A DNA stretch of 64,000 nt from Flavipsychrobacter sp. GTDB taxonomy: Bacteria > Bacteroidota > Bacteroidia > Chitinophagales > Chitinophagaceae. The stretch's first letter is position 1, and the number at the start of each line of letters is the position of its first letter. Positions 1 to 64,000 of the stretch are shown here, piece after piece. The position numbers and the translations under genes were made by a program. The stretch is taken from the NCBI GenBank assembly GCA_016786665.1, contig JAEUVZ010000073.1, forward strand, positions 1 to 64,000, given 5' to 3'. Below the pieces are notes generated by a model. It ran no database searches and was not told the DNA's origin. It worked only from the letters and a program-made list of their open reading frames with translations.

Positions 1-373
1 ACCCTGCACTTTGGCACAGCCGTAAAGCGGAAGCAATGCCGATGAAATCTACAATGTTGATTGATGACTCCTCATATACCGGTGATGTATGAATTGCTAC
101 TCCTGCGGCTACATCCCATATCTGAAACCTACTATCCCGTGTGTCGCGGCAGGATACGCTGTTAATGAAGAGTGCATTGGCCGTAGGCCTTGGAGTAGTA
201 ATTAATAAACTTCTCTGACGGACGTGTTTGTCCCACTCAGCATAAGCTTCGCGCTTTGAATCATAGCTCTTATAGACTGCGTCATCACCATTGACCAACC
301 GCCTTACTTCCGACCAGGGTTTATTAAACACACCGGTTTTTCTTCCGCGAAATATTACATATGTCTTACTCAT
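1..373 (-). CDS. RNase H family protein with N-terminal viroplasmin (hybrid-binding) domain, 3' end cut by window
   Basis: The open frame runs from an ATG at 371-373 to the left edge without a stop (124 codons seen). Residues 1-45 have the viroplasmin/RNase HI hybrid-binding pattern (YVIFRGRKTGVFNKPWSEV, then KSYDSKREAYAEW), which binds RNA/DNA hybrids. An RNase H fold begins near residue 65. Aligned by eye to the complete neighbour at 1403-1849, the first catalytic Asp is Asn here (FINSV against VVDSC), and the Glu position is Asp (INIVDF against NNAGEF). Catalysis may therefore be lost or altered. The start overlaps the stop of the upstream gene by 8 nt, so translational coupling is likely. 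Whether the rest of the active site is present cannot be seen. Confidence 0.75.
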   Translation of the reverse strand, partial: MSKTYVIFRGRKTGVFNKPWSEVRRLVNGDDAVYKSYDSKREAYAEWDKHVRQRSLLITTPRPTANALFINSVSCRDTRDSRFQIWDVAAGVAIHTSPVYEESSINIVDFIGIASALRLCQSAG

Positions 374-1274
374 GAACTTCTGGTTTAAATGATATTTTTT
401 CAAGCTCAAACTGCTCTTTTATCTTAGGTGCGTAGATGTTGTCAATACACCATTTAAGGGTCCGGATGTCTCTTTCGCCCTTATGTTTTTCGAGAATATT
501 GTCAAACATTTCATCCCATAAGTCCTTTTTATAGGTACTATCTATTGAGGATATCATATGAAATAAGTCTCTGCCATGCTCGTCCCCAATAGAAGCACAT
601 TCATAACAGCGGTCAATCAGCTCCTCCTTGCTATCGATCATATTTATACCATACTTCAGCAGGATAGCAACAGCCGGATAGATACCGTGATATTCCAGTG
701 CGCATGTAGTGTCATATTCTACCCAGTGCATATCATCATCGAAATTATCGGCCTCATTCTCTTCAATGTAAGGTCTCATAGGAAACAAATCGTCGATTGG
801 AATGAAGGTGTTAACGCCGAAGACACAGTGTTCTTTCGGGCAAGGGTAATACTCCTGCCACCTTGTTTCTATTGCGTTCTCAACCTTGACCTTAAAGACC
901 TGTTGAAGATATTTCCGGTAACGCCACCATTTGTTCTTGAATATTGATCTGGTCTCTGAATGCCCAAGGAAAGCATAGATTAGGATCTTTTTGCCACCGT
1001 CATAATGTATCCATCCTATATTCAGAAAGGTTGCAAGCAGCAAGAGCATTTCGTTTCTCTTGTATGTATCAGCAAGGATGGGGTTGTCCGCAATACTGAC
1101 GGGGAAGACACCCATCGCTGTACAGTGCAAGTCACCTTTATCTTCCGACTTGTTTAATCCTAGATAGAGATTGTTAATGCTATCATGAATGCCTCGTAAT
1201 GCTGCACGTTGAACCAGATTATGAGTTTCGAATTCTGGTTGAAGAGTTGATATCTTCTCATTCTTAGTTTGCAT
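366..1274 (-). CDS. Conserved protein of element, copy 2 of a paralogous pair (PriCT-like C-terminus)
   Basis: This 302-residue protein is of no family I can name with certainty. From about residue 85 to the end it is clearly homologous to the product of 1836-2789. Shared landmarks are W-Q-[ED]-[YF]-YPC, a PY motif, LLKYGI, YECAS-GD--GR--FH and a WC--NIYA segment. The part around YECASIGDEHGRDLFHMIS followed by a spaced tyrosine resembles the primase C-terminal (PriCT-2-like) modules of Bacteroidota primase-type proteins; this is inference. Its stop overlaps the start of the viroplasmin-RNase H gene, repeating the arrangement of the other copy. A replication or hybrid-processing role with RNase H is plausible but unproven. 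Confidence 0.7.
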   Translation of the reverse strand: MQTKNEKISTLQPEFETHNLVQRAALRGIHDSINNLYLGLNKSEDKGDLHCTAMGVFPVSIADNPILADTYKRNEMLLLLATFLNIGWIHYDGGKKILIYAFLGHSETRSIFKNKWWRYRKYLQQVFKVKVENAIETRWQEYYPCPKEHCVFGVNTFIPIDDLFPMRPYIEENEADNFDDDMHWVEYDTTCALEYHGIYPAVAILLKYGINMIDSKEELIDRCYECASIGDEHGRDLFHMISSIDSTYKKDLWDEMFDNILEKHKGERDIRTLKWCIDNIYAPKIKEQFELEKISFKPEVHE

Positions 1275-1353
1275 ACTATTTGTCTTTAAGTGTTACCAAT
1301 ATTTTAGTTATTATCGTTTGCGCCCTTGCGAGGCATCTCCTTGCCCTTAAGTT

Positions 1354-1398
1354 GTCTACGCCCGTCCCACATGCCGTCGGCATCAGACGGGCGTAGAC
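1354..1398. repeat. Perfect 13-bp inverted repeat with inner palindrome between the two cassettes
   Basis: Arms GTCTACGCCCGTC (1354-1366) and GACGGGCGTAGAC (1386-1398) are fully complementary. Inside them ATGCCG-t-CGGCAT (1371-1383) forms a second stem. No T-run follows on either strand, so it is not a standard intrinsic terminator. It fills the gap between the RNase H gene end and the next cassette start. Confidence 0.8.
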
Positions 1399-1402
1399 GA
1401 AC

Positions 1403-1849
1403 CTATTTTCTATCAAAGTCAGCAGGGATTTCACCCCATAGATGTGTCAGCCATTTTTCGACTTTATTATGGTCTGGATTTGCCCTGAGCCACTGTTCTG
1501 CTTCAATGATCTGAGTTAAGATCTTCATGTTGGTTGTTGCCCCCGACTTTGTCTTTCTTTTTCTCACCCAAGCCATGGCGGTTGTACTGTCAGTATAGAC
1601 TATGGCATCCCGCCCGGTCTTTTTACAATACTTCAGCGCCAAAACCACGACCAGGAATTCACCTGCATTATTGGTTGCTCCAAAAATGGGCTTTGAAGTG
1701 TACAGGGGCACTCCCGTCGCATAATCCATAATCTGATATTGCATTATCCCTGTTGCACTGCTATAGCAGGAATCAACCACAAGGGAGTTAAGCTGGGGAG
1801 CAGAGCTGTTCTGCTCCCCAGTATTGTTATAGTTATTATTGCTCATCAT
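1403..1849 (-). CDS. RNase H-like protein lacking the viroplasmin domain
   Basis: The likely start is ATG 1847-1849 (or 1844-1846), giving 148 or 147 residues; the upstream extension is unlikely because it lies inside the preceding gene. All four RNase H acidic positions are visible: VVDSC, NNAGEF, YTDSTTAMAW and the C-terminal GEIPADFDRK, the last being the typical ending of Bacteroidota viroplasmin-type RNase H. The hybrid-binding N-terminal domain is absent. The start overlaps the stop of the 1836-2789 gene, as in the neighbouring cassette. It probably cleaves RNA in RNA/DNA hybrids. The second cassette shows the opposite state: hybrid-binding domain present, catalytic Asp changed. Confidence 0.75.
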   Translation of the reverse strand: MMSNNNYNNTGEQNSSAPQLNSLVVDSCYSSATGIMQYQIMDYATGVPLYTSKPIFGATNNAGEFLVVVLALKYCKKTGRDAIVYTDSTTAMAWVRKRKTKSGATTNMKILTQIIEAEQWLRANPDHNKVEKWLTHLWGEIPADFDRK

Positions 1850-2789
1850 CGATATTGTTAGCGTTAAATGAATCACGTTCCAGTTTTGCGGCTGCCTCAA
1901 CTTGTGACGCATAGATGTTCTCGTAGCACCACATGAAGGTTTTGATGTCGCGTTTTCCCTGATGGTCGTTTAGTATACCTGTGAAAATGTCATCGTAAGC
2001 TTCCCGGTCATAGCCTGGGTTCAGGTATGCCAAGCTGTGAAATGCTATCCGTCCTAAGCGGTCACCAAGTGAAGCACACTCATAGGCGCGGTTTCTAAGT
2101 TCGGAAGCGGTAGCGGTCGTATCGATCCCATATTTCATCAGGAGGCTCACGTACTTGACTACTTGAGAGTACTCTTCTGCATAGACAGTTTCATGCGCGG
2201 CCCACAATAGATCTTCCTCAAGGCTATCTTGTTCCCCGCTTTTCAGATAAGGAGCCCTTGGCAGGACATCTTTCAAGTCCTTGATGGGTTTGTAGCCATA
2301 CCGAGCTTCGTCAGGACAGCACGGATAGAAGTCTTGCCACTCGGGTTCAAGAACATCATCTACAACGACGTCCAATACTTCTTGGAAATACGCGACATAT
2401 TTGCGCCAGTCCTTTCTGAATTCAATCCAACTATCGTGATGCCCGATGTTGAAGTAGACGTTAAACCGATCTTCGCGGAACCTATTATTTGCTATAACGT
2501 TGTCAAAAGCAATAATCTTCCTTTCCAACTTATCCTTCGCGCTTTGGCTCTTGAGCTTCGGGTTCTGTTTGAACAGTATACTTAACTCACCGATGCCAGT
2601 ATCATACCAGTTTTTGCCTATGCGGATGTAGCCTGCTGAAAGTTGAGCAATACTCCCGTTTTCCCAATCATACCAACGGTCATTCAACTCCAGGTACTTA
2701 ATCCGCGGATCAGTGGTTTGGGTAAATTCAAATGGAACTACTCCAGTGGTCGGTATGCAACCAACCTTGACTTTTTCTTTGAAATGCAT
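1836..2789 (-). CDS. Conserved protein of element, copy 1 of a paralogous pair (PriCT-like C-terminus)
   Basis: This 317-residue protein is a paralogue of 366-1274; identity is obvious from the FNIG segment (about residue 112) to the C-terminus. Landmarks are EWQDFYPCCP, LPRAPYL, LLMKYGI, RAYECASLGDRLGRIAFH and RDIKTFMWCYENIYA. The last third looks like a PriCT-2-type helical module, known from primase/replication proteins of Bacteroidota elements; this is a resemblance only. The N-terminal 100 residues are not similar between the copies. The gene ends inside the start of the RNase H-like gene (overlap 11-14 nt). The element context (Rep-like and excisionase-like genes on the same strand) supports a DNA-metabolism role. 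Confidence 0.7.
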   Translation of the reverse strand: MHFKEKVKVGCIPTTGVVPFEFTQTTDPRIKYLELNDRWYDWENGSIAQLSAGYIRIGKNWYDTGIGELSILFKQNPKLKSQSAKDKLERKIIAFDNVIANNRFREDRFNVYFNIGHHDSWIEFRKDWRKYVAYFQEVLDVVVDDVLEPEWQDFYPCCPDEARYGYKPIKDLKDVLPRAPYLKSGEQDSLEEDLLWAAHETVYAEEYSQVVKYVSLLMKYGIDTTATASELRNRAYECASLGDRLGRIAFHSLAYLNPGYDREAYDDIFTGILNDHQGKRDIKTFMWCYENIYASQVEAAAKLERDSFNANNIDDEQ

Positions 2790-2815
2790 ATATATTTTGA
2801 TTTTAATGTGACTTG

Positions 2816-3220
2816 TTAAAGCATCGGAATACTTGCAATGAGGTCTCTCTCATTGTCGATAATCCTCTGATACTCTTTCTTGATCCTCAGGGCTTCTTCC
2901 GTTAGGTTCCCTTGGCGAAACCATTTCAGGTAGTGCAGCAGCGCTTTTTCGAAGCATACGAACGTCCTGCAGTACTTCTCACCAATCATGCTAATGGCAT
3001 ATTCGAACTGCGCTTCGTCGAACAAGAAGCGTGGGAAATGTTTGTGTGTTACGACCAGGAAGGTATACTTGGGTGTACCGTCTTGGTGGCGACGAAGCTT
3101 CTCCGCTCGTTCGGCGTCGGTGGTTGTTTGGCCAAAGGCTGCTTCCATGGCAGTCGCAAGGGGGCTACCTGCTTCGAGGTGCTCGTTACCCCAGTAGTTG
3201 CTTAAATCTGTTTCTTGCAT
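2816..3220 (-). CDS. Hypothetical element protein
   Basis: This is a 134-residue soluble protein, unrecognised. I chose the ATG at 3218-3220 because the in-frame extension to an ATG at 3257-3259 translates an A-rich stretch that looks like leader; the longer form (147 residues) remains possible. The sequence is hydrophilic with a central aromatic-rich part (PKYTFLVVTHKHFPRFLF) and a helical C-terminus. It lies 26 nt upstream of the duplicated cassette and downstream of a palindrome at 3285-3303 that could be its operator. No Cys pairs or nucleotide-binding motifs are visible. Confidence 0.6.
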   Translation of the reverse strand: MQETDLSNYWGNEHLEAGSPLATAMEAAFGQTTTDAERAEKLRRHQDGTPKYTFLVVTHKHFPRFLFDEAQFEYAISMIGEKYCRTFVCFEKALLHYLKWFRQGNLTEEALRIKKEYQRIIDNERDLIASIPML

Positions 3221-3259
3221 AAGCTTGTTTTTTTTGGTTATAAAAGTTTGTTTGTACAT

Positions 3260-3502
3260 AATGAATATTGTCAGTTCTGGTTGTGGTAACTGGGTACGTT
3301 ACCAAACCTGTCTGACTGTTATACTGTAATGGGTGTCCATGTGTCTTTGTGTTTTTTTTGACCTGTCTTAGGATATAAATATGGTTTTCACAGTGATGGG
3401 TTGCTGGGTATGTTACTATAAGGGGGTTATACCTTCTTACCGGTTATGCCCCCTAAGAGGGGGACAGAATCCCACTTTATTAAATAGGGGAAAACGTCCC
3501 GT
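3260..3502. other. Noncoding region with repeats: candidate origin or operator region
   Basis: About 240 bp without a gene separates the Rep-like gene end from the next start. GGTAAC-tgggtac-GTTACC (3285-3303) is a 19-bp palindrome. An 18-bp near copy of its left part lies at 3399-3416 (15 of 18 match). Near 3421-3463 the segments AGGGGG, CCCCCT and GGGGG can form two mutually exclusive hairpins. This layout suits Rep binding or autoregulation; function is inferred from position only. Confidence 0.45.
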
Positions 3503-4453
3503 CTAACCAAGCAGCTCATCAACCTCCTTTTTGATTAAACCTGCGATTTCCGAATGCAGGTCACAGTCACTATACTTTTGGGTTAGCTTTATGAAAACAG
3601 CACGTAGGCGATAATAAATTTTCCGGTTGCCAGACTGTTTTCGAACCATATTCATCCAGTAGAGGGGGTTCTTGCCGCTGATCATAAGTTCCCTATGCTC
3701 TTCAGCAGTTGCTTTGTTCGGTAATTGCGGGTCGCATAGAAGAACCTTTGACCAAGCCCTTATCAATAGATTTGACACCTCTCCTAGTTTATTTTTATCA
3801 AGTAGGTCAGCTAAAGTTCTAATGCAATACGGGGGCTGCTTAAGCCTACGAAGCCGAGAAAAGCGTAGCTCGAAACGGAGTTTGTTTTCCGTTAGGCCAT
3901 ACTGTGGACCTTTATTATAACACTTTACGGAATACTCGCCGAGCTTAGCTACTTTACCCAATGACCTGCCCTTCTTGCCCGGTTGATATTTTATAAACTC
4001 TTTCGTAGAATAGGTAACAAGCCAGTTTTCAACTATATCCTGTACTTCAATGCTAGGCTTTACATTTACGCCGTATTCAAAACTTAGTAGGGTAGCTATT
4101 GCGGGATTAATGTCCAGTGCTTTGCAGATACGTGAAAGTTCCGTATGATAATGTTCGAAGTAAAGGCGTTCATAGTTTCTGCCATTAAATGCATTTTTGT
4201 GTATGCTGCCTTCCACCCATAGTCTATACGTCGAATGCGTGTATTTTCCGTCTTTGAGATGTTGAACTTCAAATACAATAAGTTTAAAGCCTTCGAACTC
4301 TCCATCATACATAATAGTATTCGAATTCTTGCGACGCTTATTTTTAATTTCCCCTGTCCGTCTGTCGACCCTCACGTCCAGACGGATATTTGTCGTCTGC
4401 TCCCATTCCTTTAAGCAGAAGAGGGCAACAATAAACCTTAAATGATCTGTCAT
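3503..4453 (-). CDS. Putative replication initiator (Rep-like) protein
   Basis: The protein has 316 residues. The central part has LSFEYGVNV and then YSVKCYNKGPQYGL followed by LRFELRFSRLRRLK. This pattern, a tyrosine/lysine motif followed by an RxE-type strand, resembles rolling-circle or filamentous-phage-like Rep proteins (Rep_trans/gpII type), in which a Tyr cuts the origin. I cannot confirm the catalytic residue. It lies 4 nt after an excisionase-type HTH gene, a pairing common in small Bacteroidota integrative elements. A repeat-rich noncoding stretch follows its 3' end. An alternative is another DNA-binding element protein of unknown function. Confidence 0.45.
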   Translation of the reverse strand: MTDHLRFIVALFCLKEWEQTTNIRLDVRVDRRTGEIKNKRRKNSNTIMYDGEFEGFKLIVFEVQHLKDGKYTHSTYRLWVEGSIHKNAFNGRNYERLYFEHYHTELSRICKALDINPAIATLLSFEYGVNVKPSIEVQDIVENWLVTYSTKEFIKYQPGKKGRSLGKVAKLGEYSVKCYNKGPQYGLTENKLRFELRFSRLRRLKQPPYCIRTLADLLDKNKLGEVSNLLIRAWSKVLLCDPQLPNKATAEEHRELMISGKNPLYWMNMVRKQSGNRKIYYRLRAVFIKLTQKYSDCDLHSEIAGLIKKEVDELLG

Positions 4454-4457
4454 ATAG

Positions 4458-4910
4458 CTATAGCTGGGTTATTTGGGTTAGATATTTTTCTATGTCTGCT
4501 TTTTGAAATAGTCGTTTCCCTCCAATTTTTACTGTTGGTAGCGCCCCGGTGTTTATAATTTTGTAAAGCGCCCCTTTACCGATTCGAAGTAATGACTGGA
4601 CCTCCTTTACAGTTAGAAACTCTGTCGGGCTAGCTTTCTGATCTCTAACATTCCTGATGTCCTCAACGATTCTTTTGCGGTGCTTCTCCATTAGCAATTC
4701 CCATTGCTCTATTAGTCCGTCAAGTTTTAGCGTTAAATGCAGCTGTATTTCTTCGGGGGTAAGTATGTTGTCGGTATTTCCACACCGACGATTTTCGGAA
4801 TCGGGTAATCTATTCTTCGACAAATGACCCCTGATTATCTTGTTTTTCATGCGCCGAAAATCCCAAGACGTGTTGGCTAAGGCACTGAATATCTCTTGGA
4901 ATTGAGCCAT
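4458..4910 (-). CDS. Excisionase-type helix-turn-helix protein
   Basis: The protein has 150 residues. The last 55 form a MerR/excisionase-type winged HTH (DNA-binding protein, excisionase family): FLTVKEVQSLLRIGKGALYK, a turn, then LPTVKIGGKRLFQKADIEKYL, the typical wing and closing helix. The first 90 residues are charged and helical, like many Bacteroidota mobilisation/excision regulators. It is transcribed first and followed after 4 nt by the Rep-like gene, so the two probably form one operon controlling replication or excision of the element. No integrase gene lies in the window. Confidence 0.8.
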   Translation of the reverse strand: MAQFQEIFSALANTSWDFRRMKNKIIRGHLSKNRLPDSENRRCGNTDNILTPEEIQLHLTLKLDGLIEQWELLMEKHRKRIVEDIRNVRDQKASPTEFLTVKEVQSLLRIGKGALYKIINTGALPTVKIGGKRLFQKADIEKYLTQITQL

Positions 4911-4964
4911 AGTAAAGGCTCTTAATTATAAGTGCGTGTTATTTTGGGTAATGGGGGCATAAAA

Positions 4965-4990
4965 AATCCAGCTACTTTAGTAGCTGGATT
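4965..4990 (-). terminator. Intrinsic terminator of the 5009-5974 gene
   Basis: AATCCAGCTA (4965-4974) pairs with TAGCTGGATT (4981-4990) around a 6-nt loop. Reading the minus strand, the stem is followed by TTTTTTA, directly after the gene ending at 5009. Confidence 0.85.
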
Positions 4991-5008
4991 AAGCAGGAAT
5001 GTTGCCGA

Positions 5009-5974
5009 TTAACTATATCGTTTACTTCGGATGTTTTGACTGATAAAGGTCTCAACGAGAGCATTGACCTTTGAATCACTAATAAATATTTTTAATCCAG
5101 TGAGGGTCCGGTTATCACAAATATCAGTTACAATTTTTGAAAGGCTGAAATAGATTGAACTTTTATCTTTCGCCTTTGGCGGGGAATGAAATGTTTCTTT
5201 AACAACAATTATTGAATCTTTTGTAATTGAATTTTGTAGCTGGCTAATTTCATCAGCGTAAATATAGCTTTTGAAAGTTTCGCCGACGTCCGTGGTTGCA
5301 AAGTCAGCTATTCCTATGTCTGGTTCAATTAAAACCAATACTGGCCTCTTATACTTTTTGAGAATCTTCGCTACACTATCAAAATAATCACTTCTAGTAT
5401 TATCTTCAAAATATGTTATGCCTTTTAATTCTACATTATTGCGTCCTGGACAGTTGAATACAATTTTTACATCAATACCCATTCGTTTGAAGAAAGTTGC
5501 TACTTCTGGAATCATTTTTTCCTGCTCTTCTACTGCTGGAATTAGCTTTTTTAAAATTTCCGCCCCGGGTGGGCAGGGGGTATAAAACGTACGTTCATTT
5601 TCGTCAGTTTTAATTTCTTCTAAGTTAGACTTGATGGTTCGTAGCCACTCATTGCGAAGCCTAGGTTGCCATTTATATTTGTGTGTAAGGTCTCTGTATA
5701 GAATTTTGGCATTTTTGAAACGGTCTCGTCTCACTTTCTTTGCTACAGTGCTTAAGTTTTTTAAATATAAAAGTGAGCGTTCCATAACCTCGACAAGGGC
5801 GTTATTCCCAACGCCATATCGGTAAACGTCATTTTTCCCAAAGTAAATTTGCTTCTCTCTCGGCTCGGTAAGCATTGTGACGTGAAAAAGTGGAAGTTCC
5901 ATTTTTTCGCACAGCTGGTATACGGTATCATATATCATTAGTGAAGTAGTATCACCATGTGTCTCCCAATTCAT
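5009..5974 (-). CDS. Orphan protein of unknown function in element
   Basis: The protein has 321 residues with no family recognised. It is hydrophilic, Lys-rich in the middle (many K/R between residues 75 and 115), with a beta-alpha-like C-terminal half containing PVLVLIEPDIGIADF and SIIVVKETFHS. It has no signal peptide or membrane segment. It is a single gene between two terminators and therefore probably its own unit. The base composition is more AT-rich than the core genes further right, consistent with acquired DNA. A defence or anti-defence cargo gene is possible from its position, but no motif supports it. Confidence 0.65.
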   Translation of the reverse strand: MNWETHGDTTSLMIYDTVYQLCEKMELPLFHVTMLTEPREKQIYFGKNDVYRYGVGNNALVEVMERSLLYLKNLSTVAKKVRRDRFKNAKILYRDLTHKYKWQPRLRNEWLRTIKSNLEEIKTDENERTFYTPCPPGAEILKKLIPAVEEQEKMIPEVATFFKRMGIDVKIVFNCPGRNNVELKGITYFEDNTRSDYFDSVAKILKKYKRPVLVLIEPDIGIADFATTDVGETFKSYIYADEISQLQNSITKDSIIVVKETFHSPPKAKDKSSIYFSLSKIVTDICDNRTLTGLKIFISDSKVNALVETFISQNIRSKRYS

Positions 5975-6062
5975 ACATAAATATAATAATGGTCGCTAAA
6001 ACTAAAGAGGTGGGGCTTTAATCTTCTTAGACAATATATCTATATTATTTGCTTTAGTGCAT

Positions 6063-6092
6063 GAAAAAGGGCCACCGTAGTAATGGTGACCC
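6063..6092 (-). terminator. Intrinsic terminator after the lipoprotein gene
   Basis: GGGCCACC (6069-6076) pairs with GGTGACCC (6085-6092), one G-T wobble, and on the minus strand is followed by TTTTTC. It lies 24 nt past the lipoprotein stop. Confidence 0.8.
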
Positions 6093-6115
6093 TAATTGCA
6101 GCTTGCTCTTTTATT

Positions 6116-6880
6116 TTATTTCATTTTCCTGTTCGCCTTTTCCATTGCCTGAGCCAACTTAGCCTGTATCGTCATCATCCGTGATAATTGCTCGGCACTA
6201 AGTTCTCCCTTTGCGTTTCCCAATTTCTGTCCAAGTTCAACCGAACTTTGATATAGACTTGCATAATCACCCATTGCCCCAGCAACATTGTCATTGCTCA
6301 TGTCATTGATTAATTCTACATAATCATCGGTGTGCTTTTCATACGCATCAAGTAGTTCGTCAAAGTTATTCTCGGAACCGGCGGCAGTGGATACTGCTGC
6401 ATCACTTGTGGCCGGACTTTCACTTGCTATATAAGGTTCTTTAACTACCCCGGAAAGTGAGAACTTTTTGGCTTTCTCATTCATCTCCTGACTGTAGCCA
6501 TAAGCATCGAATGATAGCACTTCTTCGCCAGTACCTCTTTTCAGTAGGTCTTTAAGCTTATTCTTAGAATCTAAGTTTAAGCTGAACTGGGTGATGCCTG
6601 AAATCGGCGAGCCACCCTCCGTTAAAAGTGATCCATTTAAATCGAACTCTTTGTCACTTGGGTAGGCTTTCAGAGCTTTTATTTTTACTGACAGTTTCCC
6701 GATATAGTGCCCGTTTATTTCATAGTCGTTTTCTACAATCTGGAGATAATCAGAAAGGTCTCCCCCAACTGATGTTGACTCGGGCTTTAGAGATGCAGTT
6801 TCCGGATGCTTTTTACTTCCGCCACAAGATGATAATAAAGTTGATAATACGATGACTATTGAGAGAATTGAGTTTTTCAT
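6116..6880 (-). CDS. Lipoprotein of unknown function
   Basis: The protein has 254 residues. It has a signal peptide with lipobox LLSSC-GG (Cys near residue 19), so it should be lipid-anchored after signal peptidase II. Residues 30-130 look like beta-rich DUF-type sequence. After a Ser/Ala/Thr linker (about 150-170) a helical domain follows (LDAYEKHTDDYVELINDM, then LYQSSVELGQKLGNA and a Met/Gln-rich end). This resembles helical C-terminal domains of Bacteroidota DUF6591-like lipoproteins; I am not certain of the family. It lies downstream of a promoter at 7252-7282 and of the long hairpin at 7065-7177, which may form its leader RNA. Confidence 0.75.
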   Translation of the reverse strand: MKNSILSIVIVLSTLLSSCGGSKKHPETASLKPESTSVGGDLSDYLQIVENDYEINGHYIGKLSVKIKALKAYPSDKEFDLNGSLLTEGGSPISGITQFSLNLDSKNKLKDLLKRGTGEEVLSFDAYGYSQEMNEKAKKFSLSGVVKEPYIASESPATSDAAVSTAAGSENNFDELLDAYEKHTDDYVELINDMSNDNVAGAMGDYASLYQSSVELGQKLGNAKGELSAEQLSRMMTIQAKLAQAMEKANRKMK

Positions 6881-7064
6881 TCGTGAGTTATTAATGTTAG
6901 AAAATATTAGTAGGTCAGTTCACGAATGAATATGGCGGTGGTCGTATCGGTGGATAGATTATTTTCTGAAGAAGAGAATGCAACATTCATTATGATGTTG
7001 CCAGAGGTTCCGATGGCGGAAAGGTGTGTAAAATAAGAGGGGCGTGAACCTCGGCCTACAACTA

Positions 7065-7177
7065 GTCTTGAAGGAACCGCCAAGCCCCGACACCTAGAAT
7101 GTAGTAAGGCCACGCCCTTTATGGGCGCGGAGACTTACTAATCCCGGTGTCTTTAATTATTGGCGGTTTTTCAAGAC
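7065..7177 (-). ncRNA. Long imperfect hairpin: candidate structured RNA or leader element
   Basis: Five nested stems share one axis: 7065-7072 with 7170-7177, 7076-7083 with 7160-7167, 7089-7094 with 7146-7151, 7102-7108 with 7134-7140, and 7110-7117 with 7123-7130 (one A/C mismatch). About 36 base pairs are separated by small internal loops and capped by a 5-nt loop. A Bacteroidota promoter points through it from 7252-7282 and the lipoprotein gene starts 185 nt further on. It may be a 5' leader, a stand-alone RNA, or a single-strand DNA site of the element. I recognise no Rfam class. Confidence 0.6.
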
Positions 7178-7251
7178 GGGAACGTAAACTACGCGATCTC
7201 TTTATGAGTCAATTATTTCTTAAAGTCGATATTTTATGATTTGTTTGAATA

Positions 7252-7282
7252 CAAAGATACGAAGCCTTGTTCGCCCGTACAA
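7252..7282 (-). promoter_or_regulatory. Bacteroidota sigma-A-type promoter toward the hairpin and lipoprotein gene
   Basis: On the minus strand TTG (7282-7280), 20 nt, then TATCTTTG (7259-7252) matches TTTG/TAnnTTTG. The predicted start, near 7247, lies about 70 nt before the long hairpin and about 365 nt before the lipoprotein ATG. Confidence 0.65.
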
Positions 7283-7347
7283 TATATGGATAGGTGAGAC
7301 TTTTTCCGCTTCAGTTGCTTCTCTACGGAAAACCACCAAAGACAAAA

Positions 7348-7373
7348 CCGGACAAGCTAAAATGCTTGTCCGG
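7348..7373 (-). terminator. Terminator of the tRNA gene
   Basis: CCGGACAAGC (7348-7357) pairs with GCTTGTCCGG (7364-7373); the minus strand continues TTTTG. It lies 22 nt past the tRNA 3' end, so the native downstream context of the tRNA seems intact. Confidence 0.85.
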
Positions 7374-7395
7374 CGCGGCTTCTGAGAAGCATAAG

Positions 7396-7469
7396 TGGTC
7401 CCACTAGGACTTGAACCTAGGACCACCTGATTATGAGTCAGGTGCTCTAACCAACTGAGCTATAGGACC
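7396..7469 (-). tRNA. tRNA with CAU anticodon (tRNA-Ile2 favoured over elongator Met)
   Basis: A full 74-nt cloverleaf is present: acceptor GGTCCTA/TGGGACC with discriminator A, D arm, anticodon stem CCTGA/TCAGG around CTCATAA, and T arm with TTCAAGT. CCA is not encoded. CAU can be elongator Met or, after lysidine modification by TilS, Ile. The pairs C4-G69 and C5-G68 are TilS-favoured identity pairs in known bacterial tRNA-Ile2, so Ile2 is my preference. It is not an initiator tRNA, since 1-72 is a paired G-C. Confidence 0.92.
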
Positions 7470-7552
7470 ATAGCTTTCAGCATTATGCTGTCGCTAATTT
7501 GGATGGCAAATGTAGGAGTTTTTTCAAAAAAGAAAAAGTCTTTTTACCTAAC

Positions 7553-7560
7553 TATTTTTG
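7553..7560 (+). promoter_or_regulatory. -7 box of a probably leaderless promoter
   Basis: TATTTTTG ends 5 nt before the ATG at 7565, so transcription would begin at or next to the start codon. No clear -33 box is seen. It supports the shorter start of the HAD gene. Confidence 0.5.
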
Positions 7561-7564
7561 CGGC

Positions 7565-8194
7565 ATGTTTACAGGCATTCGCCATATCATATTCGACCTC
7601 GGCGGGGTTCTACTCAATATCGACTACCAACTTACCGAACAAGCCTTTGTTGATCTAGGTATTAAAAATTTCAACGAACTGTACTCCCAGGCCCGTCAAA
7701 CCGATATCTTCGACCAATTCGAAACCGGCCGTATGTCCGGGGACGAGTTTTGCGATGCCCTTTTAGCGATACTTGGCCGCGATATACCCACCGGCAGCAT
7801 TATATCCGCCTGGAACGCTATGTTGCTCGACTTCCCCCTTCGCCGGCTCCAACTCCTCGAGCAACTCCGCCTGCACTACGACCTGGTACTGCTTAGCAAC
7901 ACCAACGCTATACACGAGGCCGCCTTCAATAAGCGGTTGCTCGATGCCCGGGGGATGCCACTGGGCGCGTTCTTCGATAGGGTATACTTATCTCACCGCA
8001 TAGGTATGCGAAAGCCCGCAGTGGAGGTTTTTCATTATATACTGCAAGAGAACGGTTTCCAGGCGGAGCATACCCTGTTTATTGACGATAGCATTCAGCA
8101 TGTGCTGGGAGCCAGGGAGGCAGGGTTACATGCCATTCACCTGGAAAAGGGCATGACCATAGAAGAGCATATTTTCTTACCCAAAAAGCAATAA
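7565..8194 (+). CDS. HAD-superfamily phosphatase (YihX-like)
   Basis: The protein has 209 residues from the ATG at 7565. The longer frame to 7499 begins just after the tRNA and is unlikely. All four HAD motifs are visible: I FDLGGVLLNID (nucleophile Asp), II LLSNTN, III the Lys in MRKPAVEVF, and IV FIDDS. The cap is the short helical C1 type seen in YihX-like sugar-phosphate phosphatases and epoxide-hydrolase-N domains. It is cytosolic; the substrate cannot be told. It ends 5 nt before the convergent regulator gene, leaving no room for a separate terminator. Confidence 0.85.
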   Translation: MFTGIRHIIFDLGGVLLNIDYQLTEQAFVDLGIKNFNELYSQARQTDIFDQFETGRMSGDEFCDALLAILGRDIPTGSIISAWNAMLLDFPLRRLQLLEQLRLHYDLVLLSNTNAIHEAAFNKRLLDARGMPLGAFFDRVYLSHRIGMRKPAVEVFHYILQENGFQAEHTLFIDDSIQHVLGAREAGLHAIHLEKGMTIEEHIFLPKKQ

Positions 8195-8199
8195 TAGCT

Positions 8200-8955
8200 T
8201 TACTTACCGGAGAGGCCCACTAGTGTCAGCAGTTCATTCACTTTCTCTGCCGATACCGATACCTCATACTTATTAGCAAGCAATAGGTAACCCCCGTCCG
8301 ATTTTACATACTCCGTTATGGCGCCTACATGTATCATATACGATTTGTGGCAGCGGTAGAAGCGGCTGTCTTCTGCCAGCATTTCTTCGTAGTTTTTCAG
8401 GCCTTTGCTCACCAGTATGGTACTGTCATCATTCAGCATTAGCTGCGTGTAGGCTCCTTCCGCTTTAAAGAACAGGATATTATCCAGTTCCACAAAGCGC
8501 ACACTGTTCGCCGTGTTGATGGCTATTTTTTTAGGTAGTTTCGGGTTCAGGTTGTTGCGCAGCAGTTGCAGGTCTTTGCGGTCACGGCTCTTCTGGTAGC
8601 GCTCCATCGAGCGTTCCAGTTCTTCAGGCTCTATAGGTTTCAGCAGGTAGTCCACCGCCGATAGCTTGAAGGCTTGTATGGCATATTGGTTATAAGCCGT
8701 AGTAAAAATGATGGAAAAACTCACCTCTTCGTCCGGGAAGTAATGGAGTAAGTCCAGGCCGCTTTGCCCCGGCATCTCTATATCAAGGAACACCAGGTCA
8801 GGAGCGTGTTTCTTGATGGCCGCTACGCCCGATGGCAGATCGGCGCAGAGCGCTACTACCTCCACGTGGTCAAAGTACTCCTCCAGCATGCCTTTCAGCA
8901 CTGTCCGGGCCATCTTTTCGTCTTCTATTATTATCGCTTTTATCGTATTGCTCAT
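8200..8955 (-). CDS. LytTR-family response regulator
   Basis: The protein has 251 residues. The receiver domain (about 5-125) has the acidic pocket IIEDEK, the phospho-acceptor Asp in DLVFLDIEMPGQSG, and the conserved KP in YLLKPIEPEE. The LytTR DNA-binding domain (about 150-245) has ILFFKAEGAYTQL, FYRCHKSYMIHV and a typical ending. It follows its sensor gene by 15 nt and is thus co-transcribed. It should bind short direct repeats upstream of target genes; the T9SS protein at 12282 is divergent from this pair and is a plausible target. Confidence 0.92.
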   Translation of the reverse strand: MSNTIKAIIIEDEKMARTVLKGMLEEYFDHVEVVALCADLPSGVAAIKKHAPDLVFLDIEMPGQSGLDLLHYFPDEEVSFSIIFTTAYNQYAIQAFKLSAVDYLLKPIEPEELERSMERYQKSRDRKDLQLLRNNLNPKLPKKIAINTANSVRFVELDNILFFKAEGAYTQLMLNDDSTILVSKGLKNYEEMLAEDSRFYRCHKSYMIHVGAITEYVKSDGGYLLLANKYEVSVSAEKVNELLTLVGLSGK

Positions 8956-8970
8956 GAGCGTATGGTATTG

Positions 8971-11850
8971 TTACCGCACAGGTATGGCAAGGGCTACCGT
9001 AGTGCCCGATGCTTCGCCCTTGTCGGTTTGTTTATCCGTTATTTCTACTGCTACTTTGCTGCCGGCCAGTTTGTTCAGCAGTTCTATTCGTTTCCGGTTA
9101 GCTTCGGTAGAAAACGATACATGCGTTTCCTTCCGCTGCTGGTTCAGCCGCGCCGAGTGCGCTCTGCCTATGCCATTATCGTCTATCACCACTTGCAGCA
9201 TGCCGCCCACGTTGCTGATGCGGATGCTCAGCAGCTTAGTGCCTTCCTTGTGCAGCAGGCCATGCTTCACCGCGTTTTCTACATAGGGCTGCACTATCAT
9301 GGGCGGCATTTTTACCAGGTCCGTTTCTACGCCGGGGGCAATGTCTACAACAAACTCGAAGTCGTCATCAAACCGCATTTTTTCCAGTTCCAGGTATAGC
9401 GTAAGCGCTTGCAGTTCCTCGTTCAGGGTTATCAGTTCTTTCCCCGACATTTCCAGTATCATCCTTGTCAGTTTCGAGAATTTGGCCAGGTAGTTACTGG
9501 CATTTCTCCGGTCGTTGGTAAAGATGTACCCCTGTATCGTATTCAGGGCGTTGTAAAAGAAGTGCGGGTTCATCTGTGCCTTTATGGAGGTGAGCATCGA
9601 TTTGCTCAGTTCCTGCTCCAGCGCGGCTTTTTCTAGTTGCAGGTGGTTTTTACGAAGTATAGCGGCCACCCGCCGGCGATAGTAGAGGTATGCGGTTAGC
9701 GAGGCAAGCAACAGGCACGTGGTTATGAACCACCACTTTTGCCAGAAAGGACTGTCTATATTAAAGTGCACGGTTTGCAATACTGCGCCGTCGGTCATAT
9801 AGCTGAAACGGACAGTGTAGTCTCCGGGAGAAAGTGAGCGGAACTCCAGGTTTCGGGTGTTGGCGGGCAGCGATAGCCAGGGGCCGCTATTCACCTGGTA
9901 ATAGAGTACATAGCCATTATAGTTCAGGTAATCAAGTATGGAGTAGTTGATGGTAATGGCGTTTTCCCGGTAGCTAAGCTCGGCCAGTCTTTCCTGCGGT
10001 AAGCGTTGGCCGTTCACCAGTATGGTATTAATGTAGAAGTCTGGCTGTTGCGATAAGATACTTGTGTCCGATAGAGAGTTCACGATGATGCCCCCGTCAG
10101 TGGCTAGCAACAGGTTGTCTCCTTGCAGTTCTATATCGTTCAGGTTATGCCCGTTGTTGTCTACAGGAGCCCTGTAGAATCGGAGCGGCTCATTGTTCGG
10201 CCGGCTGTAATACAGGCCCTCGGCCGTTTGTAAAAACAGGTAATCACCACTTTTTTTTATCTTAAGTATCAGGGCGTCATCGGGTGCGCCATTGTAAGCA
10301 GCTTTAAATAGCCTGCCGGCCGATATTTTATACAGGTCGCCCCGCGCACTCAGGGCGTACACTTCCTTCCCGAACGGTACCAGCCATTGGCCGAAGAAGC
10401 TTTCAGGGCCTTCTTTCACCTCCTGGAGCCCGGCTTTAGGTGTCGCTCGGAAGAGTCCTTTATTGGTAGCAAAATAAATAGCGCCATCCGCGGTAGCTAC
10501 CGACTTGCATCGTAGTTCCGCTAGCGAAAGCAGTTCCCCATTCAGTGTTTGCTGCACCGTTATGCCCGGCACATGGTCCCATTCCGAAGCAAGTTTCCGC
10601 TGCCGCTTGCTGAGGCAGATGAGGCCGGCGGTATTGGAGCTGGCTATCGCGTAGTATTTTTCATCCACGCGGCATACTTGTTTTATTGCCCAGGGATATT
10701 GTGCCACGGACCCGCTTAGCCGGTCTTCTACATATACGGTGCGCGATACCGCCAGGCGGATGATAGAGTCGCCATACAGGTAGGTTATTTCATTGCCTGT
10801 ATTAATGCCGGTGGGGGCAAACTGTGATAGGTTATCGCCCGGAAGCAGCACGCTTCCCTCTCTGGTTCCCAGCAGCAGGTTAGTGCCGTCATGGCTCAGG
10901 TGCTGTGGGGTGAAGTTGCCGGTACGCACCAGTTTCTTGTTCAGTTGCGGTACCAGCGATATGCCATTATTGGTGGTGGTAAACCAGTAGCTGCCTCGAC
11001 GGTCCTTCAATACCGAGGAAATGCTCTTCCCGGGAAAGTACGGTTGCCCGCCGTTCAGTGGTGTGCTGTTTTCGTTGTAGGCGTAGGTGCCGTCAGGTGT
11101 ATGCACCCAGTAGATGCTGTCCGTTTGCCCGATACCTTGTATCAGCGATGGCTGGGGGATGGCCAGCACTTGACGGAGTGTGTTTCCTTCCAGGTACAGC
11201 AGTTCTTTCTGTTCGTTGTATTTAGTGCTGCTGTACAGCCGGTTGTTGGTCGCCCACAATTGGCGGATTTCAGCCGCGGCTTTCCGGGGCTGGCGGATAC
11301 GGCGCACTATCTGCTGATCGTTAATGCCTATTATTTCTTCGTCTACGGCAAAGAATGCCTCCTTACGGGTAGCGGCCGCATGGTAGAATTCACCCGCCGG
11401 CATCTTCATACCGGGCGACAGGTCGGCCAGGCGATAAGAGCATATCGTATTGCCCCGCATTACAAATAAGGAGCTGTCGGTAAGGCAATAGGGAAATCTG
11501 CCAGGGCCCTGCCGTTCTTCAAACGCAGCCAGGCTATCGCCGGAAACATAATAGATATACCCGTCAAAGTTCTGGTACCAGATGCGGCCAAACAGGTCTT
11601 CGTGTATGGCGCTACCCGGCAGCGATACCTGGCGGGCTGAACGGTAGCTCTTGAATGCAAAGCCATCATACCGGTAAAGCCCCTCATCGGTAGCCAGCCA
11701 TATATAGCCTTGCCGGTCTTGCAGAATGCTGTACACCGACTGCGACGGCAATCCTTCCTGCTTCCGCAGCGGGATAGAATACAGTTCGTCCGCACCGGCG
11801 GCAATGCCTTGTACCAGTACGAGGAATGTTATGAGCAGGAGCGTTCGCAT
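8971..11850 (-). CDS. Sensor histidine kinase, LytS-type, with periplasmic beta-propeller
   Basis: The protein has 959 residues from the ATG at 11848-11850. An upstream in-frame start would add 12 residues ahead of the signal peptide, so I prefer this one; a TATCTTTA box lies just upstream. Order: signal peptide (1-20), two-component-regulator propeller repeats (for example DRQGYIWLATDEGLYRYDG), a Y_Y_Y-type domain (to about 700), one membrane helix (about 706-727), then a His_kinase domain with phospho-acceptor in QMNPHFFYNALN (His about 763), N box PYVENAVKHG and DNGIG. The partner is the LytTR regulator 15 nt downstream. It is a close architectural relative of the 22930-25824 kinase. The ligand is unknown. 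Confidence 0.9.
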   Translation of the reverse strand: MRTLLLITFLVLVQGIAAGADELYSIPLRKQEGLPSQSVYSILQDRQGYIWLATDEGLYRYDGFAFKSYRSARQVSLPGSAIHEDLFGRIWYQNFDGYIYYVSGDSLAAFEERQGPGRFPYCLTDSSLFVMRGNTICSYRLADLSPGMKMPAGEFYHAAATRKEAFFAVDEEIIGINDQQIVRRIRQPRKAAAEIRQLWATNNRLYSSTKYNEQKELLYLEGNTLRQVLAIPQPSLIQGIGQTDSIYWVHTPDGTYAYNENSTPLNGGQPYFPGKSISSVLKDRRGSYWFTTTNNGISLVPQLNKKLVRTGNFTPQHLSHDGTNLLLGTREGSVLLPGDNLSQFAPTGINTGNEITYLYGDSIIRLAVSRTVYVEDRLSGSVAQYPWAIKQVCRVDEKYYAIASSNTAGLICLSKRQRKLASEWDHVPGITVQQTLNGELLSLAELRCKSVATADGAIYFATNKGLFRATPKAGLQEVKEGPESFFGQWLVPFGKEVYALSARGDLYKISAGRLFKAAYNGAPDDALILKIKKSGDYLFLQTAEGLYYSRPNNEPLRFYRAPVDNNGHNLNDIELQGDNLLLATDGGIIVNSLSDTSILSQQPDFYINTILVNGQRLPQERLAELSYRENAITINYSILDYLNYNGYVLYYQVNSGPWLSLPANTRNLEFRSLSPGDYTVRFSYMTDGAVLQTVHFNIDSPFWQKWWFITTCLLLASLTAYLYYRRRVAAILRKNHLQLEKAALEQELSKSMLTSIKAQMNPHFFYNALNTIQGYIFTNDRRNASNYLAKFSKLTRMILEMSGKELITLNEELQALTLYLELEKMRFDDDFEFVVDIAPGVETDLVKMPPMIVQPYVENAVKHGLLHKEGTKLLSIRISNVGGMLQVVIDDNGIGRAHSARLNQQRKETHVSFSTEANRKRIELLNKLAGSKVAVEITDKQTDKGEASGTTVALAIPVR

Positions 11851-12231
11851 TTTGTGTAAAGATAGAGGAGCCGGCCTAGCTGGCATAGCCTTCTTTTACG
11901 AAAGGGGGTGCCACGGCGTATAAAACCCCGTTTTCAGTTTACTTAACGGCTCGGCTCATAAATTGGGAGCGTGGTTTCATGCAGCGTGAGGGCCTGTTCA
12001 CAAATTGCCTGTTTCTGTTCCGCTCCCTGTAAGCATCTTTGTCTTCTTGGTAGCGGTCATTTTATTCGGTTGTAGCTACTGTCATACTTTTACTCTCCTT
12101 TTAGCACTATCACTAAGTAAACTATGGTGGTTATTTTTTTGAACACAGCCCGGGTTTCTACCCGGGCTTTTGCATTAGTAAAGCCAAACCGGGGTTTCCT
12201 AAAGCCGGAAGCCATTTAGGTAAAGTCAGCC
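11851..12231. other. Intergenic region, no gene seen
   Basis: About 380 bp lies between the divergent kinase gene and the T9SS protein. It holds a hairpin with short T-run at 12147-12171 and no open frame with coding character. A TAnnTTTG-like box near 12030 is weak. The stretch 11940-12145 before the hairpin could encode a small RNA; nothing else supports that. Confidence 0.4.
12147..12171 (+). terminator. Stand-alone intrinsic terminator
   Basis: AGCCCGGG (12147-12154) and CCCGGGCT (12161-12168) form a stem followed by TTT. No plus-strand gene ends upstream, so it may end an unannotated transcript or insulate the divergent promoters. Confidence 0.6.
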
Positions 12232-12261
12232 TTTGGGGCGATTTCATTTGCATCACTTTTG
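12232..12261 (+). promoter_or_regulatory. Promoter of the T9SS SBBP-like gene
   Basis: TTTG (12232-12235), 18 nt, CACTTTTG (12254-12261) is close to TTTG/TAnnTTTG. The predicted start is near 12266, with a leader of about 16 nt. Confidence 0.5.
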
Positions 12262-12281
12262 TATCCTAAACAATACAAGTT

Positions 12282-14159
12282 ATGAAGAAACTAATTACCT
12301 TATTGATGCTGGGCGGTTCGGCACTGCTGACCAATAGCGCGAATGCACAGCAACCACAGCACGAGTGGACCAGTACTTTCAACATTACATCATCTAATGT
12401 AAGTGACAACAATGTTTATGCAATTACGAGCGACAGGTACGGCAATTTATATGCCTATATGCATACTAGTGAAAACCTGAGTTTCAATAATGGCAATCTT
12501 CTCTACAATGTAGCTACACCCGGCATTGCAGAATACTTCATTGTCAAGTATAACAAGGATGGAGTTGCGTTATGGTTTAAAAAAATGGATTCTGATCTTT
12601 ATTTTTATGAAGCGGCCACTGATAGCGCCGGTAACCTCTTTCTAGCGGGACGATTTAGCGGTACTATGGATATTGATCCGGGTACGGGAACGGTTAACAT
12701 CACCTCTACCGGCGGTGGTTCAGACGCTATGATAGCCAAATACGACTCGGCCGGTAATTACGTGGCACATACATTGATACCGGGCCAATCCTGGGTAGAG
12801 ACATCAGCACTTACTGTTGACCACCAGGGGAATGTAGTAACAGCCGGTATTTTCCCGGGTGGATGCTATATGGCCAAGTACAACAATGCGCTTTCCACGA
12901 ATTTATGGAATGACGCTTACCAGGGCGGTGCCACTATCAACGCTATTAGCTGCGCTCCGAATGGCGATATGTATATAGCGGCGGAGTTGGTCACCAATGG
13001 TTCTGTGACATTTGGAAGTGTGGGTATCGTGCAGAATTTTGTGGGTAACTACTCTATGTTCAGGGGGAAGATCAGTTCAGCAGGAGTAGAGCAATGGGGT
13101 GAAGTAGTATCAGGTGGAAATGTACACTTCTCTAAACTGCAGGTCGTAGCCACAGGAAATGGTGTGTTTTACAGCGGACTTATACCGACCCCAAGTTTCC
13201 AGGAAACCATCAATTTCGATGACCTCGGCTCTGCTGGCGCTGACGTACTGGTTACAGTTGCTACACAATTCATAGTTGAATACAATGAGGCAGGTGAATT
13301 TCAGAATGTAATGTCTCTGCCCGGATATGGTTACGACAATTTTTTGCAAGGCGACCTGTTTGGTAATGTATATTCATCGGCTATGTTCTACGGCCAAAAT
13401 GTGGATGTTGACCCGGGACCGGGAACATTCAATATTTCTTCCGATAACGTGCAGGCTGTCATGTACCTGATCAAGCTCGATTCAACCTTCAGCCTGGTTG
13501 GCGCCGGTGCGTTGGGTTATTATACAGACGCCAACCGCAACAGAATGTCCGTAAATGCCTTTGGCGACATTTATCATCTCGGTGCGTTTCAGAATACGTT
13601 AGATTTTGATTTCTCAACCGGTACGGCAAACACTACTGCAACCACTATGATGGACGGCTTCCTGGTAAAAACAACACTCTGCAATATTTCCGGAGGCTTT
13701 AGCAACCAGGTGACCGTTGCCGGCGGTACAGCTACCGCTGCGCAAGCTGGCGCTATCTACCAATGGCTGGATTGCGATAACAGCAACGCGCCTATAGCCG
13801 GGGCTACTAGCCAGAGCTACACGCCGTCAGCAGCAGGCAACTTTTCAGTGGTTCTTTCCATCAGTGGCTGCCACGATACTTCCGCCTGCACATATGTAGA
13901 CCCGCTGAGTGTGAAGAACATCTCTGCCCTCGGCAATGCGGTAGTATACCCTAACCCCGCTTCTGATGTAATAAACATAGAGCACGCCGAAAAAGGAACC
14001 GAGATTGCCCTGTCCGATCTTACTGGTAAAGTACTCTACCGCGCTACTATAGGCGAAGCGAAACACACAATAAATACACAAGCCTTTACCTCTGGCATGT
14101 ACATACTTACAGCGACCACCAATGGCTCTACCTATGCTAACAAAGTGCTGATAAAATAG
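12282..14159 (+). CDS. Secreted beta-propeller-like (SBBP) protein with T9SS sorting domain
   Basis: The protein has 625 residues. It has a signal peptide (MKKLITLLMLGGSALLTNS, cut near ANAQ). It carries repeated units of the SBBP type, recognisable by DIDPGTGTVNI, DVDPGPGTFNI, DFDFSTGTANT and the A-KYDSAGNYV strand, spread over residues 30-450. A C-terminal type A sorting domain follows (VVYPNPASDVINI, LTGKV, GMYILTA and final NKVLIK), which sends the protein through the type IX system to the cell surface or medium. It lies divergent from the sensor/regulator pair, and a strong terminator follows. The role is unknown. Confidence 0.85.
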   Translation: MKKLITLLMLGGSALLTNSANAQQPQHEWTSTFNITSSNVSDNNVYAITSDRYGNLYAYMHTSENLSFNNGNLLYNVATPGIAEYFIVKYNKDGVALWFKKMDSDLYFYEAATDSAGNLFLAGRFSGTMDIDPGTGTVNITSTGGGSDAMIAKYDSAGNYVAHTLIPGQSWVETSALTVDHQGNVVTAGIFPGGCYMAKYNNALSTNLWNDAYQGGATINAISCAPNGDMYIAAELVTNGSVTFGSVGIVQNFVGNYSMFRGKISSAGVEQWGEVVSGGNVHFSKLQVVATGNGVFYSGLIPTPSFQETINFDDLGSAGADVLVTVATQFIVEYNEAGEFQNVMSLPGYGYDNFLQGDLFGNVYSSAMFYGQNVDVDPGPGTFNISSDNVQAVMYLIKLDSTFSLVGAGALGYYTDANRNRMSVNAFGDIYHLGAFQNTLDFDFSTGTANTTATTMMDGFLVKTTLCNISGGFSNQVTVAGGTATAAQAGAIYQWLDCDNSNAPIAGATSQSYTPSAAGNFSVVLSISGCHDTSACTYVDPLSVKNISALGNAVVYPNPASDVINIEHAEKGTEIALSDLTGKVLYRATIGEAKHTINTQAFTSGMYILTATTNGSTYANKVLIK

Positions 14160-14184
14160 TAAAACCACAAATAATAGCACTACA

Positions 14185-14219
14185 GGTAATCATCCTTTCC
14201 AGGATGGTTACCTTTTTTT
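14185..14219 (+). terminator. Strong intrinsic terminator after the T9SS gene
   Basis: GGTAATCATCCT (14185-14196) pairs with AGGATGGTTACC (14201-14212), one wobble, followed by TTTTTTT. Confidence 0.9.
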
Positions 14220-14285
14220 ATGCAATATCTGGTTGTTCCACCCGCTCTCTCAGAGATTCTCCTACTGGCAGGGAGAAGAGGCCCC

Positions 14286-14650
14286 CCACCGTCCTTGCGA
14301 GTACAGCGAAGCAACCTCACCCCACGTTCTTGCCCACCTACCACAAAAAAACAGAAAGCCCCCTTCAGGGGGTTGGGGGCCGACCCCACACCAATCACCC
14401 CCCACATTGTCACTGCGAGGAGGCACGACGAAGCAGTCCAACCAGCTTCATTCAAACAAAACACAAGCAAATAACCCACCGTCCTTGCGAGCACAGCGAA
14501 GCAACCTCACCCCACGTTCTTGCCCAGCAGCCCAGCCACCACACAAAAAAAACCACAAGAAGCCCCCTTTAGGGGGTTGGGGGCCGCCCCCACACCAATC
14601 ACCCCCACGTTGTCACTGCGAGGAGGCACGACGAAGCAGCCTAACCAGCT
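14286..14650. repeat. Two tandem copies of a composite intergenic repeat
   Basis: Two units of about 170-190 bp (start near 14289 and 14479) share the same order: CCGTCCTTGCGAG[TC]ACAGCGAAGC, then AGCCCCCTT[CT]AGGGGGTTGGGGGCCG, then TGTCACTGCGAGGAGGCACG with ACGAAGCAG. Each part is a short palindromic, REP-like module. Open frames across it are repeat artefacts. The region is intergenic between convergent genes. Confidence 0.75.
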
Positions 14651-14652
14651 AC

Positions 14653-15111
14653 CTATATCTGCTGCTCATAACGCCCGCTTATGGCGGTAAATACAATTTT
14701 ATAATAGATGGACTGTTTATCTCCCGGTGCGTGCGGGCGCGGGCGTTCCGGTTGTGCGTCCGGCGGCAGGGCGGTCTCGCTCACCTTCAGTTCCAGCATT
14801 TCTTCCGAGAAGTATTGCTTTGCGTTCTCTATCTCTGTTTTGTCACTTAGTTCCAGGTACACGCCCCAGGCTATCACGCAGCGCCAGTTAGAGTAGTCGC
14901 GTATTTCGTCTACCTCAAAGCATACATTAGGGTTGGCGCGCATCATGGCTATCTTAAGCCCTTCATACGAGTGGCACAGTATATGGTCGCCCATAAATAC
15001 ATAGCTGATGGGCACCACATAGCTGTTGGTGCCATCGTTGCAGCCCAGCCGGCCTATAATGTTGCGTTCCAGCAGTGCGCCTATTTCTGTTTCCGTAAGT
15101 TCTCCCAGCAT
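14653..15111 (-). CDS. Pyridoxamine 5'-phosphate oxidase-like (FMN-binding split barrel) protein
   Basis: The protein has 152 residues from the ATG at 15109-15111, which gives MLGELTETEIGALLER; the longer frame overlaps the dinB gene. It shows the split-barrel pattern of the Pyridox_ox_2 group: IIGRLGCNDGTNSYVVPISYVF, HILCHSYEGLKIAMMRANP, VCFEVDEI, WRCVIAWGVYLEL. Members bind FMN or F420 and reduce small molecules; the true substrate cannot be read. The last 45 residues (PERPRPHAPGDK) are poorly conserved. It follows dinB by 31 nt on the same strand and may be co-transcribed. Confidence 0.82.
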   Translation of the reverse strand: MLGELTETEIGALLERNIIGRLGCNDGTNSYVVPISYVFMGDHILCHSYEGLKIAMMRANPNVCFEVDEIRDYSNWRCVIAWGVYLELSDKTEIENAKQYFSEEMLELKVSETALPPDAQPERPRPHAPGDKQSIYYKIVFTAISGRYEQQI

Positions 15112-15142
15112 AGGGCTAAGGTAGCATTTTTTAGGGCAGGTA

Positions 15143-16261
15143 TTACAGCCCGAAGAGGGATAGCTGTGTGGTAGGTTCTTCGTCTTTGCTGGCCTGCTTT
15201 TGCGCCGCCTCGCCAAAGTTGGAGAGCGATATACCCAGCAGGCGTACCATCTTTCCTTGCAGTTCCGATGTCTCTAGTATTATAATAGCGGTTTTAAGGA
15301 TAGTCGCCTCGTCATCCATCGCCTCGTCAAAGGTGTGGCTTCGGGTGATTTGCTTAAAATCGTGGTACTTTATTTTTACGGTTATCGTCTTCCCCTTCAG
15401 TTCATGGCGTTTCAGGCGCTCCGATACTTTTTTGGCCAGTTTGCCCAGCTCACCTTTCATTTCTTCCAGGTCCTGCAGGTCGTAAGGGAACGTGTCTTCG
15501 GCGCCTACCGATTTCGTCTCCCGCTCGGTCTCTACTTCCCGGTTGTCTATCCCCCGCACTATGCGGTAATAGAACATACCCGGTTTCCCGAAGTAGCGCA
15601 CCAGGTCTTCCTCGGTCAGCTTTTTGAGGTCCGCGCCGGTGTGCAGGTGCATTTTCTTCATTTTGTCGGCTGTTACCTTACCCACACCAAAGAATTTCTC
15701 CACCGGCAACTGCTCCATGAACGATTCTATACTGGAGGGGCCTATAAAGGTGAGGCCGTCCGGCTTCTTCATGTCAGAGGCTACTTTGGCCACAAATTTA
15801 TTAATAGATACTCCCGCAGATGCCGTCAGGTTCAGTTCGTCTTTTATTGCCTGGCGTATCTGTTTGGCTATTTCTATGGCCGACCCGATGTTTTGTTTGT
15901 CTTCTGTTACATCCAGGTAGGCCTCGTCCAGCGACAGGGGCTCTATAATGTCGGTAAACCGCCGGAATATCTCGCGTATTTTTTCTGATACCTCTTTATA
16001 GGCGGCAAAGCGTGGGTACACGAATATCGCCTGGGGGCATAGCTGTTGCGCTTTTTTAGACGACATTGCCGAGCGCACCCCAAACTTGCGGGCCTCGTAG
16101 CTGGCCGTGGCCACCACGCCACCCCTGCCCTGCGGCGAGCCACCCACTACTATCGGCTTCCCCTGGTACTCGGGATTATCCCGCTGCTCTACCGATGCAT
16201 AAAAGGCATCCATATCTATATGGATGATCTTTCGGTGGGTATGTAGTTGGTCAGCGGCCAT
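15143..16261 (-). CDS. dinB: DNA polymerase IV (translesion Y-family)
   Basis: The protein has 372 residues, normal for the family. The Y-family motifs are HIDMDAFYASVEQ (metal Asp), VATASYEARKFGV, and SLDEAYLDVTE (catalytic Asp-Glu). They are followed by helix-hairpin-helix segments (FFGVGKVTADKMKKM) and the little-finger domain. The last residues QLSLFGL form a beta-clamp-binding motif, so the enzyme can exchange with the replicative polymerase. It makes error-prone bypass of damaged templates. No LexA-type box was recognised upstream in the 135-bp gap to the divergent gene. Confidence 0.95.
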   Translation of the reverse strand: MAADQLHTHRKIIHIDMDAFYASVEQRDNPEYQGKPIVVGGSPQGRGGVVATASYEARKFGVRSAMSSKKAQQLCPQAIFVYPRFAAYKEVSEKIREIFRRFTDIIEPLSLDEAYLDVTEDKQNIGSAIEIAKQIRQAIKDELNLTASAGVSINKFVAKVASDMKKPDGLTFIGPSSIESFMEQLPVEKFFGVGKVTADKMKKMHLHTGADLKKLTEEDLVRYFGKPGMFYYRIVRGIDNREVETERETKSVGAEDTFPYDLQDLEEMKGELGKLAKKVSERLKRHELKGKTITVKIKYHDFKQITRSHTFDEAMDDEATILKTAIIILETSELQGKMVRLLGISLSNFGEAAQKQASKDEEPTTQLSLFGL

Positions 16262-16396
16262 TTGAGCTGCAAAATAATTATAAAGTACGGGAAGGGCAGC
16301 CCACCGTGCATATTGATATCCACAATGTCTTAGCTTCCGGTGCTGGTAGGCTAAATGCAGGCGTATTAGCGCAAAAACTGTAAATTTAAGCCATCT

Positions 16397-18106
16397 ATGC
16401 GCACTATAAGGTTTTTGATGTTGTTTCTGCTGGCGGGGATAAGCGCCCGGGCCCAGACGGTATGGCAGGGGGTGGTACGCGATGCCGAAGATAACACGCC
16501 CCTGGGTTTTTGTTCCGTAGGGGTGCGGGGTACCGACCGCGGCACGGTCACCAACGAAGATGGGGTATTCTCTATTTCCGCTAAAAGCACCGATACGCTC
16601 GCTTTTTATTATCTGGGGTACAAAAAGAAGCGGGTACCCGTGAGCGTGCTCCTGAAAGACACCGTGGTTTTGCTCCGCTCGTCAGCCAACAACCTGCAGG
16701 AAGTGACCATAAAGTATGATGAAGAGCGCCTGTACAAAATACTGCTGGCGTGCAAGAAGCAACTGGAAGACAGGAAAGCCATAAAGTCCAAGGCGTATTA
16801 CCAGTTGGAAACCAAGATTAATGATAAGCCGGTAGAGGTGCTGGAGTGCTACTACAATGCAGTGGTGAAGGGGGCGACAATAGAGAAGTTCCAGTATAAG
16901 AACGGACGGGTAGGGGTGGCAAAATACGATGGCCGCTACTTCGCCAGTATGAATACCTCTAAAGCGATACAAAATACCGACCTGACTCAGGAAAGCACTT
17001 ACCTGCCCAATACACCCCTCCAGATGGACCTCAAGAGCATGATGGAGCAATACAAGCTGTCTCAATTACCCTCCGATGAGAATATTTACCGCATAGCGTT
17101 TGTTCCTAAGAAAAACAAACGGCTGTTGTTCAAAGGGGAGATATGGATGGATAAAGAGAGTAGTGCTATTATGAAGATAGAAATGTCGTGCGATAGCGCC
17201 ACGGTACATCCGTTCGCGGCGGATGGCCTGGATAAGCTCGGCTACGTTTCCATCTACATTGGCCAGACATACCAGAACGATGAAGGTCCGGGGCCGTTGC
17301 ACCATATCGATTTTACCTACCAGTTCGACTATATAGACAGGTACAAGGCCGATGGCAAGATACACTCCAAAGCGCCAAAGCGCGCCCGTACAAAAGGGGT
17401 AGTATATTTTTACGACTTCAAGCGTCCATTCATCGCCCCATACTATAAGTACGATGTAAGCGAGGAAGACTACCAGAAGATTGCACTGCTTCCATACAAC
17501 GCCTTCTTTTGGGACAACTCCGAAGGGCTCATGCGCACTAAAGAACAGCAACGCTCCATAGACTTCCTGACACGCGAAGGGCAGTTGCTCAACTTTAAAG
17601 CCGGCAGCAACAGCAAAGTAGGATACGAAGATTTTGTGAAAACCAACAGCCTCGCCTGGTCCGATAGCACCCGGGTGATCATTACGCACAAGAACGAAGA
17701 CCTGATAAACAATCCAAAACCCTACCAGCTGAAAGCGCAGATATATATGGATGTGAATCGTGTGGGCGACTCGGTGCATCATTTTTCCGTGTCAGTTTTT
17801 GATGTAAAGAACACCTACTTTACCACCCGGCTGGATGATAAGATCAATTGCTTCGTCAATATTTATTTTGATATTTACGAGATAGAGCGCCTGCACATGG
17901 AAGATAAGCTGGAAGAGCGTTCCTACTCGGTAGAAGAGGTGGATGAGATATACAAGCGTGCGGTAAAGACAGCGGAACGCCTGGCAGCCGAGTTCGTCAG
18001 CGAAGCGCAGTTGGGCGACAATTACGACGCTATGAAAAAATGGAACACCTATGTATCAGATAACCTGGACATAGACAATATCAAAACATTCAAACTGAAT
18101 CGATAA
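16397..18106 (+). CDS. Secreted protein with N-terminal carboxypeptidase-regulatory-like (CarboxypepD_reg-like) domain
   Basis: The protein has 569 residues. The signal peptide ends at ISARAQ (about 20). Residues 22-95 form the CarboxypepD_reg-like/DUF4480 beta domain typical of Bacteroidota envelope proteins (GVVRDAEDNTPLGFCSVGV, GTVTNEDGVFSI, FYYLGYKKK). The rest (100-569) is an uncharacterised large domain, often annotated only as hypothetical, with GEIWMDKESSAIMKIEM as a recognisable strand. Unlike TonB receptors it lacks a plug and barrel. It precedes the DinB-like gene by 1 nt, so both are probably on one mRNA. Confidence 0.75.
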   Translation: MRTIRFLMLFLLAGISARAQTVWQGVVRDAEDNTPLGFCSVGVRGTDRGTVTNEDGVFSISAKSTDTLAFYYLGYKKKRVPVSVLLKDTVVLLRSSANNLQEVTIKYDEERLYKILLACKKQLEDRKAIKSKAYYQLETKINDKPVEVLECYYNAVVKGATIEKFQYKNGRVGVAKYDGRYFASMNTSKAIQNTDLTQESTYLPNTPLQMDLKSMMEQYKLSQLPSDENIYRIAFVPKKNKRLLFKGEIWMDKESSAIMKIEMSCDSATVHPFAADGLDKLGYVSIYIGQTYQNDEGPGPLHHIDFTYQFDYIDRYKADGKIHSKAPKRARTKGVVYFYDFKRPFIAPYYKYDVSEEDYQKIALLPYNAFFWDNSEGLMRTKEQQRSIDFLTREGQLLNFKAGSNSKVGYEDFVKTNSLAWSDSTRVIITHKNEDLINNPKPYQLKAQIYMDVNRVGDSVHHFSVSVFDVKNTYFTTRLDDKINCFVNIYFDIYEIERLHMEDKLEERSYSVEEVDEIYKRAVKTAERLAAEFVSEAQLGDNYDAMKKWNTYVSDNLDIDNIKTFKLNR

Positions 18107-18107
18107 C

Positions 18108-18563
18108 ATGCACCAGGCTATAGACAATATCCGTAAAGGCCGCTTATACGCCCTTAGTATGATTGAAGATCTTTCTGAGGCCCGGCTTAGCCACGTCCCT
18201 CCCGGCTTCAGCAACAACATTCTCTGGAACCTGGGTCACCTCGTAGCGGCGCAGGAAGGGGTGTGCTACAAACGCAATGGACTGGATGCCTATATAGCTG
18301 AGGAGTTCTGGCAGCGTTACCGGCCGGGCTCGCACCCGCAACGGGAAGCTGGTACGGCGGAAATAGCGCTGGTTAAGCAGGAGTTGCTGGAGTCGCTGCA
18401 GCGGTTGCAGGACGATTACACAGCCGGTAAGTTCAGTAACCCCGTGCCCTGGACCACACGTTACGGAATTGAGATAGCAACGATAGAAGACGCACTTAAT
18501 TTTCTCCAGGTTCACGATGGCATGCACCTGGGGTATATTATGGCATTGCGCAAGTTAATATAG
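18108..18563 (+). CDS. DinB/YfiT-family putative metal-dependent enzyme
   Basis: The protein has 151 residues. It belongs to the DinB_2 four-helix bundle type: NNILWNLGHLVAAQEGVCY provides the first His and VHDGMHLGYIMALRKL the other two, which together bind a divalent metal. In relatives this fold includes bacillithiol or mycothiol S-transferases. It is unrelated to the polymerase also named DinB. It begins 1 nt after the stop of the envelope-protein gene and is likely its co-transcribed partner. Confidence 0.85.
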   Translation: MHQAIDNIRKGRLYALSMIEDLSEARLSHVPPGFSNNILWNLGHLVAAQEGVCYKRNGLDAYIAEEFWQRYRPGSHPQREAGTAEIALVKQELLESLQRLQDDYTAGKFSNPVPWTTRYGIEIATIEDALNFLQVHDGMHLGYIMALRKLI

Positions 18564-18633
18564 TTCTGTTCCCGGAAAGGGGGATTGCGGAGCGCTGCCA
18601 TTTAGACTATCTTGCCGGTATAATTACAGCAGT

Positions 18634-20391
18634 ATGCGAATCCTTAAATTGTGCGCCGTAGCGGGTATCTTTCTTTCCGCCTGCGGTGGCGGCCAACAAA
18701 AGAGTATGAGCTCCTCAGCCGACCCGAAATTTGATGCCTACAAAGAGCGTTTCGTAGAGGCGCTCTGGAAAACATACCCGGGATGGGCGAGTTCCGTAGG
18801 GTATCATAACTACGACAGTGTACTGGTAGTGCCCGACGAGGCTGCCCGCCAGCGCGAACTGGCATTCAGCAAGGCGCACCTCGATTCCCTGGCGCAATTC
18901 GACCCCGCGGAGCTTTCCGATAACAACCGCATTGATTTGCAGATGATGAAGGCACAGCTGGAAAGCGCCGTTTGGGCCATCAATGAGTGGAGATCCCACG
19001 AGTGGGACCCCTCTCAGTTCAATGTGTCCGGCGCCTTCGCGGAAATACTTAACGGGAGCTACGATTCGCTTGATAACCGCCTGCGCAATATCTACCGCAA
19101 GTTGGCGAATGTGCCGGCCTACTACGAGGCGGCACGCAAGAGTATTGTTAACCCAACACAGGAACACACGGAACTGGCCATTGAGCAGACATTGGGAGGC
19201 GTCAGCGTGCTGGAGCAGGACCTGGCTGATGCGTTGTTGAAGTCAGCGCTCGGCGAGGACGAGAAGCGGCAGATGAAGGAACGGGCTACGCTGGCAGTTA
19301 CCGCCATGAGGGGATATGCAGACTGGCTGAAGGCGCTCCGTCCCGGTGCGGATGGTTGGCGCAGTTTCCGGGTCGGGAAAGAACGGTACAGTCGGAAGTT
19401 TGAGTATGATATCCAGTCTCGCTACACTGCCGAAGAGGTATACGGCAAAGCGCTTGCCCGTAAGAAGGAATTGCATGGTAAAATGTATCTGCTGGCCGAT
19501 AGTCTTTGGGCAAAGTATTTGGGCGCCACGCCCAGGCCTTCCGATAGCCTGCAGCTCATACGCAGCGTAATTGATAAAATTTCACTCACGCACACCACGC
19601 CCGATTCGTTCCAGGCGGCAATAGAGCGGCAGATACCCGTGCTCGTTCAGTTCATTAAGGATAAAAACCTCATTTATCTCGATCCTTCCCGTCCGTTGGT
19701 GGTCCGCAAGGAGCCGGCATATATGGCCGGTGTGGCGGGAGCGTCCATCAATGCTCCCGGCCCTTACGACAAAGGGGCCAATACCTACTATAATGTGGGT
19801 AGTCTCTCTGGTTGGCCCAATGACAAAGCCGAGAGTTTCCTTCGCGAGTACAACCATTATACGCTGCAGATATTAAATATTCACGAGGCGATACCCGGCC
19901 ACTACACACAGTTGGTGTACAGCAACCAGTCACCAAGTATCATAAAGGCTATTCTCGGCAATGGCACCATGATAGAAGGCTGGGCGGTGTACACCGAACT
20001 CATGATGCTGGAGAATGGGTATGGCAACAATGAGCCGGAAATGTGGCTGATGTATTATAAGTGGAACCTGCGCAGCACTTGCAATACCATCCTGGACCAC
20101 GATGTTCATGTTAATAATCTCAGTAAAGAAGCGGCCATGCATTTGCTGGTCAACGAAGCCTTCCAGCAGGAAGCCGAAGCCGCGGGCAAATGGCGCCGTG
20201 CCACACTTACCCAGGTGCAGCTCTGTTCCTACTTCACCGGCTTTATGGAAATATATGATTTGCGGGAAGAGTGGAAAGCCCGCCAGGGCGGCAAATTTGA
20301 CCTTAAGGCCTTCCACGAGAAATTCCTCGGCTATGGCAGTGCACCGGTTAAGTACATACGCGAGATGATGCTGAAGGAAGCGGGAGAATAG
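18634..20391 (+). CDS. DUF885-family lipoprotein, putative metallopeptidase
   Basis: The protein has 585 residues. The lipobox FLSAC-GGG (Cys about 17) marks a lipoprotein. The DUF885 signature HEAIPGHYTQ, near residue 420, holds two His and a Glu in an HExxx-H-like zinc site, and GTMIEGWAVYTELMMLENG gives the downstream Glu. The family resembles M3/M32-type peptidases; the substrate is unknown. It should act in the periplasm or on the inner face of the outer membrane. A bidirectional terminator separates it from katG. Confidence 0.88.
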   Translation: MRILKLCAVAGIFLSACGGGQQKSMSSSADPKFDAYKERFVEALWKTYPGWASSVGYHNYDSVLVVPDEAARQRELAFSKAHLDSLAQFDPAELSDNNRIDLQMMKAQLESAVWAINEWRSHEWDPSQFNVSGAFAEILNGSYDSLDNRLRNIYRKLANVPAYYEAARKSIVNPTQEHTELAIEQTLGGVSVLEQDLADALLKSALGEDEKRQMKERATLAVTAMRGYADWLKALRPGADGWRSFRVGKERYSRKFEYDIQSRYTAEEVYGKALARKKELHGKMYLLADSLWAKYLGATPRPSDSLQLIRSVIDKISLTHTTPDSFQAAIERQIPVLVQFIKDKNLIYLDPSRPLVVRKEPAYMAGVAGASINAPGPYDKGANTYYNVGSLSGWPNDKAESFLREYNHYTLQILNIHEAIPGHYTQLVYSNQSPSIIKAILGNGTMIEGWAVYTELMMLENGYGNNEPEMWLMYYKWNLRSTCNTILDHDVHVNNLSKEAAMHLLVNEAFQQEAEAAGKWRRATLTQVQLCSYFTGFMEIYDLREEWKARQGGKFDLKAFHEKFLGYGSAPVKYIREMMLKEAGE

Positions 20392-20420
20392 GCATAGTCC
20401 GGACAGTAATAGACAGAAAG

Positions 20421-20458
20421 AACGGAGGGCCCGCATTTGCAGGCCCTCCGTTCTGTTT
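20421..20458. terminator. Bidirectional terminator between DUF885 gene and katG
   Basis: AACGGAGGGCC (20421-20431) pairs with GGCCCTCCGTT (20442-20452). On the plus strand it is followed by CTGTTTTTT; on the minus strand by CTTTCTG. It serves the two convergent genes. Confidence 0.85.
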
Positions 20459-20470
20459 TTTGCTATTTAG

Positions 20471-22747
<2,277 letters not shown>

Positions 22748-22804
22748 TTATACGTTTTTTATGGTTGCGATTCTTGAAATTACTCACTACGGCCCTTTTT
22801 CCTG

Positions 22805-22819
22805 ATAGTTTATATCTAT
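22805..22819. promoter_or_regulatory. OxyR-type binding site upstream of katG
   Basis: ATAGTTTATATCTAT fits the OxyR core ATAG-N-T-NNN-A-N-CTAT at every fixed position. It lies 61-75 bp before the katG ATG, in the gap shared with the divergent sensor kinase gene. Confidence 0.55.
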
Positions 22820-22929
22820 TATCCCATCGTGGCGCACCTCCATTCTTATTCATGCGGTGGACTAGGTGCGGTGCGCTGGTGTATTTTCCCATATAATTTT
22901 TACTTTACAGGAAAACGAGGTTTATTATA

Positions 22930-25824
22930 GTGCCAGGTGCAATAGGTTATAAAGCGTCACGGCTGGGGAACATCTTGTTCTTAGTCTTGCTCGCTATTGC
23001 TTTTTCCGTGTCGGCCGCTGGTCAGCGACCCGCTTTTTTTGTCCTGGGAGAGGAGCAGTTCCGGGGCATACAGATTTATGATGTGATACAAGACGAACGG
23101 CACAACTATTGGTTCGCTACCAATGAGGGCCTTTATTACTACGACCATTACAATTACATGAGTGTCAACCTCCCGGGGGCGAAGAGTAAATCCGCTTTCG
23201 GTTTCGTGGCCGATACCGCGCGCCATATTATTTACTGTCATAACCTGAGCAAACAGGTGTTTCGCATCATCCGCGGAAGGTGTGAGCTGTTCTACGAACT
23301 AAAGGATGGGGAGGGTAGTGCCGATATGAGCCTGGCGGTAGCGGGCAACGGGGATGTGGTCATTGCCGCTCGCGCTGTTATAGTGCTCGATACCACAGGT
23401 AAGGTATGTTCCAGGTACACGGAGGCCGGCCGGTATCTCAGCCCGGCTTACCTGGCGGCTAATGGGGAGGTGCTGGTGTACCAGGGTGCGGGCGCTCCGT
23501 TGCTGTCCTATGCCAATGGCGTTCTGCGGAAGCGGGTTTTGCATTTCGCTCGGGGAGTAGAGGCCCCGCATATTGTTCAGTTTTTCAGCATCGGTAATGA
23601 TTGTTACGCTATCGACCTGGTGACGGGGCGGAATTACCGGTTTCATACAGCAGGCGCAACCTTTGAGGAGTTGCCCGGCAATGCGCGCAAGGGTGCGGCA
23701 GCTTCCTTGAGGGTGTACACTACCGGCGATGGTGCCTGGGTGGCGGGGGCTTTGCCCGGCGTTAGGTTCTTTCCCGGTGCGGTGCCGGTAGCAAGTAGTA
23801 CGGTACTGTACCAGGATTACTTTATATCTCACGTCTACCAGGACCACGAAGGCAATACGTTGTTGTCCACGTTCGATAAGGGAGTATTGGTCATCCCTGA
23901 CCTTAATATGGAGGATGCGATAGTGCCCTTTGCCGATGACCCCGTTCGTTCGGTACATACTACCGGTGAGCCGGGTAGTCTCTATATGGGCACCACGCGT
24001 GGCAAGCTGCTGCGCTATTCGCCTGCTGGCGTCACCATGCTCGATCAGGCCGGTTCCAAAGGTATAGAGGGAATTTATGTATCGTCGGGGCGAATACAAG
24101 TGGTGTACGATAATGGCAATTTATCGGCATTGCTCAGGAAAAGTGGGTTGTTAAAGGGAAAGGAAACGCCTTCGCTAAAAGATGCTGCAATCGTCTCGGA
24201 TGATGTATTCTACATGGCTACCAACCTGGGTATTTCAGAGGTAAACGTTGGCGCTGGGCGTAATTTTTCTATTGCCAACGTGCCTGGCCTTAATAGCCGC
24301 GGATATTTTATCGAGGCGGATAGCGAAACCGGGCTTGTCTATGGCTATACATCCGATGGTCTTTTTGTTCTTTCTCCGGGTGGCGCGCCACGCAGTATTC
24401 TATACCGCAACGCGCCTATAGTAGCCAATGGCATTTGCTGCGCAAGGGGTAAGGCGTATGTGAGCACACCGGCAAACGGCGTATTAGTTATTGATGATGC
24501 CAGCGTTGCAACAGCGATAGTGCCACGGGTGGAGGGTCGCCTGGAAGAGCTGCGCGACATACAGATTTACAACAATACAATTATAGGGCAATCCAGGAAC
24601 GGCCTGTACCAGTTTGCGATGGATGGCCGCATGCTTCGCGCCCTGCACATCGATTATCGTTTTTCAGGCAAGAAGGTGATTGATTTTTCCCTGCGGGGAG
24701 ATACGGCATGGGTATGCCACTCCGGCGGCGTGCAGCGGATAAATATGTCATACACTTCGCCCGTTAACGGTACTCCCGTTATACGGTTAGACAGTGTGCT
24801 GGTGAACGATGAGCCTTTTACGGCATCGGCGGGTACCGGCTTTGAGAGTCACCGGCGCAAGTTCGAGTTCATAGTTTCCTCGCCCACTCTGCGCGATAAG
24901 GAATACACCCGTTACCATTACCGGCTGCTCGGATACGATGACCGCTGGAAAGTACATACCTATACACAAAACCACATCGTGTACAATGCGCTTGCCCCGG
25001 GCGATTATACCATGGAGGTAAAAGTGGTTTGCAATGGCAGGGAAAGCGAAACGGTGAACTACTCTTTTCGCATTTCGCAACCTTTCTATCTCCGCTGGTA
25101 CTTTATTGCCGCGGCTATGATGGCATTTGTACTGCTGGTGTTGTTGGTGTATCAATGGCAGTTGCGCATACAGCGCCGCAGGGCGAAGCAGGTCAATGAG
25201 CTCAATGCTTCCCGCCTTACAGCCATCCGGTCGCAGATGAATCCGCATTTTATATTTAATGCGCTCAATTCCATCCAGGACCTGATTCTGAAGGGAAATG
25301 TAGAACAATCTTATTCGTATATCACCACTTTTTCCGACCTGATACGCCGGAGCCTCGATTATTCCGGCAAAGACCTTATCGATTTCGACCAGGAGCTGAA
25401 ACTGATAGAGCTTTACCTGGCGCTGGAGAAGCTCCGGTTCAAAAAGGACTTCCACTACACCATCAACACCGGTGGTGTTTCCGATATACAGATACCGCCC
25501 ATGTTGATTCAGCCGTTTATTGAGAATGCCATTGCGCACGGGTTGTTGCACAAGGAAGGGGCAAAGGAATTGACGGTTACGTTCCACCTTGCCGAAGCGC
25601 TGGTTTGCCGGATAGAAGACAATGGGGTAGGCCGCGAGCGGGCGCAGGCAATATTGAAGAGGCAGAGGGCGGGGCACGAGTCCTTTTCTGGCGAGGCGAT
25701 AAAAAGGCGCTTCGAGATTCTAAGCGAGATGTTCGGGGGCTCCTTTGGCTATGTGTACGAGGATAAAGAGAATGGGAGCGGTACGGTGGTTGTCTTAACA
25801 ATTCCGGCGGTAACGCACTACTAG
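22930..25824 (+). CDS. Sensor histidine kinase, LytS-type, with large periplasmic sensor domain
   Basis: The protein has 964 residues. The start is a GTG (22930); no ATG lies before the signal peptide (LGNILFLVLLAIAFSVSAAGQ). The periplasmic part (30-725) has degenerate propeller repeats (DERHNYWFATNEGLYYYDH) and a Y_Y_Y-like domain (YHYRLLGYDDRW, LAPGDYTMEVKV). One membrane helix follows (about 728-750), then the His_kinase domain: QMNPHFIFNALNSIQ (His about 773), FIENAIAHG and EDNGVGRE. It is paired with the LytTR regulator at 25901. Same architecture as the kinase at 8971-11850, but the sensor repeats are much less regular. Confidence 0.9.
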   Translation: MPGAIGYKASRLGNILFLVLLAIAFSVSAAGQRPAFFVLGEEQFRGIQIYDVIQDERHNYWFATNEGLYYYDHYNYMSVNLPGAKSKSAFGFVADTARHIIYCHNLSKQVFRIIRGRCELFYELKDGEGSADMSLAVAGNGDVVIAARAVIVLDTTGKVCSRYTEAGRYLSPAYLAANGEVLVYQGAGAPLLSYANGVLRKRVLHFARGVEAPHIVQFFSIGNDCYAIDLVTGRNYRFHTAGATFEELPGNARKGAAASLRVYTTGDGAWVAGALPGVRFFPGAVPVASSTVLYQDYFISHVYQDHEGNTLLSTFDKGVLVIPDLNMEDAIVPFADDPVRSVHTTGEPGSLYMGTTRGKLLRYSPAGVTMLDQAGSKGIEGIYVSSGRIQVVYDNGNLSALLRKSGLLKGKETPSLKDAAIVSDDVFYMATNLGISEVNVGAGRNFSIANVPGLNSRGYFIEADSETGLVYGYTSDGLFVLSPGGAPRSILYRNAPIVANGICCARGKAYVSTPANGVLVIDDASVATAIVPRVEGRLEELRDIQIYNNTIIGQSRNGLYQFAMDGRMLRALHIDYRFSGKKVIDFSLRGDTAWVCHSGGVQRINMSYTSPVNGTPVIRLDSVLVNDEPFTASAGTGFESHRRKFEFIVSSPTLRDKEYTRYHYRLLGYDDRWKVHTYTQNHIVYNALAPGDYTMEVKVVCNGRESETVNYSFRISQPFYLRWYFIAAAMMAFVLLVLLVYQWQLRIQRRRAKQVNELNASRLTAIRSQMNPHFIFNALNSIQDLILKGNVEQSYSYITTFSDLIRRSLDYSGKDLIDFDQELKLIELYLALEKLRFKKDFHYTINTGGVSDIQIPPMLIQPFIENAIAHGLLHKEGAKELTVTFHLAEALVCRIEDNGVGRERAQAILKRQRAGHESFSGEAIKRRFEILSEMFGGSFGYVYEDKENGSGTVVVLTIPAVTHY

Positions 25825-25900
25825 TCCATTCCTGAAAAAAATCGGTTCATTGCCTCAATTCTTTAGGCGGGTGTAGGCTGAATAGTTATATTTAAAGCGA

Positions 25901-26644
25901 ATGGAACAGCTGAAAGCTATTATAGTGGATGATGAAGAAAGCGCGCGAGATGTGCTGGAGAGTTTGTTAACCCGGTTTTGTCCGGAGGTTGTGGTCACGG
26001 CCAAATGTGCCAATATTCCCGAGGCGGTGGAAGAGGTAGCCAGGATGAAGCCCGATGTCGTATTTCTTGATATACGCATGCCTCAGTATGCGGGCTTTGA
26101 AATCGTAAACTTTTTCCCTTCCCCCGATTTCGACATCATTTTCGTAACGGCATACGAGGAGTATGCGGTACGCGCTTTCGAGGTCGCAGCCGTAGACTAT
26201 CTGCTAAAGCCGGTGGATATTGACCGGTTGAAACTGGCTATGGGCCGGGTGAAGCCACAGCGGGGTATGCCCAGGGCCGAAGGCCAGATGGCGATGCTCA
26301 GCGATGCGCTGGAAGGTAAACCGGTGAATAAGATTATGGTGACCGACAAAGGGCACCAGCACATATTGGAGGTAGATGCTATTGTGGCTATTGAGGCGAT
26401 GGAGTCTTATTGTATCATACATGCTGCCACTCGCAAGTACACGGTGAGCAAGAACCTCAAACATTTTGAAACTACTCTGGCCGGTCTCGATGCATTTCTT
26501 CGGGTGCATAAGTCGTGGATGATAAATAAGGCGTTCCTCGTTCACTACTCTCGCTCCGAGCTCACGATACATCTCAAAACCGGGCTGGTGGCCCGCTTGT
26601 CAAAGTACAAGAAGGCGGAGTTTGAGTCCGCCATTACCCGGTAA
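25901..26644 (+). CDS. LytTR-family response regulator
   Basis: The protein has 247 residues. The receiver carries IIVDDEESA, Asp in DVVFLDIRMPQYAG, and YLLKPVDIDR; the LytTR domain (about 145-240) has IVAIEAMESYCIIH and FLRVHKSWMINKAFL. It is 76 nt downstream of its kinase. The next gene, a T9SS cargo protein, is a likely target, because the palindrome at 26695-26710 and an 11-bp repeat shared with the leader of this gene lie in their promoter regions. It is a paralogue of the regulator at 8200-8955. Confidence 0.92.
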   Translation: MEQLKAIIVDDEESARDVLESLLTRFCPEVVVTAKCANIPEAVEEVARMKPDVVFLDIRMPQYAGFEIVNFFPSPDFDIIFVTAYEEYAVRAFEVAAVDYLLKPVDIDRLKLAMGRVKPQRGMPRAEGQMAMLSDALEGKPVNKIMVTDKGHQHILEVDAIVAIEAMESYCIIHAATRKYTVSKNLKHFETTLAGLDAFLRVHKSWMINKAFLVHYSRSELTIHLKTGLVARLSKYKKAEFESAITR

Positions 26645-26694
26645 GGCCTCTGGCCGTTGCTGTTTTAGTCCGTTACCAAGTTTGTTTGGCCATT

Positions 26695-26710
26695 CCTGAA
26701 TAGTTTCAGG
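26695..26710. promoter_or_regulatory. Palindrome in the promoter region of the T9SS YCF48-like gene
   Basis: CCTGAA-tagt-TTCAGG is a perfect inverted repeat about 50 bp before the ATG. The overlapping 11-mer CCATTCCTGAA also occurs at 25826-25836, before the regulator gene. This is possibly a regulator site. Confidence 0.4.
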
Positions 26711-26759
26711 TATTCTTTCGCGTGGGGGCGTAGTCTTGCAGGTAACTAATCTTAACTGT

Positions 26760-27950
26760 ATGAAAAATAAATGCTACACTTATCTCCGGAGGTTCTTTGG
26801 TGTTTCCGCTCTCGTGCTTGCGGCAGGTATCCCCCGCACTGCATCGGCGCAGAATTGGACCAGCCAGGTTTCGGGCGTTTCAGCAGCGCTGAATGGCGTG
26901 TTTTTTACCTCTTCGGAAGATGGTTTCGCCGTTGGCAGCGTGGGCACCATACTTTCCACTACCGATAGCGGTAATACCTGGGTAGACAACTCCACCGGCT
27001 CTGTTACCTATCATGGTGTTTACTTTGTTTCCCCCTCACAGGGCTATATCGTGGGCGACAATGGTACGGTACTGGCCACAGCCAATGGCGGCGGAGCATG
27101 GAATGTATCATTGTCAGGCGCGCCCTTTCCTGCCTATGCTGTCTTCTTCATATCCCCAACGCATGGTTGGGTTGTTGGAGGTAACGGCTCGTTGCTGGCT
27201 ACTACCAATTCGGGGGGTAACTGGAATCAGAAATCTACAGGAACACCTTTTACCCTTCGTGCGGTACATTTTGTTTCCGATACGCTCGGCTGGTTCGTAG
27301 GCGATGTGGGCACTATTAAGGTGAGCAACGATAGTGGCAATACCTGGACTACCCAAACATCGGGCGTTACGGCTACATTGTACTCGGTATATTTTCACGA
27401 TGAGTCGCTGGGCTGGGCCGTTGGGGGAAACGGTACCATATTGCACACCTCCAATGGCGGCAGTACATGGACGGCACAGGTGTCGGGCACTACCAATAAT
27501 CTTACACGCGTGCAGTTTGTTTCTGCTACCGAAGGGTGGGCAAGCGGCTCGGCCGGTACAATAATCAAAACGACCGACGGCGGGGCCAATTGGGTGCCGA
27601 TGGTCTCAGGCACCTCTGCGTTCCTTTCTTGCATACACATGCTTTCGGCCGATTTAGGTTGGGTAGTGGGCGCTTCGGGTAAGATCATGCGCTTTGAGAC
27701 ACCGGTATCGGTTTCAGAAGTAGAGAATGCCGAACTGCAAGCCCTGGTCTATCCCAACCCTGCCGGTAGCGAAGTGTACATACAAGCCACCGGCAAAGTA
27801 CAGCAGGTTGCGATATTTGATATCACTGGCGCGCTTGTCCGCGTCGAAAGTTCAAATTCTTTCTCTGTAGCATCGCTCGCTTCCGGCACCTACATGCTCC
27901 GTATCACAACAGAAAACGCTACCGGTGTATTCCGCCTTGTTCGCCAATAG
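26760..27950 (+). CDS. Secreted YCF48/BNR-repeat propeller protein with T9SS sorting domain
   Basis: The protein has 396 residues from the ATG at 26760 (MKNKCYTYLRRFF); the in-frame upstream start lies in the promoter region. The signal peptide ends near TASAQ. Seven propeller blades of YCF48/BNR type repeat at about 43-residue spacing, each with GW-VG--GTI--T-NGG-TW (for example LGWAVGGNGTILHTSNGGSTW). The C-terminal type A T9SS domain is VYPNPAGSEVYI, ITGALV, GTYMLRI and VFRLVRQ. It should be surface-attached or released. A bidirectional terminator follows. Confidence 0.88.
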   Translation: MKNKCYTYLRRFFGVSALVLAAGIPRTASAQNWTSQVSGVSAALNGVFFTSSEDGFAVGSVGTILSTTDSGNTWVDNSTGSVTYHGVYFVSPSQGYIVGDNGTVLATANGGGAWNVSLSGAPFPAYAVFFISPTHGWVVGGNGSLLATTNSGGNWNQKSTGTPFTLRAVHFVSDTLGWFVGDVGTIKVSNDSGNTWTTQTSGVTATLYSVYFHDESLGWAVGGNGTILHTSNGGSTWTAQVSGTTNNLTRVQFVSATEGWASGSAGTIIKTTDGGANWVPMVSGTSAFLSCIHMLSADLGWVVGASGKIMRFETPVSVSEVENAELQALVYPNPAGSEVYIQATGKVQQVAIFDITGALVRVESSNSFSVASLASGTYMLRITTENATGVFRLVRQ

Positions 27951-27966
27951 TAATAGCACCACAGTA

Positions 27967-28007
27967 AAAAAAGCAAATGGCCCCTTTTTAGGAGCCATTT
28001 GCTTTTT
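27967..28007. terminator. Bidirectional terminator
   Basis: AAAAAGCAAATGGC, CCCTTTTTAGGA loop region, GCCATTTGCTTTTT: a 10-13 bp stem with T-runs on both strands. It lies between the T9SS gene and the convergent YeeE-type gene. Confidence 0.85.
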
Positions 28008-28017
28008 ATGCGGTTCA

Positions 28018-28518
28018 TTAGTGTGGCAGCCGCTCACGAAAATATCCATATACCCATGTGCCGGCTATAGCGCTCAGCAGGGTTACCAGCACGGTGAAGG
28101 CGCCGGTGCCTATCTGCGCGAACAATGGCCCCGGGCAGGCTCCCGTCATCGCCCAGCCAAGGCCGAACAGTAGTCCGCCTATTACTTGGCCTTTGTTGAA
28201 TTTTTTGGGATGGAACACTACTTCTTCCCCTTCTATGGTTTTGATCTTTCGTTTTTTAATGAGCCATACCGATAGCATGCCCACCACTACGGCTGTCCCT
28301 ATCACGCCATACATATGGAAGCTTTCCAGCCGGAACATCTCCTGTATCCGGAACCACGAAACGATTTCCGCCTTTACGAACGTAATGCCGAAGAAAAGAC
28401 CTACTATGAGGTATTTTATATGGCTGTACCACCGCTCCTGCAATTGGGAGTCGTTAGTGCAGATGGTGTCAAGCGAGCGGGTTTCGTAGTCTTGCTGCAT
28501 TAATTGATTATTGTTCAT
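28018..28518 (-). CDS. YeeE/YedE-family (DUF6691) membrane protein, second half-transporter
   Basis: The protein has 166 residues and about four membrane helices (35-53, 70-86, 110-127, 138-158). The family signature [13 protein letters not shown] carries a conserved Cys. YeeE/YedE proteins (TsuA relatives) take up thiosulfate or similar sulfur species through a chain of Cys residues. It follows the companion half at 28527 by 8 nt, so two short proteins probably make one transporter, as in other Bacteroidota. Together with thioredoxin they form one operon behind an operator-bearing promoter at 29439-29482. Confidence 0.85.
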
Positions 28519-28526
28519 TGTGTTTT

Positions 28527-29090
28527 TTATAAAGACAGAATAAAGGGTAGAATCAGGTTAGCCATCAGGAAGCCGCCTGTCATAAAGCTGATAGTAGCGA
28601 TAAGAGAGGGTAGTTGCAGGTTGCTCAGGCCCATAATAGAATGGCCCGATGTGCAGCCACCGGCATACCGGGTGCCGAACCCTACCAGGAATCCGCCTGC
28701 CACCATCATAATGAACCCACGGGTACTCAGGAGGCTTTCCCACGAGAACAGGTCTTGTGGTACCAGCCCCGACAAGTCGGTGATGCCCCACGAGTTCAGG
28801 TCGGCAGCCAGGGCGGGGTGTATCGATACTGGTGCGCCGGAGTTCAGGAATAGTGTTGCTACTATAGCCCCGGCTATAATACCGCCCGCAAAAAAGAGGT
28901 TCCATATTTCCTTTTTCCACTCATACCGGAAGAAGGGTACTTTCCCGGGAAGGCAAGCCGCGCAGATGTGCCGCAGGTTAGCTGATATGCCGAAGTGTTT
29001 ATTGCCCAGCAGCAGTAGGGCTGGCACCGTAAGGCCTATAAGAATGCCGGCCACATACCAGGGCCATGGTTGTTTTAGTAGGTCTGTCAT
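28527..29090 (-). CDS. YeeE/YedE-family membrane protein, first half-transporter
   Basis: The protein has 187 residues and four or five membrane helices. The signature [19 protein letters not shown] holds the Cys that would pass sulfur along the pore; ICAACLPGK adds two more Cys. It is the partner of the 166-residue half downstream (8 nt) and follows thioredoxin by 25 nt. Import of a reduced sulfur compound such as thiosulfate is inferred from the family, and the nearby MBL-rhodanese and TauE support this. Confidence 0.87.
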
Positions 29091-29115
29091 AAAGTCTGAA
29101 AGTGTGCGTTGTTGC

Positions 29116-29412
29116 TTAAGCGTGTTGTTGTATGATTTGTGCCAGTTGCCGGGCGGGTACTACGCCGCTCTGGCGCCAGAGTATCTTCCCGTTCCGGAAG
29201 AGCATAAGTGTCGGTACTCCTTGTATGCCGTAGGCCGATGCCGCTTCGGGGTTGCGGTCCACATCTATCTTTATAATGTTTGCGTCATCGCCTACTATGC
29301 CTTTCAGCTCCTGGAGTATAGGCTGCATCATTTTGCAGGGGCCGCACCAGGTGGCGAAGAAGTCTACCAATACGGGCTTGTCGCTGTTTATTAATTCATT
29401 GAAGTTGCTCAT
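29116..29412 (-). CDS. Thioredoxin
   Basis: The protein has 98 residues with the canonical fold: [20 protein letters not shown] (CGPC active site), [24 protein letters not shown] with the cis-Pro, and a closing helix. It has no signal peptide, so it is cytosolic. As first gene of the operon with the two YeeE/YedE halves it probably reduces persulfide carried in by the transporter or by rhodanese. It has a TAAATTTG -7 box and a Crp-type operator upstream. Whether it is the general thioredoxin or a dedicated sulfur-transfer one cannot be told. Confidence 0.92.
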
Positions 29413-29438
29413 TGTTGTTGTTTTTTAAGTGATCTATG

Positions 29439-29482
29439 CAAATTTAGTTCCACCGGCGGCGGAAGAGTGTAACACAAGTCAC
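29439..29482 (-). promoter_or_regulatory. Promoter with Crp/Fnr-type operator for trx-yeeE operon
   Basis: The -7 box TAAATTTG (29446-29439, minus strand) is consensus. GTAACACAAGTCAC (29469-29482) differs by one base from GTGA-N6-TCAC. Its centre is 36.5 nt from the last base of the -7 box, about -41.5 from the predicted start, the same as at the two sister promoters. Confidence 0.6.
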
Positions 29483-30180
29483 CGTACTTTTCCAATCCGG
29501 TATTGAAAGTTCACGAAGATATTCTCACTGGCCGATGAGCTGCGCTGGGCATGTAGATAGCCCGCTTCAGCTTCGGCTTGCCCGGTTATATGCCACATCA
29601 GGCTGACTCCGCTCCGGTTCTGGTCGAAGGTCGTGCGCCCCGTACCGGTATAGTAGGTCATAAATAGTTCATTGAAGGGGCGTACCGACAAGGCGGGGCT
29701 GAGTTGCCACCGTACTCCGGCTTGTAGCCTTGGCCGCAGTTCATCCGTGCGTTGCGGGCGCATCCGGTACTCCAGTCCGGGACGGGTGTACAGGCGCACA
29801 TGCCGGTGTATATCTGTGCCCAGTATGGCGGCCAGCGTCAGGCGGTACTCATGGGTTTTGCTGAGCTTGCCTTTGTTGTCCAGCGCATAGTGTTCAAACC
29901 AGGCAAAAGGCGATAGGCTTACCCTCAGGTGTTTCGTCGGGTCATAGTGCACATAGGTACGCACGGAGTAGAGCAGGGGAGCGGCCATCAGTTCCTGGTC
30001 GGTGTTGTTCTGCCTTCGTAGTTGTCCTTCCGCTTCGGCGCTCCATTTTCCGGCTAGGTGCGCGCATAATGTAGCGCGTGTCCAGCCCGTCAGTCGGCTT
30101 TGCGCGCATACCGGTACGCCTGCGGTTATTGCCAGGAGCCATCCGGCACCAAGCCAGCCATATATGCGCCGGGTTGTCAT
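29479..30180 (-). CDS. DUF2490-family outer-membrane-type protein
   Basis: The protein has 233 residues. The signal peptide ends near GVPVCAQS. The rest is made of amphipathic beta strands (GKWSAEAEGQLRRQN, RVSLSPFAWFEHYAL, LSVRPFNELFMTYYTG) ending in an aromatic strand (IFVNFQYRIGKVR), the DUF2490 porin-like pattern. It probably forms a small outer-membrane barrel. It lies between the trx operon and the MBL-rhodanese gene on the same strand. It may supply outer-membrane passage for the sulfur substrate, but this is context only. Its own upstream region lacks the Crp-type site. Confidence 0.8.
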   Translation of the reverse strand: MTTRRIYGWLGAGWLLAITAGVPVCAQSRLTGWTRATLCAHLAGKWSAEAEGQLRRQNNTDQELMAAPLLYSVRTYVHYDPTKHLRVSLSPFAWFEHYALDNKGKLSKTHEYRLTLAAILGTDIHRHVRLYTRPGLEYRMRPQRTDELRPRLQAGVRWQLSPALSVRPFNELFMTYYTGTGRTTFDQNRSGVSLMWHITGQAEAEAGYLHAQRSSSASENIFVNFQYRIGKVR

Positions 30181-30203
30181 CTTCAGTTCTTTTTATAAAA
30201 GTA

Positions 30204-30240
30204 CTGTACCCGCCCCGGCAGTCCGGGGCGGGTACAGTAA
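30204..30240 (-). terminator. Terminator after the MBL-rhodanese gene
   Basis: A 15-bp perfect stem, CTGTACCCGCCCCGG (30204-30218) with CCGGGGCGGGTACAG (30223-30237). On the minus strand it is followed by TACTTTT, a weak T-run. Confidence 0.75.
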
Positions 30241-30250
30241 GATACGCTTT

Positions 30251-31669
30251 TTACAGCAGGGTAGAGGGGCACACATAGTCTGTGTGTGCCAGCTTGCCAT
30301 TTTCTTTTATCGCTTTAAATCCACCTTGCACGTCTACCAGGTGCTCATAGCCCCTTGCCCGTAGTATGGAGGCGAATATCATCGAGCGGTAACCTCCGGC
30401 GCAATGCACATAGTAGGTCTTGTTTTTGTCTATTTCAGGCATCACATCGTTTATGTAGTCCAGGGGCAGGTTCTCCGCGTCTACCAGGTGCTCGCTGTCA
30501 TATTCGCTCTTTTTGCGCACATCCAGTATGTTTACCGGTGCCTTCCCGGCGCGCGATGCAAGTTCTTCCGCGGTTATGGAGGTTATCGTGTCCAGCGGTT
30601 TGCCGGCGTCTTTCCAGGTTTGTATGCCGCCTTTCAGGTACCCGATGGTATGGTCGTAGCCTACGCGGGCCAGGCGGGTAACTACCTCGTTTTCCTTGCC
30701 CGGTTCTGCCACTATCAGTATTTCCTGTTTTATGTCTGGTATCAGCGTCCCTACCCAGGGGGCGAAGTTGCCGTTCACGCCTATGTTTATGCTGTTGGGT
30801 ATAAAGCCCGAGGCGAAGTCTTGTGGGTCACGGGTGTCCAGTACCAGTGCGCTTGTCTCATTGGCCGCGGCTTCAAATGCTTCCGGCGAAAAGGCGTGTT
30901 GCCCGCGCTCCAGCACTTTGTCTATGCTCTCATATCCCTGTATGTTCATCATCACGTTTAGCGGAAAGTACTTAGGCGGTGGCATCAGCCCCGTGATCAC
31001 TTCTTTTATGAATTCTTCTTTACTCATGTCCGCACGCAAGGCATAGTTGTTCTTCTTTTGGTTGCCCAGGGTGTCGGTGGTCTCCTTGCTCATGTTTTTT
31101 CCACACGCGCTTCCCGCTCCGTGCGCCGGGAAAACGATAAGATCATCGGGCAGCGTCATTATTTTGTTGCGTAGCGATTCAAAGAGGTAGCCCGCCAGTT
31201 TCTCTTGCGTCAGGTCGGCCACTACTTTTTGTGCCAGGTCGGGGCGGCCCACATCTCCTATAAAGAGGGTGTCGCCGCTGAATAAGCCCATCGCTTTCCC
31301 TTCTTCATTAGTTACCAGGTAGCAGGTGCTTTCCATGGTGTGGCCGGGGGTATGTATGGCTTTTATAGTTACAGCGCCCAGCTTAAATTCCTGCCCGGCC
31401 GTAGCTATCAGTGCCTCAAAGTCAGGCTTTGCTGTGGGGCCGTACACTATGGTCGCGCCGGTCTTCTTTGCCAGGTCTATATGCCCCGATACAAAGTCAG
31501 CGTGAAAGTGCGTTTCAAATACATACTTTATCGTAGCGTTGTTCTTTTCTGCTTTAGCGATGTAGGGCGCTACTTCGCGTAGTGGGTCAATGATGGCAGC
31601 TTCGCCGTTGCTTTCCACGTAGTAGGCTCCTTGTGCCAGGCAGCCGGTATAAATTTGTTCGATAACCAT
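30251..31669 (-). CDS. MBL-fold persulfide dioxygenase-like protein with two rhodanese domains
   Basis: The protein has 472 residues. Residues 1-230 form a metallo-beta-lactamase fold of the ETHE1/Blh type: THFHADFVSGH, HTPGHTMEST and SGDTLFIGDVGRPDL carry the iron or zinc ligands. Rhodanese domain 1 (about 265-360) keeps the fold (LDTRDPQDFASGFIPNSIN) but has no active Cys. Domain 2 (about 375-460) has HCAGGYRS with the catalytic Cys. The protein should oxidise persulfide to sulfite and handle sulfane sulfur. It is driven by a promoter with a perfect GTGA-N6-TCAC operator at -41.5. It matches an inferred sulfide/thiosulfate response together with TauE and YeeE. Confidence 0.9.
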   Translation of the reverse strand: MVIEQIYTGCLAQGAYYVESNGEAAIIDPLREVAPYIAKAEKNNATIKYVFETHFHADFVSGHIDLAKKTGATIVYGPTAKPDFEALIATAGQEFKLGAVTIKAIHTPGHTMESTCYLVTNEEGKAMGLFSGDTLFIGDVGRPDLAQKVVADLTQEKLAGYLFESLRNKIMTLPDDLIVFPAHGAGSACGKNMSKETTDTLGNQKKNNYALRADMSKEEFIKEVITGLMPPPKYFPLNVMMNIQGYESIDKVLERGQHAFSPEAFEAAANETSALVLDTRDPQDFASGFIPNSINIGVNGNFAPWVGTLIPDIKQEILIVAEPGKENEVVTRLARVGYDHTIGYLKGGIQTWKDAGKPLDTITSITAEELASRAGKAPVNILDVRKKSEYDSEHLVDAENLPLDYINDVMPEIDKNKTYYVHCAGGYRSMIFASILRARGYEHLVDVQGGFKAIKENGKLAHTDYVCPSTLL

Positions 31670-31686
31670 AGCTTGTTTCTTTTTTA

Positions 31687-31730
31687 CAAAGATGATTGTT
31701 GATGTATTCTTTTACGGTGACGTATATCAC
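31687..31730 (-). promoter_or_regulatory. Promoter with Crp/Fnr-type operator for MBL-rhodanese
   Basis: The -7 box CATCTTTG (31694-31687, minus strand) has one change from TAnnTTTG and no good -33 box. GTGACGTATATCAC (31717-31730) is a GTGA-N6-TCAC palindrome centred 36.5 nt from the box, about -41.5, a class II activator position. Confidence 0.7.
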
Positions 31731-31735
31731 ATGCG

Positions 31736-32527
31736 TTAGTTTATATAGAGTTCTTTTACCAGTATATAGATGCCCATTATCAGCACAAACCAGCCGAAGC
31801 CTTTCTTTAGCTTACTGCCGGGTATGTGCTGCGCCAGGAAGATACCGGCGAATATACCCGCCACGGCTATTGCGGTAATGGTCAGTAGTAGTTGCCAGTT
31901 AATGGCATAGTTTCCGCTGTCGCCTGCAAATCCTACCAGCGAGTTCATAGCGATAATAAGCAGCGAGGTACCCACCGCTTCTTTCATAGGTAGTTGCAGC
32001 AGCAGTACCAATGCCGGTATCAGCAGAAAGCCACCGCCGGCTCCCAGGAAGCCCGTTACCAATCCTATCAGTATGCCGTAGCCCGCCAGTTTACCGGTGG
32101 TGGCCGTTGGTTTGGCGGATGTCGCATCTGTTTTGCGGTCGCGTATCATTGAGGTCGATGCTGCCAGCATCAGTAAGGCGAACAGCACAAGGGTGGCCAG
32201 TTGTTTGGTTACGGTCAGTCCGTTTACAGTAAAGAGGGTAGCCGGCACGGCCGAAACAATAAATTTCCGTGTCACGAACACCGTTGCTACCGACGATATG
32301 CCAAATAGCAGGGCGGTCTTTACATTCACTTGTTGCTTCATGTAGTTGCGGGCTGCCCCTACCAGGCTGGTAGTGCCTACTATAAAGAGGGAGTATGAGG
32401 TAGCCGACACCGCGTCTACGTCAAACAGGTACACCAGTACGGGCACGGTAAGGATAGAGCCGCCTCCGCCTATAAGGCCCAGGGAGATGCCGATAAGTGC
32501 CGATGCCAGGTAGCCAATTAGTTCCAT
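31736..32527 (-). CDS. TauE/SafE-family sulfite/organosulfonate exporter
   Basis: The protein has 263 residues from the ATG at 32525-32527, the point where transcription is predicted to start; an upstream ATG would add six residues (MRQFCT). Seven or eight membrane helices in two repeats each begin with the family glycine motif: IGISLGLIGGGGSILTVPVLV and LVTGFLGAGGGFLLIPALVLL. TauE/SafE proteins export sulfite or sulfonates. With the MBL-rhodanese, which would produce sulfite from persulfide, this removes the toxic product. It is directly downstream of the Crp-family gene, with a perfect operator in between. Confidence 0.9.
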   Translation of the reverse strand: MELIGYLASALIGISLGLIGGGGSILTVPVLVYLFDVDAVSATSYSLFIVGTTSLVGAARNYMKQQVNVKTALLFGISSVATVFVTRKFIVSAVPATLFTVNGLTVTKQLATLVLFALLMLAASTSMIRDRKTDATSAKPTATTGKLAGYGILIGLVTGFLGAGGGFLLIPALVLLLQLPMKEAVGTSLLIIAMNSLVGFAGDSGNYAINWQLLLTITAIAVAGIFAGIFLAQHIPGSKLKKGFGWFVLIMGIYILVKELYIN

Positions 32528-32531
32528 CGTG

Positions 32532-32575
32532 CAAAACTGCCGCACGATTCATACAGAAGTGGTGACTATAGTCAC
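32532..32575 (-). promoter_or_regulatory. Promoter with Crp/Fnr-type operator for the TauE/SafE gene
   Basis: The -7 box CAGTTTTG (32539-32532, minus strand) ends 5 nt before ATG 32527, so the mRNA may be leaderless. GTGACTATAGTCAC (32562-32575) is a perfect 14-bp palindrome centred 36.5 nt from the box. Confidence 0.7.
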
Positions 32576-32587
32576 ACCCATTCCTCT

Positions 32588-33229
32588 TTACAGGTTCAGG
32601 TCTAGTATTTCCACGTTGTTGCGGTGTATTTTTATCATGTTCCGGTCCGCCAGTTTTTTCATCAGCCGCGATATTACCTCGCGCGATGAGTTTAGCTCCT
32701 GGGCTATTTCAGCATGGGTAAAGGGTATAAAGTTGCTGTTTAGCGTTTGTTGGTGCTTTTTCAGGTAGTACACCAGCCGCTCATCCATATTCCGGAAGGC
32801 GATATGGTCTATGGTGGTGAGCAATTCCTCAAATCGCCGCCGGTAGGTACCCAGCACATATTGGTACCAGCCTTTGTGGGTCATCATCCACTCGTCCATT
32901 TTGTTTAGAGGTACCATCAGCAGTTCTACTTCGCCCACCGCTTTCGCGGTAAGTTCGCTGGTGTCTTGCTTCGATGAGCATATCAGCGAGAGGGCGCAGG
33001 CTTCGCCTGGCTGTATGTAATACATAAAGAATTCACCACCTTCTTCGTCTTCCCGGTACACCTTTACCAGTCCGCTCAGCACTATCATGGTAGAGCGGAT
33101 GTACTGCCCGGTCTTCATCAGCAGGGTGCCGTCTTCAAAGGTTTTGATGGTCCCCGTCTCTGCTATCTCGTGCGAAAGCTCCGGCCCGAATTGCGGGAAT
33201 TTTTCACTGATTTCATTCTCTGGTATCAT
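32588..33229 (-). CDS. Crp/Fnr-family transcription regulator
   Basis: The protein has 213 residues. The N-terminal cyclic-nucleotide-like beta-roll (about 20-130; GTLLMKTGQYIRSTMIVLSG, FFMYYIQPGEACALSL) is followed by the long dimer helix and a winged HTH (about 150-205) with FTHAEIAQELNSSREVISRL, where SSREVISR is the recognition helix of the Crp group. One Cys lies in SLICSSKQDTSE, so an iron-sulfur cluster of Fnr type is not evident. It sits next to TauE and very likely binds the three GTGA-N6-TCAC-like sites at 29469, 31717 and 32562 as an activator. The effector is unknown; sulfide or persulfide is plausible. Confidence 0.9.
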   Translation of the reverse strand: MIPENEISEKFPQFGPELSHEIAETGTIKTFEDGTLLMKTGQYIRSTMIVLSGLVKVYREDEEGGEFFMYYIQPGEACALSLICSSKQDTSELTAKAVGEVELLMVPLNKMDEWMMTHKGWYQYVLGTYRRRFEELLTTIDHIAFRNMDERLVYYLKKHQQTLNSNFIPFTHAEIAQELNSSREVISRLMKKLADRNMIKIHRNNVEILDLNL

Positions 33230-33285
33230 AGCGGCAAGTTAAGCAACTGTGCGTTAAGCCTTTGGCAATTTTCCCGCGGCGGCGG

Positions 33286-34854
33286 TTACATATATTTTAG
33301 ACGCTCTTCTTCCAGGTCCAGTCGGTACAGGTGCCGGCGTATGTGTTCTTCATCCAATTCTTCGTCATCGTTCCACTCCAGCAGCCAGGCGCGCTGCTGG
33401 TTAATGATTTTCAGCATTATAGCCTTGCATTCAGCGTTCAGGTGTTCCGTTCCGGATGCATCCTGCCCCTTTCGCCATTTGGCAACCGCATATTGCAGTG
33501 CGGGTTGCAGTTCTATCGCTTCGCCATATTCAGTCGCTGCGTAGTCAGAGCTGTATTGGTTCAGCCGGTAATGAAGGGCGTAGTAGTGGGTTTCGCCCGG
33601 TACTTCTTCATCATCATGCAGTATCGGTATCTTCCGGATAAAGTACGGCAGGGTAAGGCCTTGTATCACCAGGGTCAGCAGTATCACAACAAAGGTGATG
33701 AACAGTATCAGGTTGCGCCCGGGGAAGGGCGTGCCATCTGCCAGCGTCCGGGGTATGGAGAGGGCCGCCGCCAGCGATACTACGCCCCGCATCCCCGCCC
33801 ATCCCAGCAGGAATGGAGTTTTATATCCGGGGTGGCGTTCCGCTACATTTATAAAGTTCCGCATAATAAAGGTGGTCAGTACCGCCCCGTAAGCTGCCAG
33901 CATACGCACTACCACCAGCACTAGTGTAATAATCGCGCCGTATCCTATGGCGGTCCAGGTACTCACACCTTCCAGGCCGTCACTTATTTCCGGTAGGTCC
34001 AGTCCTATCAATATAAACACTAGTCCGTTTAGTATAAAGCTGAAGCTTTGCCATACCGAGTAGCCCTTTATCCGGCTGTCGCTGCTCAGGAAGCGGTGTT
34101 GCCGCCTGGCCAGGAAAAGTCCGCCGCTCACTACTGCCAGCACGCCCGAGCAGTGTACGGCCTCCGCCACTATGTACATAAAGTAGGGCGCCACCAGGGT
34201 CAGTACTATGTCCATCTCGGCATTGGTGGGCAGAAATTTATGGGCCTTGTAGAATAGATAGGCCAGCAGCAGCCCGGTACCTACACCGGCCACCACCATC
34301 CACCCGAAGGAAAGCGCGGCTTCCTGCCACACAAACTGCCCCGTGCCCACCGCTACCAGTGCAAACCGGAATACGATGAGCGAGGAGGCGTCGTTGAACA
34401 GGCTCTCGCCTTCTACAATGGTCTGGAAGCGCGCGGGCACTTTTACAAATTTCATGATCGCACCCGCGCTTACAGCGTCAGGAGGCGACACAATACCTCC
34501 CAGCAGAAAGCCCATAGCCAGCGAGAATCCGGGTATAAAGTAGTTGGAGGCCAGCGCTACAGCGGTAGCGGTGAGCAATACCACTATAAAGGCGAAGCTG
34601 GTCACTATCCGGCGCCATTTCCACAGTTCCTTCCACGATATGCTCCAGGCCGCCTCATACAGCAGCGGCGGCAGAAAGATGATAAAGATCAGTTCCGGGT
34701 CTATTCTTATCCGCGGCACGCCCGGTACCAGGCTGGCCGCCAGCCCGCCCAATACCAGCAGTATCGGGTAAGCCACTTTTATCTTGTTAGCCAGCAGTAT
34801 CAGCAATACAATAAGGACGATAATGCCTAGATAGAATGGAAAGTCATGAAGCAT
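33286..34854 (-). CDS. Na+/H+ antiporter, CPA1 family
   Basis: The protein has 522 residues from the ATG at 34852-34854 (MLHDFPFYLG); an upstream frame of 16 residues is less likely. About twelve membrane helices. The ion-binding region is recognisable in GGIVSPPDAVSAGAIMK (an ND/DD-type motif, here PPDA) and in the Arg-rich GWAGMRGVVSLAAALSIP helix typical of CPA1 exchangers. A hydrophilic tail of about 120 residues (from HDDEEVPGE) lies in the cytosol. It probably exports sodium and handles pH. It ends 57 nt upstream of the Crp-family gene and need not belong to the sulfur set. Confidence 0.9.
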   Translation of the reverse strand: MLHDFPFYLGIIVLIVLLILLANKIKVAYPILLVLGGLAASLVPGVPRIRIDPELIFIIFLPPLLYEAAWSISWKELWKWRRIVTSFAFIVVLLTATAVALASNYFIPGFSLAMGFLLGGIVSPPDAVSAGAIMKFVKVPARFQTIVEGESLFNDASSLIVFRFALVAVGTGQFVWQEAALSFGWMVVAGVGTGLLLAYLFYKAHKFLPTNAEMDIVLTLVAPYFMYIVAEAVHCSGVLAVVSGGLFLARRQHRFLSSDSRIKGYSVWQSFSFILNGLVFILIGLDLPEISDGLEGVSTWTAIGYGAIITLVLVVVRMLAAYGAVLTTFIMRNFINVAERHPGYKTPFLLGWAGMRGVVSLAAALSIPRTLADGTPFPGRNLILFITFVVILLTLVIQGLTLPYFIRKIPILHDDEEVPGETHYYALHYRLNQYSSDYAATEYGEAIELQPALQYAVAKWRKGQDASGTEHLNAECKAIMLKIINQQRAWLLEWNDDEELDEEHIRRHLYRLDLEEERLKYM

Positions 34855-34925
34855 ATATACTGCAATATAAGGCTTAAGAGCTTGATTTCCAGTAGCGAAC
34901 AAACCCTGGTGTTGTGGTATTAAAA

Positions 34926-34956
34926 AAGCGCACCGGGCATTTTGCCCGGTGCGCTT
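34926..34956 (-). terminator. Terminator of the DUF4834 gene
   Basis: AAGCGCACCGGGCA (34926-34939) pairs with TGCCCGGTGCGCTT (34943-34956); the minus strand continues TTTTAATA. Confidence 0.88.
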
Positions 34957-34983
34957 CTATGGTAGTGTCAATAGATTTATTGT

Positions 34984-35202
34984 TTACTTAACTTCTTCAT
35001 AATCAATGTATTCCCCGTCCACGGGCTTGGGTTTCGGTGCGGGGTTGGGGTTGTTGGACTGTTGTTGCATTTGGTTCATCTGGTCTTGCATCTCGCGCAT
35101 ACGGCTGCTGGCCATCCGGGTCACCCGGGCTACCGGTATCACAAACCGCACAATAAAGCGGAAAAGAAAGTAAAGCGCCAGGCCTAAAAACAAATATTTC
35201 AT
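34984..35202 (-). CDS. DUF4834-family small membrane protein
   Basis: The protein has 72 residues from the ATG at 35200-35202 (MKYLFLGLALYFLFRFIV); the longer frame begins in the divergent promoter region. It has one membrane helix (about 2-22), then a basic, Met/Gln-rich helix (MREMQDQMNQMQQQS), a Pro-rich linker (PNPAPKPKP) and an acidic end (GEYIDYEEVK). This is the DUF4834 layout found throughout Bacteroidota next to rimP. Its function is unknown. Confidence 0.82.
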   Translation of the reverse strand: MKYLFLGLALYFLFRFIVRFVIPVARVTRMASSRMREMQDQMNQMQQQSNNPNPAPKPKPVDGEYIDYEEVK

Positions 35203-35278
35203 AACGATACCAAAGGTAAGCATCCTGTCGCCCACTACCGTTAATGAAAATATAATTCCGCGCCGCAAACGGCTAAAT

Positions 35279-35309
35279 TTTGCCGGATGTAGGAAGTTTA
35301 CTATATTTG
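35279..35309 (+). promoter_or_regulatory. Consensus promoter of the rimP-nusA-infB operon
   Basis: TTTG (35279-35282), 19 nt, TATATTTG (35302-35309) is a perfect Bacteroidota promoter. The predicted start is near 35314, leaving a leader of about 51 nt that contains a hairpin. Confidence 0.8.
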
Positions 35310-35329
35310 CACCGGAATTAATTCGAAAG

Positions 35330-35360
35330 AAGGGGACTCGCGGAAGTCCCCTTGTTTTTT
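35330..35360 (+). promoter_or_regulatory. Terminator-like leader hairpin directly before rimP
   Basis: AAGGGGACT (35330-35338) pairs with AGTCCCCTT (35345-35353), loop CGCGGA, followed by GTTTTTT. The ATG of rimP follows at 35365. It looks like an intrinsic terminator inside the operon leader, so attenuation or antitermination is possible. Confidence 0.65.
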
Positions 35361-35364
35361 ATCT

Positions 35365-35820
35365 ATGCCAGACGTATTAGAAAAAGTAAGAAGTTTTTTA
35401 GAGCCATTATTAGAAGGTACCGATATGTTCATCATGAACCTGAAAATAAAGCCTACCAACAATATTAAGGTCTTCCTCGATGCGGACGAAGGGCTGTCTA
35501 TCGCCAAAAGCGCTGGCATCAATCGCAAACTGCACCACGCTATAGAAGAGTCCGGTATGTTCCCCGAAGGGGATTATTCACTGGAGGTTTCCAGCCCGGG
35601 GGTAGACGAACCGCTTACCAGCATCCGCCAGTATAGAAAGAACATTGGCCGCAAAGTACTCGTAACGCTTACCGACGATACCGAACAAACCGGCATGCTG
35701 ACGGAAGTAGGGGAAGAAAGCTTGGTGATAGAGGTAAAAGTGGCCAAAAAGAAAGAAACAACACCGGTGGAAATTCCGCTGGACAGTATAAAAACAATAG
35801 TAGTACAAATCATTTTTTAA
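35365..35820 (+). CDS. rimP: Ribosome maturation factor RimP
   Basis: The protein has 151 residues, the family's usual size. The N-terminal domain has the RimP strand MNLKIKPTNNIKVFLDADEGLSI and the highly conserved YSLEVSSPGVDEPL. The C-terminal SH3-like domain starts at NIGRKVLVTL and ends at IKTIVVQI. It is needed for maturation of the 30S subunit. It is first gene of the classic rimP-nusA-infB operon, under a consensus promoter and a leader hairpin that together suggest attenuation. Confidence 0.95.
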   Translation: MPDVLEKVRSFLEPLLEGTDMFIMNLKIKPTNNIKVFLDADEGLSIAKSAGINRKLHHAIEESGMFPEGDYSLEVSSPGVDEPLTSIRQYRKNIGRKVLVTLTDDTEQTGMLTEVGEESLVIEVKVAKKKETTPVEIPLDSIKTIVVQIIF

Positions 35821-35862
35821 TTAAAAGCGCGTGGCGATGCCCCCGCGTAAAACCAGGTAAAT

Positions 35863-37113
35863 ATGGCAAGTATCAATCTTATTGATTCGTTTCAGGAGTT
35901 TAAGGACGCTGAGAATATAGATCGTCCTACGCTGATGAAAGTTATCGAAGACGTATTCAAGACACTGCTCCGTAAGCGCTACGTAACCGATGAGAACTTC
36001 GACGTTATCGTTAACGACCAGACGGGTGACCTGGAAATATTTCGCAGGCGCGAAATAGTGGAAGATGAAATGATTGAGGATGAGAACTTACAGATACCCC
36101 TTTCCGAAGCCATCCAGATAGAACCCGATTATAGCGTGGGCGAGGAAGTATATGAAGAGGTAGATGTAATGGAGTTCGGCCGCAGGGCTATACTGGCTGC
36201 AAAGCAAACGCTCGCTGCTCGTATCGGAGACCTGAAAAAGAACAACCTGCTGAAAAAATACTCAGACCGCATTGGCGAGATCATCAATGGTGAGGTTTAC
36301 CAGATATGGAAAAAGGAAATACTCCTGCTCGATGACGAAGGCAACGAACTCATCATGCCTAAGTCAGAACAGATACCTACCGATTTCTTCAAAAAGGGAG
36401 AATCGGTACGCGCGGTAGTTAAGAAAGTGGAAATGCGCAACAACACTCCGGTTATCATCTTAAGCCGCACGCACGCTTCCTTCCTGGAAAAACTCATGGA
36501 AATTGAGGTGCCGGAAATAATGGATGGCCTGATTGTTATAAAGAAAATAGTAAGGGAACCAGGTGAGCGCGCCAAAGTAGCCGTAGAAAGCTACGACGAC
36601 CGTATAGACCCGGTAGGCGCTTGTGTGGGTATGAAGGGTAGCCGCATACATGGTATCGTAAGGGAGCTCCGAAACGAGAATATCGATATCATCAATTATA
36701 CGGCCAATCAGCAGCTCCTCATACAGCGTTCACTCACGCCGGCTAAGATCAACCGCATAGAGCTGAATACGGAAGAAATGAGCGCTAATGTATACCTGGA
36801 GCCCGATCAGGTATCGCTCGCCATCGGTAAGAAAGGGGTAAACATCAAGCTGGCGCAGGAGCTTACAGGCTTCGCCATAGATGTATACCGCGATGTGCAG
36901 GACGAAGAAATATCTTACGATATCGACCTCGACGAATTCTCAGATGAAATTGAAGACTGGATCATCGATGAATTCAAGAAGATAGGTTGCGATACCGCGC
37001 TCAGTGTTATAGAGCTCTCAGTAGAAGAACTCGTAAGGCGTACAGACCTGGAAGAAGAAACCATCAAGGATGTACAGCGGATACTGAAGGCGGAATTTGA
37101 AAGCGAACAATAG
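35863..37113 (+). CDS. nusA: Transcription termination/antitermination factor NusA
   Basis: The protein has 416 residues. The N-terminal RNA-polymerase-binding domain (1-125) is followed by the S1 domain (GEIINGEVYQIWKKEILLL), KH1 (with VGACVGMKGSRIHGIVREL) and KH2 (VSLAIGKKGVNIKLAQELTG). A short acidic C-terminus with helix-hairpin-helix-like LSVEELVRRTDLEEETI follows. It binds the elongating polymerase and nascent RNA. It is the second gene of the operon, 42 nt after rimP. Confidence 0.96.
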   Translation: MASINLIDSFQEFKDAENIDRPTLMKVIEDVFKTLLRKRYVTDENFDVIVNDQTGDLEIFRRREIVEDEMIEDENLQIPLSEAIQIEPDYSVGEEVYEEVDVMEFGRRAILAAKQTLAARIGDLKKNNLLKKYSDRIGEIINGEVYQIWKKEILLLDDEGNELIMPKSEQIPTDFFKKGESVRAVVKKVEMRNNTPVIILSRTHASFLEKLMEIEVPEIMDGLIVIKKIVREPGERAKVAVESYDDRIDPVGACVGMKGSRIHGIVRELRNENIDIINYTANQQLLIQRSLTPAKINRIELNTEEMSANVYLEPDQVSLAIGKKGVNIKLAQELTGFAIDVYRDVQDEEISYDIDLDEFSDEIEDWIIDEFKKIGCDTALSVIELSVEELVRRTDLEEETIKDVQRILKAEFESEQ

Positions 37114-37119
37114 GAAAGG

Positions 37120-37145
37120 GCAGGGGGAGAACCCCTGCTTTAGCC
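37120..37145 (+). terminator. Possible attenuator between nusA and infB
   Basis: GCAGGGG (37120-37126) pairs with CCCCTGC (37132-37138), loop GAGAA, followed by TTTAGCCTTTAT. The T-run is short, so it may only partly terminate. A TAGGTTTG box at 37199-37206 could start a secondary infB transcript. Confidence 0.45.
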
Positions 37146-37268
37146 TTTATAATAAAGGTTTTGTGCATAACATACAGGCTACTTAGGCAAAAAAATGGTA
37201 GGTTTGTAGATTAGGCGGACAACTAAGAAAGAGTTAATAAACACGAAGAGAATTTTTGTACATAACGA

Positions 37269-40265
37269 ATGTCGACAGTAAATAAAACACCCAGGTTACT
37301 AGCAGCAGCCAAAGAATTTAACATTGGTAAGGAAACTCTTATAGAGTACCTTACCCATAAAGGCTTTGATATCAATGCCAGTAATCCTAATACCAAGCTT
37401 ACCGAAGAGATGTATGATGCCTTGCAGGCTGAATTTGTCCAGGACAAATTAGACAAGAACAAGAGCAACAAGATATCTCTGCCTAAAGGTGGCCTGGCAG
37501 AAGGTGCCAAAAAGGACGTTCCTCCAGCGCCGGCAAAGGCGAAGAAGGAAGAACCTGCACCCACACCTGTACCCGAGAAAAAAGTAGAGGAAAAGCCGAA
37601 AGTAGAGCAACCTCCGGTTGTAGAGAAGAAGGAAGAGGTAATACCTCCCGTGGTGGTTGAGGCCCCTGTGGAAGAGAAGCCGGCAGCGCCCGTAGCCACA
37701 CAGCCCGACCCGGAACCAGTTCCGGAGGTGAAGCCTAAGCTGGGCGGCCCCAATGTATTGGGTAAGATTAACCTCGACGAAATGAACCTGGCTTCCCGCC
37801 CTAAAAAGGGTGCGGCCAAAAAGAAAGCAGAGGAAACGGCTGCAGAAGCAAAGGCCGAAGAGAAAAAGGCCGCTGCTGCTAAAAAAGCCCCTGCCAAAAA
37901 GAAAGAGGAAGAAGAAGCGGTAGTTGTTCCCCCGGTAGTGGAAGCGCCTAAAGTGGTGCCACAACCCGAAGAGGTGGAAGACGACAAGCCGGAACATATT
38001 GAAATGAAGGCTCCAAAGCTGGAAGGCCCCAAGATCATCGGTAGGATTGAACTGCCGGTCGACAGCGGCTCTAAAGGCGGAGATAGCAAGGAGAAAAGAA
38101 ACCGCAAGCGCATACCTGTTCAGAAAAAGCCCGAAACGTTCAGGCCCGATCAGCAGGGTGGACAAGGCCAGGGTGGCCAGAACCGTGGCGCTGGCCAGGG
38201 TGGATTCAATCGTGGCGGCGGACAAGGCCAGGGTGGCCAGAACCGCGGCGGACAGGGTGGATTCAACCGTGGCGGCGGACAAGGTCAGGGTGGTGGCCAG
38301 CGCGGCGATCGCCGTGGCGGACAACGCCAGCCGTTCACCCAGCAGCAACAGGAAGTAGACCAGAAAGCAATACAGGATAAAATACGCGAAACCCAGGCCA
38401 AACTCAGCGGAGGTGGCGCGGGACGCGGAAAGAACCTGAAATCAAAATACCGCCGCAACAAGCGCGAGGAAATGGCCGAGAAACGCGCGGCTGCCGAGCA
38501 CGACGGGCAAGGAAATACAATACAGGTTACCGAGTTCATCTCTGTTAGCGAGTTCGCCAGCCTGATGGACGTAAGCTTCGCTGAGGTGATTAGCAAGTGT
38601 ATGGGCCTCGGTATCATGGTGTCTATCAACCAGCGCCTCGATGCAGAAGTTATTGAGCTGGTAGCCGAAGAGTTTGGCTACACCGTAGAGTTCATCAACC
38701 TGCAGCAGGATGCCGACGAAGAAGACGATGACGTGGATGCTGAAGAGGACCTGATCCCGCGCGCCCCGATCGTTACCATCATGGGTCACGTCGATCACGG
38801 TAAAACATCACTGCTCGACTATATCCGGAGCGCCAATGTGGTGTCGGGTGAGGCCGGGGGTATCACGCAGCACATAGGTGCCTATCGCGTTACCACTCCC
38901 AGCGGCAGGATGATTACATTCCTCGATACTCCGGGTCACGAAGCGTTTACAGCCATGCGTGCACGTGGTGCCAAGGTGGCCGACGTTGCCGTTATTGTGG
39001 TAGCTGCCGACGATGCGATAATGCCTCAGACGAAAGAGGCGATTTCACACGCGCAGGCCGCACAGCTCCCAATGATATTCGCTATCAACAAGATTGATAA
39101 GGAAGGGGCTGATCCGGAAAAAATAAAGCAACAACTGGCTACAATGAACATCCTCGTAGAAGACTGGGGGGGTAAGTTCCAAAGCCAGGAAATTTCAGCC
39201 AAGAAGGGACTCAATATCGACCTCCTGCTGGAAAAAATAGGCCTCGAAGCCGAACTCCTCGAGCTGAAAGCCAACCCGGACCGCTATGCTACAGGTAGCG
39301 TAATTGAAGCCTCCCTCGATAAGGGTAGGGGCTACCAATCTACCATCCTGGTGCAGAATGGTACACTGGAGCAGGGCGATATGATTGCCTGCGGACAGTA
39401 CTACGGTAAGATAAAAGCCATGTTCAACGAGCGCGGCCAAAGGGTCGAAAAGGCCGGGCCTTCTACACCGGTACAGGTGCTGGGGCTCAATGGCGCGCCG
39501 CAGGCGGGTGAGAAGTTCAAAGTGTTCGAAGACGAGAACGAAGCAAAAGACATCGCAAACCACCGCTCCCAGATACTGCGCGAGCAGGGTATACGTGCCC
39601 GCAAGCACATCACGCTCGATGAAATTGGCCGTCGTCTCGCACTGGGTAACTTTAAGGAACTCGGTATCATCATCAAGGGCGACTTCGATGGTTCGGTAGA
39701 GGCCCTGAGCGATTCATTGCAGAAGCTGTCTACCGAAGAGGTAGCCGTAAATGTGATACACAAGGGCGTGGGTCAGATTACAGAAAGCGACGTGTCGCTG
39801 GCTACAGCTTCCGATGCCATCATCCTCGGCTTCCAGGTACGTCCGTCACTGCAGGCGGCACGCCTCGCAGAGCAGGAGAACATCGAAATACGCACATACT
39901 CTATCATCTACGATGCTATCGAAGAGATAAAGAGCGCTATGGAAGGTCTCCTGGAACCGAAGATCGAGAAGAAGACGGTCTGCAACATCGAGGTGCGCGA
40001 AATATTCAAGATTACAGGCGTCGGTACCATTGCCGGTTGTTACGTACTAGATGGCAAAATGACCCGCCAGACAAAACTCAACGTGGTGCGCGATGGTATC
40101 GTTATTTATACCGGCGAGCTCGCATCGCTTAAGCGCTTCAAAGATGACGTTAAAGATGTCAGCGCCGGCTACGAATGCGGTCTTTCTGTCAAGAACTACA
40201 ACGATATCCGCGTAGGCGATATCATTGAGGGCTACGATGAAGTGGAAGTAAAGAGAACACTCTAG
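37269..40265 (+). CDS. infB: Translation initiation factor IF-2
   Basis: The protein has 998 residues. The IF2_N domain (1-55; [20 protein letters not shown]) is followed by an extended low-complexity linker: Glu/Ala/Pro/Lys-rich (80-270), then a Gly/Gln/Arg-rich repeat (about 293-360, with units such as [10 protein letters not shown]). A second IF2_N segment follows near 420. The GTPase has G1 GHVDHGKTS (about 505), G3 DTPGHEAF and G4 NKID. Then come EF-Tu-like and C-terminal domains. It places fMet-tRNA on the 30S subunit. A terminator follows directly. Confidence 0.97.
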
Positions 40266-40286
40266 GTTCTTAACAAATATTACTTA

Positions 40287-40324
40287 GGAGGCTACCTCAT
40301 TTTTTAGGGATAGCCTCCTTTTTT
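40287..40324 (+). terminator. Operon terminator after infB
   Basis: GGAGGCTA (40287-40294) pairs with TAGCCTCC (40311-40318), followed by TTTTTT. The loop region CCTcattttttAGG extends the stem. Confidence 0.88.
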
Positions 40325-40326
40325 AT

Positions 40327-41580
40327 TCAGTCATGCAGCACTCGGTATCTTGCCTGTTCAGTAAAAATAGCTATGGATACAAAGTTGCCTACCACCATAA
40401 GATACTCGTAAGGAACTTGTATAAATACCAGGAATACTGTCAGGTATAATTTAAATGATCCCAAGACAAATATTTTATAGTGTATATGGTCTTTATATTT
40501 CAGGTACCAGTAGGCTAATCCTGACACGATGACGAAGGTCGCGGCAAGGTGACTTCGTTGCAACCACTTAAGCCGGTCAGCTAGGGGTATGTCTAGGAAG
40601 TAATAATAGTAGTACGCAAATCCAGTTCCTCGGTGCAGATGAAAGGGAACTTCTCCTTTTTGCCATTCGCCAAGCGCAGCATTGCTGTAATAATGATAAC
40701 CTTCCATAAAAGATCCCCAATTAGTGCTAAGAAATGGTATCACGTATACCAGCACGACAAATATTGATGCCGTAATACCACTCACTGATAGTTCCTTCCG
40801 GTTGCGGCTGGCGAGAAGTATTATAGCATATAATGGAAGCCACAGAAGCAAAGAGAACCTCGATAGCAGGCATATTCCTATCATTATCCCTTGCAGCAGG
40901 GCGTCTTTCCTGTTTAGGCATGTGATTAATAACATGTAATATCCGGCAACCATTAACTCTATGGTATCACCTATCATGTGTGCATTTCGGTAGAGTATGT
41001 AAGAAAGTAAGCCCATGCACAGCAAGGGGGTTAATTGTTCATACCGGTAGTTGCGTATAGTGAGCACGGCTACAGCTAGCAGCCATATGCTGAATGTTAT
41101 CCATCTTGCATCAAAATGGAAGTAACTGCTGATGGTGTAGGGTAGCCAGTGCATAGGCAGATACGTAAGGGGTAACTCATGGTCTGTAGCGTATATGTGT
41201 GTTTTGTATACGGGAACCTTGTCAAGGAGTCTTTGCGACGCAATTTCTACGGTGGTAATCACATCCGAACTCTCCGCTGGGTTCATGGCGTTTATGACTA
41301 GATTGGTTTTATAGAGACACAAACTCAGTAATCCCAGCGATACCGCCCCAATAAACAGTGTTTTGACCATCTTAGTGTCTGCAGCGTGTTTTAATGCTGT
41401 TTTTTTGTCGTAAAACATCGCTATCAACACGATTCCAAAGGCCATCGAACTACCGAAGTAGAGCATGGCATTGATCATGTGCGGTAACCCAACTTGGTTG
41501 AAGTAGAAAAGAAAGAGGGTTTCTAGTAGCATAAAGAAAACAAGTAGCTGTTTCCCATAGTGTTGAATAAAGTTCATCAT
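40327..41580 (-). CDS. Polytopic membrane protein, GT-C glycosyltransferase-like
   Basis: The protein has 417 residues and about eleven hydrophobic helices with no clear signal peptide. An early periplasmic loop with DHELPLTYLPMHWLPYTIS fits the DUF2029/GT87 or GT-C mannosyltransferase pattern of acidic and aromatic residues after helix 1-3, but no definite catalytic Asp can be named. The gene stands alone between convergent infB and divergent prfA. It could add sugar to a lipid-linked product; the Wzz/ligase pair lies 1.2 kb away. The base composition is slightly more AT-rich than its neighbours. Confidence 0.55.
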   Translation of the reverse strand: MMNFIQHYGKQLLVFFMLLETLFLFYFNQVGLPHMINAMLYFGSSMAFGIVLIAMFYDKKTALKHAADTKMVKTLFIGAVSLGLLSLCLYKTNLVINAMNPAESSDVITTVEIASQRLLDKVPVYKTHIYATDHELPLTYLPMHWLPYTISSYFHFDARWITFSIWLLAVAVLTIRNYRYEQLTPLLCMGLLSYILYRNAHMIGDTIELMVAGYYMLLITCLNRKDALLQGIMIGICLLSRFSLLLWLPLYAIILLASRNRKELSVSGITASIFVVLVYVIPFLSTNWGSFMEGYHYYSNAALGEWQKGEVPFHLHRGTGFAYYYYYFLDIPLADRLKWLQRSHLAATFVIVSGLAYWYLKYKDHIHYKIFVLGSFKLYLTVFLVFIQVPYEYLMVVGNFVSIAIFTEQARYRVLHD

Positions 41581-41686
41581 ATTGTATGCAGATGTTCAAA
41601 TATAGTATATAAAAATCATGCATGATATACAGGCATTATTTAATAACTTCGCACACTCAAAATTTTAATAATTTTCCCTCAGAAAC

Positions 41687-42772
41687 ATGAGTTCGATCGT
41701 GGATAAGCTGGAGGCTATCAATGCCCGTTTCAATGACTTGGGCGTTGCATTGACCAACCCGGAAATAGTAAGTGATAACAAAAAGTTCTCACAGGTTAGC
41801 CGCGAATACCGCAAGCTGGAAACAATAGTTACTGCATATAAGCGTTATAAGTCGTGCATAGAAGGTATTGAGTTTGCCAAAGAGGTCCTCGCCAACGAAA
41901 GTGATGAAGACCTAAGGGAAATGGCAAAAGAAGACCTGGTAACCCAGGAAGAACAGAAAGAAATACTGGAAGGGGAGATACGCCAGTTGCTCATACCCAA
42001 AGACCCGCAGGACGAGAAGAACGCCATACTGGAAATTCGTGCGGGTACCGGTGGTGATGAGGCGAGCCTCTTTGCAGGGGAACTGATGCGCATGTACATC
42101 CGGTACTGCGAGCGGAGAAACTGGAAGGTATCCGTCCTCAGCGAAACGGAAGGTACCGTAGGAGGCTACAAGGAAGTGCAGCTGGAAGTAATAGGGGAGG
42201 ATGTGTATGGTACACTGAAGTTCGAAAGTGGGGTACACCGCGTGCAGCGGGTGCCGGCAACCGAGGCCAGTGGCCGCGTGCATACATCGGCGGCTACTGT
42301 TGCGGTAATGCCCGAAGCGGAGGAAATCGATTTTGAGCTGAAGGATAGCGACCTGAAGATGGAAACCGCACGCAGTGGTGGCGCTGGCGGACAGAACGTG
42401 AACAAGGTGGAAACTAAGGTGATACTCACCCACGTACCTACGGGAACCGTTATTACCTGCCAAACAGAGCGTACCCAGCTCGGCAACCGCGAAAAGGCTA
42501 CCGAGATGATGCGGACCAAGCTCTATGAAGAACAGGTGCGCAAGCAGGAAGACGAAATATCCCGCAGAAGGAAGAGCCTGGTAAGTACCGGCGATCGCTC
42601 GGCAAAGATCAGGACTTACAACTTCCCGCAGGGACGTATTACCGACCACCGCATCAATATGACCATTTATTCACTCGATGCATTTATGAATGGTGATATA
42701 CAGGAAATGCTGGAAGCGCTCCAGTTTGCCGAGAACGCGGAAAAAATGCAGGCGGGAGAAACAGTTATTTAA
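41687..42772 (+). CDS. prfA: Peptide chain release factor 1
   Basis: The protein has 361 residues, normal for RF1. The PAT-type tripeptide in [13 protein letters not shown] reads UAA/UAG stop codons and separates it from RF2. GGQ (about 234-236, [14 protein letters not shown]) triggers hydrolysis of the peptidyl-tRNA. [18 protein letters not shown] is the typical C-terminal motif. It is followed by the Wzz-like gene after 36 nt, possibly on the same mRNA, though the functions are unrelated. Confidence 0.97.
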
Positions 42773-42808
42773 TACTACGTAATCATACATAAAACAAAAT
42801 TGCAAACA

Positions 42809-43777
42809 ATGAGTACCCCAGGTTTTGATCTTGTAGATATAGTGCAAACCCTCCGCAAGCGCTTTCGCTTTATCTTGGTGGTAACGGCTATTGCCGGGGC
42901 TATTGGGGTAGCGCTTCACCTGATGCGCAAGAAGGAGTTTACGGCTACGGCGCAGTTCTTTGTCAGCAACCCCCTGCTTTCAGACCGTAATACGATTTAT
43001 GGTGGCGTAGACTCCCGTCTCGACTATTTTGGCAACGAAGACGATGTAGACCGCATCATTGCTCTTGCGGAGTCAGATACCGTTGTGATGAAGGTGCTGC
43101 TGGAGACCAATCTCGCTCACGAGATGGATAAAGACCTCATCGATGCCCGCAATATTCACGATATGAAGTCCTACTTCCGCAGGCACATGAATATCAAGCG
43201 CACAGAATACACGCTCGTCGAAATTTCTTTTACCGATAAAGACCCCATCCGTGCGGCAAGAATAGCCAATTCAATTGTCGTAACTCTTGAGCAGGCATAC
43301 CGTGCTTTCTACAATGCCAACAGGGCAAATATCTGCCTCGCCCTTACTAAAAAGTACGCGGAGCAGGACAGCGCCATCCGCGTATTTACCGATACCCTGG
43401 CTGTTCTTAGGGACCGTACGGGAATATACGACCTCCTGAGTCCTAACCGGAATAACGTCATAAACGGAACCATCACCCCTAAAGGCAATGCGTCCGGAAA
43501 GGATATAGAAGTTATCCAGAACATTGAGGCGATTAAAGATGGTATGGTCATAGACCAGTCCCGCCTGTCTACGTTAATTCAGCAGTTTACCACGGGCACC
43601 GGCCGTCAGGATATGTCTATGTTCCAGGTAATATCGCGCGCACGCCAGCCAATAGTGCCGGAGGGGCTCAATGGTGTGATGACTTTGATAGTGAGCTGTA
43701 TGCTTGGTTTCTTCTTCGCTGCCATATTTGTGCTCATTGCTACTTATTATAAAGCGCTTATTGCGGTACAACGTTAA
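42809..43777 (+). CDS. Wzz-family polysaccharide chain-length/export protein
   Basis: The protein has 322 residues from the ATG at 42809-42811 (a TTG three codons earlier is in frame but unlikely). Two membrane helices flank a periplasmic domain: helix 1 near 20-40 (FILVVTAIAGAIGVALHL) and helix 2 near 295-317 (GVMTLIVSCMLGFFFAAIFV), with LVDIVQTLRKR at the N-terminus and the coiled central part. This is the Wzz/PCP layout without a C-terminal kinase. It overlaps the next gene by 1 nt (TAATG), so coupled translation is expected. Confidence 0.83.
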   Translation: MSTPGFDLVDIVQTLRKRFRFILVVTAIAGAIGVALHLMRKKEFTATAQFFVSNPLLSDRNTIYGGVDSRLDYFGNEDDVDRIIALAESDTVVMKVLLETNLAHEMDKDLIDARNIHDMKSYFRRHMNIKRTEYTLVEISFTDKDPIRAARIANSIVVTLEQAYRAFYNANRANICLALTKKYAEQDSAIRVFTDTLAVLRDRTGIYDLLSPNRNNVINGTITPKGNASGKDIEVIQNIEAIKDGMVIDQSRLSTLIQQFTTGTGRQDMSMFQVISRARQPIVPEGLNGVMTLIVSCMLGFFFAAIFVLIATYYKALIAVQR

Positions 43778-45243
43778 TGCGGCAGTTGTCATTTCAGTTA
43801 GATAATTGGGTAGGTAGGTCAGTAAGCCTGGCGCTGCTGTTCATCTCCGTTGCCTTGTTTGCTTTTACGGGAGATACACTGTTTATTGCCGTACCTTTTG
43901 TCTATTTGTTTGCTTTGCTGCTTGTGGCCAACTGGAAATTTGTTTACTGGATTCTCCTGTTCACCATTCCTTTTTCCATAGTTATTTATTTAGGGCCGCT
44001 TTCTACCACCATCCCCGACGAGCCTATTATGTGGGCGCTGTTACTGGTGTTTATTTTGCTGCTTATCCGTCACCGGAAATTATTCCCTGAGTGGTGGCTC
44101 CGTCATCCGCTGGTGCTTATTATTATACTGCAGTTTATTTGGATGCTAATGGCTGTGGTTTTTTCTCAGAAGCTATTCCTGTCAGTAAAGTTCTCTCTCG
44201 CAAAAACCTGGTTCCTCGTTGCTTTTTTAGTGATGCCGTTGTTCGTCTTCCAGGAGAAGAAGGACTTTCGCAAGGCGTTCATTATTATGTTGGTGCCTAT
44301 GGTGGCAACTATCTTAGTAGTAGTGGCCCGGCACGCAGCCACCGGTTTCGATTTTCGCCGGATTGAGCAGTCCATACATCCACTATACTACAATCACGTA
44401 GAGTATTCCACGGTTATATCCATGTTCTTCCCTCTGCTGCTGATAGCCTACATGCTCAGCAAAGGGAAAACGGGAAAGCGATTCCTGTTCGCCGGTCTTA
44501 TTCTTTTCTTCTTGTTTGCCATTTACTTCAGCTACGCCCGCGCGGCTATGGTTGCGGTGATTTTTGCCGTAGCGGTAGGCGTGGCAATGCGGTTCCGGCT
44601 GGTCAATTTCCTGATGCCGGGTTTCTACGCGGTAATGATACTGATAGTCGGTTACATGGTCAATAATAATAAGTATATCGACTATCGGCCCGACTTCGAG
44701 CGTACTTACATGCACCACAGCTTTTCCGATCACATCATTGCTACCTTTCGCGGACAGGATATGTCCTCTATGGAGCGGCTATACCGCTGGGTGGCTGCCG
44801 TAAGAATGAGCCAGGACCATCCCATGGTTGGCGTGGGCCCCAATGCCTTCTATTATTTCTACAAGCCTTATACTGTTACTTCGTTCCGCACATACGTTAG
44901 CCGGAACCCCGAGCAGTCTACTACGCACAATTACTTCCTCTATATGCTGGTGGAGCAGGGATGGCCGGCCATGATTCTGTATGCCATCCTGGTATTCGTG
45001 TTTTTCGCGCAGGCGCAGAAAGTCTACTTCCGCTTTCGCGATAGGTTTTATAAGCTATGTACCATGGGGCTGGCTATGATGTTCGGCGCCGGCTTTATCA
45101 ATAACTTTTTCTCCGAGCTCCTGGAAACGCACAAGGTAGGCTGCCTCTTCTTCATATCCATCGCCCTACTCATTGTGCTCGACAGGAAAAGCAAAGAGGA
45201 GCAGCAACAGTTAGTGGCTACGGGGTCTCAACCTACACCGTAG
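43777..45243 (+). CDS. O-antigen ligase/Wzy-type membrane protein
   Basis: The protein has 488 residues and about twelve membrane helices. The large periplasmic loop near residues 325-400 (MSQDHPMVGVGPNAFYYFYK and STTHNYFLYMLVEQGWPAM) has the Wzy_C/WaaL family features G-GP-N-F and H-N. It polymerises or ligates polysaccharide chains at the outer face of the inner membrane. It is translationally coupled to the Wzz-like gene. Its 3' end overlaps the convergent ispG by 11 nt. No glycosyltransferases or flippase lie beside the pair. Confidence 0.85.
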   Translation: MRQLSFQLDNWVGRSVSLALLFISVALFAFTGDTLFIAVPFVYLFALLLVANWKFVYWILLFTIPFSIVIYLGPLSTTIPDEPIMWALLLVFILLLIRHRKLFPEWWLRHPLVLIIILQFIWMLMAVVFSQKLFLSVKFSLAKTWFLVAFLVMPLFVFQEKKDFRKAFIIMLVPMVATILVVVARHAATGFDFRRIEQSIHPLYYNHVEYSTVISMFFPLLLIAYMLSKGKTGKRFLFAGLILFFLFAIYFSYARAAMVAVIFAVAVGVAMRFRLVNFLMPGFYAVMILIVGYMVNNNKYIDYRPDFERTYMHHSFSDHIIATFRGQDMSSMERLYRWVAAVRMSQDHPMVGVGPNAFYYFYKPYTVTSFRTYVSRNPEQSTTHNYFLYMLVEQGWPAMILYAILVFVFFAQAQKVYFRFRDRFYKLCTMGLAMMFGAGFINNFFSELLETHKVGCLFFISIALLIVLDRKSKEEQQQLVATGSQPTP

Positions 45244-47230
45244 GCTCTATCCACGCCTCATTATCTTTCAGTAGCTGTATTAGTTCCGCCACTGCTATCT
45301 CGCTCGGCACATTGCGTTTTACTACTTCTTTGCTTTTATACAGGGTTATTTTGCCCGGCCCGCTGCCCACATACCCGAAGTCCGCGTCAGCCATCTCTCC
45401 AGGTCCGTTCACTATGCAACCCATTATGGCAATTTTTACTCCTTTCAGGTGGCTTGTCGCAGAGCGTATCAGTGCCGTAGTCTCTTGCAGGTCAAACAGG
45501 GTCCGGCCACAGCTCGGGCAGCTGATGTACTCCGTTTTGCTGATGCGGGTGCGCGTCGCCTGCAGTACGGAGAAGGCGGTGTTATTCAGGAATTGCTCAT
45601 TGTTTGTTACTTCCAGGTAGGTGCGCCCGCTCACCTGTGCATTCTGTAGATGGGCCGCTTCGTTTTTTAACCATATTCCGTCTCCCATGCCATCCAGCAG
45701 CAATCCTCCGGCTTCCGTAGCCAGGTGTATCAGTTGCTCATCTACCGTCTGGTCTATCGATGATACGGTGAGTATCACCGGGCACTTCACCTGCTGCTGC
45801 ATCAGCTCTGTTATCAGGCGGCGTACGGAGGGCATGGCGTGCCGGTTGCTGCTCTTTATACAGAGCACTACGTTCCTGTCTTCCTGCGCTTTGGCTGCTA
45901 CCTGTAGCAGGGTAGTCCATTCATCACCTGCATCTGCCAGCACAAAGTGAAGCTGTTCATATTGGCTGTTCAGGTACTGCCTGCTGTCCAGCAGGGGGTA
46001 GTGTTGTTTCTTGTCAGTAAGTGTCCATGCGGCTTCGTCGCATATCACCCGCAGCGTTCCCGGCAGTGCAAAGTCAGGCAGGCTTCCTCCGGTGTAGATG
46101 TAGTCGGCTGCCCCGTCACTTATGTTCCATTTATCGCTGGGTTCGTCATAGCTGTAGCCTATCGCTCTCAGGTCGCCGGGCGCTATCTTGCTCGTTTTGC
46201 TGAGGTCCGCCACCACTACCGGCACCTGGCTGCCACCTATATTTTCTACCTCTGTAGTGATGCGTCGTTTATACTCAAAAGGGCTGTACGGAAGCGCTAT
46301 GCGTTCCGGGGTATTCAGTGGTTGTATTGGCTCATGGGTCTCACGGCCGCTGTATCGTTTTACTATATCGCGGCATACGGGTATTTCAAATTCCGGGTCC
46401 TCCGTCAGCGATACCCGGATGGTATCGCCTATCCCGTCCTCTAGCAGCGTGCCAATGCCTATCGCGCTTTTTATCCGTCCGTCCTCACCATCGCCGGCTT
46501 CCGTTACACCCAGGTGCAGCGGGTAGCATTCGCCAAATTCTTCATCCATCTTCTGTATCAGCAGTCGGTACGCCTGCACCATCACCTGGGGGTTGCTCGA
46601 TTTCATCGAGAGAATAGTCTGGTGATAGTTTTCATACCGCGCTATCCGCAGAAATTCCATAGCGCTTTCTACCATCCCGATGGCGGTATCGCCGTAGCGG
46701 CTCATAATACGGTCGCTCAGCGATCCGTGATTAGTGCCTATGCGCATCGCCGTGCCATATTCTTTGCAGATGCGCACCAGCGGGGTAAACCGCTCACGTA
46801 TGCGGTCTATCTCTTCCTCATACTGCGCATCGGTATACTCTATCAGGTCAAATTTTTTCTTGTCTACATAGTTGCCGGGGTTCACGCGTACTTTTTCAAT
46901 CAGGCGCGCGGCTATTTCGGCGGCATTGGGGGTAAAGTGTATGTCCGCCACCAGCGGGGTGGTATACCCCTGCCGGCGCAGCTCGTTTTTAATAACCAGC
47001 AGGTTTTCAGCTTCTTTCTTACTGGGCGCTGTTATGCGCACCAGCTCCGCGCCGGCTTCTATACACCGTATGGTTTGCGCCACTGTGGCGGCGGTATCCA
47101 TCGTGTCGGTCGTCGTCATCGTCTGTATGCGGATGGGGTTACCATTACCCAGCAAAAGGTCGCCGATTTTTACTTCTTTGGTCTGTAATCGCTTATATGC
47201 GGTGAGCGAGGGGCAGTATGGCTGCAACAT
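45233..47230 (-). CDS. ispG: (E)-4-hydroxy-3-methylbut-2-enyl-diphosphate synthase, long form
   Basis: The protein has 665 residues from the ATG at 47228-47230; the upstream start is a TTG and improbable. The first part is the TIM barrel (VKIGDLLLGNGNPIRIQTMT, HFTPNAAEIAARLIEKVRVNPGNYVD). A large insert of about 250 residues (370-580) marks the long plant/Bacteroidota form. The C-terminal iron-sulfur domain has CPSCGRTLFDLQ and IMGCIVNGPGE. The enzyme makes HMBPP in the MEP isoprenoid pathway. It converges with and overlaps the ligase gene. Confidence 0.96.
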   Translation of the reverse strand: MLQPYCPSLTAYKRLQTKEVKIGDLLLGNGNPIRIQTMTTTDTMDTAATVAQTIRCIEAGAELVRITAPSKKEAENLLVIKNELRRQGYTTPLVADIHFTPNAAEIAARLIEKVRVNPGNYVDKKKFDLIEYTDAQYEEEIDRIRERFTPLVRICKEYGTAMRIGTNHGSLSDRIMSRYGDTAIGMVESAMEFLRIARYENYHQTILSMKSSNPQVMVQAYRLLIQKMDEEFGECYPLHLGVTEAGDGEDGRIKSAIGIGTLLEDGIGDTIRVSLTEDPEFEIPVCRDIVKRYSGRETHEPIQPLNTPERIALPYSPFEYKRRITTEVENIGGSQVPVVVADLSKTSKIAPGDLRAIGYSYDEPSDKWNISDGAADYIYTGGSLPDFALPGTLRVICDEAAWTLTDKKQHYPLLDSRQYLNSQYEQLHFVLADAGDEWTTLLQVAAKAQEDRNVVLCIKSSNRHAMPSVRRLITELMQQQVKCPVILTVSSIDQTVDEQLIHLATEAGGLLLDGMGDGIWLKNEAAHLQNAQVSGRTYLEVTNNEQFLNNTAFSVLQATRTRISKTEYISCPSCGRTLFDLQETTALIRSATSHLKGVKIAIMGCIVNGPGEMADADFGYVGSGPGKITLYKSKEVVKRNVPSEIAVAELIQLLKDNEAWIEPTV

Positions 47231-47283
47231 GTTCTTCAATATCCTTTGCAATTTACTTCAATACGGCTGAAACCCTCCATTTA

Positions 47284-47316
47284 TTGATGAATATAAAGTA
47301 ATTAACATTTCATCAA
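47284..47316. promoter_or_regulatory. Inverted repeat in the ispG/hydrolase divergent gap
   Basis: TTGATGAA (47284-47291) and TTCATCAA (47309-47316) are perfect inverted arms 17 nt apart, in the 173-bp gap between divergent genes. Possible operator; no protein can be named. Confidence 0.3.
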
Positions 47317-47403
47317 CATTCCTCATTACCACTCTGTTATGACAAATACAAATGTGTGTTTTTGTTAGAAACAATAGTATTTTAGCATTCATTAATACAC
47401 CTG

Positions 47404-48165
47404 ATGGAATACGAAATCAAGCAGTCCGGTAAATTTAAGTATGTTTCAGAAGGAGAGGGAGAGCCTCTTGTTTTGTTGCATGGCTTGTTTGGTGCCTTGA
47501 GTAATTTTAAAGACCTCGTCGATCACTTTAAAACAGGTTACAATGTGGTCATACCCATGTTACCCCTTTTCGACCTCGGTCTTTTAGATACTTCCGTGGG
47601 AGGCTTGGCCAAGCACGTTCAGAAGTTTATCGACACCATGGGCTACAGTAAGGTCCATCTCTTGGGCAATTCTCTGGGCGGCCACGTCGGGCTTGTATAC
47701 ACATTAAAGCACCAGAATAAGGTAAAGTCACTCACCCTTACAGGTAGTTCAGGCCTCTTCGAGAATGGTATGGGCGAAACATACCCCAAGCGGGGCGACC
47801 GCGAATTCATTCGCAAGAAAACAGAATTAACATTCTACGACCCCAAAGTCGCCAGCAAAGAACTGGTAGACGAGGTGTTCGATATAGTAAACAACCGCCT
47901 GAAGGCTATCAAGATAATCAGCCTGGCAAAGTCGGCTATACGTCACAACCTCGGCGAGGAGCTTCAGGATATTAAGGTGCCTACTTGCCTCATTTGGGGG
48001 AAGAACGACACCATCACTCCGCCTATGGTTGCGGAGGAGTTTCACAAATTGATTTCTACATCCGAATTGCATTGGGTTGATAAATGCGGCCATGCGCCTA
48101 TGATGGAAGTACCGGTGGAGTTCAACGCCATTTTGAGTGCTTTCCTCGAGAAGCACAAGGGATAA
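47404..48165 (+). CDS. Alpha/beta hydrolase
   Basis: The protein has 253 residues and a standard single-domain fold. Oxyanion strand LVLLHGLFGA, nucleophile elbow GNSLGGH (Ser about 95), acid Asp in GKNDTITPP, and His in DKCGHAPMMEVP form a complete triad. There is no signal peptide, so it is cytosolic. The cap is small, as in esterases or MhpC-type C-C hydrolases; the substrate is unknown. The gene is alone on its strand between divergent ispG and the CBS gene 105 nt downstream. Confidence 0.85.
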   Translation: MEYEIKQSGKFKYVSEGEGEPLVLLHGLFGALSNFKDLVDHFKTGYNVVIPMLPLFDLGLLDTSVGGLAKHVQKFIDTMGYSKVHLLGNSLGGHVGLVYTLKHQNKVKSLTLTGSSGLFENGMGETYPKRGDREFIRKKTELTFYDPKVASKELVDEVFDIVNNRLKAIKIISLAKSAIRHNLGEELQDIKVPTCLIWGKNDTITPPMVAEEFHKLISTSELHWVDKCGHAPMMEVPVEFNAILSAFLEKHKG

Positions 48166-48270
48166 TGATACTTTAATATTTGTCATGCGTCCGCAACATC
48201 TGGCGCTTTGAACAATATTGGTGTAAGTTTTGTAGTATAATAGAAGAGGAAGCTTAGAAGCGATAACGAA

Positions 48271-48933
48271 ATGGTCATTCAGCAATTAATATCACCCGTA
48301 GTTCCTACACTGCTGCCAACAGACACCGGTACAAGAGCGCTGTTCCTGATGGAGGAAAACAACCTCACGCAGCTCCCCCTGGTGTTGGGAGAGCAGTATA
48401 TGGCGCTGGTGAATGAAAATGATGTGCTGGATATGGACAATACGGATACCCTGCTCAGTTCCTCCGATCTCCTGGGCTTTAAGCCCGCGGTATTCGCTTC
48501 CGGCCACCCTTTCGAGGCGCTGCGCGTAGCCCACCAGCAAAATCTGTCCATCGTACCCGTTGTTGACAACAACAACACTTACATGGGCGCTATTACCCGG
48601 AACGATCTACTCAAGTATATTGCAGAGAATAGTGGCCTCGATAGCCCCGGCGGCATTGTCGTGCTGGAAATAGAGCCCCGCAGCTATTCCCTTCACGAGA
48701 TAGCGCGTATATGCGAGAGCGAAGATGTTATCATTATCAGCACCCAGCTTTACACCAACCGCGAGACCGGTAAAATAGAGGTAACCCTCAAAACCAACAA
48801 GACCGACATGGAAGCGGTCGTTCAGTCACTGGAGCGGCATGGCTACGTGGTTAAAGAGGTATTCGGTGAGCAGCGCGCCCACGATGACATGCTCGACCGC
48901 TATAAGATGCTGATGAATTACATCAATATGTAA
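48271..48933 (+). CDS. CBS-domain protein
   Basis: The protein has 220 residues with two CBS motifs: about 1-60 (VVPTLLPTDTGTRALFLMEENNL, QLPLV) and 75-125 (HPFEALRVAHQQNLSIVPVV, YMGAITRNDLL). A ferredoxin/ACT-like C-terminal half follows (GGIVVLEIEPRSYSLHEIA to the end). CBS pairs bind adenosine nucleotides and act as energy sensors. In other Bacteroidota a protein of this type precedes NAD kinase; that gene is not next here. Function inferred only. Confidence 0.8.
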   Translation: MVIQQLISPVVPTLLPTDTGTRALFLMEENNLTQLPLVLGEQYMALVNENDVLDMDNTDTLLSSSDLLGFKPAVFASGHPFEALRVAHQQNLSIVPVVDNNNTYMGAITRNDLLKYIAENSGLDSPGGIVVLEIEPRSYSLHEIARICESEDVIIISTQLYTNRETGKIEVTLKTNKTDMEAVVQSLERHGYVVKEVFGEQRAHDDMLDRYKMLMNYINM

Positions 48934-48969
48934 TTGCCTAACTTTGTTTTTTCAACTTTAATACACTGA

Positions 48970-49557
48970 ATGATAGCGATAGAGGGTGTTCTATTGAGCG
49001 ACGAGGTAGTGGAAGAACACTTCGTTTGCGATTTGCAGAAGTGCAAAGGCGGTTGCTGTGTAGATGGCGACTGCGGCGCGCCGCTCACCAAAGAAGAAAC
49101 AAAGATTATAGCGAAAGTCTACCCAAAGATTAAGTCTTATCTATCTGCCGAATACATAGCTGAAGTAGAACGCCAGGGTACGCATGTTATGGACGATGAA
49201 TTTGGCTACGTTACCCCCACCATCAATGGCGGCATCTGCGTGTACGCCTACACCGACGATGCCGGAATTGTAAAGTGTGCTATCGAGAAGGCCTACAACG
49301 AGGGTGTCGTAACGTTCAAAAAGCCCATCTCCTGCCATCTTTACCCTATCCGTATAAAGGAGCTTCCCGGCTACGAAGCAGTCAACTATGAGCCCCGCCC
49401 CACACTTTGCCGCCCCGCCTGCAAACTAGGCAACAAGTTGAAAGTCCCCGTTTATCAATTCCTCAAAGAACCACTCATCCGCAAATACGGCGAAGAATTC
49501 TACAAAGCCCTGGATGCGGTAGCAAAGAAATTGCGGAAGACCCAGAATAAACCATAG
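48970..49557 (+). CDS. DUF3109-family Cys-rich protein
   Basis: The protein has 195 residues. The N-terminal cluster DLQKCKGGCCVDGDCGAPLT, a later Cys in GGICVYAY and CAIEKA, SCHLYPIRI, and CRPACKLG give about ten Cys with the spacing of the YkgJ-like metal-chelating group, so zinc or an iron-sulfur site is likely. It is cytosolic and of unknown function; conserved through Bacteroidota. A TAACTTTG -7 box at 48939-48946 would start transcription near 48951. The repeat array begins 1 nt after its stop. Confidence 0.85.
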   Translation: MIAIEGVLLSDEVVEEHFVCDLQKCKGGCCVDGDCGAPLTKEETKIIAKVYPKIKSYLSAEYIAEVERQGTHVMDDEFGYVTPTINGGICVYAYTDDAGIVKCAIEKAYNEGVVTFKKPISCHLYPIRIKELPGYEAVNYEPRPTLCRPACKLGNKLKVPVYQFLKEPLIRKYGEEFYKALDAVAKKLRKTQNKP

Positions 49558-51050
49558 TTGCCCCAGCAACGAGGTCAATATCGCTATCCGCCCCACTCGA
49601 AAATCTTTCAGAGAAACACGATCATTCCCCCTTTGTTGCGCAGCCGAAGGGGGCTAGGGGATGTCTGCAGCATACAAAGCCTCGCCCAAACAGTCCTCCC
49701 CTTCAGGGGAGATAGAGGGGCCGCACCCCAACCATTCCCCCTTTGTTGCCCAGCCCCGCGCGCCGGCCGAAGGGGGTTAGGAGGATGTCTGCATGACACC
49801 CGCCTCCACTGGTCGAAGCATTTGCTTGGACCCACAACGCCGCAAGTATCTACTTGCCAGCCCCACTCAAAAAATCTTTCAGAGAAACACGATCATCCCC
49901 CTTTTGTTGCGCAGCCCCGTGCCGGCCGAAGGGGGTTAGGGGAATGTCTGCAGCATACAAAGTCTGACCCAAACAGTCCTCCCCTTCAAGGGAGATAGAG
50001 GGGCACCCCAACCATTCCCTCTTTGTTGCCCAGCCCCGCGCGCCGGCTGAAGGGGGTCAGGGGGATGTCTGCACGCCACCCGATTCCACTAGTCCAGGCA
50101 TCTTTCACTGGTCGAAGCATTTGCTTGGACCCACAACGCCGCAAGTATCTACTTGCGAGCCCCACTCAAAAAATCTTTCAGAGAAACACGATCATTCCCC
50201 CTTTGTTGCGCAGCCCCGCGCGCAGCCGAAGGGGGCTAGGGGGATGTCTGCACAACACTAACCCTCGCCCAAACAATCCTCCCCTTCAGGGGAGATAGAG
50301 GGGCTCCACCCCAACCATTTCCCCCTTTGTTGCTTAGCCCCGCACGCAGCCGAAGGGGGCTAGGGGGATATCTGCAGCATACAAAGCCTCGCCCAAACAA
50401 TCCTCCCCTTCAGGGGAGATAGAGGGGCTACCACCCCAACCATTCCACCTTTGTTGCCCAGCCCCGCGCGCAGCCGAAGGGGGCTAGGGGGATGTCTGCA
50501 TACCACAAAGCCTCGCCCAAACAATCCTCCCCTTCAGGGGAGATAGAGGGGCCTCGCCCAAACCATTCCCCCTTTGTTGCTTAGCCCCTGCGCGCAGCCG
50601 AAGGGGGCTAGGGGGATGTCTGCAGCATACAAAGTCTCGCCCAAACAGTCCTCCCCTTCAGGGGAGATAGAGGGGCCCGCCCCAACCATTCCCCCTTTGT
50701 TGCCCAGCCCCTGCGCGCAGCCGAAGGGGGCTAGGGGGGATGTCTGCACGCCACAAAGCCTCGCCCAAACAGTCCTCCCCTTCAGGGGAGATAGAGGGGC
50801 CGCACCCCAACCATTCCCCCTTTGTTGCCCAGCCCCGCGCTGGCCGAAAGTGGTTAGGGGGATGTCTGCAGCACACAAAACCTCGCCCCAAAAGTCCTCC
50901 CCTTCAGGGGAGATAGAGGGGCTACCACCCCAACCATTCCCCCTTTGTTGCGCAGCCCCGCACGCCACAGCCGAAAGGGCAGGACGGGCATATCTGCACA
51001 ACACCGTAAGAGGCTATATACTTCAGGGGGGCACGGCGCGCCGCGCGTTT
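49558..51050. repeat. Intergenic palindromic repeat array 1
   Basis: Eight copies of a unit with anchor CTCCCCTTCAGGGGAG start at 49696, 49979 (one base changed), 50279, 50403, 50527, 50651, 50775 and 50897. Five successive steps from 50279 are 124, 124, 124, 124 and 122 bp. Each unit continues ATAGAGGGGC, then CCAACCATTCCCCCTTTGTTG, then CGAAGGGGGCTAGGGGGATG. A second module (AGCATTTGCTTGGACCCACA with a following hairpin and CTTTCAGAGAAACACGATCA) breaks the first half. The array fills the whole gap between the convergent DUF3109 and rpoN genes. Open frames across it are artefacts. Confidence 0.9.
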
Positions 51051-51055
51051 GGGGA

Positions 51056-52537
51056 TTACAATTCTTTCCGCAACCTCGCCACGGGAATATTCAGTTGCTC
51101 CCTATATTTAGCAACGGTCCGGCGGGCTATATTGTAGCCTTTCTCCACAAGCATATCCGTCAGTTTTTCATCCGAATACGGCTTCTTCTTATTCTCGCCA
51201 CCTATTATGTCGTTCAGTATCGATTTTACCTCGCGGGTAGAAACCTCCTCACCGCTATCGGTCTGCAGAGCTTCCGAAAAGAAATACTTCAGCTTATACG
51301 TGCCAAATTCAGTTTGCACAAACTTACTGTTGGCCACACGCGATACAGTCGACACATCCAGCATCGTCATCTGGGCAATGTCCTTCAGTATCATCGGCTT
51401 CAGGCTGGTGTCATCACCCGTTATAAAGAACTCCTGCTGAAAGTCCATGATTGCCTGCATCGTATGCAGCAGCGTATGCTGCCGTTGCTTTATAGCGTCT
51501 ATAAACCACTTGGCGGCATCCAGTTTTTGTTTTATGAACAGCAGCGCCTCCTTCTGGCGTTTATCTTTTTTGTCGCTGCGGTCATAGGCCCGCATCATTT
51601 CTTTATACCCTTCCGATACACGCAGCTCAGGTGCGTTTTTAGAATTAAGTGACAGCTCCAGCTTCCCGTTATTGTTAAATACAAAGAAGTCGGGTATCAC
51701 ATAGCTCTCCGCTTTGTTCAATACCGCAAAGGCGGAACCCGGCTTAGGGTTCAGTTTTATTATAATACTTATTACTTCTTTAAAGTCTTCCGCGTTCAGG
51801 CCCAGTTGGCGCTGTATCTTATCGTAGTGCTTTTTGATGAATTCATTGAAGTGGTGATCAATTATTACCACTGCGTTCTTTACTTCCTTGCTCTGAGGCA
51901 GGCGTTTCAGTTGCAGCAGCAGGCATTCCTGCAGCGTCCAGGCGCACACCCCCGGCGGGTCAAATTGCTGTATGTCCTGTATCAGGTCATTTACCTCTTC
52001 CAGGCTCGTTTCTATATTCTGGCCAAAGGCCAGGTCATCCACCAGGGCGGTAGGTTCGCGCCGCAGGTAGCCATCTTCGTCTATGCTGCCTATTATTTGT
52101 TCAGCTATCTTTTGGCGGCGTTCGTCCAGTTCCAGCATGCCCAGTTGGTCCACCAGGTGGTCGTGAAAACTGTTCTCTACACTTACCGGCGTTTGCTGTT
52201 TTTCTTCGGCGTTGCCGTAGTAGTCATCAGCGTAGTCATACCCGCCGCTATCATCGTCTTCATGCCGCAGAAAGTCGTCCAGGTCCACCTTGTCAGCGGT
52301 ATCATCGCTTAGTTCCACGTCCTCACTTTCACTGTCAAAGTCGTCGTCGTGGTCTTGCAGGTCATATTCGTCCTGCGGGGCGTCATCCTCTCCCTGCTCC
52401 AGCGCCGGGTTTTCTTCCAGTTCTTCTTTTATTCGTTCTTCCAGGTTAGCAGTCGGTATCTGCAGCAGTTTCATAAGTTGAATCTGCTGAGGCGATAGCT
52501 TCTGTAAAAGCTTTTGCTGATGTGACTGTCGTAGCAT
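51056..52537 (-). CDS. rpoN: RNA polymerase sigma-54 factor
   Basis: The protein has 493 residues from the ATG at 52535-52537 (MLRQSHQQKLLQKLSPQQIQ); the upstream ATG would precede the promoter box TATTTTTG at 52562-52555. Region I is the Gln/Leu-rich start; region II is acidic (about 55-115). The core-binding domain and HTH (MTMLDVSTVSRVANSKFVQT) follow, and the RpoN box ARRTVAKYRE lies in the last 25 residues. It directs transcription from -24/-12 promoters with enhancer proteins; none of these is in the window. Confidence 0.96.
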   Translation of the reverse strand: MLRQSHQQKLLQKLSPQQIQLMKLLQIPTANLEERIKEELEENPALEQGEDDAPQDEYDLQDHDDDFDSESEDVELSDDTADKVDLDDFLRHEDDDSGGYDYADDYYGNAEEKQQTPVSVENSFHDHLVDQLGMLELDERRQKIAEQIIGSIDEDGYLRREPTALVDDLAFGQNIETSLEEVNDLIQDIQQFDPPGVCAWTLQECLLLQLKRLPQSKEVKNAVVIIDHHFNEFIKKHYDKIQRQLGLNAEDFKEVISIIIKLNPKPGSAFAVLNKAESYVIPDFFVFNNNGKLELSLNSKNAPELRVSEGYKEMMRAYDRSDKKDKRQKEALLFIKQKLDAAKWFIDAIKQRQHTLLHTMQAIMDFQQEFFITGDDTSLKPMILKDIAQMTMLDVSTVSRVANSKFVQTEFGTYKLKYFFSEALQTDSGEEVSTREVKSILNDIIGGENKKKPYSDEKLTDMLVEKGYNIARRTVAKYREQLNIPVARLRKEL

Positions 52538-52705
52538 TTGGTCGTCTGTAGCTACAAAAATAGAGTTTAATGACACACAACAGCCATTATTTGGCACTAT
52601 TTATGCGGCAACATTTGTTATATTAACTCTCTGTTAGATGTTAATACACTTCTTTTATCCCACTTTCTTTTGTATATTTCTGCCAAATGAGAACAGGATT
52701 CGTGC

Positions 52706-53917
52706 ATGATTAAGAAACCGTACATTTCACCATCATTTTCTTACATCCCGCTGGAGGAGACGCTGGAGGTACAACCTAAGAAGAAACAGCTGTTCATTGG
52801 CATACCCAAAGAAACCTCTTTCCAGGAAAACCGTGTAGCGCTCACCCCCGAGTCTGTCAGCGTTCTGGTCAACCAGGGGCACGATGTAGCCGTGGAGCAC
52901 GGCGCAGGAGATGGGTCATTCTATTTCGATAACGACTATAGCGAGGCGGGTGCCCGGATAGTCTACGATAAGGCCGAACTGTACAAGGCCACTACCATTA
53001 TCAAGTCTGCCCCCATTTCCGAGGAAGAGTTGCCCTTGCTGCAACCCAACCAGGTCGTCATATCCCCCATACACCTGCCGGTGCTGAAAGCGGATATGCT
53101 GGAGCACCTCACGCAAAAGAAAATTATAGCCCTCGCTATAGAATCCATAAAAGACGATTCCGGCACATACCCCATCGTGCGCTCCATGAGCGAGATCGCG
53201 GGTAGTTCCGCCATCCTCACAGCCGCCAAGTACCTGAGCAATGTCCACAATGGGAAAGGTATTTTGCTGGGGGGAATATCCGGTGTGCCGCCGGCCCGTG
53301 TGCTCATTATAGGCGCGGGAGTAGTAGGGGAGTCGGCCACGCGCACGGCCCTCGGCCTTGGCGCTTCGGTTAAGATATTCGATAACTCCATCTATCGCCT
53401 CATGCGCCTGCAGAACAATGTAGGCCGCCGGTGCTTCACTTCCGTGCTCGACCCCGTTGCACTGGCCGAGGAGCTTGCCAATGCCGATGTGGCGGTAGGT
53501 GCGCTCAAGCCTATTAATGGCATTACCCCCGTGGTGGTTAGCGACGAAATGGTCAGCAACATGAAGGCCGGCTCTGTTATTGTCGATATCAGCATCGACC
53601 GCGGAGGGTGCTTCGAAACCTCCAGGGTCACCACCCACGAGAACCCCATTTTCAAGAAATACGACGTAATACACTATTGTGTACCCAATATAGCTTCCGG
53701 TGTATCCCGCACAGCTTCAAGGGCTATCAGCAACATACTGATGCCCATCATGCAGCAATGCGGAGATATGGGAGGTATGGAAGGACTGATTGTTGCCAAA
53801 AGCGGCATCAGGAATGGTGTTTACTTATACAAGGGCAGTGTTACCAATGCTACCCTGGCTAAACGTTTCGGACTTAAATACACAGATCTCGACCTATTAT
53901 TAGCTTCCCAAAGCTAA
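52706..53917 (+). CDS. ald: Alanine dehydrogenase
   Basis: The protein has 403 residues. AlaDh_PNT_N domain (GIPKETSFQENRVALTPESV with the conserved substrate Arg and Lys region) is followed by the Rossmann domain with GAGVVGESATRTALGLGASV. The C-terminal VVDISIDRGGCFETSR and CVPNIASGVSRTASRAISN are typical. It interconverts alanine with pyruvate and ammonia using NAD. The N-terminal 30 residues are longer than in Bacillus Ald, as is common in Bacteroidota. The next gene follows without gap. Confidence 0.93.
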   Translation: MIKKPYISPSFSYIPLEETLEVQPKKKQLFIGIPKETSFQENRVALTPESVSVLVNQGHDVAVEHGAGDGSFYFDNDYSEAGARIVYDKAELYKATTIIKSAPISEEELPLLQPNQVVISPIHLPVLKADMLEHLTQKKIIALAIESIKDDSGTYPIVRSMSEIAGSSAILTAAKYLSNVHNGKGILLGGISGVPPARVLIIGAGVVGESATRTALGLGASVKIFDNSIYRLMRLQNNVGRRCFTSVLDPVALAEELANADVAVGALKPINGITPVVVSDEMVSNMKAGSVIVDISIDRGGCFETSRVTTHENPIFKKYDVIHYCVPNIASGVSRTASRAISNILMPIMQQCGDMGGMEGLIVAKSGIRNGVYLYKGSVTNATLAKRFGLKYTDLDLLLASQS

Positions 53918-54289
53918 ATGATTGCTATGCCGAATAACAGAATGAATAAAACCATTGCCGGCTACCACTTGCTGATGATTCTGTCAGCGGTAGATTTCCG
54001 GGTAGGTGCCCAGGAAGACAATGTCATCCGTGAGTACCTCGTTGCCGAGTTCCCGTTCCGGGTCAATCTCGATAAAGAAATGGAGAAGATCAGCCGCCTT
54101 CGCCCCGATGAATGGGAAGCGCATTTTCTGAAAGCAATGGATGATTTCTACGACGATGCCACTCCCGAAGAGCGCACCTCTTTGCTCGATTTCGCCATCC
54201 AGCTAGCCACCGCCGACAATGTAGTTACCAAAGAAGAGAATCACTACCTCAATCACCTCTTCCGCGCCTGGGAGCCCGAAAGAGAATAG
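53918..54289 (+). CDS. TerB-like helical protein
   Basis: The protein has 123 residues. It is all-helical with two TerB-type repeats: YHLLMILSAVDFRVGAQEDNVIREYL and LLDFAIQLATADNVVTKEENHYLNHL, the acidic loops of which fit the metal-binding pattern of the tellurite-resistance TerB fold. The start codon follows the ald stop directly, and ATGs at codons 4 and 9 are alternatives. It is cytosolic. No other ter genes are nearby, so a tellurite role is not implied. Confidence 0.78.
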   Translation: MIAMPNNRMNKTIAGYHLLMILSAVDFRVGAQEDNVIREYLVAEFPFRVNLDKEMEKISRLRPDEWEAHFLKAMDDFYDDATPEERTSLLDFAIQLATADNVVTKEENHYLNHLFRAWEPERE

Positions 54290-54351
54290 TGCATCCCCAA
54301 AGTAGGGGCAATCCCTCGCGGTTGCCCCGCAGCAACTGGGCTGGTAATTAC

Positions 54352-55176
54352 TCATATCCCGGATCTAAGCCCGAACCACAGCAGCATCAGTATTCCCGCT
54401 ATTATCCGGTAGATACCAAATATCCTGAAGCCTCTCTTTTGCAGGAAGGCTATGAAGCTCTTTATAGCTATCATTGCTACCACGAACGATACCATGGCGC
54501 CTACTCCAAACACCATCAGGTTGTCACTGTTTTGCGACAGCACCTCATAGCCCTTCATCTCTGCGCCTGTGTCACTTTTCCAATCTTTCAGTATCAGCGA
54601 GTAGCCGGTAGCTGCAGCCATAGTAGGCACGGCCAGGAAGAACGAAAATTCCGCAGCCAGCGAGCGGGTCAGCTTTTGTTGCATGCCACCGATGATGGTT
54701 GCAGCGCTTCGGCTCACACCGGGTATCATAGAGATGCATTGCCACAGGCCGATAACGAAAGCGCTCTTCTGTTTTATCTGGGGCTCTTCTGTCACGGTGG
54801 GATGCTTGAATACGTTATCGATGAACAACAATACTATCCCGCCCAATACAAGGGTGATGGCTACCGTCACCGGGCTCTCCATAAATTCCTCTATAGCATC
54901 GTTAAAAAGGAAGCCAAGCACCAATGCGGGTATCACCGCTATAAACAATTTCACATAGAACTGCCACTTGCTGAAGTCAACAAATTTCTTCCAGTAGAGT
55001 ACTACTACCGATAGGATAGCGCCCAGTTGCACACATATCTCGAAAAGCTTGGTAAACGCGTCGTTAGGGGTTCCCATCAGCGAGTGGACCAATATCATAT
55101 GTCCGGTGGAGGAAACGGGTAAAAATTCGGTAATGCCTTCTACTATTCCCAGCAGGATAGCCTCTAGTATCGTCAT
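54352..55176 (-). CDS. uppP: Undecaprenyl-diphosphatase
   Basis: The protein has 274 residues and eight membrane helices. Both BacA/UppP signatures are present: GIVEGITEFLPVSSTGHMIL and SMIPGVSRSAATI, giving the catalytic Glu, Ser, His and Arg. It recycles the lipid carrier for peptidoglycan and polysaccharide export at the inner membrane. It follows queE by 3 nt on the same strand, so the two are probably co-transcribed. Confidence 0.96.
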   Translation of the reverse strand: MTILEAILLGIVEGITEFLPVSSTGHMILVHSLMGTPNDAFTKLFEICVQLGAILSVVVLYWKKFVDFSKWQFYVKLFIAVIPALVLGFLFNDAIEEFMESPVTVAITLVLGGIVLLFIDNVFKHPTVTEEPQIKQKSAFVIGLWQCISMIPGVSRSAATIIGGMQQKLTRSLAAEFSFFLAVPTMAAATGYSLILKDWKSDTGAEMKGYEVLSQNSDNLMVFGVGAMVSFVVAMIAIKSFIAFLQKRGFRIFGIYRIIAGILMLLWFGLRSGI

Positions 55177-55179
55177 GCG

Positions 55180-55797
55180 TTATGGTATGTTAAGATATTT
55201 ATGTGTTTGTAAAGATAGCTGCCAGTGGGGGTGTCGCTGAATGTATTCTATAATGCCGGGTGTCATTTCATCGCGCTTGCTCCATTCCGGTTGCAGGTAC
55301 AGTTTGCATTGGTCCGGCGCATCTGCGGCATGTTGTTCACCCCAGGCGTAGTCGGATTTATGATACACCACTACTTTCAGCTCATCTGCTGCTGCCAGGC
55401 ACTCCTTTAGCGGGGCCTTGAACTTTTTGGGCGACAATGTCACCCAGTCAAACGCCCCCCTGAGTGGCGACGACCCCGACGTTTCTATATGCACCCGGAA
55501 GCCTGTGGCATGTAGTGCATCGCAGAGGGGTGTCAGGTCATGAAGGGCGGGTTCTCCTCCTGTTACTACCACTATCCTGCCTGGGTGTGCGGCGGCCGTT
55601 TGCACCAGTTCTTCTACGCTCATTTTCGGGTGCGCATCCGCGTCCCAGCTCTCTTTCACATCACACCATACGCAGCCCACGTCACATCCGCCCAGCCGTA
55701 TAAAGTACGCCGCTTGTCCACTGTACGCACCTTCTCCCTGTAGGGTGTAGAAGTGCTCCATCACGGGATATGAAACGGTATTTGTTGTTGTACTCAA
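55180..55797 (-). CDS. queE: 7-carboxy-7-deazaguanine synthase, radical SAM
   Basis: The protein has 205 residues. The radical-SAM cluster is GGCDVGCVWCDVKESW (a CxxxCxxC motif). Upstream lies FYTLQGEGAYSGQAAYFIRL, characteristic of QueE, and VVVTGGEPALHDL is the SAM-binding GGEP motif. It converts CPH4 to CDG on the way to queuosine. The last part (QCKLYLQPEWSKRDEMTPG) is normal for the family. No other queuosine genes are within the window. Confidence 0.93.
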   Translation of the reverse strand: MSTTTNTVSYPVMEHFYTLQGEGAYSGQAAYFIRLGGCDVGCVWCDVKESWDADAHPKMSVEELVQTAAAHPGRIVVVTGGEPALHDLTPLCDALHATGFRVHIETSGSSPLRGAFDWVTLSPKKFKAPLKECLAAADELKVVVYHKSDYAWGEQHAADAPDQCKLYLQPEWSKRDEMTPGIIEYIQRHPHWQLSLQTHKYLNIP

Positions 55798-55846
55798 AAA
55801 TTTATGTTTGATTGAAACGGAGAGGCCGCAATGAGGCGGCCCCGGT

Positions 55847-56722
55847 TCAGGATCTTTGCTTTGCCGCTTCCAGCGTGTTCTTCATCAGTCCGCATATGGT
55901 CATCAGCCCCACACCCTTCGGAACGGGGGTTATATAGCTGCACTTGGCTGCCACGTTGTCGAAATCTACATCGCCCACCAGGCGGCTACCGCTTTTTCTT
56001 GTCGCGTCTTCTATGCGGTTAATGCCCACGTCTATTACTATAGCTCCTTCCTTTACCATATCAGCCGTCACATAGCGCGGGCGGCCTATCGCTGCAATTA
56101 TTATGTCCGCCTGCAGGCACAGTTCCTTCAGGTTTTTCGTCTTAGAGTGGCAAAGGGTCACCGTGGCGTTGCCCGGCTTGGTATTCCGCGCCATTAGTAT
56201 CGACATAGGCGTGCCCACTATGTTGCTGCGGCCTATCACCACGCAGTGCAGGCCGGTAGTATCTATGTTATAATACTCCAGCATCAGCAGGATACCATAG
56301 GGAGTCGCCGGCAGGAAAGAGGGCTGTCCCAGCACCATTTTCCCCTGTGTTATCGGGTGAAACCCATCTACGTCCTTCTCCGGGGAAATAGTATTAATAG
56401 CTGCGTTGTCCGATATGTGCTTGGGCAGTGGTAGCTGCACCAGTATGCCATCTATGGCATCGTCCTCGTTCAGCTTCTTTATTTCCGCTACCAATTCCTC
56501 CTCGGTAATGGTGGTATCAAACCGGAGCAGGGTAGAGTCAAACCCAAGTTCGTCGCAGGTTTTCACCTTATTGCCCACATAAGCTTCCGAGGCCGGATCA
56601 TTACCCACCAGTATGGCGGCCAGGTGCGGGCGTTTGTGCCCGGTCGCTACCAGTTTTTGGGTTTCCTCCTTTATCTCGGTTTTTATATGTGCGGATACCG
56701 CTACCCCATCCAGAATTTGCAT
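55847..56722 (-). CDS. folD: Bifunctional methylene-THF dehydrogenase/cyclohydrolase
   Basis: The protein has 291 residues from the ATG at 56720-56722 (MQILDGVAVSAHIK). The -7 box 5 nt away rules against the longer frame. Family motifs are AILVGNDPASEAYVGNKVKTC (with catalytic Lys), DGILVQLPLPKHI, VDGFHPITQGKM, CVVIGRSNIVGTPMSILM, and VTPVP-type ending SYITPVPKGVGLMT. It supplies one-carbon units on folate. Its promoter borders repeat array 2. Confidence 0.96.
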   Translation of the reverse strand: MQILDGVAVSAHIKTEIKEETQKLVATGHKRPHLAAILVGNDPASEAYVGNKVKTCDELGFDSTLLRFDTTITEEELVAEIKKLNEDDAIDGILVQLPLPKHISDNAAINTISPEKDVDGFHPITQGKMVLGQPSFLPATPYGILLMLEYYNIDTTGLHCVVIGRSNIVGTPMSILMARNTKPGNATVTLCHSKTKNLKELCLQADIIIAAIGRPRYVTADMVKEGAIVIDVGINRIEDATRKSGSRLVGDVDFDNVAAKCSYITPVPKGVGLMTICGLMKNTLEAAKQRS

Positions 56723-56726
56723 GCCG

Positions 56727-56734
56727 CAAAGATA
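56727..56734 (-). promoter_or_regulatory. -7 box of folD, probably leaderless
   Basis: TATCTTTG on the minus strand ends 5 nt before the ATG, so transcription should start at the start codon itself. Repeat array 2 begins about 30 bp upstream. Confidence 0.55.
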
Positions 56735-56759
56735 TACCATTCACCCAAAGCCCGGAAAT

Positions 56760-57212
56760 ATACCCCATACCACCCACCCCAACCATCCCCCCTTTGCCAC
56801 CCAGCCCCGCACGCAGCCGAACGCTCTCATGAGCGCAGCGAATAACGGGGTTAGGGGGATGTCTGCAACCTACAAAGCCCCGCCCCAACAGTCCTCCCCT
56901 TCAGGGGAGATAGAGGGGCCGCCCCCCAACCATCCCCCCTTTGTTGCCCAGCGCCCTGCGCGCAGCCGAAGGGGGCTAGGGGGATGTCTGCAGCAAACAA
57001 AGCCCCGCCCAAACAATCCTCCCCTTCAGGGGAGATAGAGGGGCCGCCCCCCAACCATCCCCCCTTTGTTGCCCAGCCCCCGCGCGCAGCCGAACGCTCT
57101 CATGAGCGCAGCGAATAACGGGGCTAGGGGGATGTCTGCATGACACAAAGCCCCGCCCAAACAGTCCTCCCCTTCAGGGGAGATAGAGGGGCCCTCGCCC
57201 AAACACTCCTTC
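56760..57212. repeat. Intergenic palindromic repeat array 2
   Basis: Same family as array 1; anchors start at 56894, 57019 and 57167 (steps 125 and 148 bp). The longer step comes from a 24-bp insert starting CGCTCTCATGAGCGCAGCG within the second palindrome, also present at the left end. It lies between divergent folD and the endonuclease gene, hence in both upstream regions. Confidence 0.9.
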
Positions 57213-57221
57213 CCTTCACGG

Positions 57222-57252
57222 TTGGGCGTTCCTTTAGATAAGTCTACCTTTG
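57222..57252 (+). promoter_or_regulatory. Promoter of the endonuclease I gene
   Basis: TTG (57222-57224), 20 nt, TACCTTTG (57245-57252). The predicted start, near 57257, is 11 nt before the GTG start codon. It directly abuts the end of repeat array 2. Confidence 0.65.
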
Positions 57253-57267
57253 TAAAAAATAACACTT

Positions 57268-58314
57268 GTGAAGAAGGTCTATACATTGCTTTTCCTGCTC
57301 CTGTCTCTGCCTTGCGTGGCGCAGATACCGCCTGGCTACTACAATAGCGCGTCTGGGCTACAGGGCACTGTCCTTCGTTCCGCGCTGCATACTATTATTG
57401 ACGGCCACAATCAGCAAACATACCCCCTCTGGACACACTTTATCGCTACCGATGCGAAAGGGAATACAAAAGTCTGGGATATCTATTCCGATAAGCCCGG
57501 GCAGACCCCTCCATACGAGTACAGCCTCGTAGCCAACCAATGTGGTAACTACTCGGCCGAGGGCGACTGTTACAATCACGAGCATACCTGGCCTTCCAGT
57601 TATTTTAATGACGAATTTCCCGCTCGTAGCGACTTGTTTCATATTTACCCTACGGATGGCTGGGTCAATAACAAGCGCTCAAACTATGCCTACGGAGTAG
57701 TTTCGAATCCCACATATACCAGCCAGAACGGCAGCAAACTGGGTCCTAATACCTACCCCGGATATAGCGGAACAGTGTTCGAACCGCTCGACTCCTTCAA
57801 AGGCGACCTCGCCCGTTCCTACTTCTATATGGCTACACGGTACTACACCGAAGACGGTACCTGGAACGACTGGGCTATGTCCAACAAAACAGAACTCAAG
57901 CAATGGGCGATTAACATGCTGCTGGAATGGCACACCAACGACCCCGTGAGCCAGAAAGAACTCGACCGCAACGAAGCGGTCTACACCATTCAGGACAATC
58001 GTAACCCCTTTATCGACCATCCGGAATATGCCTACTGCATTTGGGGCATCTGCAATACTTCAGTAGCCGAGGTGCTCACCACACAGCCGCAGGTAATTTT
58101 GTACCCCAACCCGGCCTCATCCTCGCTACACATTCGTAGTACGGCAGCGGCTACAATGGATGTATACAACATGCACGGACAGATAATGTACCACGGCGAC
58201 ACCCCTCCTGCCGAAGACATGCAGCTGAATATTGAGCAATGGCCGGCAGGTATATACTTCCTCCGCGCAGTATCACCCGCGGGACAGAGCACCCACCGCT
58301 TCTCGGTCAACTAG
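57268..58314 (+). CDS. Secreted endonuclease I-family protein with T9SS sorting domain
   Basis: The protein has 348 residues with a GTG start (57268) directly before a signal peptide (KKVYTLLFLLLSLPCVAQ). Residues 30-250 form the Endonuclease_1 fold: NHEHTWPSSYF with catalytic His, HIYPTDGWVNNKRSNYAYG and GDLARSYFYMATRYY. The C-terminal part is a type A T9SS domain (ILYPNPASSSLHI, GIYFLRA, HRFSVN). It probably degrades extracellular nucleic acid. Repeat arrays 2 and 3 flank it. Confidence 0.92.
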   Translation: MKKVYTLLFLLLSLPCVAQIPPGYYNSASGLQGTVLRSALHTIIDGHNQQTYPLWTHFIATDAKGNTKVWDIYSDKPGQTPPYEYSLVANQCGNYSAEGDCYNHEHTWPSSYFNDEFPARSDLFHIYPTDGWVNNKRSNYAYGVVSNPTYTSQNGSKLGPNTYPGYSGTVFEPLDSFKGDLARSYFYMATRYYTEDGTWNDWAMSNKTELKQWAINMLLEWHTNDPVSQKELDRNEAVYTIQDNRNPFIDHPEYAYCIWGICNTSVAEVLTTQPQVILYPNPASSSLHIRSTAAATMDVYNMHGQIMYHGDTPPAEDMQLNIEQWPAGIYFLRAVSPAGQSTHRFSVN

Positions 58315-58375
58315 CACAAAATATAGAGCAGGTATCTTACCTGCGCAGTACCACCTGTAGCAAGATACCGGCACC

Positions 58376-59015
58376 ACCACCCAACCATCCCCCCTTTGTT
58401 GCCCAGCCCCGCGCGCAGCCGAACGCTCTCATGAGCGCCGCGAATAACGGGGGTAAGGGATGTCTGCAGCACACATAGCCTCGCCCAAACAATCCTCCCC
58501 TTCAGGGGAGATAGAGGGGCCACCCACCCCAACCATTCCCCCTTTGTTGCCCAGCCCCCGCGCGCAGCCGAAGGGGGCTAAGGAGATGTCTGCACGCCAC
58601 ACTCCACACACCTACCACCCTAACCATCCCCCCCTTTGCCACCCAGCCCCGCGCGCAGCCGAAGGGGGCTAGGGGGATGTCTGCAGCACACAAAGCCTCG
58701 CCCCAACAGTCCTCCCCTTCAGGGGAGATAGAGGGGCCACCCACCCCAACCATTCCCCCTTTGCCACCCAGCCCCCGCGCGCAGCCGAAGGGGGCTAGGG
58801 GAATGTCTGCACGCCACACTCCACACACCTACCACCCCAACCATTCCCCCTTTGTTGCCCAGCCCCGCGCGCAGCCGAACGCTCTCATGAGCGCAGCGAA
58901 TAACGGGGCTAAGGAGATGTCTGCAGCACACAAAGCCTCGCCCAAACAATCCTCCCCTTCAGGGGAGATAGAGGGGCCACCCACCCCAACCATTCCCCCG
59001 TTGCCCCTGCGGAAT
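58376..59015. repeat. Intergenic palindromic repeat array 3
   Basis: Anchors are at 58495, 58712 and 58952. Steps of 217 and 240 bp contain alternating units that lack the CTCCCC palindrome but keep the CCCCCTTT/GAAGGGGG one, followed by CACGCCACACTCCACACACC. The 24-bp insert is seen twice (near 58420 and 58880). It lies between two same-direction genes. Confidence 0.88.
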
Positions 59016-59042
59016 ACAAAAATCCCGCTTTAACTTGCATCC

Positions 59043-60143
59043 ATGAAAGTTCACGATATCACACGGGTGCTAGAAGCGTTTGCTCCCATCGACTACCAGG
59101 AGAGCTACGACAACAGCGGAATGCAGGTGGGAGACCCCGGTGTTGAAGTGACCGGTTGCCTCCTTACGCTCGATGTTACCAGCCACGTGCTCGATGAAGC
59201 CCTGTCCCGTGGCTGCAACCTGGTCATTGCACATCATCCCGTCATCTTTTCAGGGTTAAAAAGGCTCACCGGCAGCAACTACGTGCAGCGCATTGTGCAG
59301 AAGGCGATTAAGAACGATATAGCCATATATGCCTGCCATACCAATATCGACAATATGCGCGGCGGCGTAAATGCAAAGATTGCTGAAAAACTGGGCCTTC
59401 GGGAGACCACTATATTAAGCCTCATGAAAGATTCGCTGCGCAAGCTATACACCTTCGCCCCCATACAGCATGCTGATAGGGTACGCGAGGCACTTTTTGC
59501 AGCGGGAGCGGGCGACATAGGCAGGTATAGGGAGTGCAGCTTCAATACTGCTGGTCAGGGCACATTCCGTCCGCAGGCCGATGCCAATCCGGCAATAGGG
59601 CAGGCCGGCGGCCCGCGCGAAATGGTCGAAGAGGTTAAAATTGAGGTCCTCGTTCAGCGCGACCGTGAAGCAAGAGTATTAAAAGCCCTATTTGAAAATC
59701 ACCCATACGAAGAGGTCGCTTATGAGTTTATAGGCCTGCACAACCCCAACCAGGAAATGGGCGCCGGTATGCTCGGCATCCTCCCGGAACCGGTCAGCGA
59801 AATGGACTTCCTGGCGCAGGTAAAGGACAAAATGGGGGCAAAATGCATCAAATACACCGAATTAAGGGGCAAAACCATCCGGAAAGTAGCCGTTTGTGGC
59901 GGTTCAGGTAGCTTTTTGCTACGCGAGGCTATAGGGGCGGGGGCCGACATATTTATCACTTCCGATTTCAAATACCACCAGTTCTTCGATGCCGAAGGAC
60001 GGATTGTCATTGCCGATATCGGCCACTACGAAACCGAGCAGTTCACCCCCGAATTATTTCTGGATATACTTAAGGAAAAATTTCCTAATTTTGCCTTCCT
60101 TTTATCAAATACATCAACTAATCCGGTAAAATATTTTTACTAA
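59043..60143 (+). CDS. Nif3-like dinuclear metal centre protein
   Basis: The protein has 366 residues with the inserted domain typical of the long YqfO type. Metal ligands lie in NLVIAHHPVIFSGLKRLTG (two His), IYACHTNIDN and the C-terminal DIGHYETEQF. The middle insert (about 140-260, with FENHPYEEVAYEFIGL) is the PII-like domain. The family forms hexamers with two metals and may act as GTP cyclohydrolase I type 2 or a related enzyme. It precedes the zinc-ribbon gene by 3 nt; this pair is conserved in Bacteroidota. Confidence 0.92.
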   Translation: MKVHDITRVLEAFAPIDYQESYDNSGMQVGDPGVEVTGCLLTLDVTSHVLDEALSRGCNLVIAHHPVIFSGLKRLTGSNYVQRIVQKAIKNDIAIYACHTNIDNMRGGVNAKIAEKLGLRETTILSLMKDSLRKLYTFAPIQHADRVREALFAAGAGDIGRYRECSFNTAGQGTFRPQADANPAIGQAGGPREMVEEVKIEVLVQRDREARVLKALFENHPYEEVAYEFIGLHNPNQEMGAGMLGILPEPVSEMDFLAQVKDKMGAKCIKYTELRGKTIRKVAVCGGSGSFLLREAIGAGADIFITSDFKYHQFFDAEGRIVIADIGHYETEQFTPELFLDILKEKFPNFAFLLSNTSTNPVKYFY

Positions 60144-60146
60144 TAT

Positions 60147-60908
60147 ATGGCTTCAGTAAAAGACTTTTCAGTTGAGGAAAAACTGGTGGCAGTTCTGACC
60201 CTCCAAAAGATCGACTCTAAAATAGACGAGATCAAAACCCTGAAGGGCGAACTTCCTATGGAAGTGAAAGATCTCGAAGATGAGATTGAAGGTCTGAAAA
60301 CGCGCCTCAGCAACACAGATGCCGAAATAGAAAGCATCAACCATTTCATCGATCAGAAGACCGAAGCGAAGAAAGAAGCCCAGGCGCTGATTAAGAAATA
60401 CGAAAAACAGCAGGACAACGTAAAGAATAATCGTGAGTTCGAAGCGATTAACAAGGAAATAGAGCTCCAGGAACTGGAAGTAAAGCTGAACGAAAAGCAC
60501 ATTAAAGATGCCAATTTCGAACAGAAAGAACGCTCTGCGCAGCGACTGAAAACCGAAGAGAAGATCGCAGAAGTTGAATCAGCCCTGAAAGCGAAAAAAG
60601 CTGAGCTGGAAAAAATTATTGCAGATACCGAGAAGGAAGAAAAAGAACTGACCGTTAAGTCAGAAGAAGCGAAGGAAAAGGTAGACCCACGTTTGATTTC
60701 TGCCTACGATCGCATCCGCAGCAGCTATCGCAATGGCCTGGCTGTAGTGCCTATCCTCCGCGACTCCTGTGGTGGTTGCTTCAACGTGATACCTCCCCAG
60801 CGCCAGAGCGAGATTCGCCAGCGCAAGAAGATACTGGTATGCGAGCACTGCGGCCGTGTACTGGTTGATAACGACCTCAACGATCAGGTAAAAGTAGCCG
60901 GTAAGTAA
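60147..60908 (+). CDS. Coiled-coil protein with C4-type zinc ribbon
   Basis: The protein has 253 residues. A long coiled coil (about 10-185, Glu/Lys/Ala-rich heptads) is followed by the C4 zinc ribbon with CGGCFN and CEHCGR. This is the CdsZ/zf-RING_7 family. Its partner Nif3-like gene lies 3 nt upstream, and the two are usually adjacent in bacteria. The molecular role is not established. A clear terminator follows. Confidence 0.9.
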   Translation: MASVKDFSVEEKLVAVLTLQKIDSKIDEIKTLKGELPMEVKDLEDEIEGLKTRLSNTDAEIESINHFIDQKTEAKKEAQALIKKYEKQQDNVKNNREFEAINKEIELQELEVKLNEKHIKDANFEQKERSAQRLKTEEKIAEVESALKAKKAELEKIIADTEKEEKELTVKSEEAKEKVDPRLISAYDRIRSSYRNGLAVVPILRDSCGGCFNVIPPQRQSEIRQRKKILVCEHCGRVLVDNDLNDQVKVAGK

Positions 60909-60940
60909 CATACCGTCCATACATAAACTATTGTAGTGCA

Positions 60941-60972
60941 ATGCCCCCGGAACCGGGGGCATTTTGCTTTTT
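60941..60972 (+). terminator. Terminator after the zinc-ribbon gene
   Basis: ATGCCCCCGG (60941-60950) pairs with CCGGGGGCAT (60953-60962), followed by TTTGCTTTTT. Confidence 0.9.
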
Positions 60973-61082
60973 CGTAGGTGCACAATGTGTATATCTTCAT
61001 TTGTGGAAAAATAAAAAAGTATTTATTTTTATATTTCTTTACGAATGTTAATAAGGATATTATAATTAATGAAAAATAATCA

Positions 61083-61208
61083 ATGAAAGTAAAATGTAAC
61101 TATATGATAGTATGTATCGATAAAATGTAACTGTATATCACTATCCTGTAATTGTGTGGCGCTATGATGATACTACGATGTAACTAAATGTAAGTAAAAT
61201 GAAACTAT
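61083..61208. repeat. Six degenerate 21-bp tandem repeats, helically phased
   Basis: Octamers ATGAAAGT, ATGTAACT, ATGATAGT, ATGTAACT, ATGATACT, ATGTAACT, ATGTAAGT and ATGAAACT start at 61083, 61094, 61104, 61125, 61167, 61178, 61188 and 61199, all on a 10.5-bp grid (six 21-bp periods). The degenerate copy CTGTAATT sits at 61146. The region is AT-rich (60966-61255) without a gene and lies beside array 4. Confidence 0.7.
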
Positions 61209-61256
61209 AAATTCCACAACAAATTGATTTTCAGTCATTTAGTTTTATGAGAGAAA

Positions 61257-62003
61257 ATCGCCACCCACCAAATACCTCGCCCCCAACAATCCTCCCCTTC
61301 AGGGGAAATAGAGGGGCCACACCCCAACCATTCCCCCTTTGCCACCCAGCCCCCGCGCGCAGCCGAACGCTCTCATGAGCGCAGCGAATAACGGGGCTAG
61401 GGGGATGTCTGCATAACACAAAACCTCGCCCAAACAGTCCTCCCCTTCAGGGGAGATAGAGGGGCACCCCAACCATTCCCCCTTTGTTGCCCAGCCCCGC
61501 GCGTAGCCGAACGCTCTCATGAGCGCAGCGAATAACGGGGTTAGGGGGATGTCTGCAGCACACAAAGCCTCGCCCAAACAATCCTCCCCTTCAGGGGAGA
61601 TAGAGGGGCCGCACCCCAACCATTCCCCCTTTGCCACCCAGCCCCGCACGCAGCAGAAGGGGGCCAGGGGGATGTCAGCAGCAAACAAAGCCTCGCCCAA
61701 ACAATCCTCCCCTTCAGGGGAGATAGAGGGGCCATCACCCCAACCATCCCCCCTTTGTTGCTTAGCCCCTGCGCGCAGCCGAACGCTCTCATGAGCGCAG
61801 CGAATAACGGGGCCAGGGGGATGTCTGCAACTTACAAAGCCTCGCCCAAACAATCCTCCCCTTCAGGGGAGATAGAGGGGCCGCACCCCAACCATTCCCC
61901 CTTTGTTGCCCAACCCCGCGCGTAGCCGAAGGGGGTTAGGGGGATGTCTGCACGCCACCGACACCAAACAATCCTCCCCTTCAGGGGAGATAGAGGGGCC
62001 ACT
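61257..62003. repeat. Intergenic palindromic repeat array 4
   Basis: Anchors start at 61292 (variant AGGGGAAATA), 61440, 61584, 61707, 61856 and 61974; steps 148, 144, 123, 149 and 118 bp. The 24-bp insert is present in three units. It lies between the AT-rich repeat and the terminator of the convergent DUF3098 gene. Confidence 0.9.
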
Positions 62004-62013
62004 GGAAATAGAA

Positions 62014-62043
62014 AAACCCTCCCGGTACGCACCGGAAGGGTTT
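62014..62043 (-). terminator. Terminator of the DUF3098/ftsX unit
   Basis: AAACCCTCCCGGT (62014-62026) pairs with ACCGGAAGGGTTT (62031-62043), one C/A mismatch. The minus strand ends GGGTTTTTC. Confidence 0.85.
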
Positions 62044-62072
62044 CAAAAATAGTAGTATAAAAACCGGATTGG

Positions 62073-62363
62073 TTAATCCTTCAGTTGCTGCTCCGCTGCC
62101 TTAGGTTTTTTCATGATAGCATATACCTCCACCGCAAAGCCCAGCATCACCACTATCGGCGCCAGCGTTATACGGCGGAAACTATATATCTCGTCATAAT
62201 TAAACTGGTGCGGGTCAGGGCTCTTACCCCCGGCCATCAGCATAAAGCCGATAAGTATCAGCACGATACCACCTATCATCCACATGTAGTTACTCTTGTC
62301 AAAGAGAAACGTCTGGTTGCCTAATGGTGCTTTTATTTTCGAAGGACTCTTGGTTGTTGACAT
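62073..62363 (-). CDS. DUF3098-family membrane protein
   Basis: The protein has 96 residues with two membrane helices (about 29-46 and 66-84). The central loop MAGGKSPDPHQFNYDEIYSFRRITLAP is the DUF3098 hallmark. It follows the FtsX-like gene by 24 nt, the normal neighbourhood in Bacteroidota, and uppP and queE-type genes are often close too. The function is unknown, presumably related to cell division or the envelope. Confidence 0.88.
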   Translation of the reverse strand: MSTTKSPSKIKAPLGNQTFLFDKSNYMWMIGGIVLILIGFMLMAGGKSPDPHQFNYDEIYSFRRITLAPIVVMLGFAVEVYAIMKKPKAAEQQLKD

Positions 62364-62387
62364 ATTGCTAATATAAAGAAATTAAGA

Positions 62388-63245
62388 TTAATAAAGATCG
62401 TCTACGTGCATCTTCAGGTACTTCACTACCGAGCGGTGCGTACTGGCTACCGATATCAACACCCCCAGTACCAGCATTACCGTCATCAGCAATATCAGCA
62501 TACCCGTATCATTCAGTACCCGCAGTTCCGGCATCACATTCTGCGCTATAGATATCACCAGCCATAGAAACACTACCGATATAGCACCGCTGATCAGCCC
62601 GTTGATAGCCGCCCGCTGGTCAAACGGCTTGGTGATGAACCACCGCGTGGCACCTACCATCTGCATCGTTTTTATCAGGAACCGGTTGCTGAACATGGCC
62701 AGCCGCACCGTATTGTCTATCAATATCACCACTATGGCAAACAGCATCAGCGATATTACCGCCAGCACTATGCTCACCTTCCGGAAGTTGCTGTTCATCT
62801 GGTCTACCACCATGGTGGGGTAGGTTACATTGCGTACCACGTTGCTTTGCAGCACGAACTTCTTTATCTTTTCCAGGCTGTCGGCGTTCACATACCGGCT
62901 GTTCAGCTTCATTTCCACCACGGCGAAGAACGGGTTGTAACCCAGGAAGGTAGCTATGTCGTGGCCTTCCAGTTTGCTTTGCTCTTTTATGGCTTCTTCT
63001 TTGGTTATTATTTTCGTCTCCCGGGTAAAGGGCTGGTTCTCCAGTATCTGTTTCATTTTCTGGATGTGTTCCTCGCGGGCGTTGTCGTGAAACTCTACCG
63101 ATACCACCACGTCCTCCTTAAAGGCGCGGGTCAGCGAGCGCCCGTTTATCACCAGCGCGCCCAGCACGCCCAGCAGGAACAGTACCAGCGATACACCCAG
63201 TATCGCGTAGAAGTAAGTCGGTTTTGCCTTTTTGTTTGTCGCCAT
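62388..63245 (-). CDS. ftsX: FtsX-like cell-division permease
   Basis: The protein has 285 residues with four membrane helices: one near 12-32, then three between 165 and 275. The extracellular domain after helix 1 (residues 40-160, ending YPTMVVDQMNSNFRK) and the permease motif MFSNRFLIKTMQMVGATRWFI are typical of FtsX. With FtsE it activates peptidoglycan hydrolases during division. ftsE is not in the window. It is the first gene of the unit with DUF3098, and divergent from the arginase-family gene. Confidence 0.9.
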   Translation of the reverse strand: MATNKKAKPTYFYAILGVSLVLFLLGVLGALVINGRSLTRAFKEDVVVSVEFHDNAREEHIQKMKQILENQPFTRETKIITKEEAIKEQSKLEGHDIATFLGYNPFFAVVEMKLNSRYVNADSLEKIKKFVLQSNVVRNVTYPTMVVDQMNSNFRKVSIVLAVISLMLFAIVVILIDNTVRLAMFSNRFLIKTMQMVGATRWFITKPFDQRAAINGLISGAISVVFLWLVISIAQNVMPELRVLNDTGMLILLMTVMLVLGVLISVASTHRSVVKYLKMHVDDLY

Positions 63246-63426
63246 TTTTACCGTTAACGCTCAAAAATATAAAAAACAGCCTGTATTTGCCCCTTTTACT
63301 TACGGATTAACCTATTTTAACCTCACCCGCTGATATGTTGATATTTTATAGGTAGCACACCGCCTGCGCATGCCGGGAAAGAACAGCAATTATTGTACTT
63401 TAGCCTCTACAAACAGCGAACATTAC

Positions 63427-64000
63427 ATGCAGGACTTGCGGCCATTTTTTGAAGACGTACATTTTATAGAAACCAAACGCCCGGGAGCCTACGAGCCCCT
63501 GCAGTGGGGCGCCAATATACGCTGTTTCACCCGGGGCGATTTTGATTGGGAAGATGCTGATATAGTAATAGTGGGCTGTGGCGAGTGGCGCGGCGAGGAT
63601 AGCACCACCACCTGCACCAACCAGGATGTAGACGCCATACGCGAGCAGCTCTATAAGCTCTACAACTGGCACAGCGGCATCAAGATAGCCGACGCAGGCA
63701 ACGTGCGCCGGGGCGCTGAGGTAGACGATAGCCGTGCGGCGCTCCGTACGGTACTCTCAGAGCTGCACGGCGCGGGAAAAATGGTGATAGTGCTGGGTGG
63801 TAGCCACGACCTTACCATGCAGCAATACGAGCCTTTCGCAAAGGCGCAGCAGATGGTACATATTTCGGTAGCCGACATGCTCATAGACCTGGACGAAGCC
63901 GAGGCGATGAACTCCCGGAGTTTCCTGATGGATATGATAACCACCCAGCCCAATTTTGTGGCCCATTACAGCCACATGGGGTTCCAGAGCTACTACGCAC
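63427..64000 (+). CDS. Arginase/formimidoylglutamase-family protein, 3' end cut by window
   Basis: From the ATG at 63427 (an in-frame ATG at 63370 is an alternative) 191 codons are open to the right edge. The family signature GGSHDLT is present, giving one metal His. Where arginases have DAHxD the sequence is ISVADMLIDLDEA without His, and the following MNSRSFLMDMI is typical of a Bacteroidota subgroup. The protein may therefore lack the binuclear manganese site or use other ligands. It is divergent from ftsX. The remaining part lies outside the window. Confidence 0.75.
   Translation, partial: MQDLRPFFEDVHFIETKRPGAYEPLQWGANIRCFTRGDFDWEDADIVIVGCGEWRGEDSTTTCTNQDVDAIREQLYKLYNWHSGIKIADAGNVRRGAEVDDSRAALRTVLSELHGAGKMVIVLGGSHDLTMQQYEPFAKAQQMVHISVADMLIDLDEAEAMNSRSFLMDMITTQPNFVAHYSHMGFQSYYA

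Follow-up and report, generated by a model that had tools for sequence, protein, structure and literature searches.

The window analysed here, the first 64,000 nt of a contig of Flavipsychrobacter sp., contains a long hairpin between a minus-strand promoter and a lipoprotein gene. Such a structure could be a leader RNA of the gene, a small RNA in its own right or a folded single-stranded DNA site used by the adjacent element, as had been proposed from the sequence alone. We therefore asked which of these readings is best supported by comparison with related loci.

The hairpin belongs to a larger conserved structure

The hairpin (7065-7177) is real and folds as the sequence-only reading had described. 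The minus-strand fold of 7055-7187 has an energy of -62.1 kcal/mol, compared to -35.3 +/- 3.8 for shuffled sequences (z -7.1), a value reached by none of 200 shuffles. The plus-strand fold of the hairpin gave z -6.3. The proposed size of 113 nt holds for the hairpin and not for the full extent of the structure, which runs from about 7204 to about 6999 and is closed by a stem, P1, with two pseudoknots in addition. The features are collected in Table 1.

Table 1. Positions of the promoter, RNA elements and reading frames in the window
Feature	Position	Strand	Evidence or remark
TTG, -33-like element of Bacteroidota promoter	7280-7282	minus	sequence; 20 nt upstream of -7 box
TATCTTTG, -7 box (TAnnTTTG)	7252-7259	minus	sequence; zone enriched in homologues
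Whole conserved RNA core, ~206 nt	6999-7204	minus	model R2 (207 positions), 182.3 bits, E 4.8e-39
P1 5′ strand (AAGAG...GCGU)	7191-7202	minus	partner 7035-7045; GCGU/ACGC nearly invariant
PK2 5′ strand (UCCCG)	7177-7181	minus	pairs with CGGGA, 7142-7146
P3 5′ side (GUCUUGAA, A-rich internal loop, ACCGCCAA)	7160-7177	minus	fold; covariation
P4 5′ strand (GACACC)	7146-7151	minus	6 pairs, two-sided changes in all
P5 5′ strand (UAGUAAG)	7134-7140	minus	covariation
P6 apical hairpin (CCGCGCCC / GGGCGUGG)	7110-7130	minus	93% of cells paired; G.U 134, A.C 2
P5 3′ strand (CUUACUA)	7102-7108	minus	covariation
P4 3′ strand (GGUGUC)	7089-7094	minus	covariation
P3 3′ side (UUGGCGGU, CC bulge, UUCAAGAC)	7065-7083	minus	fold and covariation
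PK1 5′ strand (GAGGUUC)	7046-7052	minus	pairs with GAACCUC, 7004-7010
P1 3′ strand (ACGC...CUCUU)	7035-7045	minus	partner of 7191-7202
U-rich tract after P1 (CUCUUAUUUUAC)	7028-7039	minus	U-run count across homologues
3′ hairpin GCCA-(UCGGAACCUC)-UGGC, loop forms PK1	7000-7017	minus	GCCA/UGGC, GUCA/UGAC variants
Short uORF MLHSLLQKIIYPPIRPPPYSFVN	6915-6986	minus	starts 12 nt after RNA core; Pro-Pro in close homologues
Lipoprotein gene (DUF6591), downstream gene	6116-6880	minus	

Four true homologues, alignable over ~220 nt and thus beyond the hairpin alone, were found by blastn in 150 genomes of the family. A gapped pattern derived from them and run on 84,980 genomes gave 11 Bacteroidota matches aligning over the full length, including one in Flavipsychrobacter stenotrophus; pattern matches in other phyla were attributed to chance, none being matched by the model. 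About 100 distinct copies were identified with two covariance models, R1 built for the plus strand and R2 (the rod plus PK1) for the minus strand. R1 copies were present in 42 of 299 genomes of the family, with three in the window's own genome, and R2 copies in 41 of 399 genomes of the order, 67 of 395 of the class and 15 of 297 of the phylum, other Bacteroidota classes included; these counts are lower bounds owing to strict filters, and the E-values are rough. Up to six R2 copies occurred per genome, sometimes in tandem. At 27 negative-control loci, the best model match was no better than E 0.24.

Clustered or tandem copies were seen at L183 4780-5960, L184 4787-5225, L187 4151-6700 and L185 5074-6303. 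In the last of these, two consecutive response-regulator genes each carry their own copy. A phage or plasmid element was also considered; distant blastn against phages and plasmids, and two patterns run on viral contigs, both narrow searches, gave no match.

Compensatory changes and wobble pairs point to a minus-strand RNA

Compensatory changes in homologues, whose absence would have counted against the sequence-only reading, are present, with two-sided changes at 49 of 52 modelled base pairs. Standard pairs fill 86.5% of cells among the 100 distinct sequences, compared to 58.8% after shuffling and at most 51.6% after sliding. The covariation score was 0.658 versus 0.194 for shuffles, none of 500 being as good; these values come from an alignment fitted to the model and from shuffles that ignore ancestry, but the margin is very large. 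In P3, all 16 modelled pairs show two-sided changes and 91.3% of cells are paired. Near-invariant residues are located in the internal loops, besides P1 and P6.

The wobble cells are far from neutral with respect to strand: the minus-strand alignment contains 361 G.U and 91 A.C cells, whereas in the plus-strand reading the variable covarying stems give A.C, not G.U. This asymmetry places the RNA on the minus strand, and is explained by an RNA but not by a DNA structure. A plus-strand RNA had first been suggested by conserved G.U-like columns and a 5′ pseudoknot. It was rejected on the A.C cells of its covarying stems, and also on the minus-strand promoter and the aligned gene orientation.

Two pseudoknots are predicted and supported by the alignment. 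PK1 is formed between the strand abutting P1 and the loop of the 3′ hairpin; two-sided changes occur in 7 of 7 pairs, 90.6% of cells are paired, and homologues carry variants such as AGGUAC/GUACCU, GUCUC/GAGAC, AAGUCCC/GGGACUU and GUAAGGG/CCCUUAC. For PK2, the helix length over the family is 6.53 versus 5.35 +/- 0.11 with permuted partners, and covarying pairs such as UCUUG/CAAGA and UUUCU/AGAAA were found. Each pseudoknot lies about 10 s.d. above permuted partners, in controls that leave shared ancestry in. The architecture predicted by comparison is a long coaxial rod P2-P6 closed by stem P1, with PK2 as the internal pseudoknot and PK1 connecting to the 3′ hairpin loop.

The RNA lies between a promoter and a start codon

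The minus-strand promoter is located where it had been reported, and so is the lipoprotein start codon, an ATG at 6880 that lies 185 nt from 7065. Exact TAnnTTTG was found 20-90 nt upstream of the RNA in 51 of 99 homologues, compared to 5.3 expected and 2 in the antisense control. The 42 bp around the -7 box (window 7248-7289) are 95% identical to a segment from a different genus (G227 contig C9:140631-140672), upstream of an RNA copy in that genus and apparently with no adjoining tRNA. They may represent an extended conserved promoter travelling along with the leader.

On the other side of the RNA, the first ORF of at least 90 aa shares the strand of the RNA in 89 of 97 copies and is opposite to it in 8. 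ATG codons peak 10-20 nt past PK1 or the last helix, with 51 in two 5-nt bins versus 2-12 in each bin from 30 to 80 nt, and the main gene starts at most 30 nt away in 31 of 84 cases.

A T-run had been reported as lacking. In fact the RNA strand carries CTCTTATTTTAC (7039-7028) directly after the closing stem, and at least 6 U in the 8 nt directly after the P1 3′ strand were observed in 84 of 93 copies, compared to 11% of control windows. This run and the presence of its own promoter would suit a trans-acting small RNA that stands alone and has its end at the run behind P1; transcription would then reach the downstream gene, a bystander, by read-through. We consider this rather unlikely. PK1, located beyond the U-run and next to the start codon, covaries and would stay unexplained, and both the fixed start-codon spacing and the same-strand gene argue against it.

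The comparative data show a conserved, stranded and doubly pseudoknotted RNA between the promoter and the start codon. Same-strand 5′ location, compensatory changes and an upstream promoter are among the features by which a putative cis-regulatory leader RNA is recognized, and all three were found. Among the three initial readings, a new leader RNA is strongly supported, on the concordant evidence of covariation and strand, of the promoter and of the orientation and start-codon spacing of the gene; the single-stranded DNA site is not, and the small RNA is rather unlikely.

A short ORF with a Pro-Pro motif occupies the start-codon slot in the window's subclass

In the window's subclass, the main gene starts farther off and the slot is occupied by an ORF of 9-37 codons. 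A Pro-Pro uORF was found in 14 of 16 close loci (shuffles: mean 0.2, maximum 2), a signal noticed post hoc and within one subclass, and in none of 62 divergent loci. A short uORF with such stall-prone codons is what a candidate leader-peptide attenuator should carry. Examples of the peptides are MSNKSPPVRM, MHNKAPPVF, MLLFTLKLICPAVRPPP and MSVKSPLIQMVLIPLQSPP; in two cases the start is GTG. The Pro codons vary (CCA CCG, CCC CCT, CCG CCG, CCA CCC, CCC CCA) and the motif is in frame, making a purely RNA element (CCNCC) less likely.

The start-codon slot of some divergent copies holds small membrane peptides of ~33 aa, just downstream of the RNA core (L089 5218, L091 5235, similar in L092), e.g. 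MEELKRPEFPTKRVVIFVIAYIIILAIVLLKMK.

Downstream genes are diverse

Downstream genes encode 65 Pfam families among 82 proteins. The largest group is made of six response regulators; others include four type III restriction-modification DNA methylases, LamG, T9SS-secreted and SHOCT proteins, and many lipoproteins. No common pathway or ligand was found among the 82 genes, which is unusual for a metabolite riboswitch, and this diversity therefore permits no guess at a ligand. Among the first downstream genes, none of the 25 commonest families is a reverse transcriptase, and a retron or other RT-linked ncRNA was rejected.

The diversity would fit a constitutive 5′ UTR module, an RNA stabiliser or translation enhancer acquired by various accessory genes and sensing nothing, as would the presence of RNAs 70-77% identical before unrelated proteins. 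Such a module is nevertheless unlikely in our view: two conserved pseudoknots and near-invariant internal-loop residues exceed a stabiliser's needs, and the Pro-Pro leader peptide implies regulation.

A self-cleaving ribozyme or a mobile-element RNA with no regulatory tie to the gene could account for the double pseudoknots, the gene-independent occurrence, the several and tandem copies per genome and the recombinases or IS transposases near some copies. It is very unlikely, given the same-strand gene and the start-codon spacing, the lack of any Rfam ribozyme match, and the RNA-gene pairs that are stable across species (response regulators, type III methyltransferases). Hardly credible, finally, is the idea that the neighbouring island uses the folded single strand as a DNA site, whether a transfer origin or a hairpin for recombination or replication: the window copy does lie between a tRNA-Met gene (7396-7469) and that apparent island, but the G.U/A.C asymmetry on one strand is an RNA signature, the promoter and ORF geometry speak against it, and copies adjoin unrelated genes in many contexts, many of them away from any tRNA.

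The apparent island is a block of minus-strand ORFs (window 366-5974), mostly devoid of Pfam matches and ending near the tRNA-Met gene; exceptions are the HTH_17/excisionase-like protein encoded at 4458-4910 and, at 1403-1912, an RNase H-like PHROG match. The block resembles a mobile island situated at the end of the contig. Elsewhere in the window, open frames of both strands overlap at 14204-14850 and carry repeated SLRAQRSN / HCEEARRSS motifs; they resemble a family of intergenic repeats more than genes. A related locus (L198 866-900) contains a match to the Rfam DUF805b RNA motif.

Comparison with known RNAs

Rfam 15 at gathering score gave no family over the RNA, the sole match being the neighbouring tRNA. 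Weaker matches, taken up to E 10 or 5, were all implausible. tmRNA was rejected: its model does not match here, and the genome's own tmRNA lies elsewhere (C15:72915-73284).

In some riboswitches, the cobalamin riboswitch for example, a 3′ pseudoknot or kissing hairpin forms close to the start codon. The RNA described here resembles this type in its 5′ leader position, complex conserved fold and tandem copies, and in the pairing of its 3′ hairpin loop with the core next to the start codon, but has neither a match to an Rfam riboswitch model nor a coherent regulon. Second-messenger riboswitches (c-di-GMP-I/II) precede many unrelated genes as one class, with several copies per genome, sometimes in tandem. 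The same is seen here; however, fold and sequence differ and the Rfam c-di-GMP models do not match. Proline-sensitive leader peptides are exemplified by the E. coli mgtL type and by Pro-Pro-stop stalling. As in the window's subclass, their structured leader contains a small uORF in which proline is encoded, whereas here the uORF lies behind a large pseudoknotted RNA, in one subclass only.

Bacteroidota ncRNAs in Rfam and Weinberg 2010 (PMC2864571) include 6S-flavo, Bacteroid-trp, Bacteroidales-1, Bacteroides-1, Flavo-1 and Pedo-repair. Like these, the RNA emerges from comparative genomics of the same phylum, but none of them matches it at gathering threshold. Keywords returned nothing fitting in the main texts of the discovery papers PMC2864571, PMC6429828, PMC8632094, PMC11109978 and PMC8040213. 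The last describes thousands of candidates, e.g. HMP2_4205, a terminator-like one of 132 bp from Bacteroidetes, and a fragment of the RNA may already be among supplementary candidates such as these. As a family the RNA is previously uncatalogued, in that nothing in Rfam 15 covers it.

A probable family of leader RNAs gating translation

Taken together, these results lead us to favour, as the probable explanation, a novel Bacteroidota family of 5′ leader RNAs that regulate in cis by gating translation at the slot beside PK1, sometimes via a leader peptide. The RNA would fold co-transcriptionally, and whether P1 and PK1 are formed would decide 30S initiation at the ORF starting 10-20 nt behind PK1. 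In many members, the ORF in the slot would itself be the regulated gene; in the window's subclass, ribosomes slowing or stalling on the Pro-Pro leader peptide would pass the signal to the lipoprotein gene. The U-run after P1 could add transcription attenuation, though PK1, being made later, cannot serve as its antiterminator; the U-run and the placement of PK1 10-20 nt ahead of a start codon are candidate parts of an expression platform. Candidate triggers include a ligand, a protein, temperature or EF-P/proline status. A pseudoknotted RNA at the beginning of messages for diverse accessory genes, with a Pro-Pro leader peptide behind it in this branch, has the appearance of a novel RNA-based gene switch.

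It is possible, and proposed here only tentatively, that the family is a phylum-wide ligand- or signal-sensing RNA class placing unrelated accessory genes under one signal, one branch acting in series with a Pro-Pro stalling peptide. If so, the genes concerned would include those for secreted proteins, response regulators and restriction-modification. To our knowledge, it is rare to find a bacterial RNA class that is large, widespread and strongly covarying yet absent from Rfam, and we know of few regulatory RNAs in Bacteroidota. About one sixth of the genomes in the broad class sample carry the leader RNA, and the family supplies models, coordinates and testable structures. Through the Pro-Pro uORF, RNA folding would be linked to translation directly and in a way open to testing.
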